Origin: Sulfuriferula sp. AH1
Lineage (GTDB): Bacteria; Pseudomonadota; Gammaproteobacteria; Burkholderiales; Sulfuriferulaceae
Reading direction: 5' to 3'
NCBI RefSeq assembly: GCF_002162035.1
Contig: NZ_CP021138.1
Span: 2,108,001-2,172,000 of the forward strand
Length of the DNA stretch: 64,000 bases
Program-made: the position numbers and the translations under genes
Notes under the pieces: generated by a model
Database searches by the model: none
What the model was told of the DNA's origin: nothing
The model's input: the letters and a program-made list of their open reading frames with translations, nothing else
Shown here: piece by piece, positions 1 through 64,000 of the stretch
How positions within the stretch are numbered: position 1 is the stretch's first letter
Layout: each line of letters opens with the position of its first letter

Positions 1-1256
1 TTTTCGCGGGTGATCATCTGTCCGGGCAAAAGCGTGGTACCCCAGCGGAAGCCGGGTGAGAATGCGATCTCGGCGTCCTTGACCTGCATCAGGGCTTCGA
101 CGATCAGCTGATCCCAGGTTCCATTGAAATTGCCGCGCCGGTAGAGCAACTCCCGGCTCTCTGCGATGGGTTCCTGCAGGCGCGAGGCGAACGGCGCGCG
201 CACCCGGTCAATGACCGCCTGCATATCCGGGTCGGCAGGCAGCAATTCCGAAAACACCGGTAGCAGATGGTAGCGGTAATCGGCCACCCGCCCGTGCTTG
301 ACGTCAAAATCGATTACGGCAAGGAATTTCCCATGAGAGCCGGCATTGGTGACGATGGTCTTGCCGCCCGCATTCCGCACCACGCTCGGCACCGGCACAC
401 CGTCGTGGGTGTGACCGCCCAGAATCATGTCGATGCCGGTTATGCGCGTGGCCAGTTTAAGGTCGATATCCATCCCGTTGTGCGAGAGCAGGACGACGAC
501 TTGCGCGCCTTTGCTGCGCGCCTGATCGACCACCGCCTGAAGATGCATCTCGTCGATGCCGAAGTCCCAGCCGGGGACGAACTGCTCACCGTTCGCCATC
601 GGTGTATAGGGGAACGCCTGCCCGATGATCGCAACCGGGATACCGTTCTGCTCACGCATGACATACGCATCAAAAACCGGCGAATCATCCTTGCCCGCGA
701 TGTTCTGAGCGATGAAAGCGATCTTGTCCTTGAAGTCGTTGCGCACGACATGCAGCACACGCTCTGCGCCATGGCTGAACTCCCAGTGCCCGGTCATGAT
801 ATCGACGCCCAGCGCCAGCGATGCTTCCACCATATCCTGTCCCGCCGTCCACAGGGCCGTGGCCGATCCCTGCCAGCTGTCGCCCCCGTCCAGCAGCAAA
901 GCCTTGGGGCGGTCGGCCTTGAGGCGCTTGACCAGACTGGCGAGATGCGCGAAACCGCCTACCTTGCCGTAAGCCCGCGCCGCCGCGTCAAAATTCAGAT
1001 GCGAGAACGCATAAGCCTGCCGGCTGCCGGGCTGAATGCCGTATGCGTCCAGCAGCGGCATGCCGACCAGATGCGGCACTTTCCCCTCGGTGCTGCCGAC
1101 GCCCAGATTGATGCTGGGTTCGCGATAATAAATGGGCAGCAACTGGGCGTGACAGTCGGTGTAATGCAACAGACTGACGTTGCCGAAAGCAGGAATATCG
1201 TAAAGCTGCTCCGCGCTATTGGGCGCGTTCGCATCGGTGGGGACATAAATTTCCAT
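1..1256 (-). CDS. soxB: SoxB thiosulfohydrolase (C-terminus beyond window)
   Basis: SoxB is the dimanganese hydrolase of the Sox system that releases sulfate from sulfur-loaded SoxYZ. The first 418 residues are present and the gene runs off the window edge; family members are about 560 aa. The metallophosphoesterase motifs are intact: TDCHAQ (D34, H36), GGDSWQGS, GHWEF, SHNGMD and GGHTHDG. The ATG at 1256 has a strong GAGGAG site five bases upstream. In this frame a TGA lies about 60 bases upstream, so the protein starts directly in the mature part with no twin-arginine signal, although known SoxB proteins are Tat-exported. It is the last visible gene of the tsdBA-oxidase run, 77 bases after a small membrane protein gene. 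Family identity is very secure; location in the cell is open. Confidence 0.93.
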   Translation of the reverse strand, partial: MEIYVPTDANAPNSAEQLYDIPAFGNVSLLHYTDCHAQLLPIYYREPSINLGVGSTEGKVPHLVGMPLLDAYGIQPGSRQAYAFSHLNFDAAARAYGKVGGFAHLASLVKRLKADRPKALLLDGGDSWQGSATALWTAGQDMVEASLALGVDIMTGHWEFSHGAERVLHVVRNDFKDKIAFIAQNIAGKDDSPVFDAYVMREQNGIPVAIIGQAFPYTPMANGEQFVPGWDFGIDEMHLQAVVDQARSKGAQVVVLLSHNGMDIDLKLATRITGIDMILGGHTHDGVPVPSVVRNAGGKTIVTNAGSHGKFLAVIDFDVKHGRVADYRYHLLPVFSELLPADPDMQAVIDRVRAPFASRLQEPIAESRELLYRRGNFNGTWDQLIVEALMQVKDAEIAFSPGFRWGTTLLPGQMITRE

Positions 1257-1333
1257 TCTGACTCCTCGTACCGGGAAGGCCGGTTTCAACAGCAGCGCGC
1301 GTATGCAATCGCCGCCTGCTCACGCACATTGCG

Positions 1334-1522
1334 TCATTCATCATCTCCGTCCGTTCGGGCAATACCCTTTTCACTGCGGACGGCACGTTCGAACATTTCA
1401 TCGCGTTCCAGCATGGTGTATTTGGGTTTCTCGGCCCACGCGCGGAATGCGGACGAAATGAACCATACGCCTGTGAGCAATACAATCAGGACAACGATGG
1501 CACCGACAAGCGCTGACATCAT
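1334..1522 (-). CDS. Small single-TM protein, CcoQ-like position
   Basis: A 62-aa protein with one strong N-terminal membrane helix (about residues 4-25, Val/Leu/Ile-rich) followed by a charged cytoplasmic tail. Its start overlaps the stop of the triheme cytochrome gene by four bases (ATGA), so it is translationally coupled to the oxidase. Small one-helix subunits (CcoQ) and assembly factors (CcoS) accompany cbb3 oxidases, and the position suggests such a role. The sequence does not clearly match either family, so I give no symbol. A second ATG directly follows the first. Confidence 0.75.
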   Translation of the reverse strand: MMSALVGAIVVLIVLLTGVWFISSAFRAWAEKPKYTMLERDEMFERAVRSEKGIARTDGDDE

Positions 1523-2778
1523 GGCTGCCGCCCCGCAGCGGGTTTGAACAGGCTGCGCACGAAGGCACTCACCGCCTGCCTGTCTGCCGGCGCAAGCTGA
1601 TGCCAGGGCGGCATGCTGGCGCCGGGAACCCCGTTATCCAGCGCATCGAGTATCAGCGCCGTATCAGGCCGGGCTTCGGTAAAATCGGCAGGGCGCGGCA
1701 GCAACGCGATGCTGGCGGGGCCGTCACCCTTGCCTTGTTCACCGTGACAGTTCAGGCAATTCTCCGCATAGACCACGGCACCGCGGGACAGCACATTGAC
1801 CGGCGCCTGCGCCGGATCGTCCGCCCCGGTATGAAACGACTGCACATAAGCCGCCAGACTGGCGAGATCGTTGACGGGGAGATCGCGCCAGGCCGGCATC
1901 GCGGAGCCTGGCACGCCATTCCACAAGATATACGCCAGCCCCTTGACTGTAAACTGCTGCCGCCGCAGATCGGCTGGTTTGGGCGACAGCCCCGCTGCAG
2001 CCGGTCCATTGCCATCACCATTGCCACCGTGACAGCCTGCGCAATTCTGTGCGAACAGGGTACGTCCGCGTGTGAGCAGCTGCGCGCGCGCCGGTACGCC
2101 ATTTACCAGATCCGGCGCTACGTCGGCGATCCTTGCCTGATTCGGGTGGATAAAAGGCGTAGCGCAGATGCTCGAAATCTCCATCTGCATGGCCGGATCC
2201 AGCCCCTCATCGGTGACAGTGCCTGTCCCCGCACCAGACTGCCGCGCACGACCCAGCGTATGCAGATAAGCCAGCAGATCGGAAGCAGCAGCAGTCGGAC
2301 GGTCGGGGCGGCCATTGAACAGCCACGGGAACCCCGGCATCACCGAATCGGGAACGATCCAGCGCGGACTATACAGGTGCGTGAGCTGCCAGTCATCGCT
2401 GCGGACGCTGGCCTCGCGCGCAAGATCGGGACCTATGCGCCGTGTTCCCCACAGTTGCGGATAATCGTAACCTGTTTCCCATGCTGCCGTGGGCGGCCCC
2501 CAGTGCCGCACGTCGGTAAACAGAAAACGCACCTGCTGGGTATGGCACAGCGCACAGCCCAGGCTGGCATAGACGCGGCGGCCGCGAAGTTCGGCGGCAG
2601 TGTAATTCGGCATGGGCGCCGGGCCATGCACGCCCATCGTCTTCGCCAGACGCCATCCGGGCAACACCCCCAAGACGACAAACGAGAGCAGGAAGAAACC
2701 GATGCCGGCGACGAAAACCAGCAGATACGCCAGGCCGAACCAGCGCTGCGGCTCCAGCCTGGATTGATGGATTGCCAT
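1519..2778 (-). CDS. ccoO: Triheme cytochrome c, CcoO-CcoP-like fusion
   Basis: Membrane-anchored cytochrome c subunit of a cbb3-like oxidase, 419 aa. One N-terminal membrane helix (about 14-38) precedes a CcoO-type domain: CALCHTQQVR (C75, C78, H79), then WGTRRIGPDLA, SDDW and the ligand Met in DSVMPGFPW (M147), all CcoO hallmarks. Two further class I cytochrome domains follow, CAGCH (246-250, Met294) and CLNCH (341-345, Met389), resembling the two hemes of CcoP. CcoO and CcoP are normally separate proteins; here one polypeptide carries all three hemes and CcoP's own anchor is absent. The ATG at 2778 lies one base after the stop of the ccoN-like gene. An upstream in-frame start would overlap that gene by 110 bases and is unlikely. 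It would pass electrons from soluble or TsdB cytochromes to the CcoN-like subunit. Confidence 0.88.
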   Translation of the reverse strand: MAIHQSRLEPQRWFGLAYLLVFVAGIGFFLLSFVVLGVLPGWRLAKTMGVHGPAPMPNYTAAELRGRRVYASLGCALCHTQQVRFLFTDVRHWGPPTAAWETGYDYPQLWGTRRIGPDLAREASVRSDDWQLTHLYSPRWIVPDSVMPGFPWLFNGRPDRPTAAASDLLAYLHTLGRARQSGAGTGTVTDEGLDPAMQMEISSICATPFIHPNQARIADVAPDLVNGVPARAQLLTRGRTLFAQNCAGCHGGNGDGNGPAAAGLSPKPADLRRQQFTVKGLAYILWNGVPGSAMPAWRDLPVNDLASLAAYVQSFHTGADDPAQAPVNVLSRGAVVYAENCLNCHGEQGKGDGPASIALLPRPADFTEARPDTALILDALDNGVPGASMPPWHQLAPADRQAVSAFVRSLFKPAAGRQP

Positions 2779-2779
2779 C

Positions 2780-4249
2780 TCAGCCACCAGCCGCCTGAGG
2801 CGCCGCTGCGCCCATGTGAAAACTGCGCTTGCCGGTGCCGGCATGACGATTGACTGCACCGGCGAACATGCCCGCGATAAACGCCGCAAATCCCAGCAGC
2901 AAAGGTATTGCAGTGGCTGCGCGGACCAGCCAGTAAATACGCGAATCGCGCACCGAATCCATCCACGGCGCCGTACTGTTCCATAACCTACCCTGCATCA
3001 GCCCTGCCATCGTCAGATCGACGAACATGACCCCAAGGCCGAACAGGATCAGCCAGTAAGCGAGATGCATGTAGCCCGAATGATAACGGCAACCCGCACT
3101 GCGCTCACAGACATGCGCGATGCCGCCCAGGGCGCCGAAGGTGGCGAAACCCAGCATCGCCAGATGCGAGTGGCCGATGACCCAATCGGTAAAATGAATG
3201 TAGCGCTGCATCGGCATCAGCGCCTGAAGCGAGCCTTGCAGGCTGACGACAAGGTAGATCACCACGCTCGTCCATACAAAAAGCAGCGGGGCGTCACGCC
3301 TGACCCGCGCACCCTGGCCGCGCAGCGACATCAGCAGATTGAATACCACGATGATCACGTCGATACCCAGAATGACCGATGCGGCGATGGCCGCGCGCTG
3401 GGTGTCCATCGGTATGGACGAATAGATGTAGTGATGCGTGCCGTTAAGCGGGTAAACGAAAAACAGCAGCCAGAAACCCAGCATCGAAAGAAAATGGCTG
3501 TAGATGGGCTCCCCGGTGCGTACCGGAAATACATAATAGGCGATCGCGACGACCAGGGGTGTCACATACAAGCCGATGGCGTCGTGTATCCATAACCCGC
3601 TGAATGCGGCACCAATCGCGCCGGGCACCAGCATCGGCACCAGACTGCCCACCGGAAAAGCGAGAAGGGTGAATACCAGTGCGCCGATGATATACCACGA
3701 CGTCACATAGATGCCGTCCGGATTAGGCCTGCGCGCCAGCGGCGGGATGAATTGCAACGCCGTCAATATCAGGCAGGCTTCGGTCACCAGATTGACTGCC
3801 AGCGGGAATTCCGTCCATTCGAGCGGCTTGATCGCCCACAGATAATCAGGCAGGTTGATGAGGACGACCGCCCAACCCAGCGCGACCACAGCGAGATTCC
3901 ATAATACGAACAGCCACCATCCCAGCACGCTGCTCATCACCGGGCGCCCGGCCAGACGCGGCACGGCAAAATACAGAAACGCCAGGAACGCATTGCCGAG
4001 CCAGCCGAACAGGATGCCCTGGGTATGATCCGCGCGCACCGAACCCCAGGTATCCCACACATGCCCGCTCAGAAAGTCCGGATCGACCAGCTTGATGGCG
4101 GCGACCGTGCCGAACAACGCAGCGATCAGCAAACTCGCCACCACTGCATAGGCATGGGCTCGCATCAGGGCAGCCTCGACAGGCGCGACCTTCGCACCCG
4201 TCACAAAACTGAGCGACGGCCCGTTCCGATGTCCGGCATCGTGTTGCAT
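2780..4249 (-). CDS. ccoN: cbb3-like heme-copper oxidase subunit I
   Basis: Catalytic membrane subunit of a C-family heme-copper oxygen reductase, 489 aa, about 12 membrane helices. Ligands match Pseudomonas stutzeri CcoN with constant offset (+15): low-spin heme His75 and His362, heme b3 His360, CuB His222, His272 and His273. The cross-link tyrosine is present (Y266, equivalent to Y251), which argues for O2 reduction and against NO reduction. The position equivalent to the conserved Glu323 is Gln (Q338, in SLQGS). The start is taken as the ATG at 4249, sharing its A with the tsdA stop; a GTG one codon earlier is possible. The downstream neighbour encodes the cytochrome c subunit. The direct coupling to tsdA suggests thiosulfate as electron source. 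Confidence 0.9.
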   Translation of the reverse strand: MQHDAGHRNGPSLSFVTGAKVAPVEAALMRAHAYAVVASLLIAALFGTVAAIKLVDPDFLSGHVWDTWGSVRADHTQGILFGWLGNAFLAFLYFAVPRLAGRPVMSSVLGWWLFVLWNLAVVALGWAVVLINLPDYLWAIKPLEWTEFPLAVNLVTEACLILTALQFIPPLARRPNPDGIYVTSWYIIGALVFTLLAFPVGSLVPMLVPGAIGAAFSGLWIHDAIGLYVTPLVVAIAYYVFPVRTGEPIYSHFLSMLGFWLLFFVYPLNGTHHYIYSSIPMDTQRAAIAASVILGIDVIIVVFNLLMSLRGQGARVRRDAPLLFVWTSVVIYLVVSLQGSLQALMPMQRYIHFTDWVIGHSHLAMLGFATFGALGGIAHVCERSAGCRYHSGYMHLAYWLILFGLGVMFVDLTMAGLMQGRLWNSTAPWMDSVRDSRIYWLVRAATAIPLLLGFAAFIAGMFAGAVNRHAGTGKRSFHMGAAAPQAAGG

Positions 4250-5247
4250 CACCTTCTCTTATTATGCGGTGCGCTATTCGGAGTTCCCTTGCCCAGTTGC
4301 TGCCCGTTCACCGTAAGTCCGTACATGCTGTCGGGCGAATCGTGATATTTTGCGCGGGTCTCGGCGAGATTGCCGTTGAAACGCGGATCCTGCGGACGTT
4401 CGTGACTGTCCATGAAGGTCGCCACATCCCATGCCTGCTGATCGGTCAGCGTACCGCCCAGACCCAGCGGCATATTGGCCTTGATGAAACCCGCTGCATT
4501 CTTGATGCTGCCCATGCCGGCACCCCAGTTAAAGGATTTCTCGCCCCATAACGCAGGGAACACGGTCCGGCCGTTGGCATCGACCTGACCGGCCCCGTCC
4601 GCGCCGTGACACACGGCACAATGCTGTTCGAACACTTGCTGGCCACGTGCATAATCCCGCGGCAATGGTGGCTTGGCCACCTTGGGATAACCCCGGCCCG
4701 GCAGCTTTGAATTGATAGTCGCACCACTCGCCAGCCAGTACGAATAGGTTTCCAGCGCCACCAGCACAGGGTCGCCAAGCGGCGGCGCTTTGCCGTTCAT
4801 GCTGAATTTAAAGCATCCCTGTATGCGCTCGGCATAGGTATTGACGTGCTTGTTCTTGCTGCGATAGGCGGGGTAAGCGACATAAGCTGCCCACAATGGC
4901 GCTGAATTGGCGAGACGGCCCGCGTCCAGATGGCAGCTGGCGCAACGCAGATTGCTGTTCGGACTTACATACTGGCTGGCAGCGCGTCCCGTATTCTCGA
5001 AGATATCCTTGCCCATTTGCACGACCTTGCCGAATTCATCCTGGGGCATGTCCTGATCGGCTGGCGGCTGAAACAGGGCCGGTTTGGCATTTGCCGTGGC
5101 AGCCGACGGCGCCTGCGGCTTGTGAACCGGAGTGTCGGCAGGATTCCGGGCTGGCAGCGGTTGCGCGGCTCCGGCCGTGAGGATGATGCCGCCTGCAGTG
5201 ACAGCAAGAGCAGCGACGGTCAATCCGGCAGCTAACTGAGTCTTCAT
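4249..5247 (-). CDS. tsdA: Thiosulfate dehydrogenase TsdA (tetrathionate-forming)
   Basis: Periplasmic diheme cytochrome that couples two thiosulfates to tetrathionate. The 332-aa protein has an N-terminal signal (hydrophobic 5-27) and a Pro/Ala-rich linker. Heme 1 is CASCH (102-106) followed by LDAG. Cys145 in RIQGCFKFSMNG matches the unusual cysteine axial ligand that marks TsdA. Heme 2 is CAVCH (210-214). An ATG with GGAGGA seven bases upstream overlaps the tsdB stop (ATGA), and the gene's own stop overlaps the oxidase start. TsdB-TsdA pairing is known from Thiomonas and Sideroxydans; direct coupling to an oxidase gene is the uncommon part. The reaction is reversible in some homologues, but the oxidase context favours oxidation. 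Confidence 0.92.
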   Translation of the reverse strand: MKTQLAAGLTVAALAVTAGGIILTAGAAQPLPARNPADTPVHKPQAPSAATANAKPALFQPPADQDMPQDEFGKVVQMGKDIFENTGRAASQYVSPNSNLRCASCHLDAGRLANSAPLWAAYVAYPAYRSKNKHVNTYAERIQGCFKFSMNGKAPPLGDPVLVALETYSYWLASGATINSKLPGRGYPKVAKPPLPRDYARGQQVFEQHCAVCHGADGAGQVDANGRTVFPALWGEKSFNWGAGMGSIKNAAGFIKANMPLGLGGTLTDQQAWDVATFMDSHERPQDPRFNGNLAETRAKYHDSPDSMYGLTVNGQQLGKGTPNSAPHNKRR

Positions 5248-5903
5248 GGCTTAGTCCTCCCATTGGCAGTGCTCACGGGCAATGTTGCGAAGTACGCGGC
5301 AACATCACGGATATCGGTCGCGGACAACTTGGATGCGATGACTTTCATCAACCCCAGGGGACCAGGAGCACGCGCGCCCTGCTGCCAGGCATGCAGCTGG
5401 TTCTCGATGTATATCGAAGACTGTCCGGCCAGCGCCGGGAAAGTGGCGCCCACGCCCGCCCCGGTCGCGCCGTGACACTGGATGCAGGCCGGCAATCCTT
5501 GCGCCCAGCGGCCCTGGAGCGCCAGACGTTCGCCCGCAGGATTCGCGTGAGGCGTTGCACCTGCCGCAGTGGCGGGGGCAGGCAGGCTGGCGTAATAGCC
5601 CGCAACCGCGGCCCGCTCCTCCGCGCTCAGGGATTTGGCGATGGGCGACATCACCGGATTGACGCGCTGCCCTTTCGCCAATGCGACAAGCTGAGTCTGC
5701 AGATAGCCGGCGTTCATCCCGGCCAGCCGGGGGAACCCGCTTGCGGCCATGCCTTCACCGTTGGCACCGTGGCAGGAAGCGCAGGCCGGCGTACCGTGAT
5801 CGGTACCACGTTGCGCGATGGCAGCACCGTCGGCAAATGCGGGATTAATCATCCCGGCGGATGCAAGACCGACCAACGAAATGAGAGTCAGATTCGGACG
5901 CAT
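5244..5903 (-). CDS. tsdB: Diheme cytochrome c4-type electron acceptor TsdB
   Basis: A 219-aa secreted cytochrome with a signal peptide ending near AFA (residue 24) and two similar class I cytochrome halves: CASCH (41-45) and CIQCH (140-144), each followed by a G-A-x-G stretch and a FPxLAG motif. This is the cytochrome c4 fold. Placed directly before tsdA with a four-base overlap, it matches TsdB, which takes electrons from TsdA and hands them to terminal oxidases. A strong AAGGAGGG site precedes the ATG. It is the first gene of the coupled run; 73 bases separate it from the alpha/beta hydrolase stop, where a promoter could sit, although I see no clear -35/-10 pair. Confidence 0.9.
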   Translation of the reverse strand: MRPNLTLISLVGLASAGMINPAFADGAAIAQRGTDHGTPACASCHGANGEGMAASGFPRLAGMNAGYLQTQLVALAKGQRVNPVMSPIAKSLSAEERAAVAGYYASLPAPATAAGATPHANPAGERLALQGRWAQGLPACIQCHGATGAGVGATFPALAGQSSIYIENQLHAWQQGARAPGPLGLMKVIASKLSATDIRDVAAYFATLPVSTANGRTKP

Positions 5904-5976
5904 GGAAATTCCCTCCTTGACGACAACAATTCATGAAATCCACCTTGCGACATTGCCACTCCGGTTAAGCGCTCCT

Positions 5977-6801
5977 TCAGGCCCGGATAAACGCCAGCAG
6001 ATCGGCGCTGAGCTGCGCCTTATGGGTGTCCGTGAGGCCGTGCGGCGCGCCCGGATAAATCTTCAGGGTCGCATTCTTCACCAGCTTCGACGAATGCAGT
6101 GCCGACGCGCCGATAGGCACGATCTGGTCATCGTCGCCGTGCACAATCAGCGTCGGCACGTCGATTTTTTTGAGATCTTCGGTGAAATCCGTTTCCGAGA
6201 ACGCCTTGATGCAATCCAGGGTGTTTTTATGCCCCGCCTGCATGCCCTGTAGCCAGAACGAGGCCATCGTGCCTTCCGAAACCCGCGAACGCGGCCTGTT
6301 GGCACCATAGAACGGGCCACTGGCGAGATCCTTGTAGTATTGCGAACGGTCATCGATGGAGTGCTGGCGTATCTCGTCGAACGTCTCCATCGGCAAACCG
6401 CCGGGGTTTTCCGGCGTTTTCAGCATCAGCGGCGGCACGGCGGAGACCAGCGCGACCTTGGACACCCGTTTGCTGCCATGCCGGCCGATATAACGTGCAA
6501 TCTCGCCGCCGCCCGCCGAGAATCCTATCAATACGGCATCCTGCAGATTCAGCGTCTCCATCAGTTCGGCGAGATCATCGGCATAAGTATCCATGTCATT
6601 ATAATTCCACGACTGGCTCGAGCGGCCGTGGCCGCGGCGATCATGCGCGATGCAGCGATAGCCGTTGGAGGCCAGATAGACCATATGGCCCTCCCAGCTG
6701 TCCGCGTTGAGCGGCCAGCCATGACTGAATACCACGGGCTGCCCGACACCCCAATCCTTGTAATAGATGCATGCTCCGTCCTGCGTTGTGATTCTGCTCA
6801 T
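5977..6801 (-). CDS. Alpha/beta hydrolase, non-heme chloroperoxidase type
   Basis: A 274-aa alpha/beta hydrolase related to cofactor-free haloperoxidases and esterases, probably cytoplasmic as no signal is seen. The start region [17 protein letters not shown] is typical of the group. Motifs: oxyanion HGW, nucleophile elbow GFSAGG, acid HGDDDQIVP and the catalytic His in GAPHGL, so the triad is complete. The ATG at 6801 has AAGGAAG five bases upstream; an ATG six codons earlier lacks a site. It lies between katE and tsdB on the same strand. Its substrate cannot be told from sequence. Co-location with a catalase might suggest oxidative stress, but this is inference only. Confidence 0.9.
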
Positions 6802-6879
6802 TCTCGCTTCCTTGTTCATTTATCGGAAAGGCCGCCCTTCCCTGTCTCCGTTCATATTTACGATATGCCCTTACAGTGG

Positions 6880-8991
6880 CTACGCCAGAATTCGTACCGA
6901 CTTTTCCCGGGCCCATTGCCGCGTTTTTGCCGCAGCGATGAATGCATCGATATCGCTGGCCGCCACGACGCCGGCGTCCGCTTTGATATTCGCCATTTTC
7001 ACAAGCGCTTGGCCGCCTTTGTCAAAGACAATGGCCTTGAGATGACCATACGCATCGCGTATGAAGTCGATGGCGGCAGCTTCCCCCGCCAGGGTTTTTG
7101 CGCCCTCGTCGGAAAGAATGACGCCGACTGCATCAAACAGCACCGAAGGCGTGCCTGCAAGCTGTCCGTCTGCCGCGAGCATCGAGCCATCGGCCAGCTT
7201 CGCGCCGCCCACTTTGAGCGCAACGATCCTGACAGTAGCACCGGCATCGGTCGCAGCCTTTTTGAGCTTGCTGACTGCGGCAGCATCGGAACCATCCGCG
7301 ACAAGGATGCCGATGACGCGCCCCATCAGCGTATCTTTCATCTTGCCAATGGTCCGCAAGGCAGGCGAAGGCGGCAGCTTCAGGATCGGCGCTGCGGTCG
7401 GCGGCGCCTCCGGCATTGCGTCCAGCGCCAGACCTCCAGCAACGCGTCTGGCGAGATCGGCGTCGATATGCAGCAAGTGGCCGACCATCGCCTTGCGTAC
7501 ATGTACATGCTCGACCTTGGAGAGCTCGAACACCAACGCCGAGGCGATATGGGTCTGTTCATGCGGGGTCTGGCTGATATAGAACTGACGCGCCTGACTG
7601 TAATGATCGGCAAAACGCTCGGGCCGGATGCGGCCTTTCTCGCCGGTTTCGGTAACCGCAGCGCTGCGGAACCCCTGCGGCGTTTCACGCGGCGAGTCCC
7701 CCGACAGGGAATTCGGTTCGTACGCCACGCGGCCGGCCGGTTGCGTCATCTGCATGTGGCCGTCGCGCTGCTGATTGGCGAACGGGCATTTGGGCATATT
7801 GACCGGAATCTGGTGAAAATTGGGCGAGCCCAGACGCGAGAGCTGGGTATCGAGATAGGAAAACAGCCGCCCCTGCAGTAACGGATCATTGGAGAAATCG
7901 ATGCCGGGCACGATATTGGCCGGGCAGTAAGCCACCTGTTCGGTCTCGGCAAAGAAATTGTCGGGCCAGCGATCCAGCACCATGCGCCCGATTACCTGCA
8001 AGGGCACCAGTTCTTCCGGAATCAGCTTGGTCGCGTCCAGATGATCGAAGGGGAATTTGCCCGCTTCTTCCTCGGTAAAAAGCTGGACCGCCAGTTCCCA
8101 CTCGGGATAATGGCCGGCCTCGATCGCTTCGAACATGTCACGGCGATGGAAATCCTGATCGGCGCCTGAAATCTTGACGGTCTCGTCCCAGACAGTCGAC
8201 TGCAGGCCGAGCTTGGGACGCCAGTGGAATTTGACGAAAGTCGATTCGCCGGCTGCGTTGATCAAACGGAAACTATGGATGCCGAAACCCTCGATCATGC
8301 GCAGCGAGCGCGGCAGCGTACGGTCCGACATGATCCACATTACCATGTGCATGGCTTCGGGCGTGAGCGACATGTAATCCCAGAACGTGTCATGCGCGGT
8401 TGCCGACTGCGGATAACCGCGGTCGGGTTCCATCTTTACCGCGTGGATGAGGTCGGGAAACTTGATCGCATCCTGAATGAAAAACACCGGGATGTTATTG
8501 CCGACCAGATCCCAGTTGCCTTCCCTGGTGTAAAACTTGACCGCAAACCCGCGTACGTCGCGCGGCGTGTCGACCGAACCCGCTCCGCCGGCGACTGTTG
8601 ATATGCGCGTAAATACAGGCGTCTTTTCGCCCACCTCGGTGAGGATGCGTGCAGTGGTGTACTGCTGCAGTGAGGCAGTCAGCTCGAAATACCCGTGCAC
8701 GCCGGTCGCACGCGCATGGACGATACGCTCGGGAATGCGCTCATGATCGAAATGAGTGATCTTTTCGCGGAGGATAAAATCCTCCAGCAACACCGGCCCG
8801 CGCACACCGGCTTTAAGCGAATTCTGGTTATCGGCAACCTCGACACCCTGATTCGTGGTGAGAGGCGGATGCTCGCCGCCCGCCAACTGATGCAACTCGC
8901 CGCTTGGCGCTGATTGCGAATTCTCAAGGGAAACCGGATTCTTTGACTGCCTTCCGGAACGGCCCGCTACCTTTTGATTTTCTTTGCTCAA
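6880..8991 (-). CDS. katE: Large-subunit catalase HPII type
   Basis: Monofunctional heme catalase of clade 2 (large subunit), 703 aa, degrading H2O2 in the cytoplasm. The catalytic His is in RIVHARATG (H92), the distal Asn in GNNIPVFF, and the heme-ligand Tyr in [14 protein letters not shown]. From about residue 545 to the end there is an extra DJ-1/PfpI-like domain, as in E. coli HPII. The start is a TTG with AAGGAG seven bases upstream; no ATG fits this frame. It diverges from a csbD-like stress gene across a region carrying a large palindrome, and large catalases are typically stationary-phase or general-stress genes. Confidence 0.95.
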
Positions 8992-9132
8992 GATTCATCT
9001 CCTTGATAAGCACATCGGTTTAGCCGTTCCTGCAACGAAAAAGACGATGCGCCGAATCGAATAATTCCCGTTTAAGCCCGCCAACAGGAAGAAGGTATTA
9101 AGCGCTACCTTAATTCTGTCCTCCCAGGCCGT

Positions 9133-9173
9133 CTGTACGGTGGCGTACATTTTTAACGTACGCCACCGTACAG
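9133..9173. promoter_or_regulatory. Double dyad TGTACG-N4-CGTACR between katE and csbD
   Basis: A perfect 16-bp inverted repeat (9133-9148 and 9158-9173) with a nine-base AT-rich middle. Each arm is itself a dyad: TGTACG-GTGG-CGTACA at 9134-9149, and on the other strand TGTACG-GTGG-CGTACG at 9157-9172, centres 23 bp apart. Two same-form sites in opposite orientation look more like a pair of binding sites than a terminator: no T-run follows on either strand and both flanking genes point away. It lies 142 bp from the katE start and 114 bp from the csbD-like start. The binding protein is unknown. Confidence 0.7.
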
Positions 9174-9286
9174 AACTGCATCTTTATCAGGTCTATCTTG
9201 AAGCTGTCACCTACTTCGGTACAGGCAGCTAAATGACGGTTCGTCAGCCTGACCGGATTTTTTAATCATTTACAAGGAGTTCAATC

Positions 9287-9466
9287 ATGAACAAGGATCA
9301 AATCAAAGGCGCCGCAAAAGACATTGCCGGCAAAACGCAGGAAGAGGTCGGCAAACTGACCGGAAGCAAGACGCAGCAAGTCAAAGGGCTTGAGAAACAA
9401 GTCTCGGGCAAGTTACAAAAAGGCGTAGGTGACGCCAAAGAATTCATCAAGGATGCAAACAAATGA
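9287..9466 (+). CDS. CsbD-like stress protein
   Basis: A 59-aa hydrophilic protein of the CsbD/YjbJ family: begins MNKDQIKGAAKDIAGK, then EEVGKLTGS and a second KG-rich half (KQVSGKLQKGVGDAK). Such small Lys/Gly-rich proteins are abundant under general stress in many bacteria, but their molecular role is unknown. AAGGAGT sits seven bases before the ATG and a good terminator follows at once, so it is a monocistronic unit. It is divergent from katE with the shared palindromic region between them, suggesting common stress control. Confidence 0.9.
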   Translation: MNKDQIKGAAKDIAGKTQEEVGKLTGSKTQQVKGLEKQVSGKLQKGVGDAKEFIKDANK

Positions 9467-9489
9467 ATTCCGGCATGAATCCTGATGCG

Positions 9490-9515
9490 ATCCAGTCAAA
9501 TCTGACTGGATTTTT
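9490..9515 (+). terminator. Rho-independent terminator after csbD-like gene
   Basis: Nine-base perfect stem ATCCAGTCA / TGACTGGAT with loop AATC and a T-run, 24 bases after the csbD-like stop. Confidence 0.85.
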
Positions 9516-9577
9516 CGGGGCAGATGCAGATATTGGCTACAGACCCCTGTAGTCAGTATCTATGGGGAGCTTATACC

Positions 9578-9829
9578 ATGATGCAATCAATCGCCGTCCG
9601 GCAGACCCGCGCCAGACTCATGGCAGTGGCCGTATTCATTTCATTCGCCACGGTCTCGAGCATGAGCAATGCCGCATCATGCGGCAAGGGTGCAGGCATA
9701 AGCGCCAATGCACAACCGCGCAAATTTTCCAGAGTAGCGGATTGCCATAATGCGGAACAGAATCTGGAGAAAAGGCCCGTATTCGACCTGAGAAACCTTC
9801 CCCCACAAAAGAAATCACACTGGACTTGA
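9578..9829 (+). CDS. Small secreted protein, unknown
   Basis: An 83-aa open frame whose ATG is preceded by GGGGAG eight bases upstream. Residues about 10-32 form a plausible signal peptide (positively charged start, AVAVFISFATV core, cleavage near SNA). The mature part is about 50 aa, basic, with two cysteines (ASCGKG and ADCHN) and no domain I recognise. It stands alone between a terminator and pepN. The signal and ribosome site support a real gene, but its shortness leaves doubt. Confidence 0.45.
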   Translation: MMQSIAVRQTRARLMAVAVFISFATVSSMSNAASCGKGAGISANAQPRKFSRVADCHNAEQNLEKRPVFDLRNLPPQKKSHWT

Positions 9830-10148
9830 GAAGGTATCAATACAAGCGATTCGCTTTACTATAAGCTGACAAGACCACTCAATCCTTATCGCCGGCCTTA
9901 ATCCATTAAGGCATATCCACCTGCGGTGGCCCTGAAACCAACTACCTCGGCGCACCGCCGCAAGCCATAACGGCAACCCTCGTCCAGCCGCAGGATCGCG
10001 ATTCATAGACTGATTACGCATGACGCCGCAATGACTGAGCCGATAAACTTGCATGCCATGTTGGCTGGCGGTAGAGTTCACCCACGCCACCGCCCATTAC
10101 AGACAACCTGGTGGCCGCCAATGCCAGCCTATACTTACGGATTAATTC
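9830..10148. other. Intergenic region before pepN, no gene seen
   Basis: About 320 bases without a convincing coding frame, RNA gene or repeat. It contains a short inverted repeat CCTTAAT-ccATTAAGG near 9897 and GCCACC/GGTGGC-like elements, but I could not assign a promoter with confidence. It must contain the pepN promoter unless this lies further upstream. Confidence 0.4.
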
Positions 10149-12797
10149 ATGAATGCCCCAGACAAAATAATAACCGATGCGCCCAAAGCCATTCTGTTAA
10201 AAGACTACGCCGCACCGCCCTACCTGATCGATACGGCAGACCTGCACTTCGATCTGTTTGACGACCATGCCCGCGTTACTTCGCGCATGGTCTTGACTCG
10301 CAATGCCGCTGCTGCCGAGCCTCTGGTACTGCAGGGCGAGCAGCTGAAACTGCTGTCGCTAAAACTCGACGATCAGACTGTACCTGCCGGGCAATACCGG
10401 ATCACCGATGCAACCCTGTCTATTGCCGGCGTTCCGGCATCGTTCGTCCTGGAGATCGTCACCGAGATCAGGCCGCAGGACAACAAGGCGCTGGAAGGTC
10501 TGTATAAATCCGGCGACCATTTCTGTACCCAGTGCGAGGCGGAGGGCTTCCGCAAGATCACCCACTTCCTCGACCGGCCGGACGTGATGGCAAAATACAC
10601 GACGACCATCGTCGCCGACCGTAAATACACGCAACTGCTGTCCAACGGCAATCTGGTGGCTCAGGGCGAGCTGGAAGGCGGCAGGCACTGGGCAAAATGG
10701 GTGGACCCGTTCAGAAAACCCAGCTACCTGTTCGCGCTGGTGGCCGGGGATCTGGCGGTTGTGGACGACACCTTCGTCACCTGCTCCGGTCGCAGCGTCG
10801 CCTTGCGCATTTATGTCGAGCATCACAATCTGGATAAAACCGCGCACGCGATGCAATCCCTGAAACGCGCGATGCGCTGGGATGAGGAAACGTTCGGCCT
10901 GGAATACGATCTGGATATTTACATGGTCGTGGCCGTCGACGACTTCAATATGGGCGCGATGGAAAACAAGGGGCTGAACCTGTTCAATTCAAAATATGTG
11001 CTGGCCAAGCCGGAAACCGCTACCGATGCGGATTTTGACGGCATCGAGAGCGTGATCGGCCACGAATATTTCCACAACTGGACCGGCAACCGCGTCACCT
11101 GCCGCGACTGGTTCCAGCTCAGCCTGAAAGAAGGACTCACCGTATTCCGCGATCAGGAATTCTCCGCCGACATGTCCTCGCGCGCGGTGAAGCGTATCAA
11201 CGACGTACGCTCGCTGCGCACCGTGCAGTTTCCGGAAGACGGCGGGCCGATGGCGCATGCAGTACGCCCCGACTCCTATATCGAGATCGGCAATTTCTAC
11301 ACCAGCACCATCTATAACAAAGGCGCCGAAGTCATCCGCATGATGCACACCCTGCTCGGGGCGAACGGCTTCCGCAAGGGCATGGATTTGTACTTCGAAC
11401 GCCACGACGGCCAAGCGGTCACCACGGACGATTTCGTCCGTGCCATGGAAGACGCCAACCAGCGCGATCTCACCCAGTTCCGGCGCTGGTACACCCAGGC
11501 CGGGACACCCGGGATCAGTGCAACCGGTCATTATGACGCGGCCGCCCAAGTCTACACGCTGACGCTCAGGCAAACCTGCCCGCCCACGCCGGGGCAGCCG
11601 CATAAAGCGCCGTTCCATCTGCCCGTCGCCATGGGACTGCTGGATGCGCAAGGAATGGATATGCCGCTGCAACTCGAAGGCGAAAGCGCTGCGACGGGAA
11701 CGACACGCGTGCTCGAATTACGCGAGGCTCAACAGGAATTCCGCTTCATCAATGTCGCGCAGCCGCCGCTGCCATCGCTGCTGCGCGGTTTTTCCGCACC
11801 GGTCAAACTGCATACGGATACCACGCGTGAACAGCTGGCATTTCTGCTGGCACACGACAGCGATGCCTTTAACCGCTGGGAAGCCGGCCAGCGTCTCGCC
11901 GGGGAGATCATTCTGGAACTGGTCGCCATCCACCGTAACGGCAAGGAAATGCACCTCGAGGACACTTTCGTGCAGGCGCTTGCCAAGGCGCTGGGAAGCG
12001 ATCTCGACCCGGCGCTGGTGGCGCAGCTGCTGAGCTTGCCGAGCGAACTCTATCTGGCGGAGGCGATGGATGTAGTCGATGTGGACGGCATCCATCTGGC
12101 GCGGGAATTCGTGCGCCAGACACTGGCCGAACGCCTGCGCGGCGCATTTGAGGCCGCCTATCATGCCAACTCCACCAGCGGCACTTACCGCTTTGATTCC
12201 GTACACGTCGCCAGACGCAGCCTGAAGAATCTCGCCCTCGGCTACCTGATGACATTGAACGACTCCGTGTCGCGCAAGCTGTGCCTGCAGCAATTCGAAC
12301 ACGCGGACAACATGACCGACAGCATCGCCGCGCTGGCTGCACTGACCAATGCCGACTGTGCGGAACGCGCGCCTGCACTGGCGGCGTTTTATGCCAAATG
12401 GCAACATGACCCGCTGGTACTGGATAAATGGTTCGGGCTGCAAGCCACGTCCAAGCTGCCAGAGACGCTCGCAGAAGTCCGTACGTTAACCACGCATCCG
12501 GCATTCGAAATCACGAACCCGAACAAGGTCTATTCGCTGATAGGCGCATTCGCGCGCGCCAACCCGGTGCGCTTCCATGAAGCCTCCGGAGAGGGTTATC
12601 AGTTCCTGGCCGATAAGGTATTGCAGCTCGATGCGTTCAATCCTTCCGTGGCGGCGCGCATGCTGAGCACGCTCAGCCGCTGGCGCAAATATGACACGAA
12701 GCGTCAGGCGCTGATGCAAGCGCAACTGCAACGCATCCTGACCCACCCGGGATTATCCAGAGACGCCTATGAAATAGCGTCGAAGAGCCTGGCATAG
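10149..12797 (+). CDS. pepN: Aminopeptidase N
   Basis: M1-family zinc aminopeptidase, 882 aa, cytoplasmic, removing N-terminal residues from peptides in protein turnover. The zinc motif HEYFHNWTGNR begins at His305 (HExxH, with the third ligand Glu about 19 residues on in SLKEGLTVFRDQEF), and the substrate-binding GAMENKG motif is near residue 268. Length and start (LKDYAAPPYLIDTADLHF) match the proteobacterial PepN type. The ribosome site is weak. It is monocistronic, with 172 bases to efp. Confidence 0.97.
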   Translation: MNAPDKIITDAPKAILLKDYAAPPYLIDTADLHFDLFDDHARVTSRMVLTRNAAAAEPLVLQGEQLKLLSLKLDDQTVPAGQYRITDATLSIAGVPASFVLEIVTEIRPQDNKALEGLYKSGDHFCTQCEAEGFRKITHFLDRPDVMAKYTTTIVADRKYTQLLSNGNLVAQGELEGGRHWAKWVDPFRKPSYLFALVAGDLAVVDDTFVTCSGRSVALRIYVEHHNLDKTAHAMQSLKRAMRWDEETFGLEYDLDIYMVVAVDDFNMGAMENKGLNLFNSKYVLAKPETATDADFDGIESVIGHEYFHNWTGNRVTCRDWFQLSLKEGLTVFRDQEFSADMSSRAVKRINDVRSLRTVQFPEDGGPMAHAVRPDSYIEIGNFYTSTIYNKGAEVIRMMHTLLGANGFRKGMDLYFERHDGQAVTTDDFVRAMEDANQRDLTQFRRWYTQAGTPGISATGHYDAAAQVYTLTLRQTCPPTPGQPHKAPFHLPVAMGLLDAQGMDMPLQLEGESAATGTTRVLELREAQQEFRFINVAQPPLPSLLRGFSAPVKLHTDTTREQLAFLLAHDSDAFNRWEAGQRLAGEIILELVAIHRNGKEMHLEDTFVQALAKALGSDLDPALVAQLLSLPSELYLAEAMDVVDVDGIHLAREFVRQTLAERLRGAFEAAYHANSTSGTYRFDSVHVARRSLKNLALGYLMTLNDSVSRKLCLQQFEHADNMTDSIAALAALTNADCAERAPALAAFYAKWQHDPLVLDKWFGLQATSKLPETLAEVRTLTTHPAFEITNPNKVYSLIGAFARANPVRFHEASGEGYQFLADKVLQLDAFNPSVAARMLSTLSRWRKYDTKRQALMQAQLQRILTHPGLSRDAYEIASKSLA

Positions 12798-12895
12798 ATC
12801 AGGGCGTGACTAACTGGCCAATGCACAGCGCTCAGTTGAAAATCAGAAAAACGTCGCCATATCCGACGCTTGAAGTAGCCTATTTTTCAACGAGT

Positions 12896-12925
12896 TTGGT
12901 GAAATTTGCCAGTATCGGTTAAAAT
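12896..12925 (+). promoter_or_regulatory. Predicted sigma-70 promoter of efp
   Basis: TTGGTG at 12896-12901 and TAAAAT at 12920-12925, spaced 18 bp, 45 bases before the efp ATG. Fits the sigma-70 consensus moderately well; by eye only. Confidence 0.5.
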
Positions 12926-12969
12926 GCCCGATTATTTATTTACCTAATACCCAATCGCAGGAATATCAG

Positions 12970-13527
12970 ATGAAAACAGCACAAGAGCTACGCGCAGGTA
13001 ACGTATTCATGGTCGGCAACGACCCAATGGTGGTACAGAAGGCCGAATTCAGCAAATCCGGGCGTAATGCTTCGGTGGTGAAAATGAAGATGAAGAATCT
13101 GCTTACCGGTGCGACCGCAGAAGCCGTGTACAAGGCAGATGAAAAATTCGAAACCGTGCAACTGGATTACAAGGATTGCACCTACTCCTATTTTGCCGAT
13201 CCCATGTACGTGTTCATGGACGGTGAATACAACCAGTATGAAATCGAAGCCGACAACATGGGCGACGCGCTGAACTATCTGGAAGACGCAATGCCGCTGG
13301 AAGTGATGTTCTACAATGGCAAAGCCATCTCCGTAGAAATGCCTACCACGGTTGTGCGCGAAGTGATTTACACCGAGCCTGCCGTACGTGGCGACACTTC
13401 GGGTAAAGTGCTGAAGCCTGCAAAAATCTCTACCGGCTTTGAAATCCCGGTGGCTGCCTTTGTCGAAATCGGCGATAAAATCGAGATCGATACCCGCACC
13501 AACGAATTCAAGCGTCGCGTTAACTGA
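12970..13527 (+). CDS. efp: Translation elongation factor P (Arg32 type)
   Basis: EF-P, 185 aa, binds between the ribosomal P and E sites and relieves stalling at polyproline. The three-domain length is standard. The tip loop reads SKSGRNAS with Arg32 where E. coli has the beta-lysylated Lys34. Arg-type EF-P is rhamnosylated by EarP in Neisseria, Pseudomonas and Shewanella, using dTDP-L-rhamnose. EarP is often next to efp but is not seen here. AGGAA sits six bases upstream of the ATG; a promoter and a terminator bracket the gene as a single unit. Confidence 0.97.
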
Positions 13528-13531
13528 TGCA

Positions 13532-13566
13532 GATTAACCATTCGCTACAACCGCGGATGGTTAATC
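13532..13566. repeat. Inverted repeat after efp
   Basis: Ten-base perfect arms GATTAACCAT (13532-13541) and ATGGTTAATC (13557-13566) around a 15-base loop, starting four bases after the efp stop. It has no T-run; it may stabilise the mRNA end ahead of the terminator at 13573. Confidence 0.5.
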
Positions 13567-13572
13567 GGTAGC

Positions 13573-13600
13573 AAAGCAGCTTCGGCTGCTTTTTTATTTT
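13573..13600 (+). terminator. Rho-independent terminator of efp
   Basis: Stem AAAGCAGC / GCTGCTTT with the stable TTCG tetraloop and a T-rich tail, ending 13 bases before the moeA start. Confidence 0.88.
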
Positions 13601-13613
13601 CAAGGAGCATGCC

Positions 13614-14816
13614 GTGCTGACTGCAGATCAACTGTTAAGCGAATTACTGGATCGCGCCCGCGCTTTGACCGCAACCGAGACCCTGCCGACCGAGGCTGCC
13701 GGCGGACGCGTACTGGCGGCTGCCCAGGTGTCCGCCATCACCGTACCGCCGCTGGACAACAGCGCAATGGACGGCTATGCGGTACGCGCCGCAGAATGCC
13801 ATGGCGGCCAGCCTTTACTGGTCTCGCAGCGCATCGCGGCCGGCCATATGGGCGAGCCGCTGCAGATCGCCAGTGCGGCGCGCATTTTCACTGGCGCACC
13901 GATCCCGCCGGGTGCCGACGCGGTGGTAATGCAGGAACATTGCACGGTCGACGGCAACACCATCCATGTACAACGCCCGGTCAAACCCGGCGACAATATC
14001 CGCCGTGCGGGCGAAGACATCATGGCCGGCGCCGAGATACTGCCGCCCGGCACCCGTATCGGCGCAGCCCACATGGGGCTGGCCGCATCGGTCGGACTGG
14101 CGACGCTGCCGGTATACCGCCGTCTGAAAGTGGCAAGCTTTTCCACCGGCGACGAATTGGCACAGCCCGGCACCGCGCTGCAACCCGGACAGATTTACAA
14201 CTCCAACCGCTATACGCTGACCGGCCTGGTGCAGGCACTGGAATGCGAATGGATAGATATGGGCGCGATTCCCGACACGCTGAGCGACACCATAGCCACC
14301 CTACACCGCGCAGCCACCCTGGCTGACGTCATCATCACCAGCGGCGGCGTCTCGGTCGGCGAAGAAGACCATGTCAAAGCCGCCGTCAGCCAACTGGGGA
14401 CGATAGACTTGTGGAAAGTCGCGATGAAGCCGGGCAAACCAGTGGCTTTTGGTCGTATCGGTGAAGCCGATTTCATCGGCTTGCCCGGCAATCCGGTATC
14501 GGCATTTGCAACATTCAGCCTGTTTGCCCGGCCGTTCCTGCTCAAACGCATGGGCGCAACGCAATTGCGCCCAACGATTTATCGCGTACGTGCCGCCAGC
14601 GAATGGCTGAAATCCGGCGATCGCCGCGAGTTCCTGCGCGGCCGCACCCGGATTGCCGACGACGGCGAGCTCGAAGTTCAGCTCTATCCGAACCAGAGTT
14701 CGGGCGTGCTCAATTCCACCGTCTGGGCCAATGGCTTCGTCGATCTGGAAATCGGGCAAACCATCCGGATTGGTGATATGGTTAGATTCATCCCTTTTAG
14801 CGAAGTGCTGCAATGA
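13614..14816 (+). CDS. moeA: Molybdopterin molybdotransferase MoeA
   Basis: MoeA inserts molybdate into adenylylated molybdopterin in the last step of Mo-cofactor synthesis. The 400-aa length is typical. Motifs: PPLDNSAMDGYAVR, FTGAPIPPGADAVVMQE, then the MPTb domain with FSTGDEL, YNSNRYTL, TSGGVSVGEEDH, KPGKPVAFG and GLPGNPVSAF. The start is GTG with AAGGAG six bases upstream. It overlaps moaD by four bases (ATGA) and leads a three-gene operon moeA-moaD-moaE, pointing to a need for Mo enzymes that are not in this window. Confidence 0.96.
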   Translation: MLTADQLLSELLDRARALTATETLPTEAAGGRVLAAAQVSAITVPPLDNSAMDGYAVRAAECHGGQPLLVSQRIAAGHMGEPLQIASAARIFTGAPIPPGADAVVMQEHCTVDGNTIHVQRPVKPGDNIRRAGEDIMAGAEILPPGTRIGAAHMGLAASVGLATLPVYRRLKVASFSTGDELAQPGTALQPGQIYNSNRYTLTGLVQALECEWIDMGAIPDTLSDTIATLHRAATLADVIITSGGVSVGEEDHVKAAVSQLGTIDLWKVAMKPGKPVAFGRIGEADFIGLPGNPVSAFATFSLFARPFLLKRMGATQLRPTIYRVRAASEWLKSGDRREFLRGRTRIADDGELEVQLYPNQSSGVLNSTVWANGFVDLEIGQTIRIGDMVRFIPFSEVLQ

Positions 14817-15070
14817 ACGTCAAAGTACTCTATTTCGCCAGATTGCGTGAACAGTTCGGCATCAGCGAAGAAACCGTAGCGCTGCCGGATAACGCCGTGA
14901 TGGTAGCGATGCTGCTGGATGTGCTGCGTGCCCGCGGCGGCGTATGGGCCGAACAGTTGGCGGCCGGCAAGGCGTATCGCGTGGCAGTCAATCAGGGGCT
15001 GGTCGATCAGGTCGCGCCGATCGAGGCCGGCGACGAAGTCGCCATCTTCCCGCCGGTGACCGGAGGTTAA
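14813..15070 (+). CDS. moaD: Molybdopterin synthase small subunit MoaD
   Basis: An 85-aa ubiquitin-fold sulfur carrier that gives its C-terminal thiocarboxylate to build the dithiolene of molybdopterin. It ends in PPVTGG, the essential Gly-Gly tail, and starts VKVLYFARLREQFG as in the family. It is coupled to moeA by an ATGA overlap and directly adjoins moaE. It would be activated by an adenylyltransferase such as the MoeB/ThiF-like protein at the right end of the window. Confidence 0.95.
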   Translation: MNVKVLYFARLREQFGISEETVALPDNAVMVAMLLDVLRARGGVWAEQLAAGKAYRVAVNQGLVDQVAPIEAGDEVAIFPPVTGG

Positions 15071-15535
15071 ATGAAAATCGCGGTTCAAAGCGAAGATTTC
15101 GATCTCAGCACCGAAGTCGCCGCCATGCGTGCCAACCAGCCGCAAATCGGCGCGATAGCGAGTTTTGTCGGCCTGGTACGCGACATCAACGACGGCAGCT
15201 CCGTTGCCGCGATGAGTCTGGAGCATTATCCGGCAATGACGGAAAAGGCCTTGCGCGCGATCGCAGCCGAAGCTGCACAACGCTGGCAGATCATCGACGC
15301 TACCATCATCCATCGTATCGGCGACTTGTATCCGAGCGACCAGATCGTACTGGTCACAGTGGCTTCCATGCATCGCCATGACGCGTTCGCCGCTTGCGAA
15401 TTCATCATGGATTTTTTGAAGACGAGCGCACCGTTCTGGAAAAAGGAACTTACTCCGCAAGGCGCGCGCTGGGTGGATGCACGCGAGACCGACGAAAATG
15501 CCACGCAGCGCTGGGTTAAGCCATCATCGCGTTAA
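15071..15535 (+). CDS. moaE: Molybdopterin synthase large subunit MoaE
   Basis: A 154-aa catalytic subunit of molybdopterin synthase, which uses MoaD thiocarboxylate to convert precursor Z. Family motifs are present: GAIASFVGLVRDIN, LEHYPAMTEKAL, IIHRIGDLYPSD, HRHDAFAACEF and PFWKKE with the active Lys. Its ATG follows the moaD stop directly. The 3' end overlaps the convergent ModE-type gene by 20 bases. Confidence 0.95.
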   Translation: MKIAVQSEDFDLSTEVAAMRANQPQIGAIASFVGLVRDINDGSSVAAMSLEHYPAMTEKALRAIAAEAAQRWQIIDATIIHRIGDLYPSDQIVLVTVASMHRHDAFAACEFIMDFLKTSAPFWKKELTPQGARWVDARETDENATQRWVKPSSR

Positions 15536-15872
15536 ACTCGGCGGTCAGCGTCTGCAGCATCTGCGCATGCTGCGATTCCATTTTTTCAAACGCAGCAATC
15601 ACCTGATGGGCTTTCAGAGTCAGTTGCGCCCCGCCGCCGCCTTTACCGCCAGTGCTAGTGGTGACCACGGCCTGACCGAAGGCATTTCCCATCGCATCTA
15701 CCGCATCCCACGCCGCCTTGTAGCTCATCTTCATCGATTTGGCGGCTTTCGAGATCGAACCCATTTCGCCGATCTTCTTTAGCAGTTCCACACGCCCGCG
15801 CCCAATGAAATTTCTACCATTGCGCGTTATCCATACTCTGCCCCATACTTGCGTGTCAGATAGTGTTGTCAT
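15516..15872 (-). CDS. ModE-type HTH regulator without molybdate domains
   Basis: A 118-aa LysR-like winged-helix protein matching the N-terminal half of ModE: GRGRVELLKKIGEMGSI, then SKAAKSMKMSYKAAWDAVDAM (recognition helix region), then a GGKGGGGAQLT stretch. The C-terminal molybdate-binding (TOBE) domains of full ModE are absent, as in several stand-alone ModE-N proteins. The ATG at 15872 is preferred over an upstream TTG; no strong ribosome site is visible for either. It is convergent with moaE, with 20 bases of overlap. A role in regulating Mo metabolism is inferred from family and place. Confidence 0.85.
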   Translation of the reverse strand: MTTLSDTQVWGRVWITRNGRNFIGRGRVELLKKIGEMGSISKAAKSMKMSYKAAWDAVDAMGNAFGQAVVTTSTGGKGGGGAQLTLKAHQVIAAFEKMESQHAQMLQTLTAEFNAMMA

Positions 15873-15926
15873 TTGCGTGTACTCATAATGCAAAAATTAT
15901 TACTAATGTTATCGAGGAGGTGCAGC

Positions 15927-16412
15927 ATGAAAACGATTCTAACCGGCCTGGTCTTGCTCATACTGGGCATCAACCTGCCTGCCATTGCGGCGGACACCAG
16001 CGGATTCAGCAAAATCTACACGGTCAAGGGCGATTTCGACAGCGTACGCGATTCTCTGGTCACCGCTGTGGAAGGACGCGGTTTGAAAATCAATCATATC
16101 AATCATATCAGTGAGATGCTCGACCGTACCGGAAAAGACCTGGGCGCGACCCAGCAAATCTATCTGAATGCGGAACAAATAGAGTTTTGCAGCGCGGTGC
16201 TTTCGCGCAAGATGATGGCAGCCAATCCGGCCAATATTCTGATGTGCCCGTACAGCATCGCCGTGTATAACCTGCCAGCCCAGCCGAACACCATTTACGT
16301 CGCCTATCGCATCCCGCCTGCCGTCAGTGACAAGACATCCGCAGCAGTTTTCCTCGAAGTCAAAAAGTTGCTTAACGACATCATCCAGGAAGGTATTTCC
16401 CTGGCGATGTAA
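15927..16412 (+). CDS. Secreted DUF302 protein
   Basis: A 161-aa protein with a clear signal peptide (LTGLVLLILGINLPAIAAD) and a DUF302-like fold: an early segment FDSVRDSLVTAVEGRGLKI, a Cys in IEFCSAVLSRKMM and a second in ANILMCPYSIAVY. DUF302 proteins are small periplasmic or cytoplasmic proteins of unknown role, found often in sulfur and metal oxidisers. The start was chosen at the ATG preceded by GAGGAGGTG. A short duplication gives the repeat INHINHI near residue 54. It is divergent from the ModE-type gene. Confidence 0.8.
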   Translation: MKTILTGLVLLILGINLPAIAADTSGFSKIYTVKGDFDSVRDSLVTAVEGRGLKINHINHISEMLDRTGKDLGATQQIYLNAEQIEFCSAVLSRKMMAANPANILMCPYSIAVYNLPAQPNTIYVAYRIPPAVSDKTSAAVFLEVKKLLNDIIQEGISLAM

Positions 16413-16432
16413 TCCGTATCCGCAGGCACGCG

Positions 16433-16450
16433 CCCGGCTTGTCTGCCGGG
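16433..16450. terminator. Possible weak hairpin between convergent genes
   Basis: Six-base GC stem CCCGGC / GCCGGG with loop TTGTCT between two convergent genes. Only a weak T-run (GTTTACTT) follows on the plus strand, so it is a doubtful terminator. Confidence 0.3.
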
Positions 16451-16452
16451 GT

Positions 16453-16761
16453 TTACTTGAACTTGTAGTACTGCTGATTCAGATACGCGGCAACGTGCGC
16501 CTCATCTTCGGGGAACCAGCCTGTTCCGGTATTGGCATTGCAAGCGCTGATGCGTGCAGCCAATTGTTGCGGGGTTTTAACCTTGTGATCCGGACGGGTA
16601 TAGATTCTGGAGGCATCACCGCCGAACATCGACGCATGGCAGCTCTGACAGGACTTATCAACCAGGGCTTTGCCGATCTTCGGGTCACCTTTCTCAAAGG
16701 GCGCGGCCAGAGACGTGCTGGAAATGCTCACCAGCGCTAATGCGACAAGTAGTTGTTTCAT
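16453..16761 (-). CDS. Small periplasmic cytochrome c
   Basis: A 102-aa monoheme cytochrome with a signal peptide (MKQLLVALALVSISSTSLAA) and one CQSCH site, followed by a conserved layout with RPDHKVKTPQQLAARISAC and a C-terminal helix EDEAHVAAYLNQQYY. This short form, with an extra Cys near residue 75, is common in betaproteobacteria. GGAG precedes the ATG; an upstream ATG would overlap the M48 gene. It follows the M48 gene by ten bases on the same strand. Its electron partners are unknown; it may carry electrons to oxidases. Confidence 0.85.
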   Translation of the reverse strand: MKQLLVALALVSISSTSLAAPFEKGDPKIGKALVDKSCQSCHASMFGGDASRIYTRPDHKVKTPQQLAARISACNANTGTGWFPEDEAHVAAYLNQQYYKFK

Positions 16762-16771
16762 ATCCACTCCT

Positions 16772-18034
16772 TCAAAAAATGATTGCTTCATTATGCACCG
16801 AAGAAGATAAACGCGCTACCCGCTGCTGGGCATTCGGATGTGAATCGTAAAACAATGAATATAAGCTGTCAGGCGTCAGCGTTGCTGCATTATCACGATA
16901 AAGCTTGATCAGTGCACTAATCAGATTGCCAGCCTCGGCATGCTGCGCTGCATACTGATCCGCCTCGAATTCGTGCTTACGCGAATACACGCTGGAAAGC
17001 GGCTGCAACGGTAAAGTGAAAATGGGCAATACCAGAAAGAACAGCACGAAGCCGGCGCCGGCACCAATTTGCGAGACATTCAGACCGGCGAAAAACCACG
17101 GGCTGGTCATCAGCATATTGAGCACCCACAGGAATGCCAGACTCATGCCGAATATCCACACCATGCGTTTCATCACATGCCGGTGATGGAAATGCCCCAA
17201 CTCATGCGCCAGGACCGCTTCTATCTCGCTGGACTGCAGGTGCTTGAGCAGCGTGTCGAACAATACGATACGCTTACTCTTGCCAAACCCGGTAAAGTAA
17301 GCATTGCCGTGACGGCTGCGCTTGGAGCCATCCATCACAAACAAACCTTGCGCGGCAAAACCGCATTTCTGCAGCAGCTGAGAGATGCGCTGTTTCAGCT
17401 CACCGTCGGGCAGCGGCTCGAACTTGTTGAATAGCGGCGCAATAAAATTGGGATAGATCGCCAGTATCAGCAAATTGAATCCGACCCAGAGCAGCCAGGC
17501 ATACAGCCACCAGTAGACACCTGCCGATGCGATGATCCACAGCACCGCAAACAATAACGGCAAGCCCAATACCGCGCCCAGCACCAGCTGCATTATCATA
17601 TCGGTGAGGAACTGCCGCATTGTCATGGTATTAAAACCGAAGCGCTGCTCCAGCCTGAATTTCCGGTATATCTCCAACGGCAGTTCCGCCAGCCCGCTCA
17701 GCACGATTACACTGGCAATGAGCGCGACATTCGCCACGATCATGCGGTCCGCATGCCCGGACCAGAACCGGGCCAGCCAGTCGACGCCACCCGCCAGCGT
17801 AAAGCCCAATACCAGCAGTACTTCCAGCGTTATTTGCAGCAGCGAGAAACGGCTCTTGGCGACAGTATAATCGGCTGCTTTCCGGTGCTGTTCCAGACTG
17901 ATCCGGTCAGTAAAAGCAGCGGGAACGCTATCGCGATGTTGCCGGACATGCCGAATCTGCCGCATTGCCAACCAGACTCGTAACCCTGTGGTCAGCGCCA
18001 GTGCGCTCAGGAAAATCAAAGTAAATGTATTCAT
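16772..18034 (-). CDS. M48 family membrane metalloprotease, Ste24-like
   Basis: A 420-aa integral membrane zinc protease of the CAAX/Ste24 type. The zinc site HELGHFHH lies in the cytoplasmic domain, and the third ligand Glu is in HEFEADQYA. About six to seven membrane helices, with the conserved FGFN and [17 protein letters not shown] segments. Bacterial homologues are thought to act in membrane protein quality control. Length is full. It shares a strand with the downstream cytochrome c, while orn is transcribed divergently 45 bases away. Confidence 0.93.
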
Positions 18035-18079
18035 GCTCAGGATTATGCCACAATCTGGGTTTTAACCGTTGGAAGCGAA

Positions 18080-18628
18080 ATGGCACAAGATCAAAACAAC
18101 CTCATCTGGATAGACATGGAAATGTCCGGCTTACTCCCCGATACCGACCGTATTCTGGAAATCGCGCTGGTAGTGACCGATTCCCAGTTCAACACGATAG
18201 CCGAGGCCCCAGTGCTGGTTGTGCATCAGTGCGATGCCGTACTCGATGGCATGGATTCGTGGAATAAAGGCACGCACGGCAAATCCGGCCTGATTGACAA
18301 AGTGAAGGCATCGACGCTGAACGAAACTACTGTCGAACAGCAAATGCTGGATTTTCTGAAGCAGTATGTCCCTGCCCGCATTTCGCCGATGTGCGGCAAT
18401 TCGATTTGTCAGGACCGCCGCTTTCTGGCGCGTTACATGCCGAAACTGGAGGAATATTTCCACTACCGCAACCTCGATGTCAGCACACTCAAGGAACTCG
18501 CCAAGCGCTGGAAACCGGAGATCGTCAAAAACTTCACCAAGAACAGCAAACACGAGGCGCTATCGGATATTTACGACTCCATCGCCGAGATGAACCATTA
18601 CCGCGAACTCTTTATCCGGCTGGATTAA
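18080..18628 (+). CDS. orn: Oligoribonuclease
   Basis: DEDD-family 3'-5' exonuclease of 182 aa that degrades two- to five-nucleotide RNAs, including pGpG from c-di-GMP breakdown. Motifs: [10 protein letters not shown] (D and E of site I), [13 protein letters not shown] (site II), and the H...D of site III in [15 protein letters not shown]. The ATG is preceded by GGAAGCGAA. It is convergent with mnmA and the two stops overlap by four bases. Orn is relevant here because the window has three GGDEF proteins and one EAL domain. Confidence 0.97.
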
Positions 18629-19725
18629 GCCAGCGAGTCGGCAGCGGAAGGTTCGCTGCCCTGAATGATGCCGCCGCCGAGGCACACATCGCCCTGATAC
18701 AGCACCACGGATTGCCCCGGCGTTACCGCCCATTGCGGTGAGTCGAAAGCAATCGTCACGGCATTGGCGGTGACCTGCACCAACCTGCACGGCGCGTCTG
18801 ACTGCCGGTAACGGGTTTTGGCGGCATAAGCCTGCGCGCTATCGGGTGCCGTGCCCGCGGCCCAGCTCAGATCAGCAGCAAACAGCCGCGAACTGTAGAG
18901 CAACGGATGATCATGGCCTTGCACGACAATGAGCTCGTTGCGGACGATGTCCTTGCCGGCAACGAACCATGGCTCGCCGGCGCCGCCAATACCCAGTCCC
19001 TGACGCTGTCCGATGGTGTGATACATCAGACCCTGATGCCGGCCCATTACCCGACCTTCCGGGGTGCGCATGTCGCCAGGCTGTATCGGCAAATAGCGCT
19101 GCAAAAACTCGCGGAACGGACGTTCGCCGATGAAGCAGATGCCGGTGCTGTCTTTTTTCGCCGCATTGGGCAAACCGGCTTGTTCAGCGATTCTGCGCAC
19201 TTCGGTTTTATGCAGCTCTCCCAGCGGGAACATGGATCTGGAGAGTTGCGCCTGGTTCAGACGATACAGGAAATAGCTCTGATCCTTGCTCGAATCGACA
19301 GCCTTATGCAACTCGAAAAAGCCATCACGCTCATGCAAGCGCGCGTAATGCCCGGTCGCGATTTTTTCAGCGCCCAGTCCTATCGCATAATCGAGAAAAG
19401 CCTTGAACTTGATTTCAGCATTGCAGAGCACATCAGGGTTCGGAGTGCGTCCCGCCTGATATTCCCGCAGAAAGTAACTGAACACGCGATCCTTGTATTC
19501 GGCACTGAAATTCACCGCTTCCACTTCGATACCGATCATCTCGGCGACAGCCAGCACATCGAGAAAATCCTGACGCGCCGGGCAGTTTTCGTCTTCATCG
19601 TCCTCCCAGTTTTTCATGAAGACACCGGTGACGCGGTAGCCCTGCTGCTTTAACAGCAAGGCGGTCACGGCGGAATCGACACCGCCGGACATGCCGACGA
19701 CAATATGGGGGTTTGCTTTATTCAT
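18625..19725 (-). CDS. mnmA: tRNA-specific 2-thiouridylase MnmA
   Basis: Makes 2-thiouridine at position 34 of Lys, Glu and Gln tRNAs. The 366-aa protein has the PP-loop [11 protein letters not shown] and the two catalytic cysteines in [12 protein letters not shown] and [13 protein letters not shown]. The start is taken at the ATG at 19725, which overlaps the preceding gene's stop by eight bases; a GTG five codons upstream is possible. It is the third gene of a minus-strand operon with a Nudix hydrolase and a secreted protein, an arrangement familiar in betaproteobacteria. Confidence 0.96.
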
Positions 19726-20257
19726 CAGGTGAGGTGCCACGAAGCCAGTCTTGTAAAGGATAAATTACTGCAGGTGCGCCATTATCGCGGAACCACGAGT
19801 CGACGACAAATTTTCGTCCGCTGGCAAACTCTTCAATTTGCGCGCCCCAATGCACATTGACCACGAATGGCGCACGCTCGACGGGCGGCAGCACATCATG
19901 AAATGACAAGAATCCGAAACGCTGGAGCAGATGCAGATAAGCAGTGGTATTGCGGGAATGATCGATACAGTCCATGCGCCCGTCACGCCCGTCATCAGCC
20001 ACATTGCCGCCCTTGTCATTACCGGTCGGCGTTTGTTCGGCTGCATAGGATTCGAGCAGACCGATTCCCAGTGAGATAGCGGCGCGCTCTTGCGGCGGAG
20101 TAACCGCATCCCTGAACAGCTCGCGCACATTCCGCATCTGCGTACTGGTCAGCGCCACTTTGGCATGGACGGCACAGCCGTAATTGTAACAAATATCGAC
20201 TGTCACCGCCCCGCTTGCGGCAGGCCACAGCCATAGCAGTGCCAGTACGAATTTCAT
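19718..20257 (-). CDS. Secreted protein with Cys-His-Asp pattern, unknown
   Basis: A 179-aa conserved-looking protein of no named family that I can assign. A signal peptide (FVALLWLW-like core, cleavage near SGA) suggests periplasmic location. The order MDCIDHSRN (Cys), [11 protein letters not shown] (His) and [12 protein letters not shown] (Asp) resembles the Cys-His-Asp triad of transglutaminase-like cysteine proteases, and spacing fits that fold. It sits inside the nudix-mnmA operon with four- and eight-base overlaps, so expression is coupled. The triad is read from sequence; the activity is inference. Confidence 0.8.
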
Positions 20258-20700
20258 CCGTAATGGCGTAATAGTGTAAGCGGATAGCGCACGCCGCCGA
20301 GATAATCGTCAACGCAGTCGCTCACCAAAGGGCTGCGATGACGCTGCCGCGATGCACGGATATCTTCCGGCGCCTGCCATACCGCCCGGATAATGCCAGC
20401 ATCCAATGCCCGCCCCGGCTCATGGCCGGTAATTCGGCCAGCGAAAGCAAAACGTAAATAAGTACGGTCATGTGCAGGCTGGTGCCACTGATAAATCCCG
20501 ATCAGCGACTCCGGTACGAAATGGTAAGCGGTTTCCTCCAGCGTCTCGCGGATCACCGCGGCAATAATGGATTCGCCGGCATCAAGATGACCCGCGGGCT
20601 GATTGAATAAAACGCCATCAGAGGTATTCTCTTCCACCAGCAGAAATTTTCCTGCCTGTTCAATCACGGCGGCAACCGTTACATGGGGTTTCCAGATCAT
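20254..20700 (-). CDS. Nudix hydrolase, NudJ-like
   Basis: A 148-aa Nudix protein starting MIWKPHVTVAAVIE, as in NudJ, which hydrolyses nucleoside and HMP pyrophosphates. The Nudix box GHLDAGESIIAAVIRETLEETA is present, with Ala in place of the usual final Gly. The ATG at 20700 is chosen because the homologous region starts there; the ribosome site is weak. It is the first gene of the operon and overlaps the next by ATGA. Confidence 0.9.
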   Translation of the reverse strand: MIWKPHVTVAAVIEQAGKFLLVEENTSDGVLFNQPAGHLDAGESIIAAVIRETLEETAYHFVPESLIGIYQWHQPAHDRTYLRFAFAGRITGHEPGRALDAGIIRAVWQAPEDIRASRQRHRSPLVSDCVDDYLGGVRYPLTLLRHYG

Positions 20701-20761
20701 TGTTCGCGCACAAAAAACTGATTCTACCCTGTGCATGGCATCATGCAAAACCCGGTCAACA

Positions 20762-20790
20762 AAAAAGGCAGGAATAAACCCTGCCTTTTT
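20762..20790. terminator. Terminator downstream of the Lys/Ala-rich gene
   Basis: Perfect 11-base stem AAAAAGGCAGG / CCTGCCTTTTT with a seven-base loop. It has A- and T-runs on both sides, so it can work for the minus-strand gene ending at 20806. Confidence 0.85.
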
Positions 20791-20805
20791 AATGTTGCAA
20801 ATTAA

Positions 20806-21021
20806 TTACTTGGCAGCTGGAGCGGCTTCGTCTTTTTTGGTTTCTTCTTTTTTAGCAGCAGCTTTTTTCTTGGCGTGATGCTTTTTAACTTTGTGCTTGG
20901 CTGGTGCAGCCATTTCAGCTTTAGGTGCTTCAGCAGCTGGTGCAGCAGCATCAGCTGCAACAGCGGAGAACGAAACAGCGGCAAAAGCGGCAGCGATGAT
21001 AGCAGATAACAGTTTGTTCAT
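20806..21021 (-). CDS. Small secreted Lys/Ala-rich protein
   Basis: A 71-aa protein with a good signal peptide (MNKLLSAIIAAAFAAVSFSAVAA) and a low-complexity mature part of Ala, Lys, His, Pro and Glu, including KHKVKKHHAKKKAAAKK. The mature part is strongly basic and likely disordered; such short Ala/Lys-rich secreted proteins are common in betaproteobacteria and have no defined role. AAGGAT sits six bases before the ATG and a strong terminator follows, so it is a well-formed single gene. Confidence 0.8.
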   Translation of the reverse strand: MNKLLSAIIAAAFAAVSFSAVAADAAAPAAEAPKAEMAAPAKHKVKKHHAKKKAAAKKEETKKDEAAPAAK

Positions 21022-21107
21022 TTTGATATCCTTAAAGTTAAAATAAAAAATCAGTAAGTGGCTTGACGACAAAAATCATCATCGTCACAGCAACTAACGC
21101 GGTCGGG

Positions 21108-21692
21108 TTAACGCCGGTTGACAGGTTCCTGCAAAATATTTGCAATCTCATTTGCATCCACAGAGCGATATTGTCCGGGTGCGAGTTGATCGAGTATGAA
21201 TCCTCCGATCCGGGCACGAATCAGACGCAGTGTCGGATAACCGGTTTTGGCGGTCATCCGCCTTACTTGCCGATTCTTGCCTTCGGTGATGGTCAGTGCA
21301 ATCCAGCTCGTCGGAATATGCTTCCGATAACGCACGGGCGGCGTGCGCGTCCACAACCCTGCTGGCTCGGCGATATGTTCCGCACACGCAGGCTGGGTTA
21401 CGAAGTCGCCCAAATCAACGCCTTGCGCCAGAGTTTGCAACGCGGTATCGGTAATCTCCCCTTCCACCTGCACCCAATAAGTTTTGGGTAATTTGTGCAT
21501 GGGATGAGCGAGTTGATGCTGTAACCGACCATCATCGGTTAAAATAAGCAAACCTTCACTGTCGGTATCAAGCCGACCGGCAGCATAGATGTCAGCAATC
21601 GGAATGAAGTCTTTCAGGGTGGGATGCCTGCCATCAGGACTGAACTGGCAAACCACGCCATAGGGTTTATTGAACAGGATAACTTGCCGCAT
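21108..21692 (-). CDS. rluE: 23S rRNA pseudouridine synthase, RluE-like
   Basis: RsuA/RluE family enzyme of 194 aa without an S4 domain, matching RluE, which modifies U2457 of 23S rRNA. The catalytic Asp is in [11 protein letters not shown]; other family motifs are [21 protein letters not shown] and [10 protein letters not shown]. It is divergent from icd with only about 38 bases between starts. Family certain; the exact rRNA position is by analogy. Confidence 0.9.
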
Positions 21693-21730
21693 ACTGGATT
21701 TACTTTTTTGACTTGAGATTAGGAAGAATT

Positions 21731-22975
21731 ATGTCTTATCAACACATACAATTACCGGCATTCGGCGAAAAAATCACGGTCAACGCCGATGCAACACTGA
21801 ATGTGCCCGACCAGCCCATTATCCCATTTATTGAAGGTGACGGTACCGGCGTTGATATCACCCCGGTAATGTGCAAAGTCGTTGATGCCGCAGTTGCCAA
21901 AGCCTATCAGGGCCAGCGCAAAATCGCCTGGATGGAAACCTATGCCGGCGAAAAAGCAGTCAAGGTCTACGGCAACGACATCTGGCTGCCTGAAGAAACC
22001 GTAGAGGCCGTACGCGAATACGTCGTATCCATCAAGGGTCCACTGACCACTCCGACTTCCGGCGGCATGCGCTCACTGAACGTGGCATTGCGGCAAATGC
22101 TGGATTTATACGTATGCTTGCGTCCGGTACGCTATTTCCAGGGCGTACCCAGCCCGGTCAAGGCGCCGGAAAAAGTGGACATGGTCATCTTCCGTGAAAA
22201 TACTGAAGACATCTATGCCGGCATCGAATGGGAAGCCGGTTCGGCTGAGGTCAAAAAAGTCATTGCCTTTTTGCAGAAGAAAATGGGCGTCAAAAAAATC
22301 CGTTTCCCTGAATCTTCTGCGATCGGTATCAAGCCGGTGTCCATCGAAGGCAGCGAGCGCCTGATTCGCCGTGCGATCCAATACGCCATCGACAATGGCC
22401 GCCGCTCAGTGACCCTGGTGCACAAAGGCAATATCATGAAGTTCACCGAAGGCGGCTTCAAGAAATGGGGTTACGAATTAGCCAAACGCGAATTCGGCGC
22501 GGTAGAGATCGACGGCGGCCCGTGGTGTCAGTTGCCCAACGGCATCGTGATCAAGGACGTCATTGCCGACGCGTTCCTGCAGCAGATCCTGTTACGCCCG
22601 GATGAGTATGATGTGATTGCCACACTCAATCTCAATGGCGATTATATTTCCGACGCCCTGGCCGCTGAAGTTGGCGGTATCGGCATCGCTCCGGGCGCAA
22701 ACCTGTCCGACTCGGTTGCCATGTTTGAAGCCACTCATGGCACCGCACCGAAATATGCCGGCAAGGATTATGTGAATCCGGGTTCGATCATCTTGTCTGC
22801 CGAAATGATGTTGCGGCATTTGGGCTGGGTTGAAGCGGCCGATCTGATTATCGACGCGATGCAGGGCGCTATCGCCGACAAAACGGTAACTTACGATTTT
22901 GCACGGTTGATGGATGGCGCAACGCAGGTGTCATGTTCGGCATTTGGTGACGCAATGATTGCACAGATGCGGTAA
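21731..22975 (+). CDS. icd: NADP-dependent isocitrate dehydrogenase
   Basis: TCA-cycle enzyme converting isocitrate to 2-oxoglutarate, 414 aa, close in layout to E. coli Icd. Substrate-site segment [12 protein letters not shown] contains the regulatory Ser; [17 protein letters not shown] and the NADP-binding stretch [17 protein letters not shown] (Lys-Tyr pair for NADP) are present. The ATG at 21731 with AGGAAG upstream is preferred over an earlier in-frame start. Monocistronic; no clear hairpin follows it before the cspA terminator. Confidence 0.97.
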
Positions 22976-23063
22976 TTGCAATTAAAGCAGGCGATTGGCT
23001 GGCATGGCTTGTCACCGTGCCGGTCACGCCGCTGCAGTAGCTGGCTAAAAGTACAAATAATAA

Positions 23064-23092
23064 AAAAGGCGCGGATAAACTCCGCGCCTTTT
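23064..23092. terminator. Bidirectional terminator between icd and cspA
   Basis: Perfect 12-base stem AAAAGGCGCGGA / TCCGCGCCTTTT with five-base loop TAAAC, flanked by A- and T-runs. It can serve both convergent genes. Confidence 0.9.
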
Positions 23093-23110
23093 AAAGTTCA
23101 GTACAGCTAA

Positions 23111-23314
23111 TTAAGCAGGCTGAATATTTGAAGCTTGTTTGCCTTTAGGTCCTTGGGAGACTTCGAAGCTGACTTTTTGGCCTTCTTTAAGGGTTTTGAA
23201 ACCACCCATATTGATTGCGGAAAAATGTGCGAAAAGATCTTCGCTTCCGTCGTCAGGAGTAATAAAACCGAAACCTTTAGAATCGTTGAACCATTTAACT
23301 GTGCCAGTTGCCAT
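23111..23314 (-). CDS. Cold-shock protein, CspA family
   Basis: A 67-aa single-stranded nucleic acid-binding OB-fold protein. RNP1 (SKGFGFIT) and RNP2 (DLFAHFS) are intact, with the start [16 protein letters not shown] precedes the ATG. The 245-base region up to clpS is AT-rich and large enough for a long leader, as known for cspA mRNAs, but I could not identify specific cold-box elements. Which paralogue it is, and whether it is cold-induced, cannot be told. Confidence 0.95.
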
Positions 23315-23559
23315 TGTTACATTCCTTGATAAAAAACAGGCCAAAAACGGCCATGGACTGTTTGAGAACCAAGATCGCACAACGGCAATACCAGACTTGC
23401 AAAAACCTTGATATCAAACTCCAGTGCACTTTTTACTCCTGAAAAAATTTTTTAGCAAGCACTAAGTGAATATTTTTAATTATTTGCAAAGGAATACTTG
23501 AAAAATTCGCTCGAGACGTCAAAATGAATACCTGACAGGTTAACAAACAAAGTGAACAG

Positions 23560-23868
23560 ATGGCTACGCGACAACGTGACGACACACTATTGGCGCCCAG
23601 CAAGGCAAAACTTGAGCCACCCCCTTTGCATAAAGTAATGCTGCTCAACGACGATTACACGCCAATGGATTTCGTAGTGCATGTGGTCCAGCATTTTTTT
23701 CACAAAACTCATGAACAAGCGACACAAATTATGCTCAAAGTACATACTGAAGGTCGCGGAGTTTGCGGTTTGTATCCCGCCGATGTCGCCGCCACTAAAG
23801 TCGCTCAGGTGATCGCGTTTGCTCGCCAGCATCAACATCCGCTTCAATGCGTGATGGAGGAAAATTAA
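23560..23868 (+). CDS. clpS: ClpS adaptor protein
   Basis: A 102-aa N-end-rule adaptor that delivers substrates to ClpAP. Motifs: [17 protein letters not shown] (N-degron pocket with NDDYTPM) and the signature H-x-E-GRGVCG, then VAATKVAQV. It is followed directly by clpA, with the clpA ATG right after the clpS TAA, the classic clpS-clpA pair. Confidence 0.97.
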
Positions 23869-26124
23869 ATGATCGCTCAAGAATTGGAAGTCAGTTTGCA
23901 TTTGGCCTTTATGGACGCACGACAGAAGCGCCACGAATTCATTACCGTGGAGCATCTGCTGTTCGCCATGCTGGACAACCCTTCCGCTGCCGAAGTGTTG
24001 CGCGCTTGTGCGATCAACATTGAAACCCTGCGCCAGCAACTGGGCGATTTCATTACCGAACATACGCCTACCGTCGCCGGCACCGAAGACATCGATACCC
24101 AGCCTACGCTCGGTTTCCAGCGCGTCATTCAGCGCGCGATACTGCATGTGCAATCCTCCGGCAAGAAAGAAGTCACCGGAGCAAATGTGCTCGTTGCGAT
24201 TTTCGGCGAAAAGGATTCGCATGCGGTGTACTTCCTGACCCAGCAAGGACTGACTCGCCTCGATGTCGTCAATTACATCTCGCACGGCACGACCAAAACC
24301 ACGCAAACCGAATCGCAACGCAGCGACACTGCGACGGAAAATGCTGAAGAAGCGGCGCCTGCATCGGCGCTGGACAGCTACACTTCGAATCTCAATGCGC
24401 AGGCACTGGCAGGCAAGATCGACCCGCTCATCGGACGCGAGGCAGAACTGGAACGGGTGATCCAGACCCTGTGCCGTCGTCGCAAAAACAATCCGTTGCT
24501 GGTGGGTGAAGCCGGTGTCGGCAAAACCGCCATTGCCGAAGGTCTGGCTCGCCGCATCATCGAAGGCGATGTGCCCGACATACTGGAAGACAGCACCGTC
24601 TATTCCCTGGATATGGGCGCATTACTGGCCGGCACCAAATATCGCGGCGATTTCGAACAACGCCTCAAAGCGGTGTTAAAGCAGCTCAACGCCGACAACA
24701 ATGCCATTTTATTCATCGATGAAATCCACACACTGATTGGCGCGGGTGCCGCATCGGGCGGCACACTGGACGCCTCCAACCTGCTAAAGCCTGCGTTGTC
24801 GTCCGGACAGCTCAAATGCATCGGCGCGACCACCTATACCGAATATCGCGGTATTTTTGAAAAAGACCACGCGCTGTCACGCCGCTTCCAGAAGATCGAC
24901 GTGAACGAACCGAGCGTCGATGAAACCGTAGCGATCCTGCGCGGCTTGAAGTCACGATTCGAAGCTCACCACGGCGTGAAATACACTGCTTCGGCATTAA
25001 CCACGGCGGCCGAATTGTCTGCGCGTTACATCAACGACCGGCATTTGCCGGACAAGGCCATCGACGTCATCGACGAAGCCGGCGCTGCGCAACGCATCCT
25101 GCCCAAGTCAAAGCAAAAGAAAATCATCAGCAAACGCGAGATCGAGGAGATTATCGCCAAAATCGCCCGCATCCCGTCCAAGCATGTCAACAGCGATGAC
25201 CGCGATGCGTTGAAAACTCTGGATCGCGATCTCAAAGCCGTGGTCTTCGGCCAGGACAATGCGATCGCCGCGCTGTCTTCCGCCATCAAAATGGCACGTA
25301 GCGGTCTCGGCAATCCGCAAAAGCCTATCGGTTCGTTCCTGTTTTCCGGTCCGACCGGCGTCGGCAAGACCGAAGTTGCACGGCAGTTGGCCTATACGAT
25401 GGGCATAGAGCTGATCCGCTTCGATATGTCGGAATACATGGAACGCCACGCCGTATCGCGCCTGATCGGTGCGCCGCCGGGCTATGTCGGTTTCGATCAG
25501 GGCGGATTGCTCACCGAAGCCATTACCAAAACGCCGTACGCAGTCTTGTTGCTGGACGAGATCGAAAAAGCACATCCCGATGTATTTAATGTGCTGCTGC
25601 AGGTGATGGATCACGGAACGCTTACCGACAACAATGGCCGCAAAGCCGATTTCCGCAATGTGGTGATCGTCATGACCACCAATGCCGGGGCCGAATCACT
25701 GACCAAAACCAGCATTGGCTTTACCGCCGCCAGCCAGACGGGCGATGAAATGGCCGATATCAAGCGGCTGTTTACACCGGAATTCCGCAACCGGCTGGAT
25801 GCGATCATTTCCTTTGCGCCATTATCGCAGGACATTATTCTACGTGTCGTCGATAAATTCCTGATGCAGCTGGAAGATCAGCTCCACGAGAAAAAAGTGG
25901 ATGCTCATTTCACCGATGCACTCAAAGCCTACCTCGGCAAAAAAGGTTTTGATCCGCTGATGGGTGCACGGCCGATGGCGCGCCTGATTCAGGATACCAT
26001 TCGTCGGGCGCTGGCCGATGAACTGCTGTTTGGCCGTCTGGCTAATGGCGGCTCGGTCACAGTCGACATTGACGAAAACGACAATGTGAAGCTGAGCTTT
26101 AGCGAGGAACTGGCTGTTGTTTAG
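23869..26124 (+). CDS. clpA: ATP-dependent Clp protease ATPase ClpA
   Basis: AAA+ unfoldase of 751 aa that feeds ClpP. It has a double Clp-N domain, a first ATPase with Walker [10 protein letters not shown] (about 212-220), LFIDEIHTL Walker B, and a second with GPTGVGKTE (about 494-502), [13 protein letters not shown]. There is no ClpB-type coiled-coil insertion. Coupled to clpS. The ClpP gene is not in the window. Confidence 0.97.
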
Positions 26125-26165
26125 TCGGTTCCGGCACATCCCGATCATTTTCAAAAACACCTGAA

Positions 26166-26200
26166 TATGTCATGCTGTAGTAAAAACTACACATGACATA
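26166..26200. repeat. Inverted repeat downstream of clpA
   Basis: Arms TATGTCATGCTGTAGT and ACTACACATGACATA pair along their whole length with one unpaired C, closing on an AAAA loop. Part of it, CTGTAGTAAAA (26175-26185), recurs exactly at 26230-26240. No T-run follows, so it may be a regulatory element ahead of the rml operon as much as a clpA terminator. Confidence 0.55.
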
Positions 26201-26330
26201 TCGGTGTTTGTCTGTCAAAAATCCCAAGACTGTAGTAAAATGGCAACATGACTATTGAATAATCAAAACTGTTTATGCCGCAGTGGTTGGGGTATTTTTA
26301 ACCCGACTTTCATTTTTAAAGAGATGACAC

Positions 26331-27395
26331 ATGATTTTAGTTACTGGTGGTGCAGGTTTTATTGGAGCGAATTTCGTTCTGGACTGGTTAAAGACGACGG
26401 ATGAGCCCGTCATCAATCTGGACAAACTCACTTATGCAGGCAATTTACAAAACCTGGCGAGCATCTCATCGGATACTCGCCATATTTTTGTGCAAGGCGA
26501 TATTGGCGATCAAAATCTGATAGCCCGGCTATTACGCGAATACCAACCGCGTGCCATCATCAATTTCGCAGCGGAAAGCCATGTCGACCGCTCCATCCAC
26601 GGCCCGGAAGACTTCATCCAGACCAACGTAGTCGGCACTTTCCATTTGCTGGAAGCCGTACGCGACCACTGGAACAATTTGCATGAGACGGCCCGGTCGC
26701 AGTTTCGTTTCCTCCATGTTTCCACCGATGAGGTATACGGCTCCCTCGGCTCGGCTGATGCACCATTCACCGAAACCACTGCCTACGCGCCCAACAGCCC
26801 GTATTCCGCATCCAAAGCCGCCTCCGACCATTTGGTCCGGGCCTACCACCACACTTACGGCTTGCCGGTACTCACCACCAATTGCTCCAACAATTACGGT
26901 CCTTACCAGTTCCCTGAAAAGCTGATTCCGCTGGTAATGATGAACGCAGTGGCAGGCAAGCCCCTGCCCATTTACGGCGATGGCCTGAACGTACGCGACT
27001 GGCTCTACGTCGGCGATCATTGCAGCGCGATACGCACCGTTCTTGCAAACGGTACAGCCGGCGAAGTCTATAACATCGGCGGCTGGAATGAAAAAGCCAA
27101 TATCGACGTAGTCAAAACCATCTGTGCGATACTCGACGAGTTGCATCCCGGTTCGCCAGTCACCCCCCATGCCGAATTGATCACTTACGTAAAAGACCGT
27201 GCAGGACATGATCGCCGCTATGCCATCGATGCAAGCAAGATCGAGCGCGAACTGGGCTGGCGGCCAGCGGAGACCTTCGAAACCGGCATCCGCAAAACGG
27301 TCGCCTGGTACCTGAACAATCAGGACTGGGTCGCCAACATCGCCAGCGGCGAATATCGTCACTGGATAGAAAAACAATACGGGAGCGTAGCATGA
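26331..27395 (+). CDS. rmlB: dTDP-glucose 4,6-dehydratase
   Basis: Second step of dTDP-L-rhamnose synthesis, NAD-dependent short-chain dehydrogenase fold, 354 aa. N-terminal [11 protein letters not shown] binds NAD; the catalytic set is [10 protein letters not shown]-like (here [11 protein letters not shown]) and YSASK (Tyr-x3-Lys). First gene of rmlBACD; it overlaps rmlA by four bases (ATGA). The ATG follows AAAGAGATG. All four genes are complete and in one direction. Confidence 0.97.
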
Positions 27396-28276
27396 ACGCA
27401 CGCAGAGGCATCATCCTGGCAGGCGGCTCCGGTACCCGCTTATATCCGGTTACCCAGGCAGTCTCCAAACAACTGCTGCCGGTGTACGACAAACCAATGA
27501 TCTACTATCCGCTGACCACGCTGATGCTGGCGGGGATACGCGATATCCTGATCATTTCCACCCCGCAAGACACGCCGCGCTTCGAACAACTGCTCGGCGA
27601 CGGCAAGCAATGGGGCATTAACCTCAGTTATGCAATCCAGGCCTCGCCGGACGGTCTGGCACAAGCCTTCATCATCGGCGCCGACTTCATCGGCAATGCC
27701 AACAGCGCTTTGGTGCTGGGCGACAATATTTTTTACGGACACGACTTTTCCGACGATCTGCGCACGGCCTCCGCCAAAACAAGCGGCGCGTCCGTATTCG
27801 CCTACCCGGTACATGATCCGGAGCGTTACGGCGTAGTCGAGTTTGATGCCGCAGGCAATGCCGTCAGCCTGGAAGAAAAACCGTTCAAGCCCAAATCGCG
27901 CTACGCGGTCACCGGTCTCTATTTCTATGACAATCAGGTCATCGATATCGCCCGCAACCTCAAGCCCTCGCCGCGTGGCGAACTGGAAATAACCGACGTG
28001 AACCGGCATTATCTGCATATGGAACAACTGCATGTGGAAGTGATGGGACGTGGCCATGCATGGCTGGATACCGGCACCCATGAATCGCTGCTCGAAGCAT
28101 CGACCTTTATCCAGACCATCGAAAAACGCCAGGGTCTCAAAATCTCCTGCCCGGAAGAAATCGCCTACCGTCAGGGCTACATCGATGCCGCCCAACTGGA
28201 AAAACTCGCACAACCGCTGGCAAAGAACGGCTACGGCCAGTACCTCATCGCGATGCTGAATGAACGGCTGTTTTAA
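27392..28276 (+). CDS. rmlA: Glucose-1-phosphate thymidylyltransferase
   Basis: First enzyme of dTDP-L-rhamnose synthesis, forming dTDP-glucose from dTTP and glucose 1-phosphate; 294 aa. The nucleotide loop [11 protein letters not shown], the segment [16 protein letters not shown] and LGDNIFYG are characteristic. It is feedback-inhibited by dTDP-rhamnose in known members. Coupled to rmlB; rmlC starts two bases after its stop. Confidence 0.97.
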
Positions 28277-28278
28277 TC

Positions 28279-28821
28279 ATGAATATCATTCCTACCCGCA
28301 TCCCTGATGTCCTCGTCATCGAACCCAAGGTGTTCGGCGACGAGCGCGGCTTCTTTTATGAAAGCTACAATCGCCGAGTAATGACCGAAGCCGGCATTCC
28401 TGATGATTTCGTGCAGGATAACCATTCACGCTCGGCCAAAGGCGTGCTGCGCGGTTTGCATTACCAGATCCGGCAAACCCAGGGCAAGCTGGTGCGCGTC
28501 ATTTCCGGCAGCGTGTATGACGTCGCGGTCGATCTGCGCAAATCCTCGCCTACCTTTGGACAGTGGGTAGGCATGGAACTGTCCGCGGATAACAAGCGCA
28601 TGGCATGGATCCCCAAAGGCTTCGCCCACGGTTTTGTAGTGACCTCCGATACTGCTGAATTTTTATACAAAACAACGGATTACTGGGCACCGCAATTCGA
28701 ACGCAGCTTGCTCTGGAATGACCCGGCCCTGGGCATCACCTGGCCACTCGACATGCAGCCGATCATCGCCGCCAAGGATGCAGCCGGTCTGCCGCTGGTT
28801 CAGTGCGAGGTATTCGCATGA
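28279..28821 (+). CDS. rmlC: dTDP-4-dehydrorhamnose 3,5-epimerase
   Basis: Third step of the pathway, 180 aa cupin. The catalytic stretch DNHSRSAKGVLRGLHYQ contains the active His, and PKGFAHGFV and TTDYWAP are family signatures. Its stop overlaps the rmlD start by four bases. Confidence 0.97.
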   Translation: MNIIPTRIPDVLVIEPKVFGDERGFFYESYNRRVMTEAGIPDDFVQDNHSRSAKGVLRGLHYQIRQTQGKLVRVISGSVYDVAVDLRKSSPTFGQWVGMELSADNKRMAWIPKGFAHGFVVTSDTAEFLYKTTDYWAPQFERSLLWNDPALGITWPLDMQPIIAAKDAAGLPLVQCEVFA

Positions 28822-29678
28822 ACATCCTGCTCACCGGCGTCAATGGCCAGGTCGGCTGGGAGCTGCGCCGCACCCTTGCCACACTCGGTACCGTGACGGC
28901 CCCGGCCCGGCAACAACTGGACCTGACCGATGAACAGGCGTTGCGGCAGTTCATACGCACTACACGCCCTCAACTGATCGTTAATCCTGCAGCGCATACC
29001 GCAGTGGACAAAGCCGAATCCGAGCCGGAACCGGCCCGCACCCTTAATGCAATCGCTCCCGCCATCATGGCCGAAGAAGCCGCCCGACTTGGCGCGGCCA
29101 TGGTGCATTATTCGACAGATTATGTATTCGACGGCAGCAAAAGCGGCGCCTATACGGAAACCGACACCCCAAACCCGCTAGGAGTATATGGTGCCACCAA
29201 ACTCGCCGGCGAGCAGGCGATTGCGGCAGCGGGTATCCCGCATCTGATTTTACGTACCAGCTGGGTCTACGGACTGCGCGGCGGCAATTTCCTGCTGACC
29301 ATGCAACGCCTGTTCCAGGAACGGGAACAGCTTAACATCGTTGCCGATCAATTCGGCGCGCCGACCTGGTCACGCATGATTGCGGAAGCAACTGCACAGA
29401 TACTGGCGCAACGCCCTTTCGAGCAACAATCCTTATCAGGGATTTACAATCTCACCAGTGCGGGCACAACCAGCTGGCATGCGTTTGCCGCGGCCATCCT
29501 GGAGCGGACCGCCTTGGAAAAATCCGTCACACTCAATCCGATTCCGGCCACCCGGTATCCTACACCTGCCACACGCCCGGCCAATTCAGTCTTGAGTAGC
29601 GACAAACTCTACAAGGTTTTCGGTATTGCCTTGCCGCACTGGGAAACTGCGCTTGCCTTGTGTCTGGACAAGCCATAA
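28818..29678 (+). CDS. rmlD: dTDP-4-dehydrorhamnose reductase
   Basis: Last step, NADPH-dependent reduction to dTDP-L-rhamnose, 286 aa. Cofactor loop GVNGQVGWE, YSTDYVFDG and YGATKLAGE (Tyr-x3-Lys) are present. The ATG at 28818 overlaps rmlC; an earlier in-frame start would extend further into it. The end of the operon converges on the GGDEF-EAL gene with eight bases between. The product feeds cell-surface glycans and may feed EF-P modification. Confidence 0.96.
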   Translation: MNILLTGVNGQVGWELRRTLATLGTVTAPARQQLDLTDEQALRQFIRTTRPQLIVNPAAHTAVDKAESEPEPARTLNAIAPAIMAEEAARLGAAMVHYSTDYVFDGSKSGAYTETDTPNPLGVYGATKLAGEQAIAAAGIPHLILRTSWVYGLRGGNFLLTMQRLFQEREQLNIVADQFGAPTWSRMIAEATAQILAQRPFEQQSLSGIYNLTSAGTTSWHAFAAAILERTALEKSVTLNPIPATRYPTPATRPANSVLSSDKLYKVFGIALPHWETALALCLDKP

Positions 29679-29686
29679 GGCGAACC

Positions 29687-31921
29687 CTACAACTGCCCGG
29701 CATGCATTAATGCCGCATATTCGTCCGCAGACACCGGCTTGCTGTACAAATAGCCCTGCAACACGTCGCAACCGTACTTCAACAAAAAATCACGCTGCTG
29801 TTCGGTCTCTACGCCTTCGGCGACAACGGACAGACTCATCGCATGCGCCATCCGGATGGTCGCCATGACAATGGCAGCATCGTCACTATCCGGTTCAAGT
29901 TCCTGAATGAACGAACGGTCTATCTTCACCGCATCGATCGGGAAGCGTTTCAGATAACTCAAGCTGGAATAGCCGGTCCCAAAATCGTCGATGGAAATAT
30001 TCACGCCGCGCTGTTTTAATGCGGTCAGGGTTTCCACAGTCTGCCTGGCGTTGCTCATCGCCACGCTTTCCGTGATTTCCAGCCCGAGGTAGCTGGCATC
30101 CATTTGACTATCCGCCAGCGCTTTATCCACGACCGCCAACAAATCCGGTTGCAGGAACTGACGCATGGATAAATTAACCGCCACCCGCTGCAACGGCAGA
30201 CCCTGTTGCTGCCAGCGGTGCATTTGCTGGCAGGCCTCGCGTAACGCCCATGCCCCCACCGGAATAATCAAGCCGATGGACTCCACCACCTCGATAAACT
30301 CTTCCGGCTGAATCAGGCCATACACCGGATGGCGCCAGCGCAGCAAGGCTTCGCAGCCAACGATCTTGCCGGATTTGCCGGCCACCTTGGCCTGATAATA
30401 CAGCTCGAATTCCTGATTTTCCAGCGCCCGCCGCAACGAGTTTTCCAAACGCAATTGCGACTTGCTGTTGCTGTCCATATTGATATTGAAAAACATGAAG
30501 CCGGTGCCTTGTCGTTTTGCACGATACATCGCGGTATCAGCCTGCCGCATCAGCTCCTGCGTCGAGTCTGCCAAATCGTTGCCCAGGGTTTGAGACACTG
30601 CGCCATTGAACGCTGCGATGCCGATACTGCCGGATACCACGTATTCGTGGCCTTGCAGCAATACCGGCATGCGCATCGCGTCGAGGACTTTTTGGGCGAC
30701 AGCTGCCGCAGACTGCGTAGCATGGTCGCCTTGCAGCAACACGGTAAATTCATCACCGCCGAGGCGGGCAACGAAATCCTCCTGACGCACGCTATTACGA
30801 ATGCGCTGGGCGAATTCCTGCAGCAGCTTATCGCCCATGGCATGACCCAATGTGTCGTTGATATTCTTGAACCGGTCAAGATCCATAAATAACAGGGCAA
30901 CCTCAGTCCTGCGCCGCTCTGCATTGGCAACCGCATAATCCAGTTCCTCAAACAAGGCATTCCGGTTAGCCAGCCCGGTCAGGCTGTCATAGCGTGCCAA
31001 CTGCTCGAATTTGTTCTCGGCATGCTTGTGCTCGGTTAACGCAGCTGCGATCAGAAACCCCGACACACTCATGATAGCCAGCAATATCTGCAAATTGGCG
31101 ACTACCGCATAAGGCACCTGAATGCCTACCAGCCTTGCTTCGCCCATTACCAGCCCGACTGCCATGGATGCACCTACCAGCACGATGATCGCCGTCCCTG
31201 CTGCGCCCAGACGTAATGCAGCCCATACCACAAAAGGAAACAGCAGCAGGAATTGCGGATCGAAGTTGACGATACCGAACCAGTGCAAATGCGATGCGCC
31301 CATGAGCCATACCATGGACGCAAGCAAAATGAGCATTTCGATTAACTGCGCTCGGCTGGGTTTTAACATGCGGCTGGCATAGCCGACCATCAAGGCGGGT
31401 GCGACCACCAGATTACCCATCATATTGCCTAGCCACCATACCGACCAGGCACTGGTCTCGCGCTCGACCGGCAGCAAATGCCAGAACACCAACGTCGTCG
31501 CACCGATAGTTGCACTTGTCAGTGCAGCCAGCGGTGCAGCCAGCATGGTCAGCTTGACGATCTCGGACACGCGATCCAGCCGCGGCCGGAACTGCTCATT
31601 ACGGCTTAATAGCCAGTAGGCCGATAAGGCCGCCAGCGTATCGCCGATGCCGAACATCAAGGCGATATAAACCGGCACGACACTGAGACTGGACCAGAAC
31701 GCCCCGATCAGAATGCCTGGCCAGTAGCGCTTGCCGAACAGTACCAGCACGGCGATCGCCAGGCCGCTTGCCGGCCAGATCGCGCTGACACTGCTGTGTA
31801 CGAAGGGGGCAATCCATAAACCGAATTTGGCGAACAGATAGTAGACGCAGGAGAATGCGAGGACACCCAACCAATAATCGCCCGAATATTTTCTGACAGT
31901 ATGGATGGACGCCATGTTCAT
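29687..31921 (-). CDS. MASE1-GGDEF-EAL cyclic-di-GMP protein
   Basis: A 744-aa membrane sensor protein. Residues about 15-295 form eight or more membrane helices of the MASE1 type (FAKFGLWIAP, SAIWPASGLA, WPGILIGAF). A GGDEF domain follows with the intact site LGGDEFTVLL (about 388-392) and then an EAL domain with CEALLRW (about 522-524), DDFGTGYSSL and KIDRSF. Both active sites look functional, so either or both activities are possible. No ligand can be named. It is convergent with rmlD and has no operon partner. Confidence 0.95.
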   Translation of the reverse strand: MNMASIHTVRKYSGDYWLGVLAFSCVYYLFAKFGLWIAPFVHSSVSAIWPASGLAIAVLVLFGKRYWPGILIGAFWSSLSVVPVYIALMFGIGDTLAALSAYWLLSRNEQFRPRLDRVSEIVKLTMLAAPLAALTSATIGATTLVFWHLLPVERETSAWSVWWLGNMMGNLVVAPALMVGYASRMLKPSRAQLIEMLILLASMVWLMGASHLHWFGIVNFDPQFLLLFPFVVWAALRLGAAGTAIIVLVGASMAVGLVMGEARLVGIQVPYAVVANLQILLAIMSVSGFLIAAALTEHKHAENKFEQLARYDSLTGLANRNALFEELDYAVANAERRRTEVALLFMDLDRFKNINDTLGHAMGDKLLQEFAQRIRNSVRQEDFVARLGGDEFTVLLQGDHATQSAAAVAQKVLDAMRMPVLLQGHEYVVSGSIGIAAFNGAVSQTLGNDLADSTQELMRQADTAMYRAKRQGTGFMFFNINMDSNSKSQLRLENSLRRALENQEFELYYQAKVAGKSGKIVGCEALLRWRHPVYGLIQPEEFIEVVESIGLIIPVGAWALREACQQMHRWQQQGLPLQRVAVNLSMRQFLQPDLLAVVDKALADSQMDASYLGLEITESVAMSNARQTVETLTALKQRGVNISIDDFGTGYSSLSYLKRFPIDAVKIDRSFIQELEPDSDDAAIVMATIRMAHAMSLSVVAEGVETEQQRDFLLKYGCDVLQGYLYSKPVSADEYAALMHAGQL

Positions 31922-32002
31922 AGCTATACCGATTAGATAACGATTCGCAACTGGGGTGCGAACTTTCCGGGGTATCCGGACAAAAGGAACGACATTTGTA
32001 TC

Positions 32003-32248
32003 TTAAGGAACCTGTATCTGTGCTTTCACCGCATTAAGCGCATCCTGCAGCGTATCTTCCGTCAGCTCGTTCAAGGACTCAGCCAGCATTTCGGCCGCTT
32101 CCAGCGTAACTGCCGGCAATTTTTCGCTGTCCAGCTCGGCAACGAAGACTGCCGCTGCGCCACTGACTCTTAATAGACCATCGCGCTCTCGCATCAACAT
32201 TTCGATCTCGTCACGCAGCATGGAAACTTCCTGTAGGGTTTGTGGCAT
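32003..32248 (-). CDS. Small coiled-coil protein, unknown
   Basis: An 81-aa acidic, helix-rich protein with a coiled-coil N-terminal half (EVSMLRDEIEMLMRERDGLL) and a second helical part rich in Ala, Leu and Glu. AGGA lies nine bases before the ATG. It follows the FIST gene by 22 bases on the same strand, so it likely ends the nuclease-FIST operon. No family recognised. Confidence 0.65.
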   Translation of the reverse strand: MPQTLQEVSMLRDEIEMLMRERDGLLRVSGAAAVFVAELDSEKLPAVTLEAAEMLAESLNELTEDTLQDALNAVKAQIQVP

Positions 32249-32270
32249 AGTGCGTTTTCCTAATAAAAAA

Positions 32271-33392
32271 CTAAATAAACAAAGTCAGTACGCCGGTATA
32301 GCCGTACATACGATCATGGGATATTTCGCCGTTGGCAAAAAAACCGACCAGCGGCACGTCGCCCAATACCTGCTGTATCAATTCCAGTTCGGCAGATTTG
32401 GCGCCAAACAAGCTTTCGCCTCGCCCCAAGCAAGAATAATACACTGCACCACGCGGTGCTGCTGGCAAACTTGCTTGCAAATCCTGCAACATATTGAGCA
32501 TGTCGGTCTGTGCCGCCCCTGCATCCCGCCGGCAAAACAGCACCTCGGCTAGCGGCGGTACGATCTCGCTGATGGCGACCAGCCGTTCAGCGGTATCGGC
32601 TCCGATTAAATTGCGCACCAGATAATCGCGGCTGTCACTTCCCGGAATACTTAACGCGACAAAGATATATCCCGCCGCCCGGCTTAAATCACGCGCCAGG
32701 ATCTCGCCGATATCCTCATACAGCACATCCAGCGCCGGACGCCCGTCCAGGCTAATCAGGATATTCTCATGGTTCGCGGTCACCGTGTGGCGCGGCCCTA
32801 TTGGCGTGACGCCTTGCGAGAGCCGGGTCATCACCGTCACCGCATCTGTAAACATCACCCCGGACAAGCCGCCGTACACTACCTCATCCGCAACTTGCAA
32901 TGACTGGAAGCGCGAACTGCTGATACCCCCTGTCGCAAAACCGGTCGCCATGCCAGCCGCGACCAACCGAACCAGTTCGGGGATCTCCGGATTGCGCGCA
33001 TCGCCATGAACCAGAGCATAGTGCGCGGGCTTGCCATGCACCATAAAGCCATCCAGAGCCGAGGCCACCTGATCGGCGGCCGTCACTGGCGCAAATACCC
33101 GAAACGAATCGGCCGGGAATTCACCTAACATGACGACGACGGCGGACTCATCCAGATATTCATGCCCGGTGGCACAAACCCCGATACCTACCGAACCGAC
33201 CCATTCCGCAATACCAGTTTGCTCGCGCAGCTGCGCCAGCATTTCGGTCAGGCGGTTGGCATATAAATCGGTAACGTACACAAATCCCAGATTCGCCGCA
33301 GAACGTACCGGCGATAATTGCTGGACGCAATCCTGTATCGCCTCGCTCCATTGTCCCAGAGAAGAATGCGCCCAGGCAAACGGCTTGCTCAT
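32271..33392 (-). CDS. FIST-domain sensory protein
   Basis: A 373-aa soluble protein with FIST N-terminal (about 10-210) and FIST C-terminal (about 215-350) domains: GSVGIGVCATGHEY, GFATGGISSSRFQ, VYYSCLGRGESLFG, LVGFFANGEI. FIST is a predicted small-ligand sensor, usually tied to signalling proteins, but here it stands alone. The start at 33392 shares its A with the stop of the nuclease gene. The ligand is unknown; amino acids have been proposed for the family. Confidence 0.9.
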   Translation of the reverse strand: MSKPFAWAHSSLGQWSEAIQDCVQQLSPVRSAANLGFVYVTDLYANRLTEMLAQLREQTGIAEWVGSVGIGVCATGHEYLDESAVVVMLGEFPADSFRVFAPVTAADQVASALDGFMVHGKPAHYALVHGDARNPEIPELVRLVAAGMATGFATGGISSSRFQSLQVADEVVYGGLSGVMFTDAVTVMTRLSQGVTPIGPRHTVTANHENILISLDGRPALDVLYEDIGEILARDLSRAAGYIFVALSIPGSDSRDYLVRNLIGADTAERLVAISEIVPPLAEVLFCRRDAGAAQTDMLNMLQDLQASLPAAPRGAVYYSCLGRGESLFGAKSAELELIQQVLGDVPLVGFFANGEISHDRMYGYTGVLTLFI

Positions 33393-34072
33393 CAGCCTTT
33401 CGCTCCCGGCCATTTCGCGTCCAGCACCTTGCGCATACGTGCAGCTGCCTGTGCACTGATGCCCGCCACCTGTGTCAGCGCCTCTGCTTCGGCAGCAAAC
33501 ACCGCCGCTGCACTGCCGAAATGATCCAGCAACGCCTTCGCCATCACTTCATTGATACCCGGCAAACCTTCCACCAGATAACGCTGGCCATTGACCGGAT
33601 CAAACGGCTTGCCATTGCGCATCACCACGGGATGGCCGAGGCCATGTTGTGCCTGCGACGCCATCGTGAACAGGATTTCGGCAGTGAAGCCTTCACCCGG
33701 ACTCGGCACCAAAGGCACGCCCTGCATCACCGTCAGCCAGGCGATAGCTTCGCGGATGACGATCGGATCGGTATGAAAACGCCCGCCATAGATATCGCCT
33801 TCGACGATATACACAGGCTGGTCGTAGCTGGATTTGAGCTTGCCGACTTCGCCGAACAGGCGTTTATCCATGATCGCCAAGGTAAAATCGGTCGCCGACT
33901 TGCGCTCGACCACCACCCCGCCGCCCAGATCGTAATCGCCGCAATCCAGTTCGGCGGTCTGAGTCGACAAACCTTTGAAACTGCCCGGATAGGTTTGCCA
34001 ATGCTGCAGAACTGCCGTTTTTTCTTCACGCGGATGGTAGGTGATAATCGTCGTTGTATCGGTCATAATCAT
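33392..34072 (-). CDS. ERCC4/XPF-type nuclease with helix-hairpin-helix
   Basis: A 226-aa protein with the XPF nuclease signature VVERKSATDF (E56-R57-K58, D62) preceded by LDCGDYDLG, and a C-terminal tandem helix-hairpin-helix region (EGLPGINEVMAKALLDHFG and QVAGISAQAAARMRK). This is the catalytic core of archaeal/eukaryotic XPF/Hef nucleases, which cut branched DNA; in bacteria such proteins are uncommon. It has no helicase domain. ATG at 34072 or 34066. Overlaps the FIST gene by one base, implying coupled expression. Confidence 0.85.
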   Translation of the reverse strand: MIMTDTTTIITYHPREEKTAVLQHWQTYPGSFKGLSTQTAELDCGDYDLGGGVVVERKSATDFTLAIMDKRLFGEVGKLKSSYDQPVYIVEGDIYGGRFHTDPIVIREAIAWLTVMQGVPLVPSPGEGFTAEILFTMASQAQHGLGHPVVMRNGKPFDPVNGQRYLVEGLPGINEVMAKALLDHFGSAAAVFAAEAEALTQVAGISAQAAARMRKVLDAKWPGAKG

Positions 34073-34120
34073 GCACTCAAGGTAAAGACTCGGAACCACT
34101 ATTCTACGGAGTTCGACATC

Positions 34121-34519
34121 ATGCGCCTATGGGTATTTCTCCTCGCACTTATCATCAGCCATTCCAGCCATGCTGGATTCGACCCCAGCGGCGAAGCTGT
34201 CGAATGGGCCGGCCAGATCGTCAGCCAGTATCGTTCTGGTGATGATACCTGTTTTGAATTACAGCGACACCAGGCCAGCCCGAACAAATTCAAGACCTGC
34301 GTGTTCGGCTATTACGACCCGGCACAATTCGGGCCGGGCAAATGGCTGAAGGTCGCGGGTACGCTGCAACCCCGTGCTGCCGACACCCTGCCTCTGGTGC
34401 TGGGTGCCCAGGTTACGCTGATTCCGGCCCCGTTGCCGCCCAGACGCTATTACGGCGACCCTTGGTATAATCCGTACCACGATCCTTTCTTCGACCCGTA
34501 TCACCCCTATTATTGGTAA
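34121..34519 (+). CDS. Secreted Slp-like protein
   Basis: A 132-aa protein with a signal peptide (MRLWVFLLALIISHSSHA) that lacks a lipobox cysteine. The core FELQRHQASPNKFKTCVFG and FGPGKWLKVAGTL resembles the Slp outer-membrane lipoprotein family. The C-terminus is a Tyr/Pro/Asp-rich tail with YHDPFFDPYHPYYW. GGAG sits nine bases upstream of the ATG. It is divergent from the nuclease gene and begins a three-gene unit with SemiSWEET and DUF3025. Confidence 0.75.
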   Translation: MRLWVFLLALIISHSSHAGFDPSGEAVEWAGQIVSQYRSGDDTCFELQRHQASPNKFKTCVFGYYDPAQFGPGKWLKVAGTLQPRAADTLPLVLGAQVTLIPAPLPPRRYYGDPWYNPYHDPFFDPYHPYYW

Positions 34520-34525
34520 ACCGAC

Positions 34526-34792
34526 ATGCTTAATCAAGATCTGGTGGGCCTTGCGGCCGGCAGCCTGACAACCATCTCTTTCGTGCCCCAGGTCATACAG
34601 ATCTGGCGCACCAAACATGCTGACGACATTTCCACCAGCATGTTCGTCATTTTCATGGCCGGCGTTGGACTCTGGCTGCTCTACGGTATTTATCTCGACG
34701 CGCTGCCGGTTATCATCGCCAACTCGATCACCTTGCTGCTCGCCGCTACTGTGCTGATCCTGAAATTCCATTTCCACAGAACCAGACCGTGA
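34526..34792 (+). CDS. SemiSWEET-type transporter
   Basis: An 88-aa protein of three membrane helices with the PQ-loop motif FVPQV, the size of bacterial SemiSWEETs, which dimerise to move sugars. Six bases after the Slp-like stop; overlaps the DUF3025 gene start (GTGA). Substrate unknown. Confidence 0.92.
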   Translation: MLNQDLVGLAAGSLTTISFVPQVIQIWRTKHADDISTSMFVIFMAGVGLWLLYGIYLDALPVIIANSITLLLAATVLILKFHFHRTRP

Positions 34793-35553
34793 GCTGGCAA
34801 CCCGACTGGCTGCAGCGCTCTCCGTTATTCGCTCCACTGATGGCGTTACCGCAAGCGCTTACTCGAGACGACGACTGGATCGACCTCGACCTGCTCAACC
34901 AGTATGCCACTGCACACAACATCACCAATGCATCCGGCCAGACCATACAATTCACTGCATCCGACACCGGTCAGGCTTACGAAACCCGGATTGCCGAAAC
35001 CAGCCAGGTTCCGACCCGCGTCAACAACTGGCACGACTATTTCAATGCGCTGGCCTGGCTGATCTGGCCGCACAGTAAAGCCGCGCTCAATCAGTTGCAC
35101 ATCGCCGCCGGCATCACCGCGCAGCGCGACCGGCGCCGTGACGCCCTGACCCTGCTCGATGAAAGCGGTGTCATCGTCGCCTGCGCCGATCCAGCACTAT
35201 GGCAACTGCTGCAGCAACATCAATGGAGCGAATTATTTGTCGGACAACGCGAACGCATAGAAAAGGAAATGGCATTCCATCTGATCGGCCATGCGCTGTA
35301 TGAAAAAGCGCTGCAGCCCTACCCGGCGATGACCGGGAAGTGCCAGGTAATCATGGTGCAGGCGGAGTTTTTCACACTGGAACCCGCCCAGCGCCAGCAA
35401 CAGCTCGACCGGCTGCTGGCGCAGCAACTACTGCAACATCCACCGCTCACACCCGGCGAATTTGCAGCGCTGCCGGTATTGGGCATTCCCGGCGTCACAG
35501 CAGAAAATAGTGATCCCTCGTATTATCAGAATACGAGGGTGTTCAGACCGTAG
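34789..35553 (+). CDS. DUF3025 protein
   Basis: A 254-aa cytoplasmic protein matching DUF3025: VPTRVNNWHDYFNALAWLIWP is the family hallmark, with DALTLLDESGV downstream. Function unknown. GTG start overlapping the SemiSWEET stop by four bases; it converges on lysS with two bases between. Confidence 0.88.
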   Translation: MSWQPDWLQRSPLFAPLMALPQALTRDDDWIDLDLLNQYATAHNITNASGQTIQFTASDTGQAYETRIAETSQVPTRVNNWHDYFNALAWLIWPHSKAALNQLHIAAGITAQRDRRRDALTLLDESGVIVACADPALWQLLQQHQWSELFVGQRERIEKEMAFHLIGHALYEKALQPYPAMTGKCQVIMVQAEFFTLEPAQRQQQLDRLLAQQLLQHPPLTPGEFAALPVLGIPGVTAENSDPSYYQNTRVFRP

Positions 35554-35555
35554 GC

Positions 35556-37058
35556 TTATTCCGCGCGCATCTGCGGGAACAGAATCACGTCGCGGATACT
35601 GGCGCTGTCGGTCAGCAACATCACCAAACGGTCAATACCGATGCCGCAACCGCCGGTCGGCGGTAGGCCGTATTCCAGCGCACGGATATAGTCCGCGTCG
35701 TAATGCATCGCTTCCTCGTCGCCCGCCTCCTTCTGCCGCACCTGCTCCATGAAACGTTCGGCCTGATCTTCCGGGTCGTTCAACTCGGAGAAACCGTTGG
35801 CCATTTCGCGTCCGGTGATGAACAGCTCGAAGCGCTCGGTAATCTCGGGCTGGCTGTCGGAACGCCGTGCCAGCGGCGACACTTCGGCCGGGTAATCAAT
35901 GATGAAAGTCGGCTGTATCAACTGGGTTTCCGTGGTTTCCTCAAAGAAACTCAGCTGCAAACCGCCCACACCGTCGGTCGCCCGGTACTTGCCCTTGTTG
36001 CTCTCGAACCAGCTAATAAGCCAGGCGCGGTCGTTGAGCTGGGCTTCGGTGTATTGCGGATTGTATTTGCGCACCGCCTGCACAATGGTGAGGCGGTCGA
36101 ACGGCTTGCCCAGATCGATGATCTCGCCGTTATAGCTGACCTGCTCACTGCCGGTGGCTACACGCGCGGTTTCGCGCAGCAGCGATTCGGTAAAATCCAT
36201 CAGATAGCGATAATCCCGGTACGCCTCGTAGAATTCCATCATGGTGAATTCCGGGTTATGCCGGGTCGACAGTCCTTCGTTACGGAAATTACGGTTGATT
36301 TCGAATACCTTTTCCATGCCGCCCACCACCAGCCGCTTCAGATACAGCTCAGGCGCGATGCGCAGGAACATATCCATGTCCAGCGCATTATGATGGGTCA
36401 CGAACGGCTTGGCCGCAGCACCGCCGGGAATCGGATGCATCATCGGCGTTTCCACTTCAAGGAAACCATGGCCCATCATGAACTGGCGAATCGCCTGCAC
36501 GATCCTGGAACGGGTCATGAATACGTTACGGGCATCGTCGTTGGTCATCAGATCGACGTAACGCTGACGGTATTTCTGTTCCTGATCGGTAAGACCGTGG
36601 AATTTCTCCGGCAATGGCCGCAGGGATTTCGACAACAGCCGCACGCTGTGCGCCTGCACGGTCAGTTCGCCGGTCTTGGTTCTGAACAGCACACCCGTTG
36701 CAGCGACGATATCGCCCAGATCCCAGTGTTTGAAAGCCTGATGAATTTCCTCTCCGACCAGATCGTTGCTCAGATAAATCTGCAGGCGCCCGCTCATGTC
36801 CTGCAGGGTAGCGAAACTGGCCTTGCCCATCACCCGTTTCAGCATCATGCGCCCGGCAAACTGCACGCTCACCGGCTGCTCGGCAAGCGCCTCCTTGCTG
36901 GTCTCGGCATGTTGCGCATGGATATCGCCGGCAAAATCCTTGCGCTCGAAATCGTTGGGGAAAGCCACACCGGCTTCGCGCAATGCGGCCAGCTTGGCGC
37001 GCCGCTCGGCGATGATCTGGTTTTCGTCCTGATGTTCGGCTGGAATAATCTCGGTCAT
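35556..37058 (-). CDS. lysS: Lysyl-tRNA synthetase, class II
   Basis: Charges tRNA-Lys; 500 aa, the class II type. An N-terminal OB-fold anticodon domain ([19 protein letters not shown]) precedes the class II core with motif 2 ([24 protein letters not shown]) and motif 3 ([13 protein letters not shown]). It follows prfB by two bases, the usual prfB-lysS operon. Confidence 0.98.
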
Positions 37059-37060
37059 GC

Positions 37061-38165
37061 TTAAACCCCTTGTTTCAAACTGGCTTGGATAAACTCATCC
37101 AGATCGCCGTCGAGGACTTTCTGGGTATTGGATATTTCAACGTTGGTGCGCAGATCCTTGATGCGCGACTGATCAAGCACATAGGAGCGGATCTGATGCC
37201 CCCAGCCCACATCGGATTTTCCCGCTTCCAGCTTGTCCTGCTCGGCCTGGCGCTTGCGCAACTCGGCTTCGTACATGCGCGACTTGAGCATCGACATCGC
37301 TTCGGCACGGTTCTTGTGCTGCGAACGGTCGTTCTGGCACTGCACCACGATACCGGTCGGAATATGCGTAATACGCACCGCAGAATCGGTTTTGTTGATG
37401 TGCTGGCCACCGGCACCGCTGGCGCGGTAGGTATCGACACGCAGATCCGCCGGATTGATATCGACCTCGATCGAATCATCCACTTCGGGATACACGAATA
37501 CGCTGGCAAACGAGGTATGACGGCCGCCGGACGAATCGAACGGCGATTTGCGCACCAGCCGGTGCACCCCGGTCTCGGTACGCAGGAAGCCGTAGGCGTA
37601 TTCGCCATCCACCTTGATACTGGCGGATTTCACCCCGGCCACGTCACCATCGGAGACTTCCAGCACCTCGGTCTTGAAGCCCTTGCGTTCGCAATAGCGC
37701 AAATACTGGCGCAGCAGCATCGACGCCCAGTCGCAAGCCTCAGTACCGCCGGCACCAGACTGGATATCAATAAAGCAGTTGTTGGGGTCCATCGGGTTGG
37801 CGAACATGCGGCGGAATTCCATGCCTTCGACGGTTTTTTCCAGCGCCGCAACGTCTTCGCCGACGGCTTCCAGCGTGTCGTCGTCGTTTTCTTCACGCGC
37901 CATGTCGAACAGGTCGCGGCCATCGCGCAAGCCCTGATCGAGGCTTTGCAGCGTCAACACCACGTTTTCCAGGAATTTCTTTTCGCGCCCCAGTTCCTGC
38001 GCGCGTTTCGGGTCGTTCCAGATCGCCGGATCCTCGGCGAGAACGTTGACTTCTTCCAGGCGATTCGACTTGGAGTCGAAGTCAAAGATACCTCCGAAGT
38101 TCTACGGTACGTTGAGCCAAGTCGGTCAACAGGGAATCAATCTGATTAAGGCGTTCGGCTTCCAT
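37061..38165 (-). CDS. prfB: Peptide chain release factor 2 (programmed frameshift)
   Basis: RF2 ends translation at UGA and UAA. The ATG at 38165 opens a 27-codon first part that stops at an in-frame TGA (38084-38082). A +1 shift at CTT-TGA-C joins it to the rest, giving 367 aa. Main domain motifs are present: GGTEACDW, the RF2 codon-reading region with [12 protein letters not shown], and the catalytic GGQ in [12 protein letters not shown]. The shift reports RF2 level: when RF2 is low, ribosomes pause at UGA and shift frame. lysS follows in the same operon. Confidence 0.96.
38081..38097 (-). promoter_or_regulatory. prfB: prfB +1 programmed frameshift signal
   Basis: On the minus strand, GGAGG-TAT-CTT-TGA-C: an internal Shine-Dalgarno-like run three bases before the slippery CTT and the UGA followed by C, as in E. 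coli prfB. The reading frames before and after it join exactly with a +1 shift. Confidence 0.95.
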
Positions 38166-38264
38166 GATAAGGGGCAATATGCTTAAAACCGTGAATTATA
38201 ACATCGTCATGGCCTTTACTTCACGCGTAGAATACCGACTTTGCTCTTCGTCACCGTTAAAACC

Positions 38265-38534
38265 ATGAAAAAAACCGACCTCTATAAAAATCTGGGACTC
38301 AAAGTCAACAGCCAAATGAAGCAAGCCGATACGCCCGGACGTTTCGCGGCAGAGGCTGCCGCCCTGCCCGACCGCCGCGAACAGCGCAAACTCAACCAGG
38401 CCCAGGGTCTGATTCCGTTCGCCGTCAAACTCAATGTGAACCTGGTCGCGCAATTACACGAACTGGCCAAAACCCGGAACATCGGCATCAATGAACTTAC
38501 CGCCGAATTACTTCGAACTGCATTGTCACGGTAA
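38265..38534 (+). CDS. Small basic protein with RHH-like C-terminus
   Basis: An 89-aa protein, basic and helix-rich. The last 40 residues (PFAVKLNVNLVAQLHELA, then GINELTAELLRTAL) look like a ribbon-helix-helix fold, a common small DNA-binding or antitoxin-type fold. I do not recognise a named family. ATG at 38265 chosen over an earlier non-ATG start. It stands alone, divergent from prfB, with no toxin-like partner seen. Confidence 0.6.
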   Translation: MKKTDLYKNLGLKVNSQMKQADTPGRFAAEAAALPDRREQRKLNQAQGLIPFAVKLNVNLVAQLHELAKTRNIGINELTAELLRTALSR

Positions 38535-38740
38535 TGCGTTAACCGTGCCCGCACGGCTGTTCTCTTGCAAAATTCCGGAATTAAGTATTTAATTTAATTG
38601 TCATATTGGGATATCGCTAAAAAGAAGCTCAAGAATGAGAACGCATTACCCAGAACGGCAATCACCGACAAACTCTGCTGTTTGGATATGGCGATCGTCC
38701 TCCAACATACCTAATCAAGACGAAATTAGAGGGTGCTGCC

Positions 38741-39640
38741 ATGCTTGATACCGATGAGATCAGCTTACAGGCTGCGCTAAAGCAGTTGAAGCAAGCCATT
38801 TACAATCATGAGTTGTGGCACAAGGATCTCACCCGCACCATCATCGGCCGCCTGCCCTGCGATCAGCGCGATGTAGCCAAGGATGCTCACCGTCACTGCT
38901 GCCTGGGACTATGGTTTTATCAGCAAGCTCCGACGACCCTGCGTGACCACCCGGCATTCGCCCCATTGAGAAACTCGCACCGGCACCTGCATGAACTCGC
39001 CGCGCAATTGCTGACAAAACTGACCACGGAAACGTCCATCACCCTGGCCGACTACGACGAATTCAATACCGGCCTCGACCAGTTCCGCCTCGAAGTCAAA
39101 ACGCTGGAACGCGAGATAGAAGGCATACTCTACAACCACGATCCGCTGACCGGCGCCGAAACCCAGCTTGCGATGGCGACCGAGCTCAACAAACTGGCGG
39201 AACAGGTGCAGCAGAATATACAGACCTGCTCTATCGCCATCATGAATCTCGACCATCTGAAACACCTCAACGATACCTATGGCCATGACACCGGCGACCG
39301 GGCGCTTTCAGTGGCGGTACGTTATGTGGTGGAACAGTTGCGGCCCTATGACCGGGTATTCCGCTATAATCACGAAAAGTTCCTGATCTCGATGCCGGGC
39401 ACCGATTTGCAGACGAGTTACCGGGTAATCGAGCGCATACGCCAGAAACTGCACGCGATCGCCGTCGCTTATGAAGGTCCACAGCCGATTTTCATCACTG
39501 CCTCGTTCGGACTTGCGCTGCTGGAAGCGAACATCAGCCCGGAACAATGCATCCATCACGCTGATCAGGCCATGTATGCGGCAAAATCCGCCGGGCGCAA
39601 CTGCACGCGCATCTGGGATGCCGCCATCGACGACGACTAA
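38741..39640 (+). CDS. CZB-GGDEF protein with degenerate active site
   Basis: A 299-aa DgcZ-like protein. The N-terminal zinc-binding CZB domain has His23, Cys54, His80 and His84, a close match in spacing to DgcZ (His22, Cys52, His79, His83). The C-terminal GGDEF fold is recognisable (DPLTGAETQ, LDHLKHLNDTYGHDTGD), but the signature reads RYNHEKF at 208-214 instead of GGEEF. The two glycines and one acidic residue are lost, so it is probably catalytically dead and may act as a sensor or decoy. AGAGGG precedes the ATG. The 206 bases upstream hold no gene. Confidence 0.88.
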   Translation: MLDTDEISLQAALKQLKQAIYNHELWHKDLTRTIIGRLPCDQRDVAKDAHRHCCLGLWFYQQAPTTLRDHPAFAPLRNSHRHLHELAAQLLTKLTTETSITLADYDEFNTGLDQFRLEVKTLEREIEGILYNHDPLTGAETQLAMATELNKLAEQVQQNIQTCSIAIMNLDHLKHLNDTYGHDTGDRALSVAVRYVVEQLRPYDRVFRYNHEKFLISMPGTDLQTSYRVIERIRQKLHAIAVAYEGPQPIFITASFGLALLEANISPEQCIHHADQAMYAAKSAGRNCTRIWDAAIDDD

Positions 39641-39687
39641 AAGCCCAGCGGACACGCACCTCCGGCACAGGTGAGGGACAACCGCTC

Positions 39688-42171
39688 TTACATCTCGCGC
39701 AGCGTCACCAGCGGCGGCACCCGACTGATACCCCACAGCCCCAATACACCGGCAATCGCCACACCCGCGCCGCCCGCCCCCGTTGCAATCAACCACAGCA
39801 GCGGATCGAAATGATAAGGCAACTTGAATACCTCGCTGCTCAATCCCCAGCCGATGGCACTTGCCCCCGCAGCCGCCAGCAACCCTGCCAGCAGGCCTAT
39901 CGCGGCGAATTCGGTGACCTGCGCCAGCCACAATTGCCGCCGTTGCGCACCGAGCACGCGCCACAGTGCGGTTTCCTGCGCACGCTCATCGCGGGTAGCA
40001 GCGAGCGCGGCGTATAACACCACCAGACCGGAAGCGAGACTGAAGACGAATACAAACTGCACCGCTGCCGACACCCGATCCAGCATATCCTGCACCGTCT
40101 GCATGATGGCCGAGACGTCGATCACGGTCAGATTGGGATAGGCCCTGACCATGTCGTTCAGCAGCGCGACTTTCGAGGCAGGCAGATAGAAACTGGTGAT
40201 ATAGCTGGCGGCAGTATGCTGCAACAGCGCTGCATTGGCGACCACGAAAAAATTCACCTTGAAGCTGTCCCAGTTAACCTTGCGCAAGCTGGTAATCCGT
40301 GCGGAAACCGGCGTCCCGCCCACGTCGAAACGCAAGGTATCGCCGAGCTTGAGATGCAGCCTGTCCGCGATCCCCTGTTCTACCGAAAATTGCGCAGAAG
40401 GGTGGGCCCCATGCCAGCCCTTGCCCGCAACAAAAACGGTGTCGGGATTCAGTTCGTCGGCGTAGGACAGATTGAATTCGCGGTCCAGCAGGCGCTGGGT
40501 TTGCTGATCGGCATAGCTGGCACTGTTCACCTCATGCCCGTTAATCGCCGTTAGCCGTCCGCGTATCATCGGATACAATCCGACCTCCAGATCGCGCTGA
40601 CGCAAAAACGCCTGCAAAGGCGCCACCTGATCCGGTTGAATATTGATCACGAAACGATTCGGCGCCGTGGCAGGCAGCGTAGCGTGCCAATTGTCCAGCA
40701 GATCGCCGCGCACCACGGTCAGCAACAGCAATGCCAGCATGCCCAGCGTAAACGCCGAAATCTGGATGACGCTGCCGCCTGCACGGCGCCGCAGGTTGAG
40801 CAGCCCCTGCCGCCAGCTGCCATGACTGTACGCGCCCAGCCAACCCGCAGCCAGGACCAGCAACCACGACAATGCCACCGTCACCAGCAGTGTCACCGCC
40901 AGCCCCGCCAGCACCATGAGCGTCAGCTGTACATCACGCACCTGCCACAACAGCAATGCCGCCATCGCCCCCACTCCGGCCAGATAACTTGCCGCACCCA
41001 GCGCATCGAATGCTGCCGCATCGCGCCGCAGGATACGCAATGCCGGCGTATGCCGGAGCATGAACAGTGTCGGCAGACTGAAACCCGCCAGCAGCACCAG
41101 TCCTGCCAGCGCCGCCTGCACAAACGGCAATATCGCCGCCGGCGGCAGCTCAAGGTGCGCGAGCTTGCCCAGCATGGCCGCCAGCACCGCCTGTCCGGCA
41201 TAACCCAGCACTACGCCGGCCACAGCGGCCAGCAGGCCCAGAGCGGCGATCTGCAACACATACAAAGTCACAATGGTGCGCTGACTGGCACCGAAACAGC
41301 GCAGCAGCGCGCATGCATCCAGATGACGGCGCAGGAAATGCCGGGTCGACAATAACACTGCCGTAGCTGCAAGCAGCACTGCCAGCAGTACCGCCAACCC
41401 CAGATAACGCTCTGCCTTGTCCAGCACATCGCGGATTTCCGGCCGGGCATCGCGCACGCTCAGCAAACGTTGCCCGCGTGCAAGATGCGCTGCGAGCACA
41501 GCACGATAATTATCGACGGCGCTGCCGCTGCCTGCTATCAGCAAGCGGTAATTGACCCGGCTGCCAAGCGTGACCAGCCCGGTAGCTGCCACATCAGTCT
41601 GATTCATCAGCAAACGCGGCGCGAGATTAAAAAAATCGCCGCCGCGGTCGGGCTCATTGGTCAGGATCGCTGTTACCTTGAGCTGGCTGTAACCGATCTG
41701 GATCATGTCGCCCGGCTTGAGCTGCAAGGCATTCGCCAGCCGTGCTTCGAGCCATACCGTGCCCGGACGCGGCACGGCCTGAACCGGATGATCGGCAGCC
41801 GATGCGCTGTCGGCGATGCGCAATGTGCCGCGCAACGGGTAAGTGCTGGTCACCGCTTTGATCTCGGCAAGCTGGCTCGCGTTCGCCGTACTCACCATAC
41901 TGGGAAATTGCATGGTTTGGGCAGTAAGCAAGTTGCGCCGCTGCGCTTCGGCCTGCAATACAGGAGCAGGCGCATGATCCGACGCCAGTACCAGATCCGC
42001 GCCGAGCAAGCGGTTACTCTCCTGACTCAGCGCCAGCTGCATGCGTGCGGTAAAGGCATTGACCGAAGCCAGCCCCGCCACCGCGATCAGCACCGCCAGC
42101 ACCAGCACGCGCAACTCACCCGCACGCCATTCGCGTAACAGCATACGCAGCGCGAGCGTTACGATATTCAT
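39688..42171 (-). CDS. ybbP: ABC transporter permease, YbbP family
   Basis: An 827-aa permease with FtsX-type domains: one N-terminal helix, a large periplasmic domain, then core helices, a second extracytoplasmic region and a C-terminal helix bundle. Layout and the coupled YbbA-type ATPase plus divergent tesA reproduce the E. coli ybbA-ybbP/tesA locus. Start at 42171 overlaps the ATPase stop (ATGA). Role uncertain; MacB-type mechanotransmission is likely. Confidence 0.9.
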   Translation of the reverse strand: MNIVTLALRMLLREWRAGELRVLVLAVLIAVAGLASVNAFTARMQLALSQESNRLLGADLVLASDHAPAPVLQAEAQRRNLLTAQTMQFPSMVSTANASQLAEIKAVTSTYPLRGTLRIADSASAADHPVQAVPRPGTVWLEARLANALQLKPGDMIQIGYSQLKVTAILTNEPDRGGDFFNLAPRLLMNQTDVAATGLVTLGSRVNYRLLIAGSGSAVDNYRAVLAAHLARGQRLLSVRDARPEIRDVLDKAERYLGLAVLLAVLLAATAVLLSTRHFLRRHLDACALLRCFGASQRTIVTLYVLQIAALGLLAAVAGVVLGYAGQAVLAAMLGKLAHLELPPAAILPFVQAALAGLVLLAGFSLPTLFMLRHTPALRILRRDAAAFDALGAASYLAGVGAMAALLLWQVRDVQLTLMVLAGLAVTLLVTVALSWLLVLAAGWLGAYSHGSWRQGLLNLRRRAGGSVIQISAFTLGMLALLLLTVVRGDLLDNWHATLPATAPNRFVINIQPDQVAPLQAFLRQRDLEVGLYPMIRGRLTAINGHEVNSASYADQQTQRLLDREFNLSYADELNPDTVFVAGKGWHGAHPSAQFSVEQGIADRLHLKLGDTLRFDVGGTPVSARITSLRKVNWDSFKVNFFVVANAALLQHTAASYITSFYLPASKVALLNDMVRAYPNLTVIDVSAIMQTVQDMLDRVSAAVQFVFVFSLASGLVVLYAALAATRDERAQETALWRVLGAQRRQLWLAQVTEFAAIGLLAGLLAAAGASAIGWGLSSEVFKLPYHFDPLLWLIATGAGGAGVAIAGVLGLWGISRVPPLVTLREM

Positions 42172-42857
42172 GTCCGGCTTTCCAGATGCCCGGCACGCAA
42201 TGCCAGACGCCGGCCGCAACTAGCGGCAAGCTGATCGTCATGCGTCACCAGCACCAGCGTCGTGCCCTGCTCACGATTGAGTTCGAACAGCAATTCGATC
42301 ACCCTCGCACCGGTTTCCGAATCCAGATTGCCGGTAGGCTCGTCCGCCAGCAGTAACGCCGGATTCACTGCAAACGCACGGGCAATGGCGACACGCTGCT
42401 GCTCGCCGCCCGACAATTGCTGGGCGCGGTGCTGCTGGCGATCGACCAGCCCGACCCGCTCCAGCCAGTACTGTGCACGCTTGCGCGCATCGGCTACCGC
42501 ATTCAGTTCCAGCGGCAACATCACATTCTCCACGGCGGTCAGCATCGGCAATAACTGAAACGACTGGAATACGAAGCCGATCAGCTCGCCGCGCAATCTG
42601 GCACGACCGTCCTCGTCCATCGCCGCGAGCGATTGTCCCGCCAGCCATACTTCGCCCTGGCTGGGCAGGTCCAACCCGGCCAGCAGGCCGAGCAGCGTCG
42701 ACTTTCCCGATCCGGATGCGCCCACGATGGCAACCGATTCGCCCCGCAGGATGTCGAAACTGGTAGGATGCAGTATCGTCAGCGCAGCGCCATTCAGGGT
42801 CACTTGCTTGGCAAGATCGACGACATGCAAAATGGGATTTTGGGCGGGAGTAGTCAT
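42168..42857 (-). CDS. ybbA: ABC transporter ATPase, YbbA/LolD type
   Basis: A 229-aa ATPase with Walker [10 protein letters not shown], the Q-loop [10 protein letters not shown], the signature [15 protein letters not shown] and Walker [13 protein letters not shown]. It pairs with the YbbP permease by a four-base overlap. The ATG at 42857 is one base from the tesA ATG on the other strand, so the two start codons interlock (CATG). An earlier in-frame ATG at 42893 lies inside tesA and has no ribosome site. Confidence 0.93.
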
Positions 42858-43485
42858 GAGCTTAAGAAAGTTTTTACTGTTGTTGTGTTTCATGATATCC
42901 GGTACGGCGCACGCTGCACAGGTGATACTGGTATTCGGCGACAGCCTGTCGGCAGGCTACGGCCTCGCCGCCCATCAGGCATGGCCTGATTTGTTGCAAC
43001 AGCGGCTGGATGCCCGGCAACCCAAAAAATGGCAGGTAATCAACGCCAGTATCAGCGGTGAAACCAGCGCAGGCGGCCTGACCCGTCTGCCTGCTGCATT
43101 GGCTCAGTACGAACCCGCTATCGTCATCCTTGCCCTCGGTGCCAACGACGGGCTGCGCGGTTTGCCGCTCACCTCCATGCAGAGCAATCTCGGCGCCATG
43201 ATCGCAGACATCAAGAAAAATGGCGCGCGTACGCTGCTGGTCGGCACTCGTCTGCCGCCCAATTATGGCATAGCCTATACCGAAAAGTTTCAGCAGTCCT
43301 TTGTCGCGCTCGCGCACCAGCACCATGTGGCCTTACTGCCGTCATTGCTGACTGGCATAGAAACCCGGTCGGAGCTGTTCCAGGCCGACGGCCTGCATCC
43401 CATCGCAGCAGCAGAAAATCAGGTAGTGGAGAATATTTGGGGGGCATTGCTGCCGCTGTTAACGGCAGCAAGCAGGAAGCATTAG
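42856..43485 (+). CDS. tesA: Acyl-CoA thioesterase I / arylesterase TesA
   Basis: Periplasmic SGNH hydrolase, 209 aa, with a signal peptide (RKFLLLLCFMISGTAHA). Block I FGDSLSAGYG holds the nucleophile Ser30, block III is GANDG, and the catalytic Asp/His pair is in ADGLHP. GGGAG lies five bases before the ATG. Divergent from ybbA with overlapping start codons. Confidence 0.95.
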   Translation: MSLRKFLLLLCFMISGTAHAAQVILVFGDSLSAGYGLAAHQAWPDLLQQRLDARQPKKWQVINASISGETSAGGLTRLPAALAQYEPAIVILALGANDGLRGLPLTSMQSNLGAMIADIKKNGARTLLVGTRLPPNYGIAYTEKFQQSFVALAHQHHVALLPSLLTGIETRSELFQADGLHPIAAAENQVVENIWGALLPLLTAASRKH

Positions 43486-43793
43486 TGCTTGCGCAGAAAC
43501 GGCAGCATGCGTGCCATGCATCATCACCCTGTACAAAATACTGCTTGAGCACAGTTGCAGTATGTAGCGCAATCAGCGCCAATAAAAATTGGCCGGAGTT
43601 TCATGACTTCGGAGTACACTATTAAACAGCAAGTAAAACGGTGGAAAATCATGAGCGTACGGCAAAAGTACGATATTGCAATGCAAGATCCAAACTTGAA
43701 GTTCGTAGCATGCATCGACGTTGGCGCCAACCCCTGTATCGTCAAGAGCAGTTTCGACTGAAGCACACTCCTTGAGGTGACCTGGAGGCTGTT
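43486..43793. other. Intergenic region before HAMP-GGDEF gene
   Basis: About 308 bases. The only open frame with a ribosome-site-like sequence is the 52-aa one at 43603, described separately. No terminator hairpin or repeat is evident after tesA. Confidence 0.4.
43603..43761 (+). CDS. Doubtful small ORF
   Basis: A 52-aa frame starting MTSEYTIKQQVKRWK with CCGGAG four bases upstream. No family recognised, no signal or membrane segment. It lies directly before the HAMP-GGDEF gene in a region with signs of rearrangement, so it may be a remnant. Included with low confidence. Confidence 0.25.
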   Translation: MTSEYTIKQQVKRWKIMSVRQKYDIAMQDPNLKFVACIDVGANPCIVKSSFD

Positions 43794-45134
43794 ATGAAGC
43801 TTCAAATCCCTGGCTCCAGGTTTCCGGCCTCCCTGCACACCCGCTTCGCCCTTGGTCTGGGTGCCGTGCTGCTGCCGTTTCTGGTGGCTGCAGCTGTAGG
43901 CCAGTTCTATCTGCTGCCACGGCTGATCGAACCGCTCAACGACATCGTACGAGAGCTCACCGAAGAAATGGCACCGATGATGCGCCTGCAGATGGTGCTG
44001 CTCCAAGCCACCAAGCCGGTCGACGACTACATGATCCACGGCGATCCAGATGAGCGCCGGCAGTTCGCGCAACAGAGCCGACGGGTGGAGCAGATCTTCA
44101 AGGAATCCTCGCCCGAGCAGTTCACGTTGAGCGAAGAACGCTCGTTGATCAAATCCGCGCATGCGGAATGGGAACAGGCTCTGTACCTGGGCGAGCAGTT
44201 GCTGCGACTCACCGATCCAGTGGGAAATGCGGAGGCGGCGCACGACATGGAGCGGTTCAATGCACATATCGAGCGGGCCGTGACTATTCTTGATGACGCG
44301 CACGATTATTTCCATCAAGTAATTGAACAGGATCGCGCGCAGGCCGATGCCGCCCGCACGAAAGCACTGTGGGTGACTTTTGCTGCTTTCGTATTGGCTA
44401 CTGCGGTATCCATTTTTGCTGGCATAGCCCTGGCACGTTCCGTCACCAATCCTGTGGACACGTTGCGGCAGGGCACGACAAGTCTGGCAGAAGGCAAGCT
44501 GTCGTACCGGGTAGCCATCCATAATAATGACGAGCTGGGTGAGCTGGCCGCGGCTTTCAACGCGATGGCCGAGCGTCTCCAGGCGAATCAGGCAATGCTC
44601 GAGGAGTTTGCGACCTGCGATGGTCTTACCAAACTCTACAACCACCGCACATTCTACGTGCTGCTCACCGACGAACTCACGCGTGCGCGACGCTCCGGGC
44701 GGCCGGTCTCACTACTGCTGCTCGACATCGATTACTTCAAGCGCGTCAACGATACGCACGGACACCTGGCGGGAGATGCTGTTCTCAAGGTGCTGAGCGA
44801 GCTATTGCGCCGCGAGGCACGTGCCATCGACCGCGTGTGCCGCTACGGCGGCGAGGAAATCACTATTATCCTGCCAGAGACCGATCTCGAGGCTGCCGCC
44901 AATATCGCCGAACGCCTGCGTGCGACGGTAGAGGCGCAGGCGTTCGATGTCGATATCGACACGCCGCTACACATTACCGTCAGCATCGGGATCGCATCCT
45001 GGCCAGCGCACGCGGATAACGCCCAGGCATTGGTCGCGGCTGCAGACACTGCGCTGTACGCGGCCAAGCAGAGTGGCAGAAACCGGATAATTCGCTATGA
45101 ACCGGCGCTCGGTCAACCGCCGACTCAGGGATGA
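43794..45134 (+). CDS. Membrane HAMP-GGDEF diguanylate cyclase
   Basis: A 446-aa protein with an N-terminal membrane helix (about 20-43), a four-helix periplasmic sensor region (about 44-195) that I do not recognise, a second helix (about 200-222), a HAMP domain and a GGDEF domain. The signature is RYGGEEI (350-356), with Ile for the final Phe, and CDGLTKLYNHRTF and DIDYFKRVNDTHGH are intact, so activity is likely. GGAGG sits five bases before the ATG. Its stop abuts a fragment of an XRE-type gene, suggesting that this gene arrived by insertion or deletion at that point. Confidence 0.92.
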   Translation: MKLQIPGSRFPASLHTRFALGLGAVLLPFLVAAAVGQFYLLPRLIEPLNDIVRELTEEMAPMMRLQMVLLQATKPVDDYMIHGDPDERRQFAQQSRRVEQIFKESSPEQFTLSEERSLIKSAHAEWEQALYLGEQLLRLTDPVGNAEAAHDMERFNAHIERAVTILDDAHDYFHQVIEQDRAQADAARTKALWVTFAAFVLATAVSIFAGIALARSVTNPVDTLRQGTTSLAEGKLSYRVAIHNNDELGELAAAFNAMAERLQANQAMLEEFATCDGLTKLYNHRTFYVLLTDELTRARRSGRPVSLLLLDIDYFKRVNDTHGHLAGDAVLKVLSELLRREARAIDRVCRYGGEEITIILPETDLEAAANIAERLRATVEAQAFDVDIDTPLHITVSIGIASWPAHADNAQALVAAADTALYAAKQSGRNRIIRYEPALGQPPTQG

Positions 45135-45221
45135 ATGAACACGGGATTGCGCGGCCGCGTTCCGCGTTTCCCAATGGATGCGCTGGTAAACATTGCAACA
45201 GCAATGGGTTGCCGTGTGCAT
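45135..45221 (+). pseudogene. Remnant of an XRE/HigA-type antitoxin, C-terminal end
   Basis: The frame directly after the GGDEF stop reads RGRVPRFPMDALVNIATAMG, which matches the final helix of short XRE-type antitoxins (typically RGRxxKFSLDALVNIATAxG). Only about 29 residues remain; the helix-turn-helix core and any toxin are absent on both sides. It stays in frame with the next gene, giving an artificial 138-aa frame. Confidence 0.6.
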
Positions 45222-45260
45222 CCGCTTGACCGACTCAAATCCGCATGGATCAACACCAGC

Positions 45261-45551
45261 ATGACTTATACAGAATTACTCGCAGCCCTGCAAAATCGCA
45301 CCCATTATCAACTCATACCCGTACCGGCGGACGATTTTTTAGCTGAAGTCAGCACCATGATATATAACTGGTGCGCCCTCACCAGCCCGCAATCACAGGT
45401 GGAACGGACTGCGGTGGTCAATGCACTGGGACCGTTACGGCGACGTTTTATGGCAGGCGAAGGTGCAGCGCAGGATTTCTTGCGTCTGAATCAGATAATA
45501 GAAGCCATCGATGCGGTATTTGATAACGCGGCTACTCGGCCTCGACCTTGA
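45261..45551 (+). CDS. Small conserved-looking protein, unknown
   Basis: A 96-aa protein starting MTYTELLAALQNRTHYQL, helical, with a single Cys (IYNWCAL) and no recognised domain. The ATG at 45261 is chosen because the sequence before it is the antitoxin remnant. It converges on the secretin-domain gene with 20 bases of overlap. Confidence 0.55.
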   Translation: MTYTELLAALQNRTHYQLIPVPADDFLAEVSTMIYNWCALTSPQSQVERTAVVNALGPLRRRFMAGEGAAQDFLRLNQIIEAIDAVFDNAATRPRP

Positions 45552-46377
45552 GCCATACGCTACGTTGAGTCATACTGGTTTGATTATTGCCGCCGAATAG
45601 CTGGCGGCTTTGCCTGTTGGTTGAGGTACCCGCACCACCTATCTGCACCCACTCCCCCAGCCTGGTTTGTACTGTGGTATACAGCCGTTGTACCGCTTGC
45701 GTGCCATAAACACCATACTGCGGACTATTTTGCTGCGGACTGATGTCAATGCTGACACGTTCGCCCATGAGGCGTGGTGTCGCATAAAACCCTGATGCCA
45801 GATCCTGATACACTGTGGATTCCGTAATCACGGCACCTGTCGAACTCAAATATACGCTGCGCATGGGTATCGGTACAGACACACCGGCACTGATGTAGGC
45901 ACTGCCGCCATCCATCACCCGCACCATCTGATCTGCGGCATCCTGACTCCGGCGCTGGCGATCCTGCACATTGATATCAACGGAGGAAGTTTGCGGACGC
46001 ACGGTGCGCGGCCCATGACCGGAATCGAGAACTGGCTGGCTGATACTCGCGCCATTTCCCAGCACCACTGTCCCTGTTGCATTGATCCCGCGCTGCTGGC
46101 GGTCCTGTGTCATGCTCTGCCGCACGTAAATCACCAGCTGGCGCGACGCCTGATCCAGCGTCGCCAGCACTTTTTTGATCTCGGCGCGATTGCGATCCGA
46201 TGCCCGCAATATCAACTGGTCGTTCATGCCCGTCAGCGTAGCGCCCGGTTCCAGCAAGGGCTGCAACACGGGCAATACTTCGCTGACGCTGCGATTTTGC
46301 AGCTGTATCACTTCCAGCTCACCAGCCCGGCTTTGCAGCGACAGGCAGACCAGCAATATCCAGCCAAGACGTCTCAT
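45532..46377 (-). CDS. Secretin N-domain protein without the pore
   Basis: A 281-aa secreted protein with a signal peptide (GWILLVCLSLQSRA) and a secretin N-terminal domain: LEVIQLQNRSVSEVLPVLQPLLEPGATL followed by NRAEIKKVLATLD. The later part, with PIPMRSVYL and a VSIDISPQQ stretch, corresponds to the start of the secretin core but the full beta-barrel is absent. It is not a complete type II or IV pilus secretin. It follows the metallo-beta-lactamase gene with a four-base overlap. Role unknown. Confidence 0.8.
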   Translation of the reverse strand: MRRLGWILLVCLSLQSRAGELEVIQLQNRSVSEVLPVLQPLLEPGATLTGMNDQLILRASDRNRAEIKKVLATLDQASRQLVIYVRQSMTQDRQQRGINATGTVVLGNGASISQPVLDSGHGPRTVRPQTSSVDINVQDRQRRSQDAADQMVRVMDGGSAYISAGVSVPIPMRSVYLSSTGAVITESTVYQDLASGFYATPRLMGERVSIDISPQQNSPQYGVYGTQAVQRLYTTVQTRLGEWVQIGGAGTSTNRQSRQLFGGNNQTSMTQRSVWLKVEAE

Positions 46378-47324
46378 TGCGCGAGCGATTCTTTCTCCAT
46401 TAACAGATAGGTATTATAGGCATTCTGGCGATTAGCCTGCTCAAACGCCGGCAGCCTGGCATATTTGCTCCAGTCGGTATGCGCATAGGCTTCGTCGAAC
46501 GGCTCCAGATTCGCTACGGCCTGTCCCATCGATTTGCGCAGGAATTCCAGATAATCCCGGGTAAATTCCAGATCTTGCTGCGGTTTGAGCGAGGCGGCGC
46601 CATGCCCAGCCACCATCACGCGCGGCTTCAGCGCAATCAGCTTATTCAATGCCGTCAGCCAGGCTTTGCTGTCCGCATCGCCGACAAACGGTACCCGCCC
46701 CCGAAACACCAGGTCGCCGGTATAGAGCACGCCGTCTTCCTTCACCAGCATCGCCATATCTTCCGCGGTATGCGCAGGACCGACATAGCGCAACAGGAAA
46801 TGCACACCGCCCATTTCAAAATCGGTATCGCCATCCAGCCATTTGTCAGCCGGTAACAATTTGGTGTTTTCATCGACCCACGGGAACAAGGTTTCGCGGC
46901 GCTGTGTCAGCCGCTCGGCAGCGGCTTCGGAATCCACCGCGCCTTGTCCGTTCTTGTGCGCCCAGGATTCCGCGCCCAGTTCCTTGAATACCTGCAGGCC
47001 GTAAAAATGGTCAGCATGATAATGACTGATGATTACGCGTTTGATAGGCAACGGAGTGATTTCACGTATTTTCTTCACCAGTTCCGCCGCCAGCGAAGGC
47101 GTTCCCAATGTATCGAACACCAGCACCGAGTCCTTGGTCACCACGAATCCGGCATTCGACATAAAGCCCTGATTTGCCGACGACGCGGCGCCTGCCATTC
47201 CTTGCACATAATAACTATGCTTGCCGACCTTGATCGGCACCATGGGTACGCTCACTGCGGCATATTCGCTCGCATGCGCACTACCTAGCCAGAACAGGCA
47301 CATCATTGCTAATAATTTAATCAT
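46374..47324 (-). CDS. Secreted metallo-beta-lactamase-fold hydrolase
   Basis: A 316-aa protein with a signal peptide (LLAMMCLFWLGSAHA) and the MBL motif HYHADH, plus the later ligands in GPAHTAEDM, YTGDLVF and AGHGAASL. It belongs to the group with SoxH-like and quinoprotein-associated hydrolases, whose substrates are unclear. Coupled to the secretin-domain gene by a four-base overlap. No sulfur-specific role is proved. Confidence 0.88.
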   Translation of the reverse strand: MIKLLAMMCLFWLGSAHASEYAAVSVPMVPIKVGKHSYYVQGMAGAASSANQGFMSNAGFVVTKDSVLVFDTLGTPSLAAELVKKIREITPLPIKRVIISHYHADHFYGLQVFKELGAESWAHKNGQGAVDSEAAAERLTQRRETLFPWVDENTKLLPADKWLDGDTDFEMGGVHFLLRYVGPAHTAEDMAMLVKEDGVLYTGDLVFRGRVPFVGDADSKAWLTALNKLIALKPRVMVAGHGAASLKPQQDLEFTRDYLEFLRKSMGQAVANLEPFDEAYAHTDWSKYARLPAFEQANRQNAYNTYLLMEKESLAQ

Positions 47325-47432
47325 TGCTATCTCCCATTTATTGTCCGTTTTAACATTGTAACCGCGACAAGCCGCGCCGGGATATGGTATCTTTCCACCG
47401 TATTAAATCGCTCATTACCTCGTGGAGTCCCC

Positions 47433-47963
47433 TTGATCAAGAAAAATTGGCTAGCGTTCGTTTCTGCATTCATTCTACCGATACTGCTGACATTCTGGTG
47501 GTGGGGCGGGTTCAATCACGCTACGATTCAGGAAGTGCAAAGCGAGCCCCTGCATTATGCCTATAGTGAATATTACGGCGATTACGGTAATCTGACAGAC
47601 GTGCAACAGAAAGTATTCGCTGCGTTGCGTGCACAGCAGATCGAGCCGGGCAACTCGATTACGATACTCTACGCTGACCCGCGTACGACCAAAAAGCACG
47701 ATCAGCATGCCCGTATCGGCTACCTGATAGCGCCCACCGCGCAAGTCAAGGAGCCGATCAAGACCGATGATTTGCCGTCCAGACAGGTACTGCGCGCGGA
47801 AGTACAAGCCAGCATGCTGTTAGCGCCGGGCATGGCTTATCAGGCATTACATGATTATCTGAAACCGATGGGCAAGGATATCCGCATGCCATCGGTGGAA
47901 GTCTATACCGCAGGCACTTCCATTAGCCAAATGGGGGTATTGACTGTGGACATCCCTAACTGA
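47433..47963 (+). CDS. Membrane-anchored GyrI-like protein
   Basis: A 176-aa protein with an N-terminal membrane helix (about 7-25, with FWWWGGF) and a soluble domain with the pattern of GyrI-like small-molecule-binding folds, including YQALHDYLKPMGKDIRMPSVEVY. TTG start with GGAG five bases upstream. It leads the plus-strand run to ppx; function unknown. Confidence 0.7.
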   Translation: MIKKNWLAFVSAFILPILLTFWWWGGFNHATIQEVQSEPLHYAYSEYYGDYGNLTDVQQKVFAALRAQQIEPGNSITILYADPRTTKKHDQHARIGYLIAPTAQVKEPIKTDDLPSRQVLRAEVQASMLLAPGMAYQALHDYLKPMGKDIRMPSVEVYTAGTSISQMGVLTVDIPN

Positions 47964-47977
47964 CACAGACTGAGGCG

Positions 47978-48892
47978 ATGACATTTTTTGCCATATTAGC
48001 CGCCCTCCTGCTGGAACACTTCCGACCACTGGCCAAGATCTGGTCAGCCAGACTTGCGCGCCCGCTGCAGTTTCTGGCACATCACCTCAACGCCGGCGCG
48101 CACCAGCACGGCATCCTCGCCTGGCTGATTTCGGTCGTGCCGGCGCTCCTTGTCACCGGCACAATCTACTTCATGCTGAGTTCCGCCAGCTTGTGGCTGG
48201 CATGGTTCTGGAATATCACCGTACTCTACCTGAGCATCCGTTTTAAATCCTGTACGCTGGCCGCGGAATCCATCAATCGTGCGCTGACCGAAAACGACTT
48301 GCCGCGTGCACAAGGCCTGTTTGACGCATGGCGCGGCGGCGAGCGCGTACCCGAATCATCAGCCGGCCTGTTGCGCGCCACGATGGAATCGCTGGTGACC
48401 GATGCGCAACAGCACCTGTTCGGCGTGATTTTCTGGTTCGTGCTCCTGGCCCCGCTGGGTCCGGTCGGCGCGGTACTGTATCGTCTGACCTGCATCATCG
48501 CCGAGCAATGGCATACCGACACATTGGGCGAATTCGCCCATTTTTCCCAGCGCATGCTGCATATCCTGGACTGGCTGCCGACGCGCATCACTGCACTGAG
48601 CTTCGCCATCGCCGGCGATTTCGAAGACGCGGTTTTCTGCTGGCGCAGCCAGGCAGCGGACTGGGCAAACCACAATCAGGGCATCCTGCTCGCCAGCGCA
48701 GCTGGCGCCCTGGGCGTTAAACTGGGGCTGCCGCTACAGCACGCCCAGGGCGAAGTCTGGCGGCCCGAACTGGGGCTGGGAGACGAAGCCGACAGCAGCT
48801 ATCTCAACAGCACCATCAGCCTGATCTGGCGTGCACTCACTATCTGGCTATTGCTGCTGCTGTTGATGGCGCTTGCCAAACAGGCGGGTTAA
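47978..48892 (+). CDS. CobD/CbiB family membrane protein
   Basis: A 304-aa integral membrane protein with four to five helices, of the CobD/CbiB-AmpE superfamily: LLLEHFRPL at the start and LSIRFKSCTLAAESI plus WFVLLAPLGPVGAVLYRL. No other cobalamin genes are near, so a cobalamin role is doubtful; AmpE-like proteins sit in the same family. It starts 14 bases after the GyrI-like stop and nine bases before the SpmAB-like gene. Confidence 0.82.
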   Translation: MTFFAILAALLLEHFRPLAKIWSARLARPLQFLAHHLNAGAHQHGILAWLISVVPALLVTGTIYFMLSSASLWLAWFWNITVLYLSIRFKSCTLAAESINRALTENDLPRAQGLFDAWRGGERVPESSAGLLRATMESLVTDAQQHLFGVIFWFVLLAPLGPVGAVLYRLTCIIAEQWHTDTLGEFAHFSQRMLHILDWLPTRITALSFAIAGDFEDAVFCWRSQAADWANHNQGILLASAAGALGVKLGLPLQHAQGEVWRPELGLGDEADSSYLNSTISLIWRALTIWLLLLLLMALAKQAG

Positions 48893-48900
48893 CGCCGCAC

Positions 48901-50130
48901 ATGCTGAATTTCATCTGGATAGGTTTTTTTCTCGTTGCCTTCTGCTTCGCCAGCTTCAATTGGCTGGTACTGGGTCACACCGACAGCTACAGCCTGATCA
49001 TGCAGGCGATATTCGTCGCAGCCAAAGGCGCGTTCGAAATCGCACTCGGCCTGGTCGGCATCATGGCGCTATGGCTGGGCATCATGCGCGTCGGCGAACG
49101 CGCCGGTTTTCTGCAAGGCCTGACCTGGCTGATGTCTCCTCTGTTCCGCCGCCTGTTCCCCGACGTGCCGGCCAATCACCCGGCGCTCGGCGCGATCACC
49201 ATGAACATGGCCGCCAACATGCTGGGGCTGGATAACGCAGCGACGCCCATCGGCATCAAGGCCATGCAGGAACTGCAGACGCTCAACACGGACAAGACCA
49301 CGGCTTCCGACGCACAAATCCTGTTTATGGTCATCAATGCCTCATCGGTCACCTTGCTGCCGGTCACGATCTTCACTTACCGCGCTCAGGCGGGCGCGCA
49401 TGACCCTACCGACGTGTTCATCCCCATCCTCATCGCTACCTATTGCTCGACCATGGCCGGTTTGCTGGCTACGGCATTCTTTCAGCGCATCAACTTGCTG
49501 GACAAGGTGGTGCTGGGCTATCTGGCTGCCATTAGCGCACTGGTATTCGGACTGGTGGCTTATTTTGCCCGCCTGCCCGCCGACGAAATGGTGCGCCAAT
49601 CCGGGCTGATCAGCAATTTCCTGCTGTTCGGCTTGATTACCGCTTTCATCGGCGCAGCCGCTTTCAAACGTGTCAACGCCTATGAGGCATTTATCGAAGG
49701 CGCCAAGGAAGGGTTTCACACTGCGGTCACCATCATCCCCTATCTCGTTGCCATGCTCGTCGCCATCGCTGTATTTCGGGCCAGCGGTGCGCTAGACCTG
49801 GTTCTGAACGGCATTCGCCATGTCGTCGTCATGCTCGGCTGGGATACCCGATTTGTCGATGCACTGCCTACTGCCTTGATGAAACCGCTGTCGGGCAGCG
49901 GCTCGCGGGCGATAATGATCGACACCATGCACACTTTTGGCGCCGACTCGTTTGCCGGCAGGCTCGCTGCGGTGATTCAGGGCAGCACTGAAACCACATT
50001 TTATGTCCTGGCCGTATACTTCGGCGCGGTCGGCATCCAGCGGGTACGCCATGCGGTCACCTGCGGGTTGATCGCCGATCTGGGCGGGCTGCTCGCTGCC
50101 ATTGCCGTGACCTACTTATTTTTTGGCTGA
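48901..50130 (+). CDS. SpmA-SpmB fusion, nucleoside recognition domains
   Basis: A 409-aa membrane protein with about ten helices in two Gate (nucleoside recognition) domains, corresponding to sporulation proteins SpmA and SpmB joined in one chain: GAITMNMAANMLGLDNAATP in the first half, LPTALMKPLSGSGSRAIM and QGSTETTFYVLAVYFG in the second. Non-spore-formers carry such fusions; their substrate is unknown. Confidence 0.92.
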   Translation: MLNFIWIGFFLVAFCFASFNWLVLGHTDSYSLIMQAIFVAAKGAFEIALGLVGIMALWLGIMRVGERAGFLQGLTWLMSPLFRRLFPDVPANHPALGAITMNMAANMLGLDNAATPIGIKAMQELQTLNTDKTTASDAQILFMVINASSVTLLPVTIFTYRAQAGAHDPTDVFIPILIATYCSTMAGLLATAFFQRINLLDKVVLGYLAAISALVFGLVAYFARLPADEMVRQSGLISNFLLFGLITAFIGAAAFKRVNAYEAFIEGAKEGFHTAVTIIPYLVAMLVAIAVFRASGALDLVLNGIRHVVVMLGWDTRFVDALPTALMKPLSGSGSRAIMIDTMHTFGADSFAGRLAAVIQGSTETTFYVLAVYFGAVGIQRVRHAVTCGLIADLGGLLAAIAVTYLFFG

Positions 50131-50136
50131 TCCTTT

Positions 50137-51621
50137 ATGAATGAATACACCACACTGGCCGCCGTGGATCTTGGTTCCAACAGTTTCAAACTCCAGGTCG
50201 CCCGCGTTGTAGACGACCAGATTTATCCGCTGGATGCGCTCAAGGAACCGGTGCGTCTGACTGCGGGCATCGGCGCCGACAAACTGCTGGACGATGCCTC
50301 CCAGGCCCGCGGGCTGGCCTGTTTGAGCCGTTTTAGCGAGCGCTTGCGCGGCTTGCCACAGGGTGCAGTACGTTGTGTCGGTACCAGCGCGTTGCGCGTC
50401 GCAGAAAATTCCGAGGCGTTTTTGCAGCAAGCCGAAGCCATTCTGGGCTACCCCATCGAAATCATTGCCGGTCGCGAAGAAGCCCGGCTGGTCTACATTG
50501 GCGTCGCCCACAGCCTGCCCGCTGCCGAACACCCACGCCTCATCATTGACATCGGCGGCGGCTCCACCGAATGCGTGATTGGCGAAGGCATGACGCCGCA
50601 ATTGATGGAAAGCCTGCATCTGGGCTGCGTCAATTTCACCCAGCGGTTTTTTGCAGACGGACAAATCAACAAAGACAATCTGGCGCAGGCCGAGATCGTG
50701 GCGCGTTCCCAGGCGCAGACCATTGCCGCCAGTTACGCCGGCAAATGGCAGGAAGCCGTGGGCTCCAGCGGCACCGCACGGGTAATCAGCGATGTGCTGA
50801 TTCAGAATGGCTGGGCAGAACACGGCATCACCCGCGCAGGACTCGCGCACCTGCGCGAACACATGATCATGGTCGGCAACCAGAACAAGCTGGACCTTGC
50901 CGGCATGAAAGCCGACCGCAAACCGGTATTCGCCGGCGGGGTGGCGGTGATGAGCGGCATCTTTGCGGAATTCGGCATCGAGCAGATGACCATTGCCGAC
51001 GGCGCATTACGCGAAGGCGTGCTGTACGATCTGCTGGGGCGCTTCCACCATCGCGACATGCGTGCCGCAACGGTCAGCCAGTTCATGCGGCGCTACCACG
51101 TTGATCACAAGCAGGCGCGCCGCGTCGCTGACATTGCCTCCCAGCTGTTCAAACAGATCGAACCCGGGCTGGCTGCCGCCCACGAGCTCAAGCCCTATCT
51201 GCTGTGGGCTGCGCAATTGCATGAGATCGGCATTTCCATCGCCCATTCCGGTTACCACAAGCATGGCGCTTACATTCTGGCCCATGCCGACATGCCCGGC
51301 TTCTCGCAAAAGGATCAGGCGCGTATCGCTACGCTGGTACGCACCCAGCGCGGCGGACTGGACAAGCTCAGCGACACGGCTCCCATCCCGGCGATGCTGC
51401 AACCGCTGGTATTGATCCTGCGCCTGGCCGTACTTTTCTGCCGTAGCCGCAGCCCCATCAGTCTCGGCAAGTTCATCTTGAAGCTCAATCCGAACGCGGC
51501 ACAGATCGAACTCGACGAAAACTGGCTGGGCGCCAATCCGCTCACGGCCACGGCACTGGCCGACGAGAGTCGCGCCTGGAAGCAGGTCGGCTATAAATTC
51601 ACCGTGCTTGCAATCGCATAA
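50137..51621 (+). CDS. ppx: Exopolyphosphatase Ppx/GppA
   Basis: A 494-aa sugar-kinase/Hsp70-fold phosphatase that removes phosphate from polyphosphate. The two phosphate loops AAVDLGSNSFKLQVARV and IIDIGGGSTECVIG are intact, together with GTSALRVAENSEAFL. The C-terminal HD-like domain (AAQLHEIGISIAHSGYHKH) is present. Seven-base-spaced after the SpmAB fusion. GppA-type activity on pppGpp cannot be excluded. Confidence 0.93.
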   Translation: MNEYTTLAAVDLGSNSFKLQVARVVDDQIYPLDALKEPVRLTAGIGADKLLDDASQARGLACLSRFSERLRGLPQGAVRCVGTSALRVAENSEAFLQQAEAILGYPIEIIAGREEARLVYIGVAHSLPAAEHPRLIIDIGGGSTECVIGEGMTPQLMESLHLGCVNFTQRFFADGQINKDNLAQAEIVARSQAQTIAASYAGKWQEAVGSSGTARVISDVLIQNGWAEHGITRAGLAHLREHMIMVGNQNKLDLAGMKADRKPVFAGGVAVMSGIFAEFGIEQMTIADGALREGVLYDLLGRFHHRDMRAATVSQFMRRYHVDHKQARRVADIASQLFKQIEPGLAAAHELKPYLLWAAQLHEIGISIAHSGYHKHGAYILAHADMPGFSQKDQARIATLVRTQRGGLDKLSDTAPIPAMLQPLVLILRLAVLFCRSRSPISLGKFILKLNPNAAQIELDENWLGANPLTATALADESRAWKQVGYKFTVLAIA

Positions 51622-51647
51622 CTTACTTAATTCAGGATATTTTACTC

Positions 51648-52319
51648 ATGAATACGACCAGCCAAACAATCAAAGTATGGGATTTTCCTGTACGCCTGTT
51701 CCACTGGAGCCTGGTGCTCTGCTTTGCGGTTTCCTGGGCAAGCGCCGACCTGTTTGACGCGATGCAGGTCCATTTCTATGCCGGCTATACCATGCTCGCG
51801 CTGGTGCTGTTTCGCATCATCTGGGGATTCGCAGGCAGCACTACAGCGCGTTTTTCGCATTTCCTCACCGGGCTGCGCCCTACGCTCGCTTATGCCGCTA
51901 CGCTGTTCAAACCGCGGCCGAGCAATTATATCGGGCACAATCCGCTCGGCGGCTGGGCCGTAGTCATCATGCTGGCTTTATTGGCATTCCAGGCCATTAC
52001 CGGCCTGTTCTCCAATGACGAGCTGCTTGCCAGCGGACCGCTGGCACACTGGGTCAGCGGGGATATGAGCGACACCATTAGCGACATCCACCATGAAGCA
52101 TTCGATTTCTTGCTGACGGTGGCGGGCATCCATATCGCCGCAGTACTGTTTTACCGCTTTTTCAAACACACTAACCTGATAGCCACGATGATTACCGGGT
52201 ATAAATCCCTGCCTAACACCCTCCCCACTTCCAGTTTGCGTTTCGGCAGCAACTGGCGTGCACTGGCAATCTTTGCGCTAGTCGCTGCCGGCGTCAGCGC
52301 GCTGGTCATTTACAGTTAA
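51648..52319 (+). CDS. Cytochrome b561-type membrane protein
   Basis: A 223-aa four-helix diheme cytochrome b (Ni-Fe hydrogenase b-subunit type). It starts IKVWDFPVRLFHWSLV, the hallmark with the first heme-ligand His; further ligands lie in QVHFYAGYTML and the GIHIAAVLFY helix. It would move electrons between quinone and periplasmic cytochromes. Neighbours (ppx, yaeQ) do not identify its partner. Confidence 0.92.
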   Translation: MNTTSQTIKVWDFPVRLFHWSLVLCFAVSWASADLFDAMQVHFYAGYTMLALVLFRIIWGFAGSTTARFSHFLTGLRPTLAYAATLFKPRPSNYIGHNPLGGWAVVIMLALLAFQAITGLFSNDELLASGPLAHWVSGDMSDTISDIHHEAFDFLLTVAGIHIAAVLFYRFFKHTNLIATMITGYKSLPNTLPTSSLRFGSNWRALAIFALVAAGVSALVIYS

Positions 52320-52330
52320 AGCAGGACACC

Positions 52331-52891
52331 ATGGCGCTCAAATCCACAATTTTCAAAGCTGCACTCCAGATCGCAAACATGGATCAGCATTATTATCAGG
52401 ATCATGCCCTGACCATCGCGCGCCACCCGTCGGAAACCGATGAACGCATGATGGTACGTTTGCTGGCCTTTGCACTCCACGCCAACGACGCACTGAATTT
52501 CGGCAATGGCATCATCAACGATGACGAACCAGATTTGTGGCACAAGGATTTGACCGGCGCAATCAAAACCTGGATAGATGTCGGCTTGCCGGACGAGAAA
52601 ATGGTGCGCAAAGCCTGCGGTCGCGCCAATCATGTCATCATTTACAGTTATGGCGGACGTACTGCGGATATGTGGTGGGATCAGGCAAGCGGCAGGCTGG
52701 CAAAGATCAAAAACCTGGATGTGTATAACATTCCGCTCGAAACCACGCGCGCGCTCGGCAAACTGGCTGAACGCAACATGCAGCTGAATTTCACATTACA
52801 GGAAGGTCATATCTGGCTGGCCAATCAGCATGACTCGGTTGAAGTTGCAGTGACAACAGTTAACGCGCCCCCAAACAAAACCGGCGCATGA
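52331..52891 (+). CDS. yaeQ: YaeQ family protein
   Basis: A 186-aa protein of the YaeQ family, with a PD-(D/E)XK-type fold: ALKSTIFKAALQIANMDQHYY at the start, RHPSETDERMMVRLLAFAL and DEPDLWHKDLTGAIKTWIDVG with the putative acidic active residues. Biochemical role not established. It starts 11 bases after the cytochrome b561 stop. Confidence 0.93.
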   Translation: MALKSTIFKAALQIANMDQHYYQDHALTIARHPSETDERMMVRLLAFALHANDALNFGNGIINDDEPDLWHKDLTGAIKTWIDVGLPDEKMVRKACGRANHVIIYSYGGRTADMWWDQASGRLAKIKNLDVYNIPLETTRALGKLAERNMQLNFTLQEGHIWLANQHDSVEVAVTTVNAPPNKTGA

Positions 52892-53122
52892 TTACTGCGC
52901 CAGCGCTTTGAGCACCTGGGCAACATCGCCGTGCTGTCCACCGGCAGGCTTGTCTTCAAACTTGTCCACCACCGCCGAAACCAGCAGCGATACCACGGTA
53001 GCCAGAACGAACACCAGCGTGTTCCGGGTCATGCCGCGGTTGATGCCCTGTTCATCGAGATAACGCCGTATCCAGAAAGCGGCGGCAAAAAAAGCAAGCG
53101 TGGACAGGGCGAAATCGAGCAT
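52892..53122 (-). CDS. Small two-helix membrane protein
   Basis: A 76-aa protein with an N-terminal helix (LDFALSTLAFFAAAFWI) and a second (TLVFVLATVVSLLVSAVV) separated by a basic loop, plus a polar C-terminus. AAGGCAAGG precedes the ATG. It lies nine bases after the cytochrome c' gene on the same strand and its stop adjoins the yaeQ stop. No named family; possibly a helper for the cytochrome. Confidence 0.65.
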   Translation of the reverse strand: MLDFALSTLAFFAAAFWIRRYLDEQGINRGMTRNTLVFVLATVVSLLVSAVVDKFEDKPAGGQHGDVAQVLKALAQ

Positions 53123-53131
53123 CGCCTTGCC

Positions 53132-53593
53132 TTAGTGCGGGATACCGCGGAACTGCTGATGGCAAGCCTTGCAGCTGTCTTCAACGGCATGGAAGTCGTG
53201 ACGAATCACATCCAGATCGCCTGTTTTGGCCGAGGCAGCCAGTTTTGCCGTCGCATCAACGAATTTCTGCTGCGCCTGCTTGAATTCTACCGGCTTACCC
53301 CACACGTCGGGTTTGGCTCGCGTCGGCGAATAATTGCTGTCCGGGGTAAAATATTGCCAGGGCTGGGTGCTCAAAGTCTGCAATGTCAGCGCATGCTGCA
53401 AGAACTGGTCTTTATCGTAAGGACGGCGTCCGCGCACCGCCATGCCCATAGGCTCAAAAGACTGCAGGATTTCCTTGAACATCTGCTTGCGCTTGGTAAC
53501 CGGCTGCCCCTGATGAGTATCCACTTCACTGTGTCCACACGACGCCAGCGTCAAACAGGCAAGCAGCAATAACGGCAGTCTTCTAATCATCAT
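53132..53593 (-). CDS. Cytochrome c'-like lipoprotein
   Basis: A 153-aa class II cytochrome: single heme site CKACH (141-145) near the C-terminus and four predicted helices. Residues LASC (16-19) form a lipobox, so it is likely membrane-tethered, unlike typical soluble cytochrome c'. Class II cytochromes bind NO or act in electron transfer. AAGGA precedes the two ATGs at the start. It leads a two-gene unit with the small membrane protein. Confidence 0.88.
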   Translation of the reverse strand: MMIRRLPLLLLACLTLASCGHSEVDTHQGQPVTKRKQMFKEILQSFEPMGMAVRGRRPYDKDQFLQHALTLQTLSTQPWQYFTPDSNYSPTRAKPDVWGKPVEFKQAQQKFVDATAKLAASAKTGDLDVIRHDFHAVEDSCKACHQQFRGIPH

Positions 53594-53772
53594 TTTCCTT
53601 CAAAATTAATTCATTAGCATTTTATGATGCCACCACTCAACTGACGCCGAGCTGACCGGGAGCATTTTCATAAACCGGGATCAACGCTTGTCTGAATGTT
53701 GCACGGTGATGGATAACCGGCATACAATCGGAACGTCCTGTCCCTACCGGACTATCAATTGTCGATTATCTC

Positions 53773-55734
53773 ATGGATTACACCCCCGAATTCCTTGAAC
53801 GCGCCTTGAAGCGCATGGCCAGCCAGCCGGCTGATAGTGATGGCGCATTAATCAGGCGGATATTCTTTCTGTTAAGACCGCAGAACAGCAGCGATGTGGC
53901 GATCGCGTCGCGCCATCTCGCCGACCTGTTAGGCCTCATTGAACGTCACCCTGCCTACGCCGAGGGCTTGCGCGAACATTTGCTGACCCTGCTCAGCCAC
54001 AAGCGCATCGGCGAGTTATTAATGTCTGCAGGCATCCTGCCCACCCAGAGTTTCGCCAGCGAGCTATCGCGCCGCATCCGCTATAAGCTGTTGCCGCCAT
54101 TGTCTCAGGCCGATTCGCTGCGCGACTGGCTGGATAACACGCTGGCAACCGATGATGGCGACTGGATAAGCGGGGTTCCCTCTGAACTGTGGCAACGCCT
54201 GCTCATCGCCCTGAAATTCGATCCGGCCCACCCTGCCATTATCGGCCTGGCTCAAAAATACAGGGAAGCCATCAACGGCCTGTCGCATCGCATTGCGGCA
54301 GCCGGACTCGAACCGGAGCTACTGGAAACCAATCCCGAATTGCAGCTGCATGCATCGCCCTTCCTGGCGCAGCATGAAGAGATCGCACGGCAAATCCTGA
54401 ACCTGGGCGCAGCCCCCGATATCGCCCATGCCCAGGTACTCATCACCCAGTGCCGTGATGTGCTGGCACGCATCGGACGCAATGCGGCCCATCAAGGCAC
54501 CAGCATCGAACTCACCCATGTGCGCGTGCGCCTGCAGCAACAACTGGAACGGCTCGATCTCTTGCTGCGCATACTCAATGCCAGCGAGCTTGATCAATTC
54601 AATCTGATCATTACATTATTTGTCAGCCTCAGCGCCAGTTCACGCGAACGTTACAGCGTACGCCGATTGTTGCGCAGCACGACCCAGCAACTTGCCTACC
54701 AGATCACTCAGCATGCCGGCCATACCGGTGAGCACTATGTGGCAGAGAACCGTGCCGCGCTCTTCGCCATGTTCCGTTCGGCAGCCGGTGCCGGGGTGAT
54801 TGTCGCCGGCATGGCCTTGCTCAAGATCCTCATCACCCAGACGCATTTTTTACCGTTACAGGAAGCCGCACTGGTCAGCCTCAACTACGCTTTGGGTTTT
54901 GTGCTGATATACATGCTGGGATTGACTATTGCCACCAAACAGCCCGCGATGACCGCGAGCTGGATGGCAAAGACGCTTGCGCAATTACGTTCGGAGTCCA
55001 GCCAATTCAAGGCTCTGCGATCATTTGTCGGCCAGGTGTTCCGTAGCCAGCTCATGTCGATCCTGGGTAATTTGATTCTGGCTTTCGCCACTGCGCTTGC
55101 GATTATCAGCATGGCGGGATATTTCTGGCATTGGCAACCAATTTCACCGGCCAAAGCCCAAAGTCTGCTTAATGAAGTCTCGCTTATCGCCCCGATGAAC
55201 TGGCTGTATGCCGCCATCGCTGCAATCGGCCTGTTTTTGTCCGGCGTAGTCAGCGGCTATTACGACAACAAGAACATTTATGAAAAGATCCCGCAACGCC
55301 TCGCCATGCTGACATGGCCGCCCCGTATCCTGAGCGGACGCGTATGGCGCGCCATCATCCGTTACATTGAAAATCATCTGGGTTCGCTGGCCGGTAATTT
55401 CTTCTTTGGCCTGTATCTGGGGTTGGTGTCCGCATTCGGACATTTATCCGGCCTGCCGCTCGACATCCGGCATATTTCCTTTGGCGCCGCTAATCTGGCC
55501 TACGCACTGTTTGCGCTGGACTGGCATATCGGCTGGCTGAACATGCTATGGGGCGGGCTGGGCGTGCTGGCGATAGGCCTCATCAACCTGACGGTCAGTT
55601 TTTCACTGGCATTTTATCTGGCATTACGCGCTTCGCGCATGTCGCACCGGGATGCGCGCCGCTGGCTGGGTCATGCGGTAACGGACATGCTGGCCGCACC
55701 CTGGCGCTTGATTCTCAGAATGTTTAAATCTTGA
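53773..55734 (+). CDS. Gcr-family membrane protein (named site-specific recombinase)
   Basis: A 653-aa protein of the family named for the Neisseria gcr recombinase. The first half is soluble and helical; the second has about six to eight membrane helices (for example AGVIVAGMALLKILI and NFFFGLYLGLVSAFG). No recombinase catalytic residues are seen and the architecture is that of a membrane protein, so the traditional name is doubtful. It stands in an ordinary housekeeping region without mobile-element signs. Confidence 0.85.
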   Translation: MDYTPEFLERALKRMASQPADSDGALIRRIFFLLRPQNSSDVAIASRHLADLLGLIERHPAYAEGLREHLLTLLSHKRIGELLMSAGILPTQSFASELSRRIRYKLLPPLSQADSLRDWLDNTLATDDGDWISGVPSELWQRLLIALKFDPAHPAIIGLAQKYREAINGLSHRIAAAGLEPELLETNPELQLHASPFLAQHEEIARQILNLGAAPDIAHAQVLITQCRDVLARIGRNAAHQGTSIELTHVRVRLQQQLERLDLLLRILNASELDQFNLIITLFVSLSASSRERYSVRRLLRSTTQQLAYQITQHAGHTGEHYVAENRAALFAMFRSAAGAGVIVAGMALLKILITQTHFLPLQEAALVSLNYALGFVLIYMLGLTIATKQPAMTASWMAKTLAQLRSESSQFKALRSFVGQVFRSQLMSILGNLILAFATALAIISMAGYFWHWQPISPAKAQSLLNEVSLIAPMNWLYAAIAAIGLFLSGVVSGYYDNKNIYEKIPQRLAMLTWPPRILSGRVWRAIIRYIENHLGSLAGNFFFGLYLGLVSAFGHLSGLPLDIRHISFGAANLAYALFALDWHIGWLNMLWGGLGVLAIGLINLTVSFSLAFYLALRASRMSHRDARRWLGHAVTDMLAAPWRLILRMFKS

Positions 55735-55811
55735 TATTCAATGAAATGCCCTAAAATTAGCATTGGTTAATGTACAATAACGCAATATTCATTTTTTCAG
55801 GAGTGTTCACT

Positions 55812-56063
55812 ATGCCTATCTATGCATACAAATGCGCTGCCTGCGGTTTTGAGCAGGATGTGATGCAAAAAATGGCCGATGCCGAATTAAGCGTCTGCCC
55901 GCAATGCAACAAAGACAGCTTCGGCAAACAGCTTACTGCCGCAGGTTTCCAGCTTAAAGGCAACGGCTATTATGCGACCGATTTCAAAAACGGCAGCACC
56001 GGTAAGCAGGATGCCGCGCCCTCGCCCGCGTGCGGCACCGGCGCATGCCCGGCCTGCGTATAA
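55812..56063 (+). CDS. FmdB-type zinc ribbon protein
   Basis: An 83-aa protein starting MPIYAYKCAACGFEQDVMQ with a zinc ribbon of CxxC pairs (CAAC and CPQC). A later Cys-rich tail CGTGACPACV is typical of proteobacterial members. AGGAG lies upstream. In many betaproteobacteria it precedes a DUF502 protein and aspS, as here. Proposed as a transcriptional regulator only by loose analogy. Confidence 0.92.
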   Translation: MPIYAYKCAACGFEQDVMQKMADAELSVCPQCNKDSFGKQLTAAGFQLKGNGYYATDFKNGSTGKQDAAPSPACGTGACPACV

Positions 56064-56088
56064 ATCGCGACGCCATAGCTGATTATTC

Positions 56089-56700
56089 ATGAAACGTTAT
56101 TTCATCACCGGTCTGCTGATTTGGGTGCCTCTGGGGATCACCATATGGGCGCTCAATCTGATCATTTCGACTCTGGATCAGAGCCTGTTGTTACTGCCCA
56201 TGCACTGGCGGCCGGAAGCCTGGCTGGGGATGAGAATCCCTGGCCTCGGCGTGATTTTGACGATCGCAGTAATCTTCCTGAGCGGCCTGGTTACAGCGAA
56301 TATGCTGGGGCAGCGCCTGCTGCAATTCTGGGAAGCCCTGTTATCGCGCATCCCTGTCGTCAAGTCGATTTACTATAGCGTCAAACAGGTATCGGATTCC
56401 CTGTTTTCCGGCAACGGCGATGCCTTTCGCAAGGTACTGCTGGTGCGGTATCCGCATCCGCAAGCGTGGTCAATCGCCTTTCAGACCAACCTGCCCGGCG
56501 AAGTGGGGCAGCATCTGGATGCCGAACATGTCGCCGTATTTATTCCCACCACCCCCAGCCCGGTAAACGGCTTTTATTTTTTCGTCAAAAAAAGTGAAAC
56601 CATCGAACTCGATATCAGTGTCGATTCGGCGTTAAAATACATCGTTTCCATGGGCGTGGTCAGTTCACCAGAAAAACCTGCCATTCCTGCTCATTCTTAA
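56089..56700 (+). CDS. DUF502 membrane protein
   Basis: A 203-aa protein with two N-terminal membrane helices (about 4-26 and 51-72) and a conserved soluble part: [21 protein letters not shown] and [23 protein letters not shown]502 function is unknown. It lies between fmdB-type and aspS genes on one strand, probably co-transcribed. Confidence 0.93.
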
Positions 56701-56723
56701 CATTTATCATTTCCCATATCACC

Positions 56724-58507
56724 ATGCGTACTCATTATTGCGGCTCGGTTAACCGTGCTCATCTGGATCAAACTATAACTATCACTGGCTGGGCACATCG
56801 TCGCCGCGATCACGGCGGAGTCATTTTCATTGACTTGCGTGACCGCGAAGGCATGATCCAGGTCGTATGCGACCCTGATCGGGTGGACACCTTCAAAATC
56901 GCCGAAGAAATCCGCAGCGAATACGTGCTGAAAATCACCGGACGCGTGCGCGCACGTCCGAAGGCACCACCAATGCCAATCTGGCGACCGGCGAAATCGA
57001 AGTACTTGCACTGGACATCGAAGTGCTCAATGCTTCGGCGACACCACCGTTCCAGCTGGACGACGAGAACCTGTCTGAAAACGTACGCCTGACCCACCGT
57101 TATCTGGATCTGCGTCGTCCGGTCATGCAAGCCAACATGCGCTTGCGCTATCGCGTTTCCAAGACCTTGCGCGATTATCTGGACAGCAACGGCTTCATGG
57201 AAATCGAAACGCCGATGCTGACCCGCTCCACCCCGGAAGGTGCGCGCGACTATCTGGTGCCGTCACGGGTTCATGCCGGACAATTCTACGCATTGCCGCA
57301 ATCGCCCCAGCTGTTCAAACAGCTGTTGATGGTATCCGGCTTCGATCGCTACTTCCAGATCACCAAATGCTTCCGCGACGAAGACTTGCGCGCCGACCGT
57401 CAGCCCGAATTCACCCAGGTCGATATCGAAACCTCGTTCATGTCCGAGGAGCAGATCATGGATCTGGTCGAAGACATGATCCGCCAGATGTTCAAACAGG
57501 TAATGGATGTCGATCTGCCGGCACCATTCCCGCGCATGCCGTATTCCGAAGCAATGAACCGCTACGGCTCCGACAAGCCGGACATGCGCGTTGCACTGGA
57601 ACTGATCGAACTTACCGACCTGATGAAAACCGTCGACTTCAAGGTATTCCGCGGCGCGGCTGACATGGAAAGCGGCCGCGTTGCCGCGATGAACGTACCC
57701 GGTGGCGCCAGCCTGTCGCGCAAGGAAATCGACGACTATACCGATTTCGTCAAAATCTACGGCGCCAAAGGTCTAGCCTACATCAAGGTCAACGATGCCA
57801 GCCAGGTAACCGAACCCGGCCTGCAATCTCCCATCGTCAAATTCCTGCCGGAAGCCGCATTGACCGAAATCATCAAGCGTACCGGCGCGAAAAACGGCGA
57901 CCTGATATTCTTCGGCGCGGACAAGGCCAAAATCGTCAACGATGCACTGGGCGCTTTACGCATCAAGGTCGGTCACGCGCACGGCCATGCCGTCAAGGAA
58001 TGGCGCCCGTTATGGGTCGTCGACTTCCCGATGTTCGAGTACAACGAAGATGAAAAACGCTGGGATGCGCTGCACCATCCGTTCACCGCGCCCAAGATCG
58101 GCCACGAGACTCTGCTGGAAACCAACCCCGGCGCCGCGCTGTCGCGCGCCTACGACATGGTCTTGAACGGCTGGGAAGTGGGCGGTGGTTCCGTCCGTAT
58201 CCACCAGCAGCACGTACAGGATATCGTGTTCCGCGCACTGGGCATCAGCGAAGAGCAGGCGCGCGAAAAATTCGGCTTCCTGCTCGATGCGCTACAATTC
58301 GGCGCACCGCCGCACGGCGGCCTGGCATTCGGTCTGGACCGGCTGGTCGCGCTGATGGCCGGTGCCGAATCCATCCGCGATGTCATCGCCTTCCCCAAGA
58401 CCCAGCGCGCCAACGATCTGATGACGCAAGCGCCAAACAGCGTCGACGAGAAGCAATTGCGCGAACTGCACATCCGTTTGCGCAATCTGGAAATCAACAA
58501 GGCTTAA
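56724..58507 (+). CDS. aspS: Aspartyl-tRNA synthetase, frameshifted by one base
   Basis: Charges tRNA-Asp (594 aa if repaired). The first part starts [20 protein letters not shown] and reads correctly to VRARP near 56960. The expected continuation [19 protein letters not shown] is found one base out of phase, so a single G seems missing at CCG|AAGG. After that the frame runs to 58507 with class II motifs: [18 protein letters not shown] (motif 2) and [12 protein letters not shown] (motif 3). aspS is essential and single-copy in most bacteria, so a sequencing or assembly error is the likeliest cause. Confidence 0.9.
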
Positions 58508-58522
58508 ACTGCACGCAGCCGC

Positions 58523-58553
58523 AAAAAAGCCCAGGTCATGCCTGGGCTTTTTT
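58523..58553. terminator. Bidirectional terminator after aspS
   Basis: Perfect 13-base stem AAAAAAGCCCAGG / CCTGGGCTTTTTT with loop TCATG and extended T-run, between aspS and the convergent ArsR gene. Confidence 0.93.
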
Positions 58554-58587
58554 TTATCAGTGCGGTTAAAATCAAACGACCTGGGGG

Positions 58588-58917
58588 TCAGGCAAATCCG
58601 CAAAACACGTCACGCATCAGACTGATCAGACGCAAAGTGCGCGTATCGCCGACACGGTAATAGACGCGGTTGGCATCCTTGCGCGTGCGCAACACACCCT
58701 TATCGCGCAGGATGGCCAGATGCTGGGAAATATTGCTCTGTGAGGTGCCGACATTATCCACGATATCCTGCACACTGACTTCACGATCCCCGAGCACACA
58801 TAAAATCTTGAGTCTGAGCGGATGAGACATTGCTTTCATTGCACGCGAGGCTTGCTCGATATGCTCGTCTTTGTCGATTAAATCAACGTGTTCAAGATTA
58901 AGTGGGGATTCGGACAT
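58588..58917 (-). CDS. ArsR-family repressor with BigR/SqrR-type cysteine pair
   Basis: A 109-aa winged-helix regulator: MSHPLRLKILCVLG, the recognition helix SQSNISQHLAILRDKGVL and YYRVGD wing. It has just two cysteines, Cys40 (in LKILCVL) and Cys106 (in VFCGFA), 66 residues apart. This equals the pair Cys41/Cys107 of SqrR and Cys42/Cys108 of BigR, which sense persulfide by forming a sulfur bridge. The metal-binding CxC of arsenic-type ArsR is absent. It is divergent from gpmI across an AT-rich 131-base gap with the palindrome ATTATAAT (58948-58955). Targets could be sulfur genes or itself. Confidence 0.9.
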   Translation of the reverse strand: MSESPLNLEHVDLIDKDEHIEQASRAMKAMSHPLRLKILCVLGDREVSVQDIVDNVGTSQSNISQHLAILRDKGVLRTRKDANRVYYRVGDTRTLRLISLMRDVFCGFA

Positions 58918-59048
58918 CGTTAACCAGGATAATTACATGACGATATTATTATAATGCATCACAGCCTAAAATATACTAAAATCACCGCAACCACAAAGAA
59001 TATAATCCTACAGCTAATCCGCGTACAGCGCACAGAAAGAACACCGCC

Positions 59049-60584
59049 GTGACCCCAGCATTATTGATCATTCTTGATGGTTTCGGTTGCCGTAAATGCA
59101 ACACCGACAACGCCATCGCTCAAGCCAATAAACCCAATTGGGACCGCTACTGGAAACAATACCCGCATACCCTGATACAGGCATCAGAATCGGCGGTTGG
59201 TCTGCCTTCCGGGCAAATGGGCAATTCGGAAGTAGGGCATCTGAATATCGGTGCGGGACGTGTGGTATATCAGGAATTTACCCGTATCGATCTGGCCATC
59301 AAGGAAGGATCCTTCTTCACCAATCCCGCACTCAAGCACACGATTGAAGTTGCCAAACAAAATGACAAGGCCCTGCATATTCTGGGCCTGCTCTCCGATG
59401 GCGGCGTACACAGCCATGAACGTCATATCCATGCCATACTGGAAATGGCAGCCAATGAAGGCTTGAAAAAAGTCTATGTGCATATCTTCCTGGATGGGCG
59501 CGATACCGCGCCGAAGAGTGCTGACGTTTTCATCGCCAATCTGCAGGCCAGAATCGACGAATTGCACACCGGCCGGATCGGCTCGATGATCGGGCGCTAC
59601 TACGCCATGGACCGGGACAGTCGCTGGCAGCGCGTGAAAGCGGCTTATGACCTCATCACCCAGGGCAAAGGCGAATTCAGCGCGCCAGATGCGATGACCG
59701 GGCTCGATATGGCCTATGCCCGCGGCGAAACCGACGAATTCATCAAGGCGACCAGTATCGTTCCGCCCGGTACCTCGCCCATCCGCGTAGAGGACGGCGA
59801 CAGCATGGTATTCATGAATTTCCGTTCGGATCGCGCGCGGCAGATTTCCCGTACATTCATCGAACCGGATTTCAACGAATTCGAACGCGAATATCAACCC
59901 AAGCTGGCTGATTTCTGCACGCTGACCGGGTACAGCGACGAATTCAACGTCTCTGTCGCCTTCCCGCCCGAGCGCATCCGCAACGGCTTTGGCGAATACA
60001 TCGCACAACTGGGATTAAAACAGCTGCGTATCGCCGAGACTGAAAAATACCCGCATGTCACGTTTTTCTTCAATGGCGGCGAAGAAACTGTCTATGAAGG
60101 GGAAGAACGCATCATGGTGGCCTCGCCGGATGTCGCCACTTATGACATGAAACCGGAAATGAGCGCTTTTGAACTGACCGACAGATTAGTGGAATCCATA
60201 GAGCGCCGCCAGTTCGATGCCATCATCTGCAATTACGCGAATGCGGACATGGTCGGACATACCGGCAATCTGGAAGCGGCGATCAAGGCTATCGAAGCGC
60301 TGGACCAATGTCTGGGACGGGTTATTCCGGCGATGCTGGCGACGGGTGGCGAAATCCTGATTACCGCCGATCACGGCAATGCCGAACTCATGCTGGATGA
60401 ATCCACGCGTCAAGCCTACACTGCCCATACCACCAATCTGGTTCCGCTGCTGTATATCGGCAACCGCAGTGCATCACTGGCTGACAACGGTGCGCTGGAA
60501 GACATCAGCCCAACACTGCTCAATATCATGGATGTGGCGCAACCTGCTGAAATGACAGGCCAGTCACTAATTACGTTCGAGTGA
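59049..60584 (+). CDS. gpmI: 2,3-bisphosphoglycerate-independent phosphoglycerate mutase
   Basis: Manganese-dependent glycolytic enzyme interconverting 3- and 2-phosphoglycerate, 511 aa. The metal site ILDGFG (Asp10), the phosphoserine in MGNSEVGHLNIGAGR (Ser60) and TADHGNAE are intact. GTG start. Followed by the EnvC-like gene with a four-base overlap (GTGA), an association seen in many proteobacteria. Confidence 0.97.
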   Translation: MTPALLIILDGFGCRKCNTDNAIAQANKPNWDRYWKQYPHTLIQASESAVGLPSGQMGNSEVGHLNIGAGRVVYQEFTRIDLAIKEGSFFTNPALKHTIEVAKQNDKALHILGLLSDGGVHSHERHIHAILEMAANEGLKKVYVHIFLDGRDTAPKSADVFIANLQARIDELHTGRIGSMIGRYYAMDRDSRWQRVKAAYDLITQGKGEFSAPDAMTGLDMAYARGETDEFIKATSIVPPGTSPIRVEDGDSMVFMNFRSDRARQISRTFIEPDFNEFEREYQPKLADFCTLTGYSDEFNVSVAFPPERIRNGFGEYIAQLGLKQLRIAETEKYPHVTFFFNGGEETVYEGEERIMVASPDVATYDMKPEMSAFELTDRLVESIERRQFDAIICNYANADMVGHTGNLEAAIKAIEALDQCLGRVIPAMLATGGEILITADHGNAELMLDESTRQAYTAHTTNLVPLLYIGNRSASLADNGALEDISPTLLNIMDVAQPAEMTGQSLITFE

Positions 60585-61792
60585 ATCCACGCCACCTCAT
60601 TGTCGGTATGGCATTCGCGCTGCACTTGCTCAGCGTGAATGCTTACGGCGCACAAGATGCAGCCGAGCTAGCCACAATACGCTCCAAGATTCAGCAATTG
60701 CGCGAGCAGAATCATGTGGCCGAAACCAATCGCAACCGGGCGGCAGATGCGCTGAAGCAATCCGAACGGGCCATCAGCGATGCCAACCGTACCCTGTTCG
60801 AGCTGAATCAGCAGCGCAATGACACCGAACTCGCGCTGACACAACTGCGCAACCGCAGCCAAACCACGCATAACGCCATAGACCGGCAGCAGCAGGAATT
60901 GATGAAGCTTATCCGGCAACAGTATTTTTCCGGACAATCCGACACCGCAAAACTGCTGATGAACGGCGGCAATCCCAATCAGATGGCGCGCAACCTGACT
61001 TACTTCAGCTACATCAGCCGTGCTCGCAATCAGCTGATCAGCGCATTGCAACAGAATCTCAATCAACTGGATCAGCTCACGCAGGCACAGCAACAGCAAC
61101 AAGCGCGGCTGGATCAGATTCGTCAGCAGCATCAGCAACAACGGCAAGTATTACAGCAACAACGCCAGATAAAACAGCAAGTCGTACAGCAGCTCGGTTC
61201 CGAAATCCAGCAACAGCGCCAGCAAATCGCCACGCTGGAACAGAATGAAAAACGCATCACCAAACTGATGCAGGATCTGGCGAGGGCAATAGCAAAAAGA
61301 AAGGCCAGAGAAGCCGCCGAGGCGCGCAAAGCAAGGCCCATTGCACCTCATGGCGGCCCGGTCAGACAGCTGGCTCAACCCTTTACGCCGGATACTGGTC
61401 TGGGGCGCCTCAAAGGCCGCCTGATTATGCCGACCCGGGGGGAACTTATCCACCGCTTCGGCACTCCACGTGAACAGGGTGGAACTTTGTGGAAAGGCTT
61501 ATTCATCAAAGCCCCCGCCGGCCAACCGGTTCATAGCGTCGCCAACGGACAAGTCGTCTTTGCCGACTGGCTACGCGGCTTCGGCAACCTGATTATCATC
61601 GATCACGGCGGCGGTTATATGAGTCTGTACAGCAATAATGAAACCCTGTATAAACAGGTTGGTAGTAGCGTCAAAGCTGGCGATACTATCGCCAGCGTAG
61701 GTAACACCGGCGGGAATAGCGAGACGGGTTTATATTTCGAATTACGCTACCAAAGTCAAGCATTTGACCCCAGTAATTGGTTAGCGAGGTAA
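60581..61792 (+). CDS. envC: EnvC-like murein hydrolase activator (degenerate LytM)
   Basis: A 403-aa secreted protein: signal peptide, Gln-rich coiled coil (about 25-235), and a C-terminal LytM (M23) domain. The catalytic set is degenerate: the HxH of active M23 is GLYFELR and the earlier His of YGHN-type is replaced in SLYSNNETL. Such domains activate amidases at the division septum instead of cutting themselves. GTG start overlapping gpmI. The ctpA gene follows 15 bases on. Confidence 0.9.
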   Translation: MNPRHLIVGMAFALHLLSVNAYGAQDAAELATIRSKIQQLREQNHVAETNRNRAADALKQSERAISDANRTLFELNQQRNDTELALTQLRNRSQTTHNAIDRQQQELMKLIRQQYFSGQSDTAKLLMNGGNPNQMARNLTYFSYISRARNQLISALQQNLNQLDQLTQAQQQQQARLDQIRQQHQQQRQVLQQQRQIKQQVVQQLGSEIQQQRQQIATLEQNEKRITKLMQDLARAIAKRKAREAAEARKARPIAPHGGPVRQLAQPFTPDTGLGRLKGRLIMPTRGELIHRFGTPREQGGTLWKGLFIKAPAGQPVHSVANGQVVFADWLRGFGNLIIIDHGGGYMSLYSNNETLYKQVGSSVKAGDTIASVGNTGGNSETGLYFELRYQSQAFDPSNWLAR

Positions 61793-61807
61793 ACAAGGAT
61801 GCCAGTA

Positions 61808-63265
61808 ATGCGTAACAAACTACAAAAAATAAGTTTAGTCGGGTCCGGTATTGTCATCGGCGTCGCACTCTCGCTAAACCTGCCTGCCATCGCCGATCGC
61901 GAAGCAACCCAACCCTTGCCGCTCGATGAACTGCGTGCATTTACCGAGGTCTTCGGCAAAATCAAAAGCGATTACGTCGAACCTGTCGGAGACAAAAAAC
62001 TCATCGATTCGGCGATCAACGGCATGTTATCCGGACTCGACCCCCACTCCGCCTACATGGATGCAGATGCCTTCAAGGATCTGCAAGTCGGCACCCAGGG
62101 TGAATTCGGCGGATTGGGCATAGAAGTCGGCATGGAAGACGGCTTTGTCAAGGTCGTCTCGCCCATAGAAGACACGCCGGCCCAGAAAGCCGGGCTGAAA
62201 AGCGGCGACCTCATCATCAAACTCGACGACACCCCGGTCAAAGGCCTGACGATTAACGATGCCGTGAAACGCATGCGCGGCAAACCCAACACGCCCATTA
62301 CCTTGACCATCATACGCAAGGGCGTCAGCAAGCCTTTTACCGTCACCCTGATTCGCGCCGTTATCAAAGTCAAGAGCGTGAAATACAAATTGGTTGAACC
62401 CAACTTCGGTTACATTCGCATCACGCAGTTCCAGGAACACACCGGCGAAAATATGGTTCAAGCCATAGACGCCTTGCAAAAGGAAAACAAAGGTGCACTG
62501 AAAGGCGTAGTGCTGGATCTGCGCAACGACCCGGGTGGCCTGCTCAATGGCGCGGTGGGCGTATCCGCTGCATTTCTTAAACCCGATAGCCTCGTGGTAT
62601 ATACCGATGGCCGTGCAGAAGATTCCAAAATGAAACTGACCGCCTCGCCCGATTTCTACTTGCGCGGCAATCAGGCTGACTACCTCAAGAACTTGCCGGC
62701 CTGGGTAAAAACCGTGCCTATGGTGGTGCTCGTCAATGCCGGCTCGGCTTCCGCTTCGGAAATTGTCGCAGGTGCGTTACAGGACCATAAACGTGCCATC
62801 GTGCTTGGCACCCAGTCCTTCGGCAAGGGCTCGGTACAGACGATACTGCCATTGGGCAACGGCACTGGCATCAAATTGACCACTGCGCGTTATTTCACAC
62901 CTAGCGGGCGTTCGATTCAGAACAAAGGTATCACGCCGGATATCATTGTCGAGGAAGGCAAAGTCGTTGGCAGCGATCAACAGGATGGATTCGGCGTACG
63001 CGAAGCCGATCTGGAAAATCATCTGAGCAACCCGAATAGCCCGGCCGATACGGGTACTCTCGTTCCGCCGAAAATTGTCGCCCCGCAAAAAACCGATGAC
63101 AAATCCGGCAAACCGGCCAAAGGCAACAAACTGGAACCAGGCGAAATTGTTTCCAAGGATGATTTCCAGCTCAATCAGGCACTCAGCTTGTTAAAGGGGA
63201 TCAACATCCTTAAGAATGCTGACGCATCGACGAAAGCCGTTGAAAGCAGCACTGCAAAACAGTAA
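61808..63265 (+). CDS. ctpA: C-terminal processing protease CtpA/Prc (S41)
   Basis: Periplasmic S41 protease, 485 aa, with a signal anchor (LVGSGIVIGVALSLNLPAIA), a PDZ domain (GGLGIEVGMEDGFVKVVSP) and the catalytic Ser in NAGSASASEIVAG with Lys in FGKGSVQT. Such proteases trim and degrade periplasmic proteins. ATG at 61808 has AAGGA eight bases upstream; the ATG three codons earlier is too close to it. gpmI-envC-ctpA is a common order. Confidence 0.95.
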   Translation: MRNKLQKISLVGSGIVIGVALSLNLPAIADREATQPLPLDELRAFTEVFGKIKSDYVEPVGDKKLIDSAINGMLSGLDPHSAYMDADAFKDLQVGTQGEFGGLGIEVGMEDGFVKVVSPIEDTPAQKAGLKSGDLIIKLDDTPVKGLTINDAVKRMRGKPNTPITLTIIRKGVSKPFTVTLIRAVIKVKSVKYKLVEPNFGYIRITQFQEHTGENMVQAIDALQKENKGALKGVVLDLRNDPGGLLNGAVGVSAAFLKPDSLVVYTDGRAEDSKMKLTASPDFYLRGNQADYLKNLPAWVKTVPMVVLVNAGSASASEIVAGALQDHKRAIVLGTQSFGKGSVQTILPLGNGTGIKLTTARYFTPSGRSIQNKGITPDIIVEEGKVVGSDQQDGFGVREADLENHLSNPNSPADTGTLVPPKIVAPQKTDDKSGKPAKGNKLEPGEIVSKDDFQLNQALSLLKGINILKNADASTKAVESSTAKQ

Positions 63266-63267
63266 CC

Positions 63268-64000
63268 ATGCAAGATGCTGACCTGCTTCGTTACAGCCGG
63301 CATATCCTGCTCAACGATATCGGCATAACAGGTCAGCAAGCCATTCTCGATGCTCGCGTCCTCATTATCGGCGCGGGCGGTCTGGGTTCCCCGGTTGCCC
63401 TCTATCTGGCCGCCAGTGGTGTCGGTCACATCACTATCGCCGACAACGACAGCGTCGACTGCAGTAATCTGCAGCGACAAATCATTCATGACGATGCCGC
63501 CATCGGGCAAAACAAGGCGGTCTCCGCGGCTGCCAGCATCCACAGGCTCAATCCGCGCGTGCACGTCACGCCTGTTTGCGAGCGACTGTCTGGCACACTG
63601 CTCGAGCATCACGTTGCCGCGCATGACGTCATTATTGATGCCAGCGACAACTTCGCCACGCGCCATGCCATCAACCGCGCTTGCCTTGCGCATCGCAAAC
63701 CGCTGGTTTCAGGGGCAGCGGTTCGCTTTGACGGGCAAGTCAGCATCTTTGACATGCGCCGGCCTGACAGTCCGTGCTATCACTGCCTGTATCCGGAAAA
63801 CAGCGATGCTGATGAAGTGAGATGTGCAGAAAACGGCGTGTTTTCACCGCTGGTCGGCATCATCGGCGCGACGCAAGCCGCCGAAGCACTCAAACTCATC
63901 TGCGGCGCGGGAAAAACATTGAATGGTCGTCTGTTACTGCTGGATGCGCTTGATATGCAGTGGCGCAGCATCAAACTTACACGCGATTCGGAATGCGATG
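63268..64000 (+). CDS. MoeB/ThiF-type adenylyltransferase, partial
   Basis: E1-like enzyme that adenylylates the C-terminal glycine of a sulfur carrier such as MoaD or ThiS. The first 244 residues are in the window; the gene runs off the end. Motifs: ATP loop GAGGLGSPVALYLAASGVG, NLQRQI and DASDNFATRHAIN; the zinc pair begins CYHC. It is two bases after the ctpA stop. MoaD as partner fits the moeA-moaDE cluster in this window, but ThiS is an equal candidate. Confidence 0.92.
   Translation, partial: MQDADLLRYSRHILLNDIGITGQQAILDARVLIIGAGGLGSPVALYLAASGVGHITIADNDSVDCSNLQRQIIHDDAAIGQNKAVSAAASIHRLNPRVHVTPVCERLSGTLLEHHVAAHDVIIDASDNFATRHAINRACLAHRKPLVSGAAVRFDGQVSIFDMRRPDSPCYHCLYPENSDADEVRCAENGVFSPLVGIIGATQAAEALKLICGAGKTLNGRLLLLDALDMQWRSIKLTRDSECD

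Follow-up and report, generated by a model that had tools for sequence, protein, structure and literature searches.

The thiosulfate dehydrogenase TsdBA is reportedly known from Thiomonas, Sideroxydans, and M. purpuratum through the work of Kurth et al. 2016. For tetrathionate-forming thiosulfate oxidisers, the electron route to O2 is still only a proposal in the literature examined. According to the available text of PMC9237845, transfer from TsdB to a cbb3 oxidase was proposed in Halomonas, and in that of PMC5146829 the TsdA-related CccC of C. jejuni was reported as an electron donor to the cb-oxidase. PMC5146829 also describes both haem ligands of TsdA as important and TsdA enzymes as able to run in both directions. 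A second branch of the cbb3 oxidases with another subunit composition, the 'distal' subtree, was recognized by Ducluzeau et al. 2008 (as cited in PMC8788666), and distal ccoN/ccoO of Sideroxydans ES-1 were up on thiosulfate; in the available portion of PMC8788666, no link is given between the tsdAB genes of ES-1 and its distal oxidase cluster. In the literature examined, which covers few subscription journals and includes the AH1 genome announcement, there is no description of the module presented here.

Gene order and encoded proteins

The locus lies in the window, by which the whole stretch of 64,000 nucleotides analysed from Sulfuriferula sp. AH1 is meant (Table 1). Its tsdB-tsdA-ccoN-ccoOP-smp genes are a real, tightly packed operon block, and the sequence-only reading had described it correctly: together with soxB, these genes run in one direction on the minus strand, and all junctions but that with soxB are three overlaps or a one-base gap. 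The block genes are presumably co-transcribed. Because the hydrolase and catalase genes precede tsdB on the same strand, the transcript may start farther upstream than that reading had assumed; a promoter scan, whose matches overall were at chance level and which carries little weight, showed no promoter-like site ahead of tsdB on the minus strand.

Table 1. Features of the oxidase locus and adjoining genes (window coordinates)
Feature	Position	Strand	Remarks
soxB	1..1256 (ATG 1256; 3′ end beyond window)	-	77 nt after smp
smp	1334..1522	-	62-aa membrane protein; 4-nt overlap with ccoOP
ccoOP	1519..2778 (start 2778 likely)	-	Fused mono-haem CcoO-like and di-haem CcoP-like; 1-nt gap after ccoN
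ccoN-like	2780..4252	-	Haem-copper oxidase catalytic subunit, distinct clade; 4-nt overlap with tsdA
tsdA	4249..5247	-	Di-haem thiosulfate dehydrogenase by sequence; 4-nt overlap with tsdB
tsdB	5244..5903	-	Di-haem cytochrome c; Pfam cytochrome c domains in two stretches; 2 CxxCH
Alpha/beta hydrolase	5977-6819	-	73 nt upstream of tsdB
Catalase	6880-8991	-	60 nt upstream of alpha/beta hydrolase gene

In the Pfam profile search, TsdA comprises SoxA-TsdA_cyt-c (PF21342, 30.7 bits) and cytochrome c domains. Its best PDB match is 5lo9 (1e-79), which we take to be the Marichromatium purpuratum TsdBA fusion, followed by thiosulfate dehydrogenase chains such as 4wqc and 4v2k, presumably from A. vinosum. 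The protein contains two CxxCH motifs, and its C145 (haem-1 Cys) and haem-2 Met (NMPLG) align with 5lo9 and 4wqc. AH1 TsdA thus has the two haems and the Cys/Met ligands of a thiosulfate dehydrogenase, and this activity is predicted for it. TsdB is probably the electron acceptor of TsdA; tsdB orthologues lie upstream of tsdA in 5/5 'linkA' loci.

AH1 CcoN and CcoOP are related to the cbb3 families but fall outside the curated NCBIfam ones. CcoN matches COX1 (PF00115, 207 bits) and reaches 154 bits with NCBIfam ccoN TIGR00780 (cut-off 583), while CcoOP scores 104 bits with the ccoO equivalog (cut-off 201) and 66 bits with that of ccoP (cut-off 180). CcoOP is a single protein with FixO (PF02433, 119 bits) and Cytochrome_CBB3 (98 bits) matches, three CxxCH motifs, and, as judged by eye, a hydrophobic helix at the N-terminus; instead of a separate mono-haem CcoO and di-haem CcoP there is one tri-haem fusion, with the haem count unchanged. 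An smp-like ORF with the motif W..(S/P)..R...E.PK (W/R/E-PK) follows ccoOP in 18/20 readable loci, 16 of these 18 with the identical 4-nt overlap, and smp probably encodes a small oxidase subunit. For the fused oxidase L046, the structure predicted from 8 aligned rows (pLDDT 43, pTM 0.45) was too poor for use.

The module CcoN proteins form a clade with 100/100 support in the CcoN tree, from which L144 (twin of L143), L146, and L039 were left out. With ligand roles assigned after the P. stutzeri structure, the CuB/haem His and the active-site Tyr267 are kept in 21/21 clade rows (in one row, the first His falls in a gap), and CcoN also keeps Glu148. Gln replaces Glu323 (presumably P. stutzeri numbering) in the clade; the same Gln occurs in 16/16 intermediate ccoN and in 5/20 control ccoN, the tree group 'canon', which is a score class and not an established canonical type. 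This Gln is therefore not special to the module clade and was rejected as a clade-specific mark, being common among other non-canonical ccoN. The CcoN-like protein is predicted to be an O2 reductase of a divergent cbb3 (C) family type, and the oxidase may pump protons.

Linkage of TsdA to a single oxidase clade

The search query was CcoN alone, so that the 21 non-redundant loci obtained, all in one well-supported clade, were not selected for TsdA. They belong to Sulfuriferula, plasmids of Paraburkholderia and Acetobacteraceae, Pseudohongiella-type gammaproteobacteria, and Acidobacteriota; L042 was assigned to the last because its genome, G503, surfaced in the phylum search of the Terriglobia genome G502, and no claim is made for Actinobacteria. 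Six gammaproteobacterial loci are closely related (85-98% identical), which leaves a number of independent lineages below 21. In the search for tsdA beside ccoN homologues that had been suggested from the sequence, TsdA adjoins the oxidase in 19/21 loci of this clade versus 0/20 control ccoN loci, in which no TsdA-model match >41 bits was found within 13-14 kb. The controls are 19 loci of order relatives, a non-random set of better-scoring matches, plus one of AH1's own, and module TsdAs outside the model-building set score 318-459 bits with the same model.

TsdA is adjacent in 10/10 genome loci from the CcoN-only search, and in 7/7 plasmid records with >60% identity two c-type cytochromes lie directly upstream of the oxidase; these were confirmed as TsdB and TsdA by BLAST/HMM in 3/7, three other P. 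fungorum records having the same protein accessions and pGX4 being read by annotation. The 4-nt overlaps tsdB/tsdA, tsdA/ccoN, and ccoN/ccoOP recur in Paraburkholderia and Acetobacteraceae. The haem-1 Cys motif is present in 19/19 linked TsdAs, which form two separate, well-supported groups in the TsdA tree (short rows L193, L197, L206, and L208 left out; the L040 frame read up to a run of N inside it), and forcing them into one clade was rejected (AU test, p=2.6e-54).

The two loci without TsdA (L122 and L130) have SorA/SorB-like sulfite dehydrogenase genes beside the oxidase instead. The SorA-like products score 471 and 445 bits (NCBIfam cut-off 600) and the SorB-like ones 72.6 and 71 bits (cut-off 93), below the cut-offs yet with these families as best match. 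In the CcoN tree, the group immediately sister to this clade (L131-L137) has no adjacent TsdA. A related but separate oxidase group adjoins a SoxA/TsdA-type cytochrome, flavocytochrome c, or SoxYZ.

The module is rare, with 2/379 order genomes and 2/398 phylum genomes at >700 bits. Most sampled TsdA genes are without module oxidase, and any ccoN lies within about 1.5 kb in only 1/41 other TsdA loci retrieved, a sample that consists of the loci of best matches and is smaller than the full match set. AH1 itself has a further tsdBA pair without module oxidase (L227) and a canonical-type cbb3 oxidase (L159), so neither half of the module is exclusive. In addition, an IS91-type element interrupts ccoOP in the congener G013, and ccoOP is annotated as two pieces in K. 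xylinus pGX4, which makes the module dispensable in some hosts.

A candidate thiosulfate-to-oxygen electron chain

Gene content, order and overlaps, the family relationship, the active-site residues, the conserved linkage, the two TsdA lineages, and plasmid carriage can be read from the sequences. The likely explanation is that tsdB-tsdA-ccoN-ccoOP-smp constitutes a self-contained thiosulfate:O2 oxidoreductase module that moves horizontally and has an oxidase dedicated to it. The enzyme activities and the direct electron transfer among the encoded proteins are predictions of this scheme. Briefly, periplasmic TsdA would couple two thiosulfate to tetrathionate via Cys-ligated haem 1, and the electrons would leave through haem 2. 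In the Sulfuriferula/plasmid lineage TsdB would take them up; in the lineage that lacks TsdB they would go straight to CcoOP. The three c haems of membrane-anchored CcoOP would hand them to the divergent CcoN, whose haem b3-CuB site would reduce O2 to water. The oxidase may thus represent a sulfur-specialised cbb3 (C) offshoot with an exchangeable periplasmic donor, given the two TsdA lineages and the SorAB-like genes in 2/21 loci. A bolder version, with chances that we place slightly below even, is a sulfur-dedicated haem-copper oxidase subfamily in which TsdA, alone or together with TsdB, docks on CcoN-CcoOP to make a physical 'thiosulfate oxidase'. Such a complex would route electrons around quinones, bc1, and the soluble pool of cytochrome c, and its periplasmic input unit would be interchangeable.

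Alternatively, an ordinary terminal oxidase might draw on the general periplasmic cytochrome c pool, the linkage with TsdA reflecting co-regulation or 'selfish operon' transfer. The patchy distribution, carriage on plasmids, and the second, canonical-type oxidase of AH1 fit this view, as does G229, in which a canonical-type ccoNOP lies about 460 bp from tsdA. However, two separate TsdA lineages are linked to the oxidase, the sole other neighbours represent another periplasmic sulfur dehydrogenase, the tight gene overlaps recur, and none of the 20 other ccoN loci shows the linkage; we therefore regard this alternative as unlikely.

In the sequence-only reading, a single transcript joined the tetrathionate route to the Sox route, SoxB working alongside TsdA and the oxidase in a compact chain. 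The dedicated chain is strongly supported by the TsdA linkage in 19/21 loci, but the Sox half is unsupported and quite improbable. It is true that soxB follows closely on the same strand and that no terminator-like site is listed in the smp-soxB gap (in a scan with matches at chance level overall). For SoxB itself, NCBIfam TIGR04486 gives 614 bits over the 418 residues inside the window (cut-off 550) and 784 bits for the whole protein, unlike the Pfam profile search of the window's part, which found no family at threshold. However, this is a second SoxB paralogue, the other AH1 SoxB adjoining SoxA at G000:C1:2,545,000, and soxB stands beside the module in AH1 only, with 0/20 among the other loci (flanks of unequal length; L040 stops inside ccoOP, its downstream side being unreadable). 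In the relative G003, an 85%-identical second SoxB lies on a separate contig of 8.5 kb, where the gene immediately upstream is another one (509 aa). Further sox genes left of position 1, for which a check had been suggested, did not appear there: soxB is completed (end at L034:11592) and the convergent EarP gene comes next, which makes soxB the last gene of the minus-strand run. In a comparison that covered SoxA and SoxB, soxB stands alone here and not in a single soxXYZAB cluster; it looks like a local neighbour outside the conserved module.

A third alternative, in which CcoN does something other than reduce O2 (as a NO reductase or inactive relative) and TsdA is a tetrathionate reductase, is scarcely credible: the low ccoN family score (154 versus 583 bits), the Gln in place of Glu323, and the reversibility of TsdA enzymes (PMC5146829, available text) speak for it, but the same Gln is widespread in other ccoN, a reductase pair would leave the sulfite dehydrogenase pairing unexplained, and the retained active-site Tyr and CuB and haem ligands led us to reject a NO reductase or inactive oxidase identity.

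Under the dedicated-module reading, there is a defined, genetically separable candidate route in cultured AH1 and in cultured heterotrophs that have it on plasmids, including P. fungorum ATCC BAA-463 (pBIL) and Acetobacter ascendens; some bacteria may thus possess a thiosulfate-burning electron chain that is complete in itself. The ccoN clade might serve as a marker for TsdA genes acting in the thiosulfate-oxidising direction, and the module would be a case of modular electron-donor swapping on one terminal oxidase. If the 'thiosulfate oxidase' version is true, one plasmid-borne five-gene cassette would give a heterotroph thiosulfate-driven respiration.

Comparison with described systems

With TsdBA systems, the module shares a di-haem TsdB, a TsdA with Cys-ligated haem, and an identical gene order; the difference is that in AH1 the module's own oxidase comes directly after. 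With cbb3 oxidases of the CcoNO(Q)P type it shares CcoN kinship, haem and CuB ligands and the Tyr, one mono-haem and one di-haem c domain, and a small membrane protein encoded within the operon. In contrast, the module CcoN is about 27-30% identical to relatives' canonical-type ones and has Gln for Glu323, CcoO and CcoP are fused (other lineages fuse all three in an 846-912-aa chain), and a sulfur dehydrogenase is part of the operon. C. jejuni CccC is likewise a TsdA relative that feeds a cbb3-type oxidase; however, Met stands in place of its haem-1 Cys and, in the available text, it shows no clear enzyme activity (PMC5146829), whereas all 19 module TsdAs keep the Cys. By its description as a second cbb3 branch with another subunit composition, the 'distal' subtree may be likened to the module clade.

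Organization of the module in Sulfuriferula sp. AH1

In AH1, the minus strand carries, in this order, tsdB, tsdA, ccoN, ccoOP and a gene for a 62-aa membrane protein, whose junctions consist of 4-nt overlaps and one 1-nt gap. This agrees with the tightly coupled, one-direction operon proposed in the sequence-only reading as far as the small membrane protein gene. On the same strand, soxB follows after 77 nt and runs past the edge of the window; the gene beyond it is convergent, and no other sox gene continues the run to the left of position 1. Just upstream of tsdB, an alpha/beta hydrolase gene and a long catalase gene lie on the same strand at gaps of 73 and 60 nt; they may be part of the module transcript, which may therefore start further up.

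AH1 also has a second tsdBA pair without this oxidase (L227) and a canonical-type cbb3 oxidase (L159). Another AH1 locus, L226, combines two tandem TsdA-model genes, scoring 243 and 210 bits, with a tsdB-like gene, a gene for a SulP sulfate permease and two SoxB-like genes, one of which has 5′-nucleotidase domains (Pfam). The available parts of the AH1 genome paper report soxXYZAB and a sulfide:quinone oxidoreductase and do not mention the module genes (tsdBA, this oxidase and the adjoining soxB) (PMC5552976).

Locations of the features discussed
Feature	Location	Strand
The window	G000:C1:2,108,001-2,172,000	
Alpha/beta hydrolase and long catalase genes	window 5977-8991	that of tsdB
SoxB gene beside SoxA, AH1	G000:C1:2,545,000	
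L226, AH1	G000:C1:1125000-1139000	
ccoOP interrupted by an inserted element, congener G013	L035:9249-11537	

With regard to the encoded proteins, ccoOP comprises FixO and two cytochrome c domains in a single chain, with the haem count of CcoO plus CcoP; in eight of the ten loci of the CcoN search (L042-L049), ccoN, ccoO and ccoP form one reading frame of 846-897 codons with three CxxCH motifs. The window CcoN matches the cbb3 CcoN structure 3mk7 at 3e-32 and scores 154 bits against the NCBIfam ccoN model, compared with the 583 required. By the residue roles and numbering of the P. stutzeri enzyme, the clade of divergent CcoN-like oxidases conserves its histidine ligands to CuB and haem as well as the active-site tyrosine, the first His being a gap in one row; one putative channel Ser is replaced by Lys in one row. 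The closest PDB structure to the window TsdA is 5lo9 (1e-79), a TsdBA fusion, followed by matches to thiosulfate dehydrogenase chains. Both the haem-1 Cys and the haem-2 Met are present; in C. jejuni TsdA, activity depends on both haem ligands, according to the accessible part of that report (PMC5146829).

Linkage of TsdA to a divergent oxidase clade

A TsdA relative adjoins the ccoN-ccoOP genes in all ten loci of the related-locus search with CcoN as query. The non-redundant clade set comprises 21 loci: the window (as L034), L035, L040, L041-L049, L122, L125-L130, L142 and L143. The neighborhood search called for by the sequence-only reading found TsdA beside the oxidase in 19 of them, compared with none of 20 other ccoN loci of 13-14 kb each (19 from order relatives and one from AH1, picked non-randomly among the better-scoring CcoN matches) with a TsdA-model match above 41 bits. 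The model was built from 11 TsdAs; those independent of it (L125-L129, L142, L143) score 318-459, and that of L040 was detected via tblastn. In the remaining two loci, L122 (G348) and L130 (G838), TsdA is replaced by genes whose best matches are SorA and SorB, yet whose scores fall below the curated cut-offs. Because the gammaproteobacterial loci are near copies, the 21 loci represent, by our estimate, perhaps 8-10 independent lineages.

In the CcoN tree (57 rows), the 21 clade members lie on one side of a branch with support of 100/100. Five loci with tsdB upstream of tsdA (three from Sulfuriferula and two plasmid lineages) form one sub-clade and 14 others a second (100/99 and 99/98), while the SorAB loci, two in number, branch close to the clade base without a resolved position. 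The sister group L131-L137, from the Acidobacteriota search, contains no TsdA-model gene of linked-TsdA strength. The same search returned L139-L141, where the gene for a ~600-aa protein with seven CxxCH motifs immediately precedes a divergent ccoN and a ccoO of the mono-haem type. Although its record title reads "Acidimicrobiia bacterium", L042 (VFZF01000007.1) behaves as a member of the Acidobacteriota: the genome was placed in the same phylum as a Terriglobia record, and both CcoN and TsdA group with a Vicinamibacterales record.

The TsdA tree (56 rows) includes 37 TsdAs from genomes sampled irrespective of the oxidase. The oxidase-linked TsdAs fall into two groups, with support of 100/99 and 100/100. 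The first sits within ordinary tsdBA proteins, and constraining all linked TsdAs to a single clade is rejected at a cost of 118.8 log units (AU test, p 2.6e-54). The trees thus leave two histories, in which TsdA and the oxidase came together on two occasions or a resident TsdA was displaced by a different one; both speak for a functional fit of TsdA with the oxidase. Two of 43 fetched TsdA loci (L180-L222) belong to the clade (L209, L210), and only one of the other 41 has a ccoN within ~1.5 kb (G229). In that genome, from another order of the class, tsdA is followed after ~460 bp by a ccoN-ccoO-ccoP set of canonical type (L223), a further kind of TsdA-oxidase neighborhood.

After ccoOP, 18 of the 20 loci judged (L040 ends too early) have an ORF of 56-69 codons whose product combines a hydrophobic stretch with the motif W, R, E-x-PK; no such ORF was found in L042 and L043. 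It overlaps ccoOP by 4 nt in 16 of the 18, alternative start codons allowed; in L142 the annotated start codon lies further downstream, and the alignment of these ORFs covers 12 of the 18. Since it also occurs downstream of the SorAB-linked oxidases, the small protein belongs with the oxidase and not with TsdA; any CcoQ-like role is conjectural.

Distribution and the position of soxB

A protein-level search across 72,556 plasmid records yielded 42 at 1e-50, seven with >60% identity (four from Paraburkholderia fungorum, two from Komagataeibacter xylinus and one from Acetobacter ascendens). In all seven, the oxidase genes are preceded by two c-type cytochromes and followed by a small hypothetical protein; no soxB annotation occurs in their flanks (8 kb in three, at most 2.5 kb in four), and their neighbors include substrate-binding proteins and DsrE, with YeeE/YedE genes in Paraburkholderia. 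In genomes, an 11-row CcoN model matched 12 of 398 in the window's phylum at 1e-60 (two above 700 bits), 43 of 347 in the phylum of Terriglobia genome G502 (nine above 700 bits, three already in the CcoN locus search), 2 of 379 in the window's order at 1e-150 (both in its genus) and 1 of 199 in the genus of G348. The module is present in 3 of 18 genomes of the window's genus, AH1 included. It can be lost, since ccoOP of G013 is broken by an IS91-type (Y2) transposase and tyrosine integrase element and that of the K. xylinus plasmid pGX4 is annotated in two pieces.

The sequence-only reading had also placed soxB within a thiosulfate-to-oxygen design. The adjacency stands, but the linkage is not conserved in the loci compared. 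AH1 has two SoxB proteins above the cut-off, one beside SoxA (905 bits) and one beside the module (784 bits). The single SoxB above the cut-off in G013 is distant from the module, with no soxB in the 19 kb covered around it, and the second SoxB of the relative G003, 85% identical to the window protein, lies on an 8.5 kb contig with a different gene directly upstream. soxB therefore looks like a local neighbor that possibly shares a transcript with the module, and not part of a conserved design.

More distant cbb3-like oxidases with a three-CxxCH subunit occur near a metallophosphoesterase gene in L145 and L146 (Phyllobacterium and Sinorhizobium meliloti plasmids) and L123. The neighbors include SoxY and SoxZ in L145 and, in L123, a mono-haem protein of the SoxA/TsdA type together with a flavocytochrome c flavoprotein, which suggests further sulfur-linked oxidase branches.

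Proposed electron route and known systems

The redox potential of the thiosulfate/tetrathionate couple is too high for efficient reduction of quinone, so thiosulfate electrons should enter at the level of cytochrome c. The private c-type subunit of the oxidase is a plausible acceptor, the activity being predicted from sequence. On visual inspection, TsdAs of the TsdB-less lineage carry a hydrophobic helix at the N terminus that looks uncleaved and could anchor them at the membrane.

In the open-licence literature, as far as its texts were accessible, no description was found of TsdA and this oxidase in one operon, of the fused forms of the oxidase or of its occurrence on plasmids. In Sideroxydans ES-1, the "distal" cbb3 oxidase was up on thiosulfate, whereas tsdAB was not (PMC8788666). 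It was also reported that a TsdA relative feeds the cb-oxidase of C. jejuni (PMC5146829), and electron transfer from TsdB to cbb3 has been suggested in Halomonas (PMC9237845).
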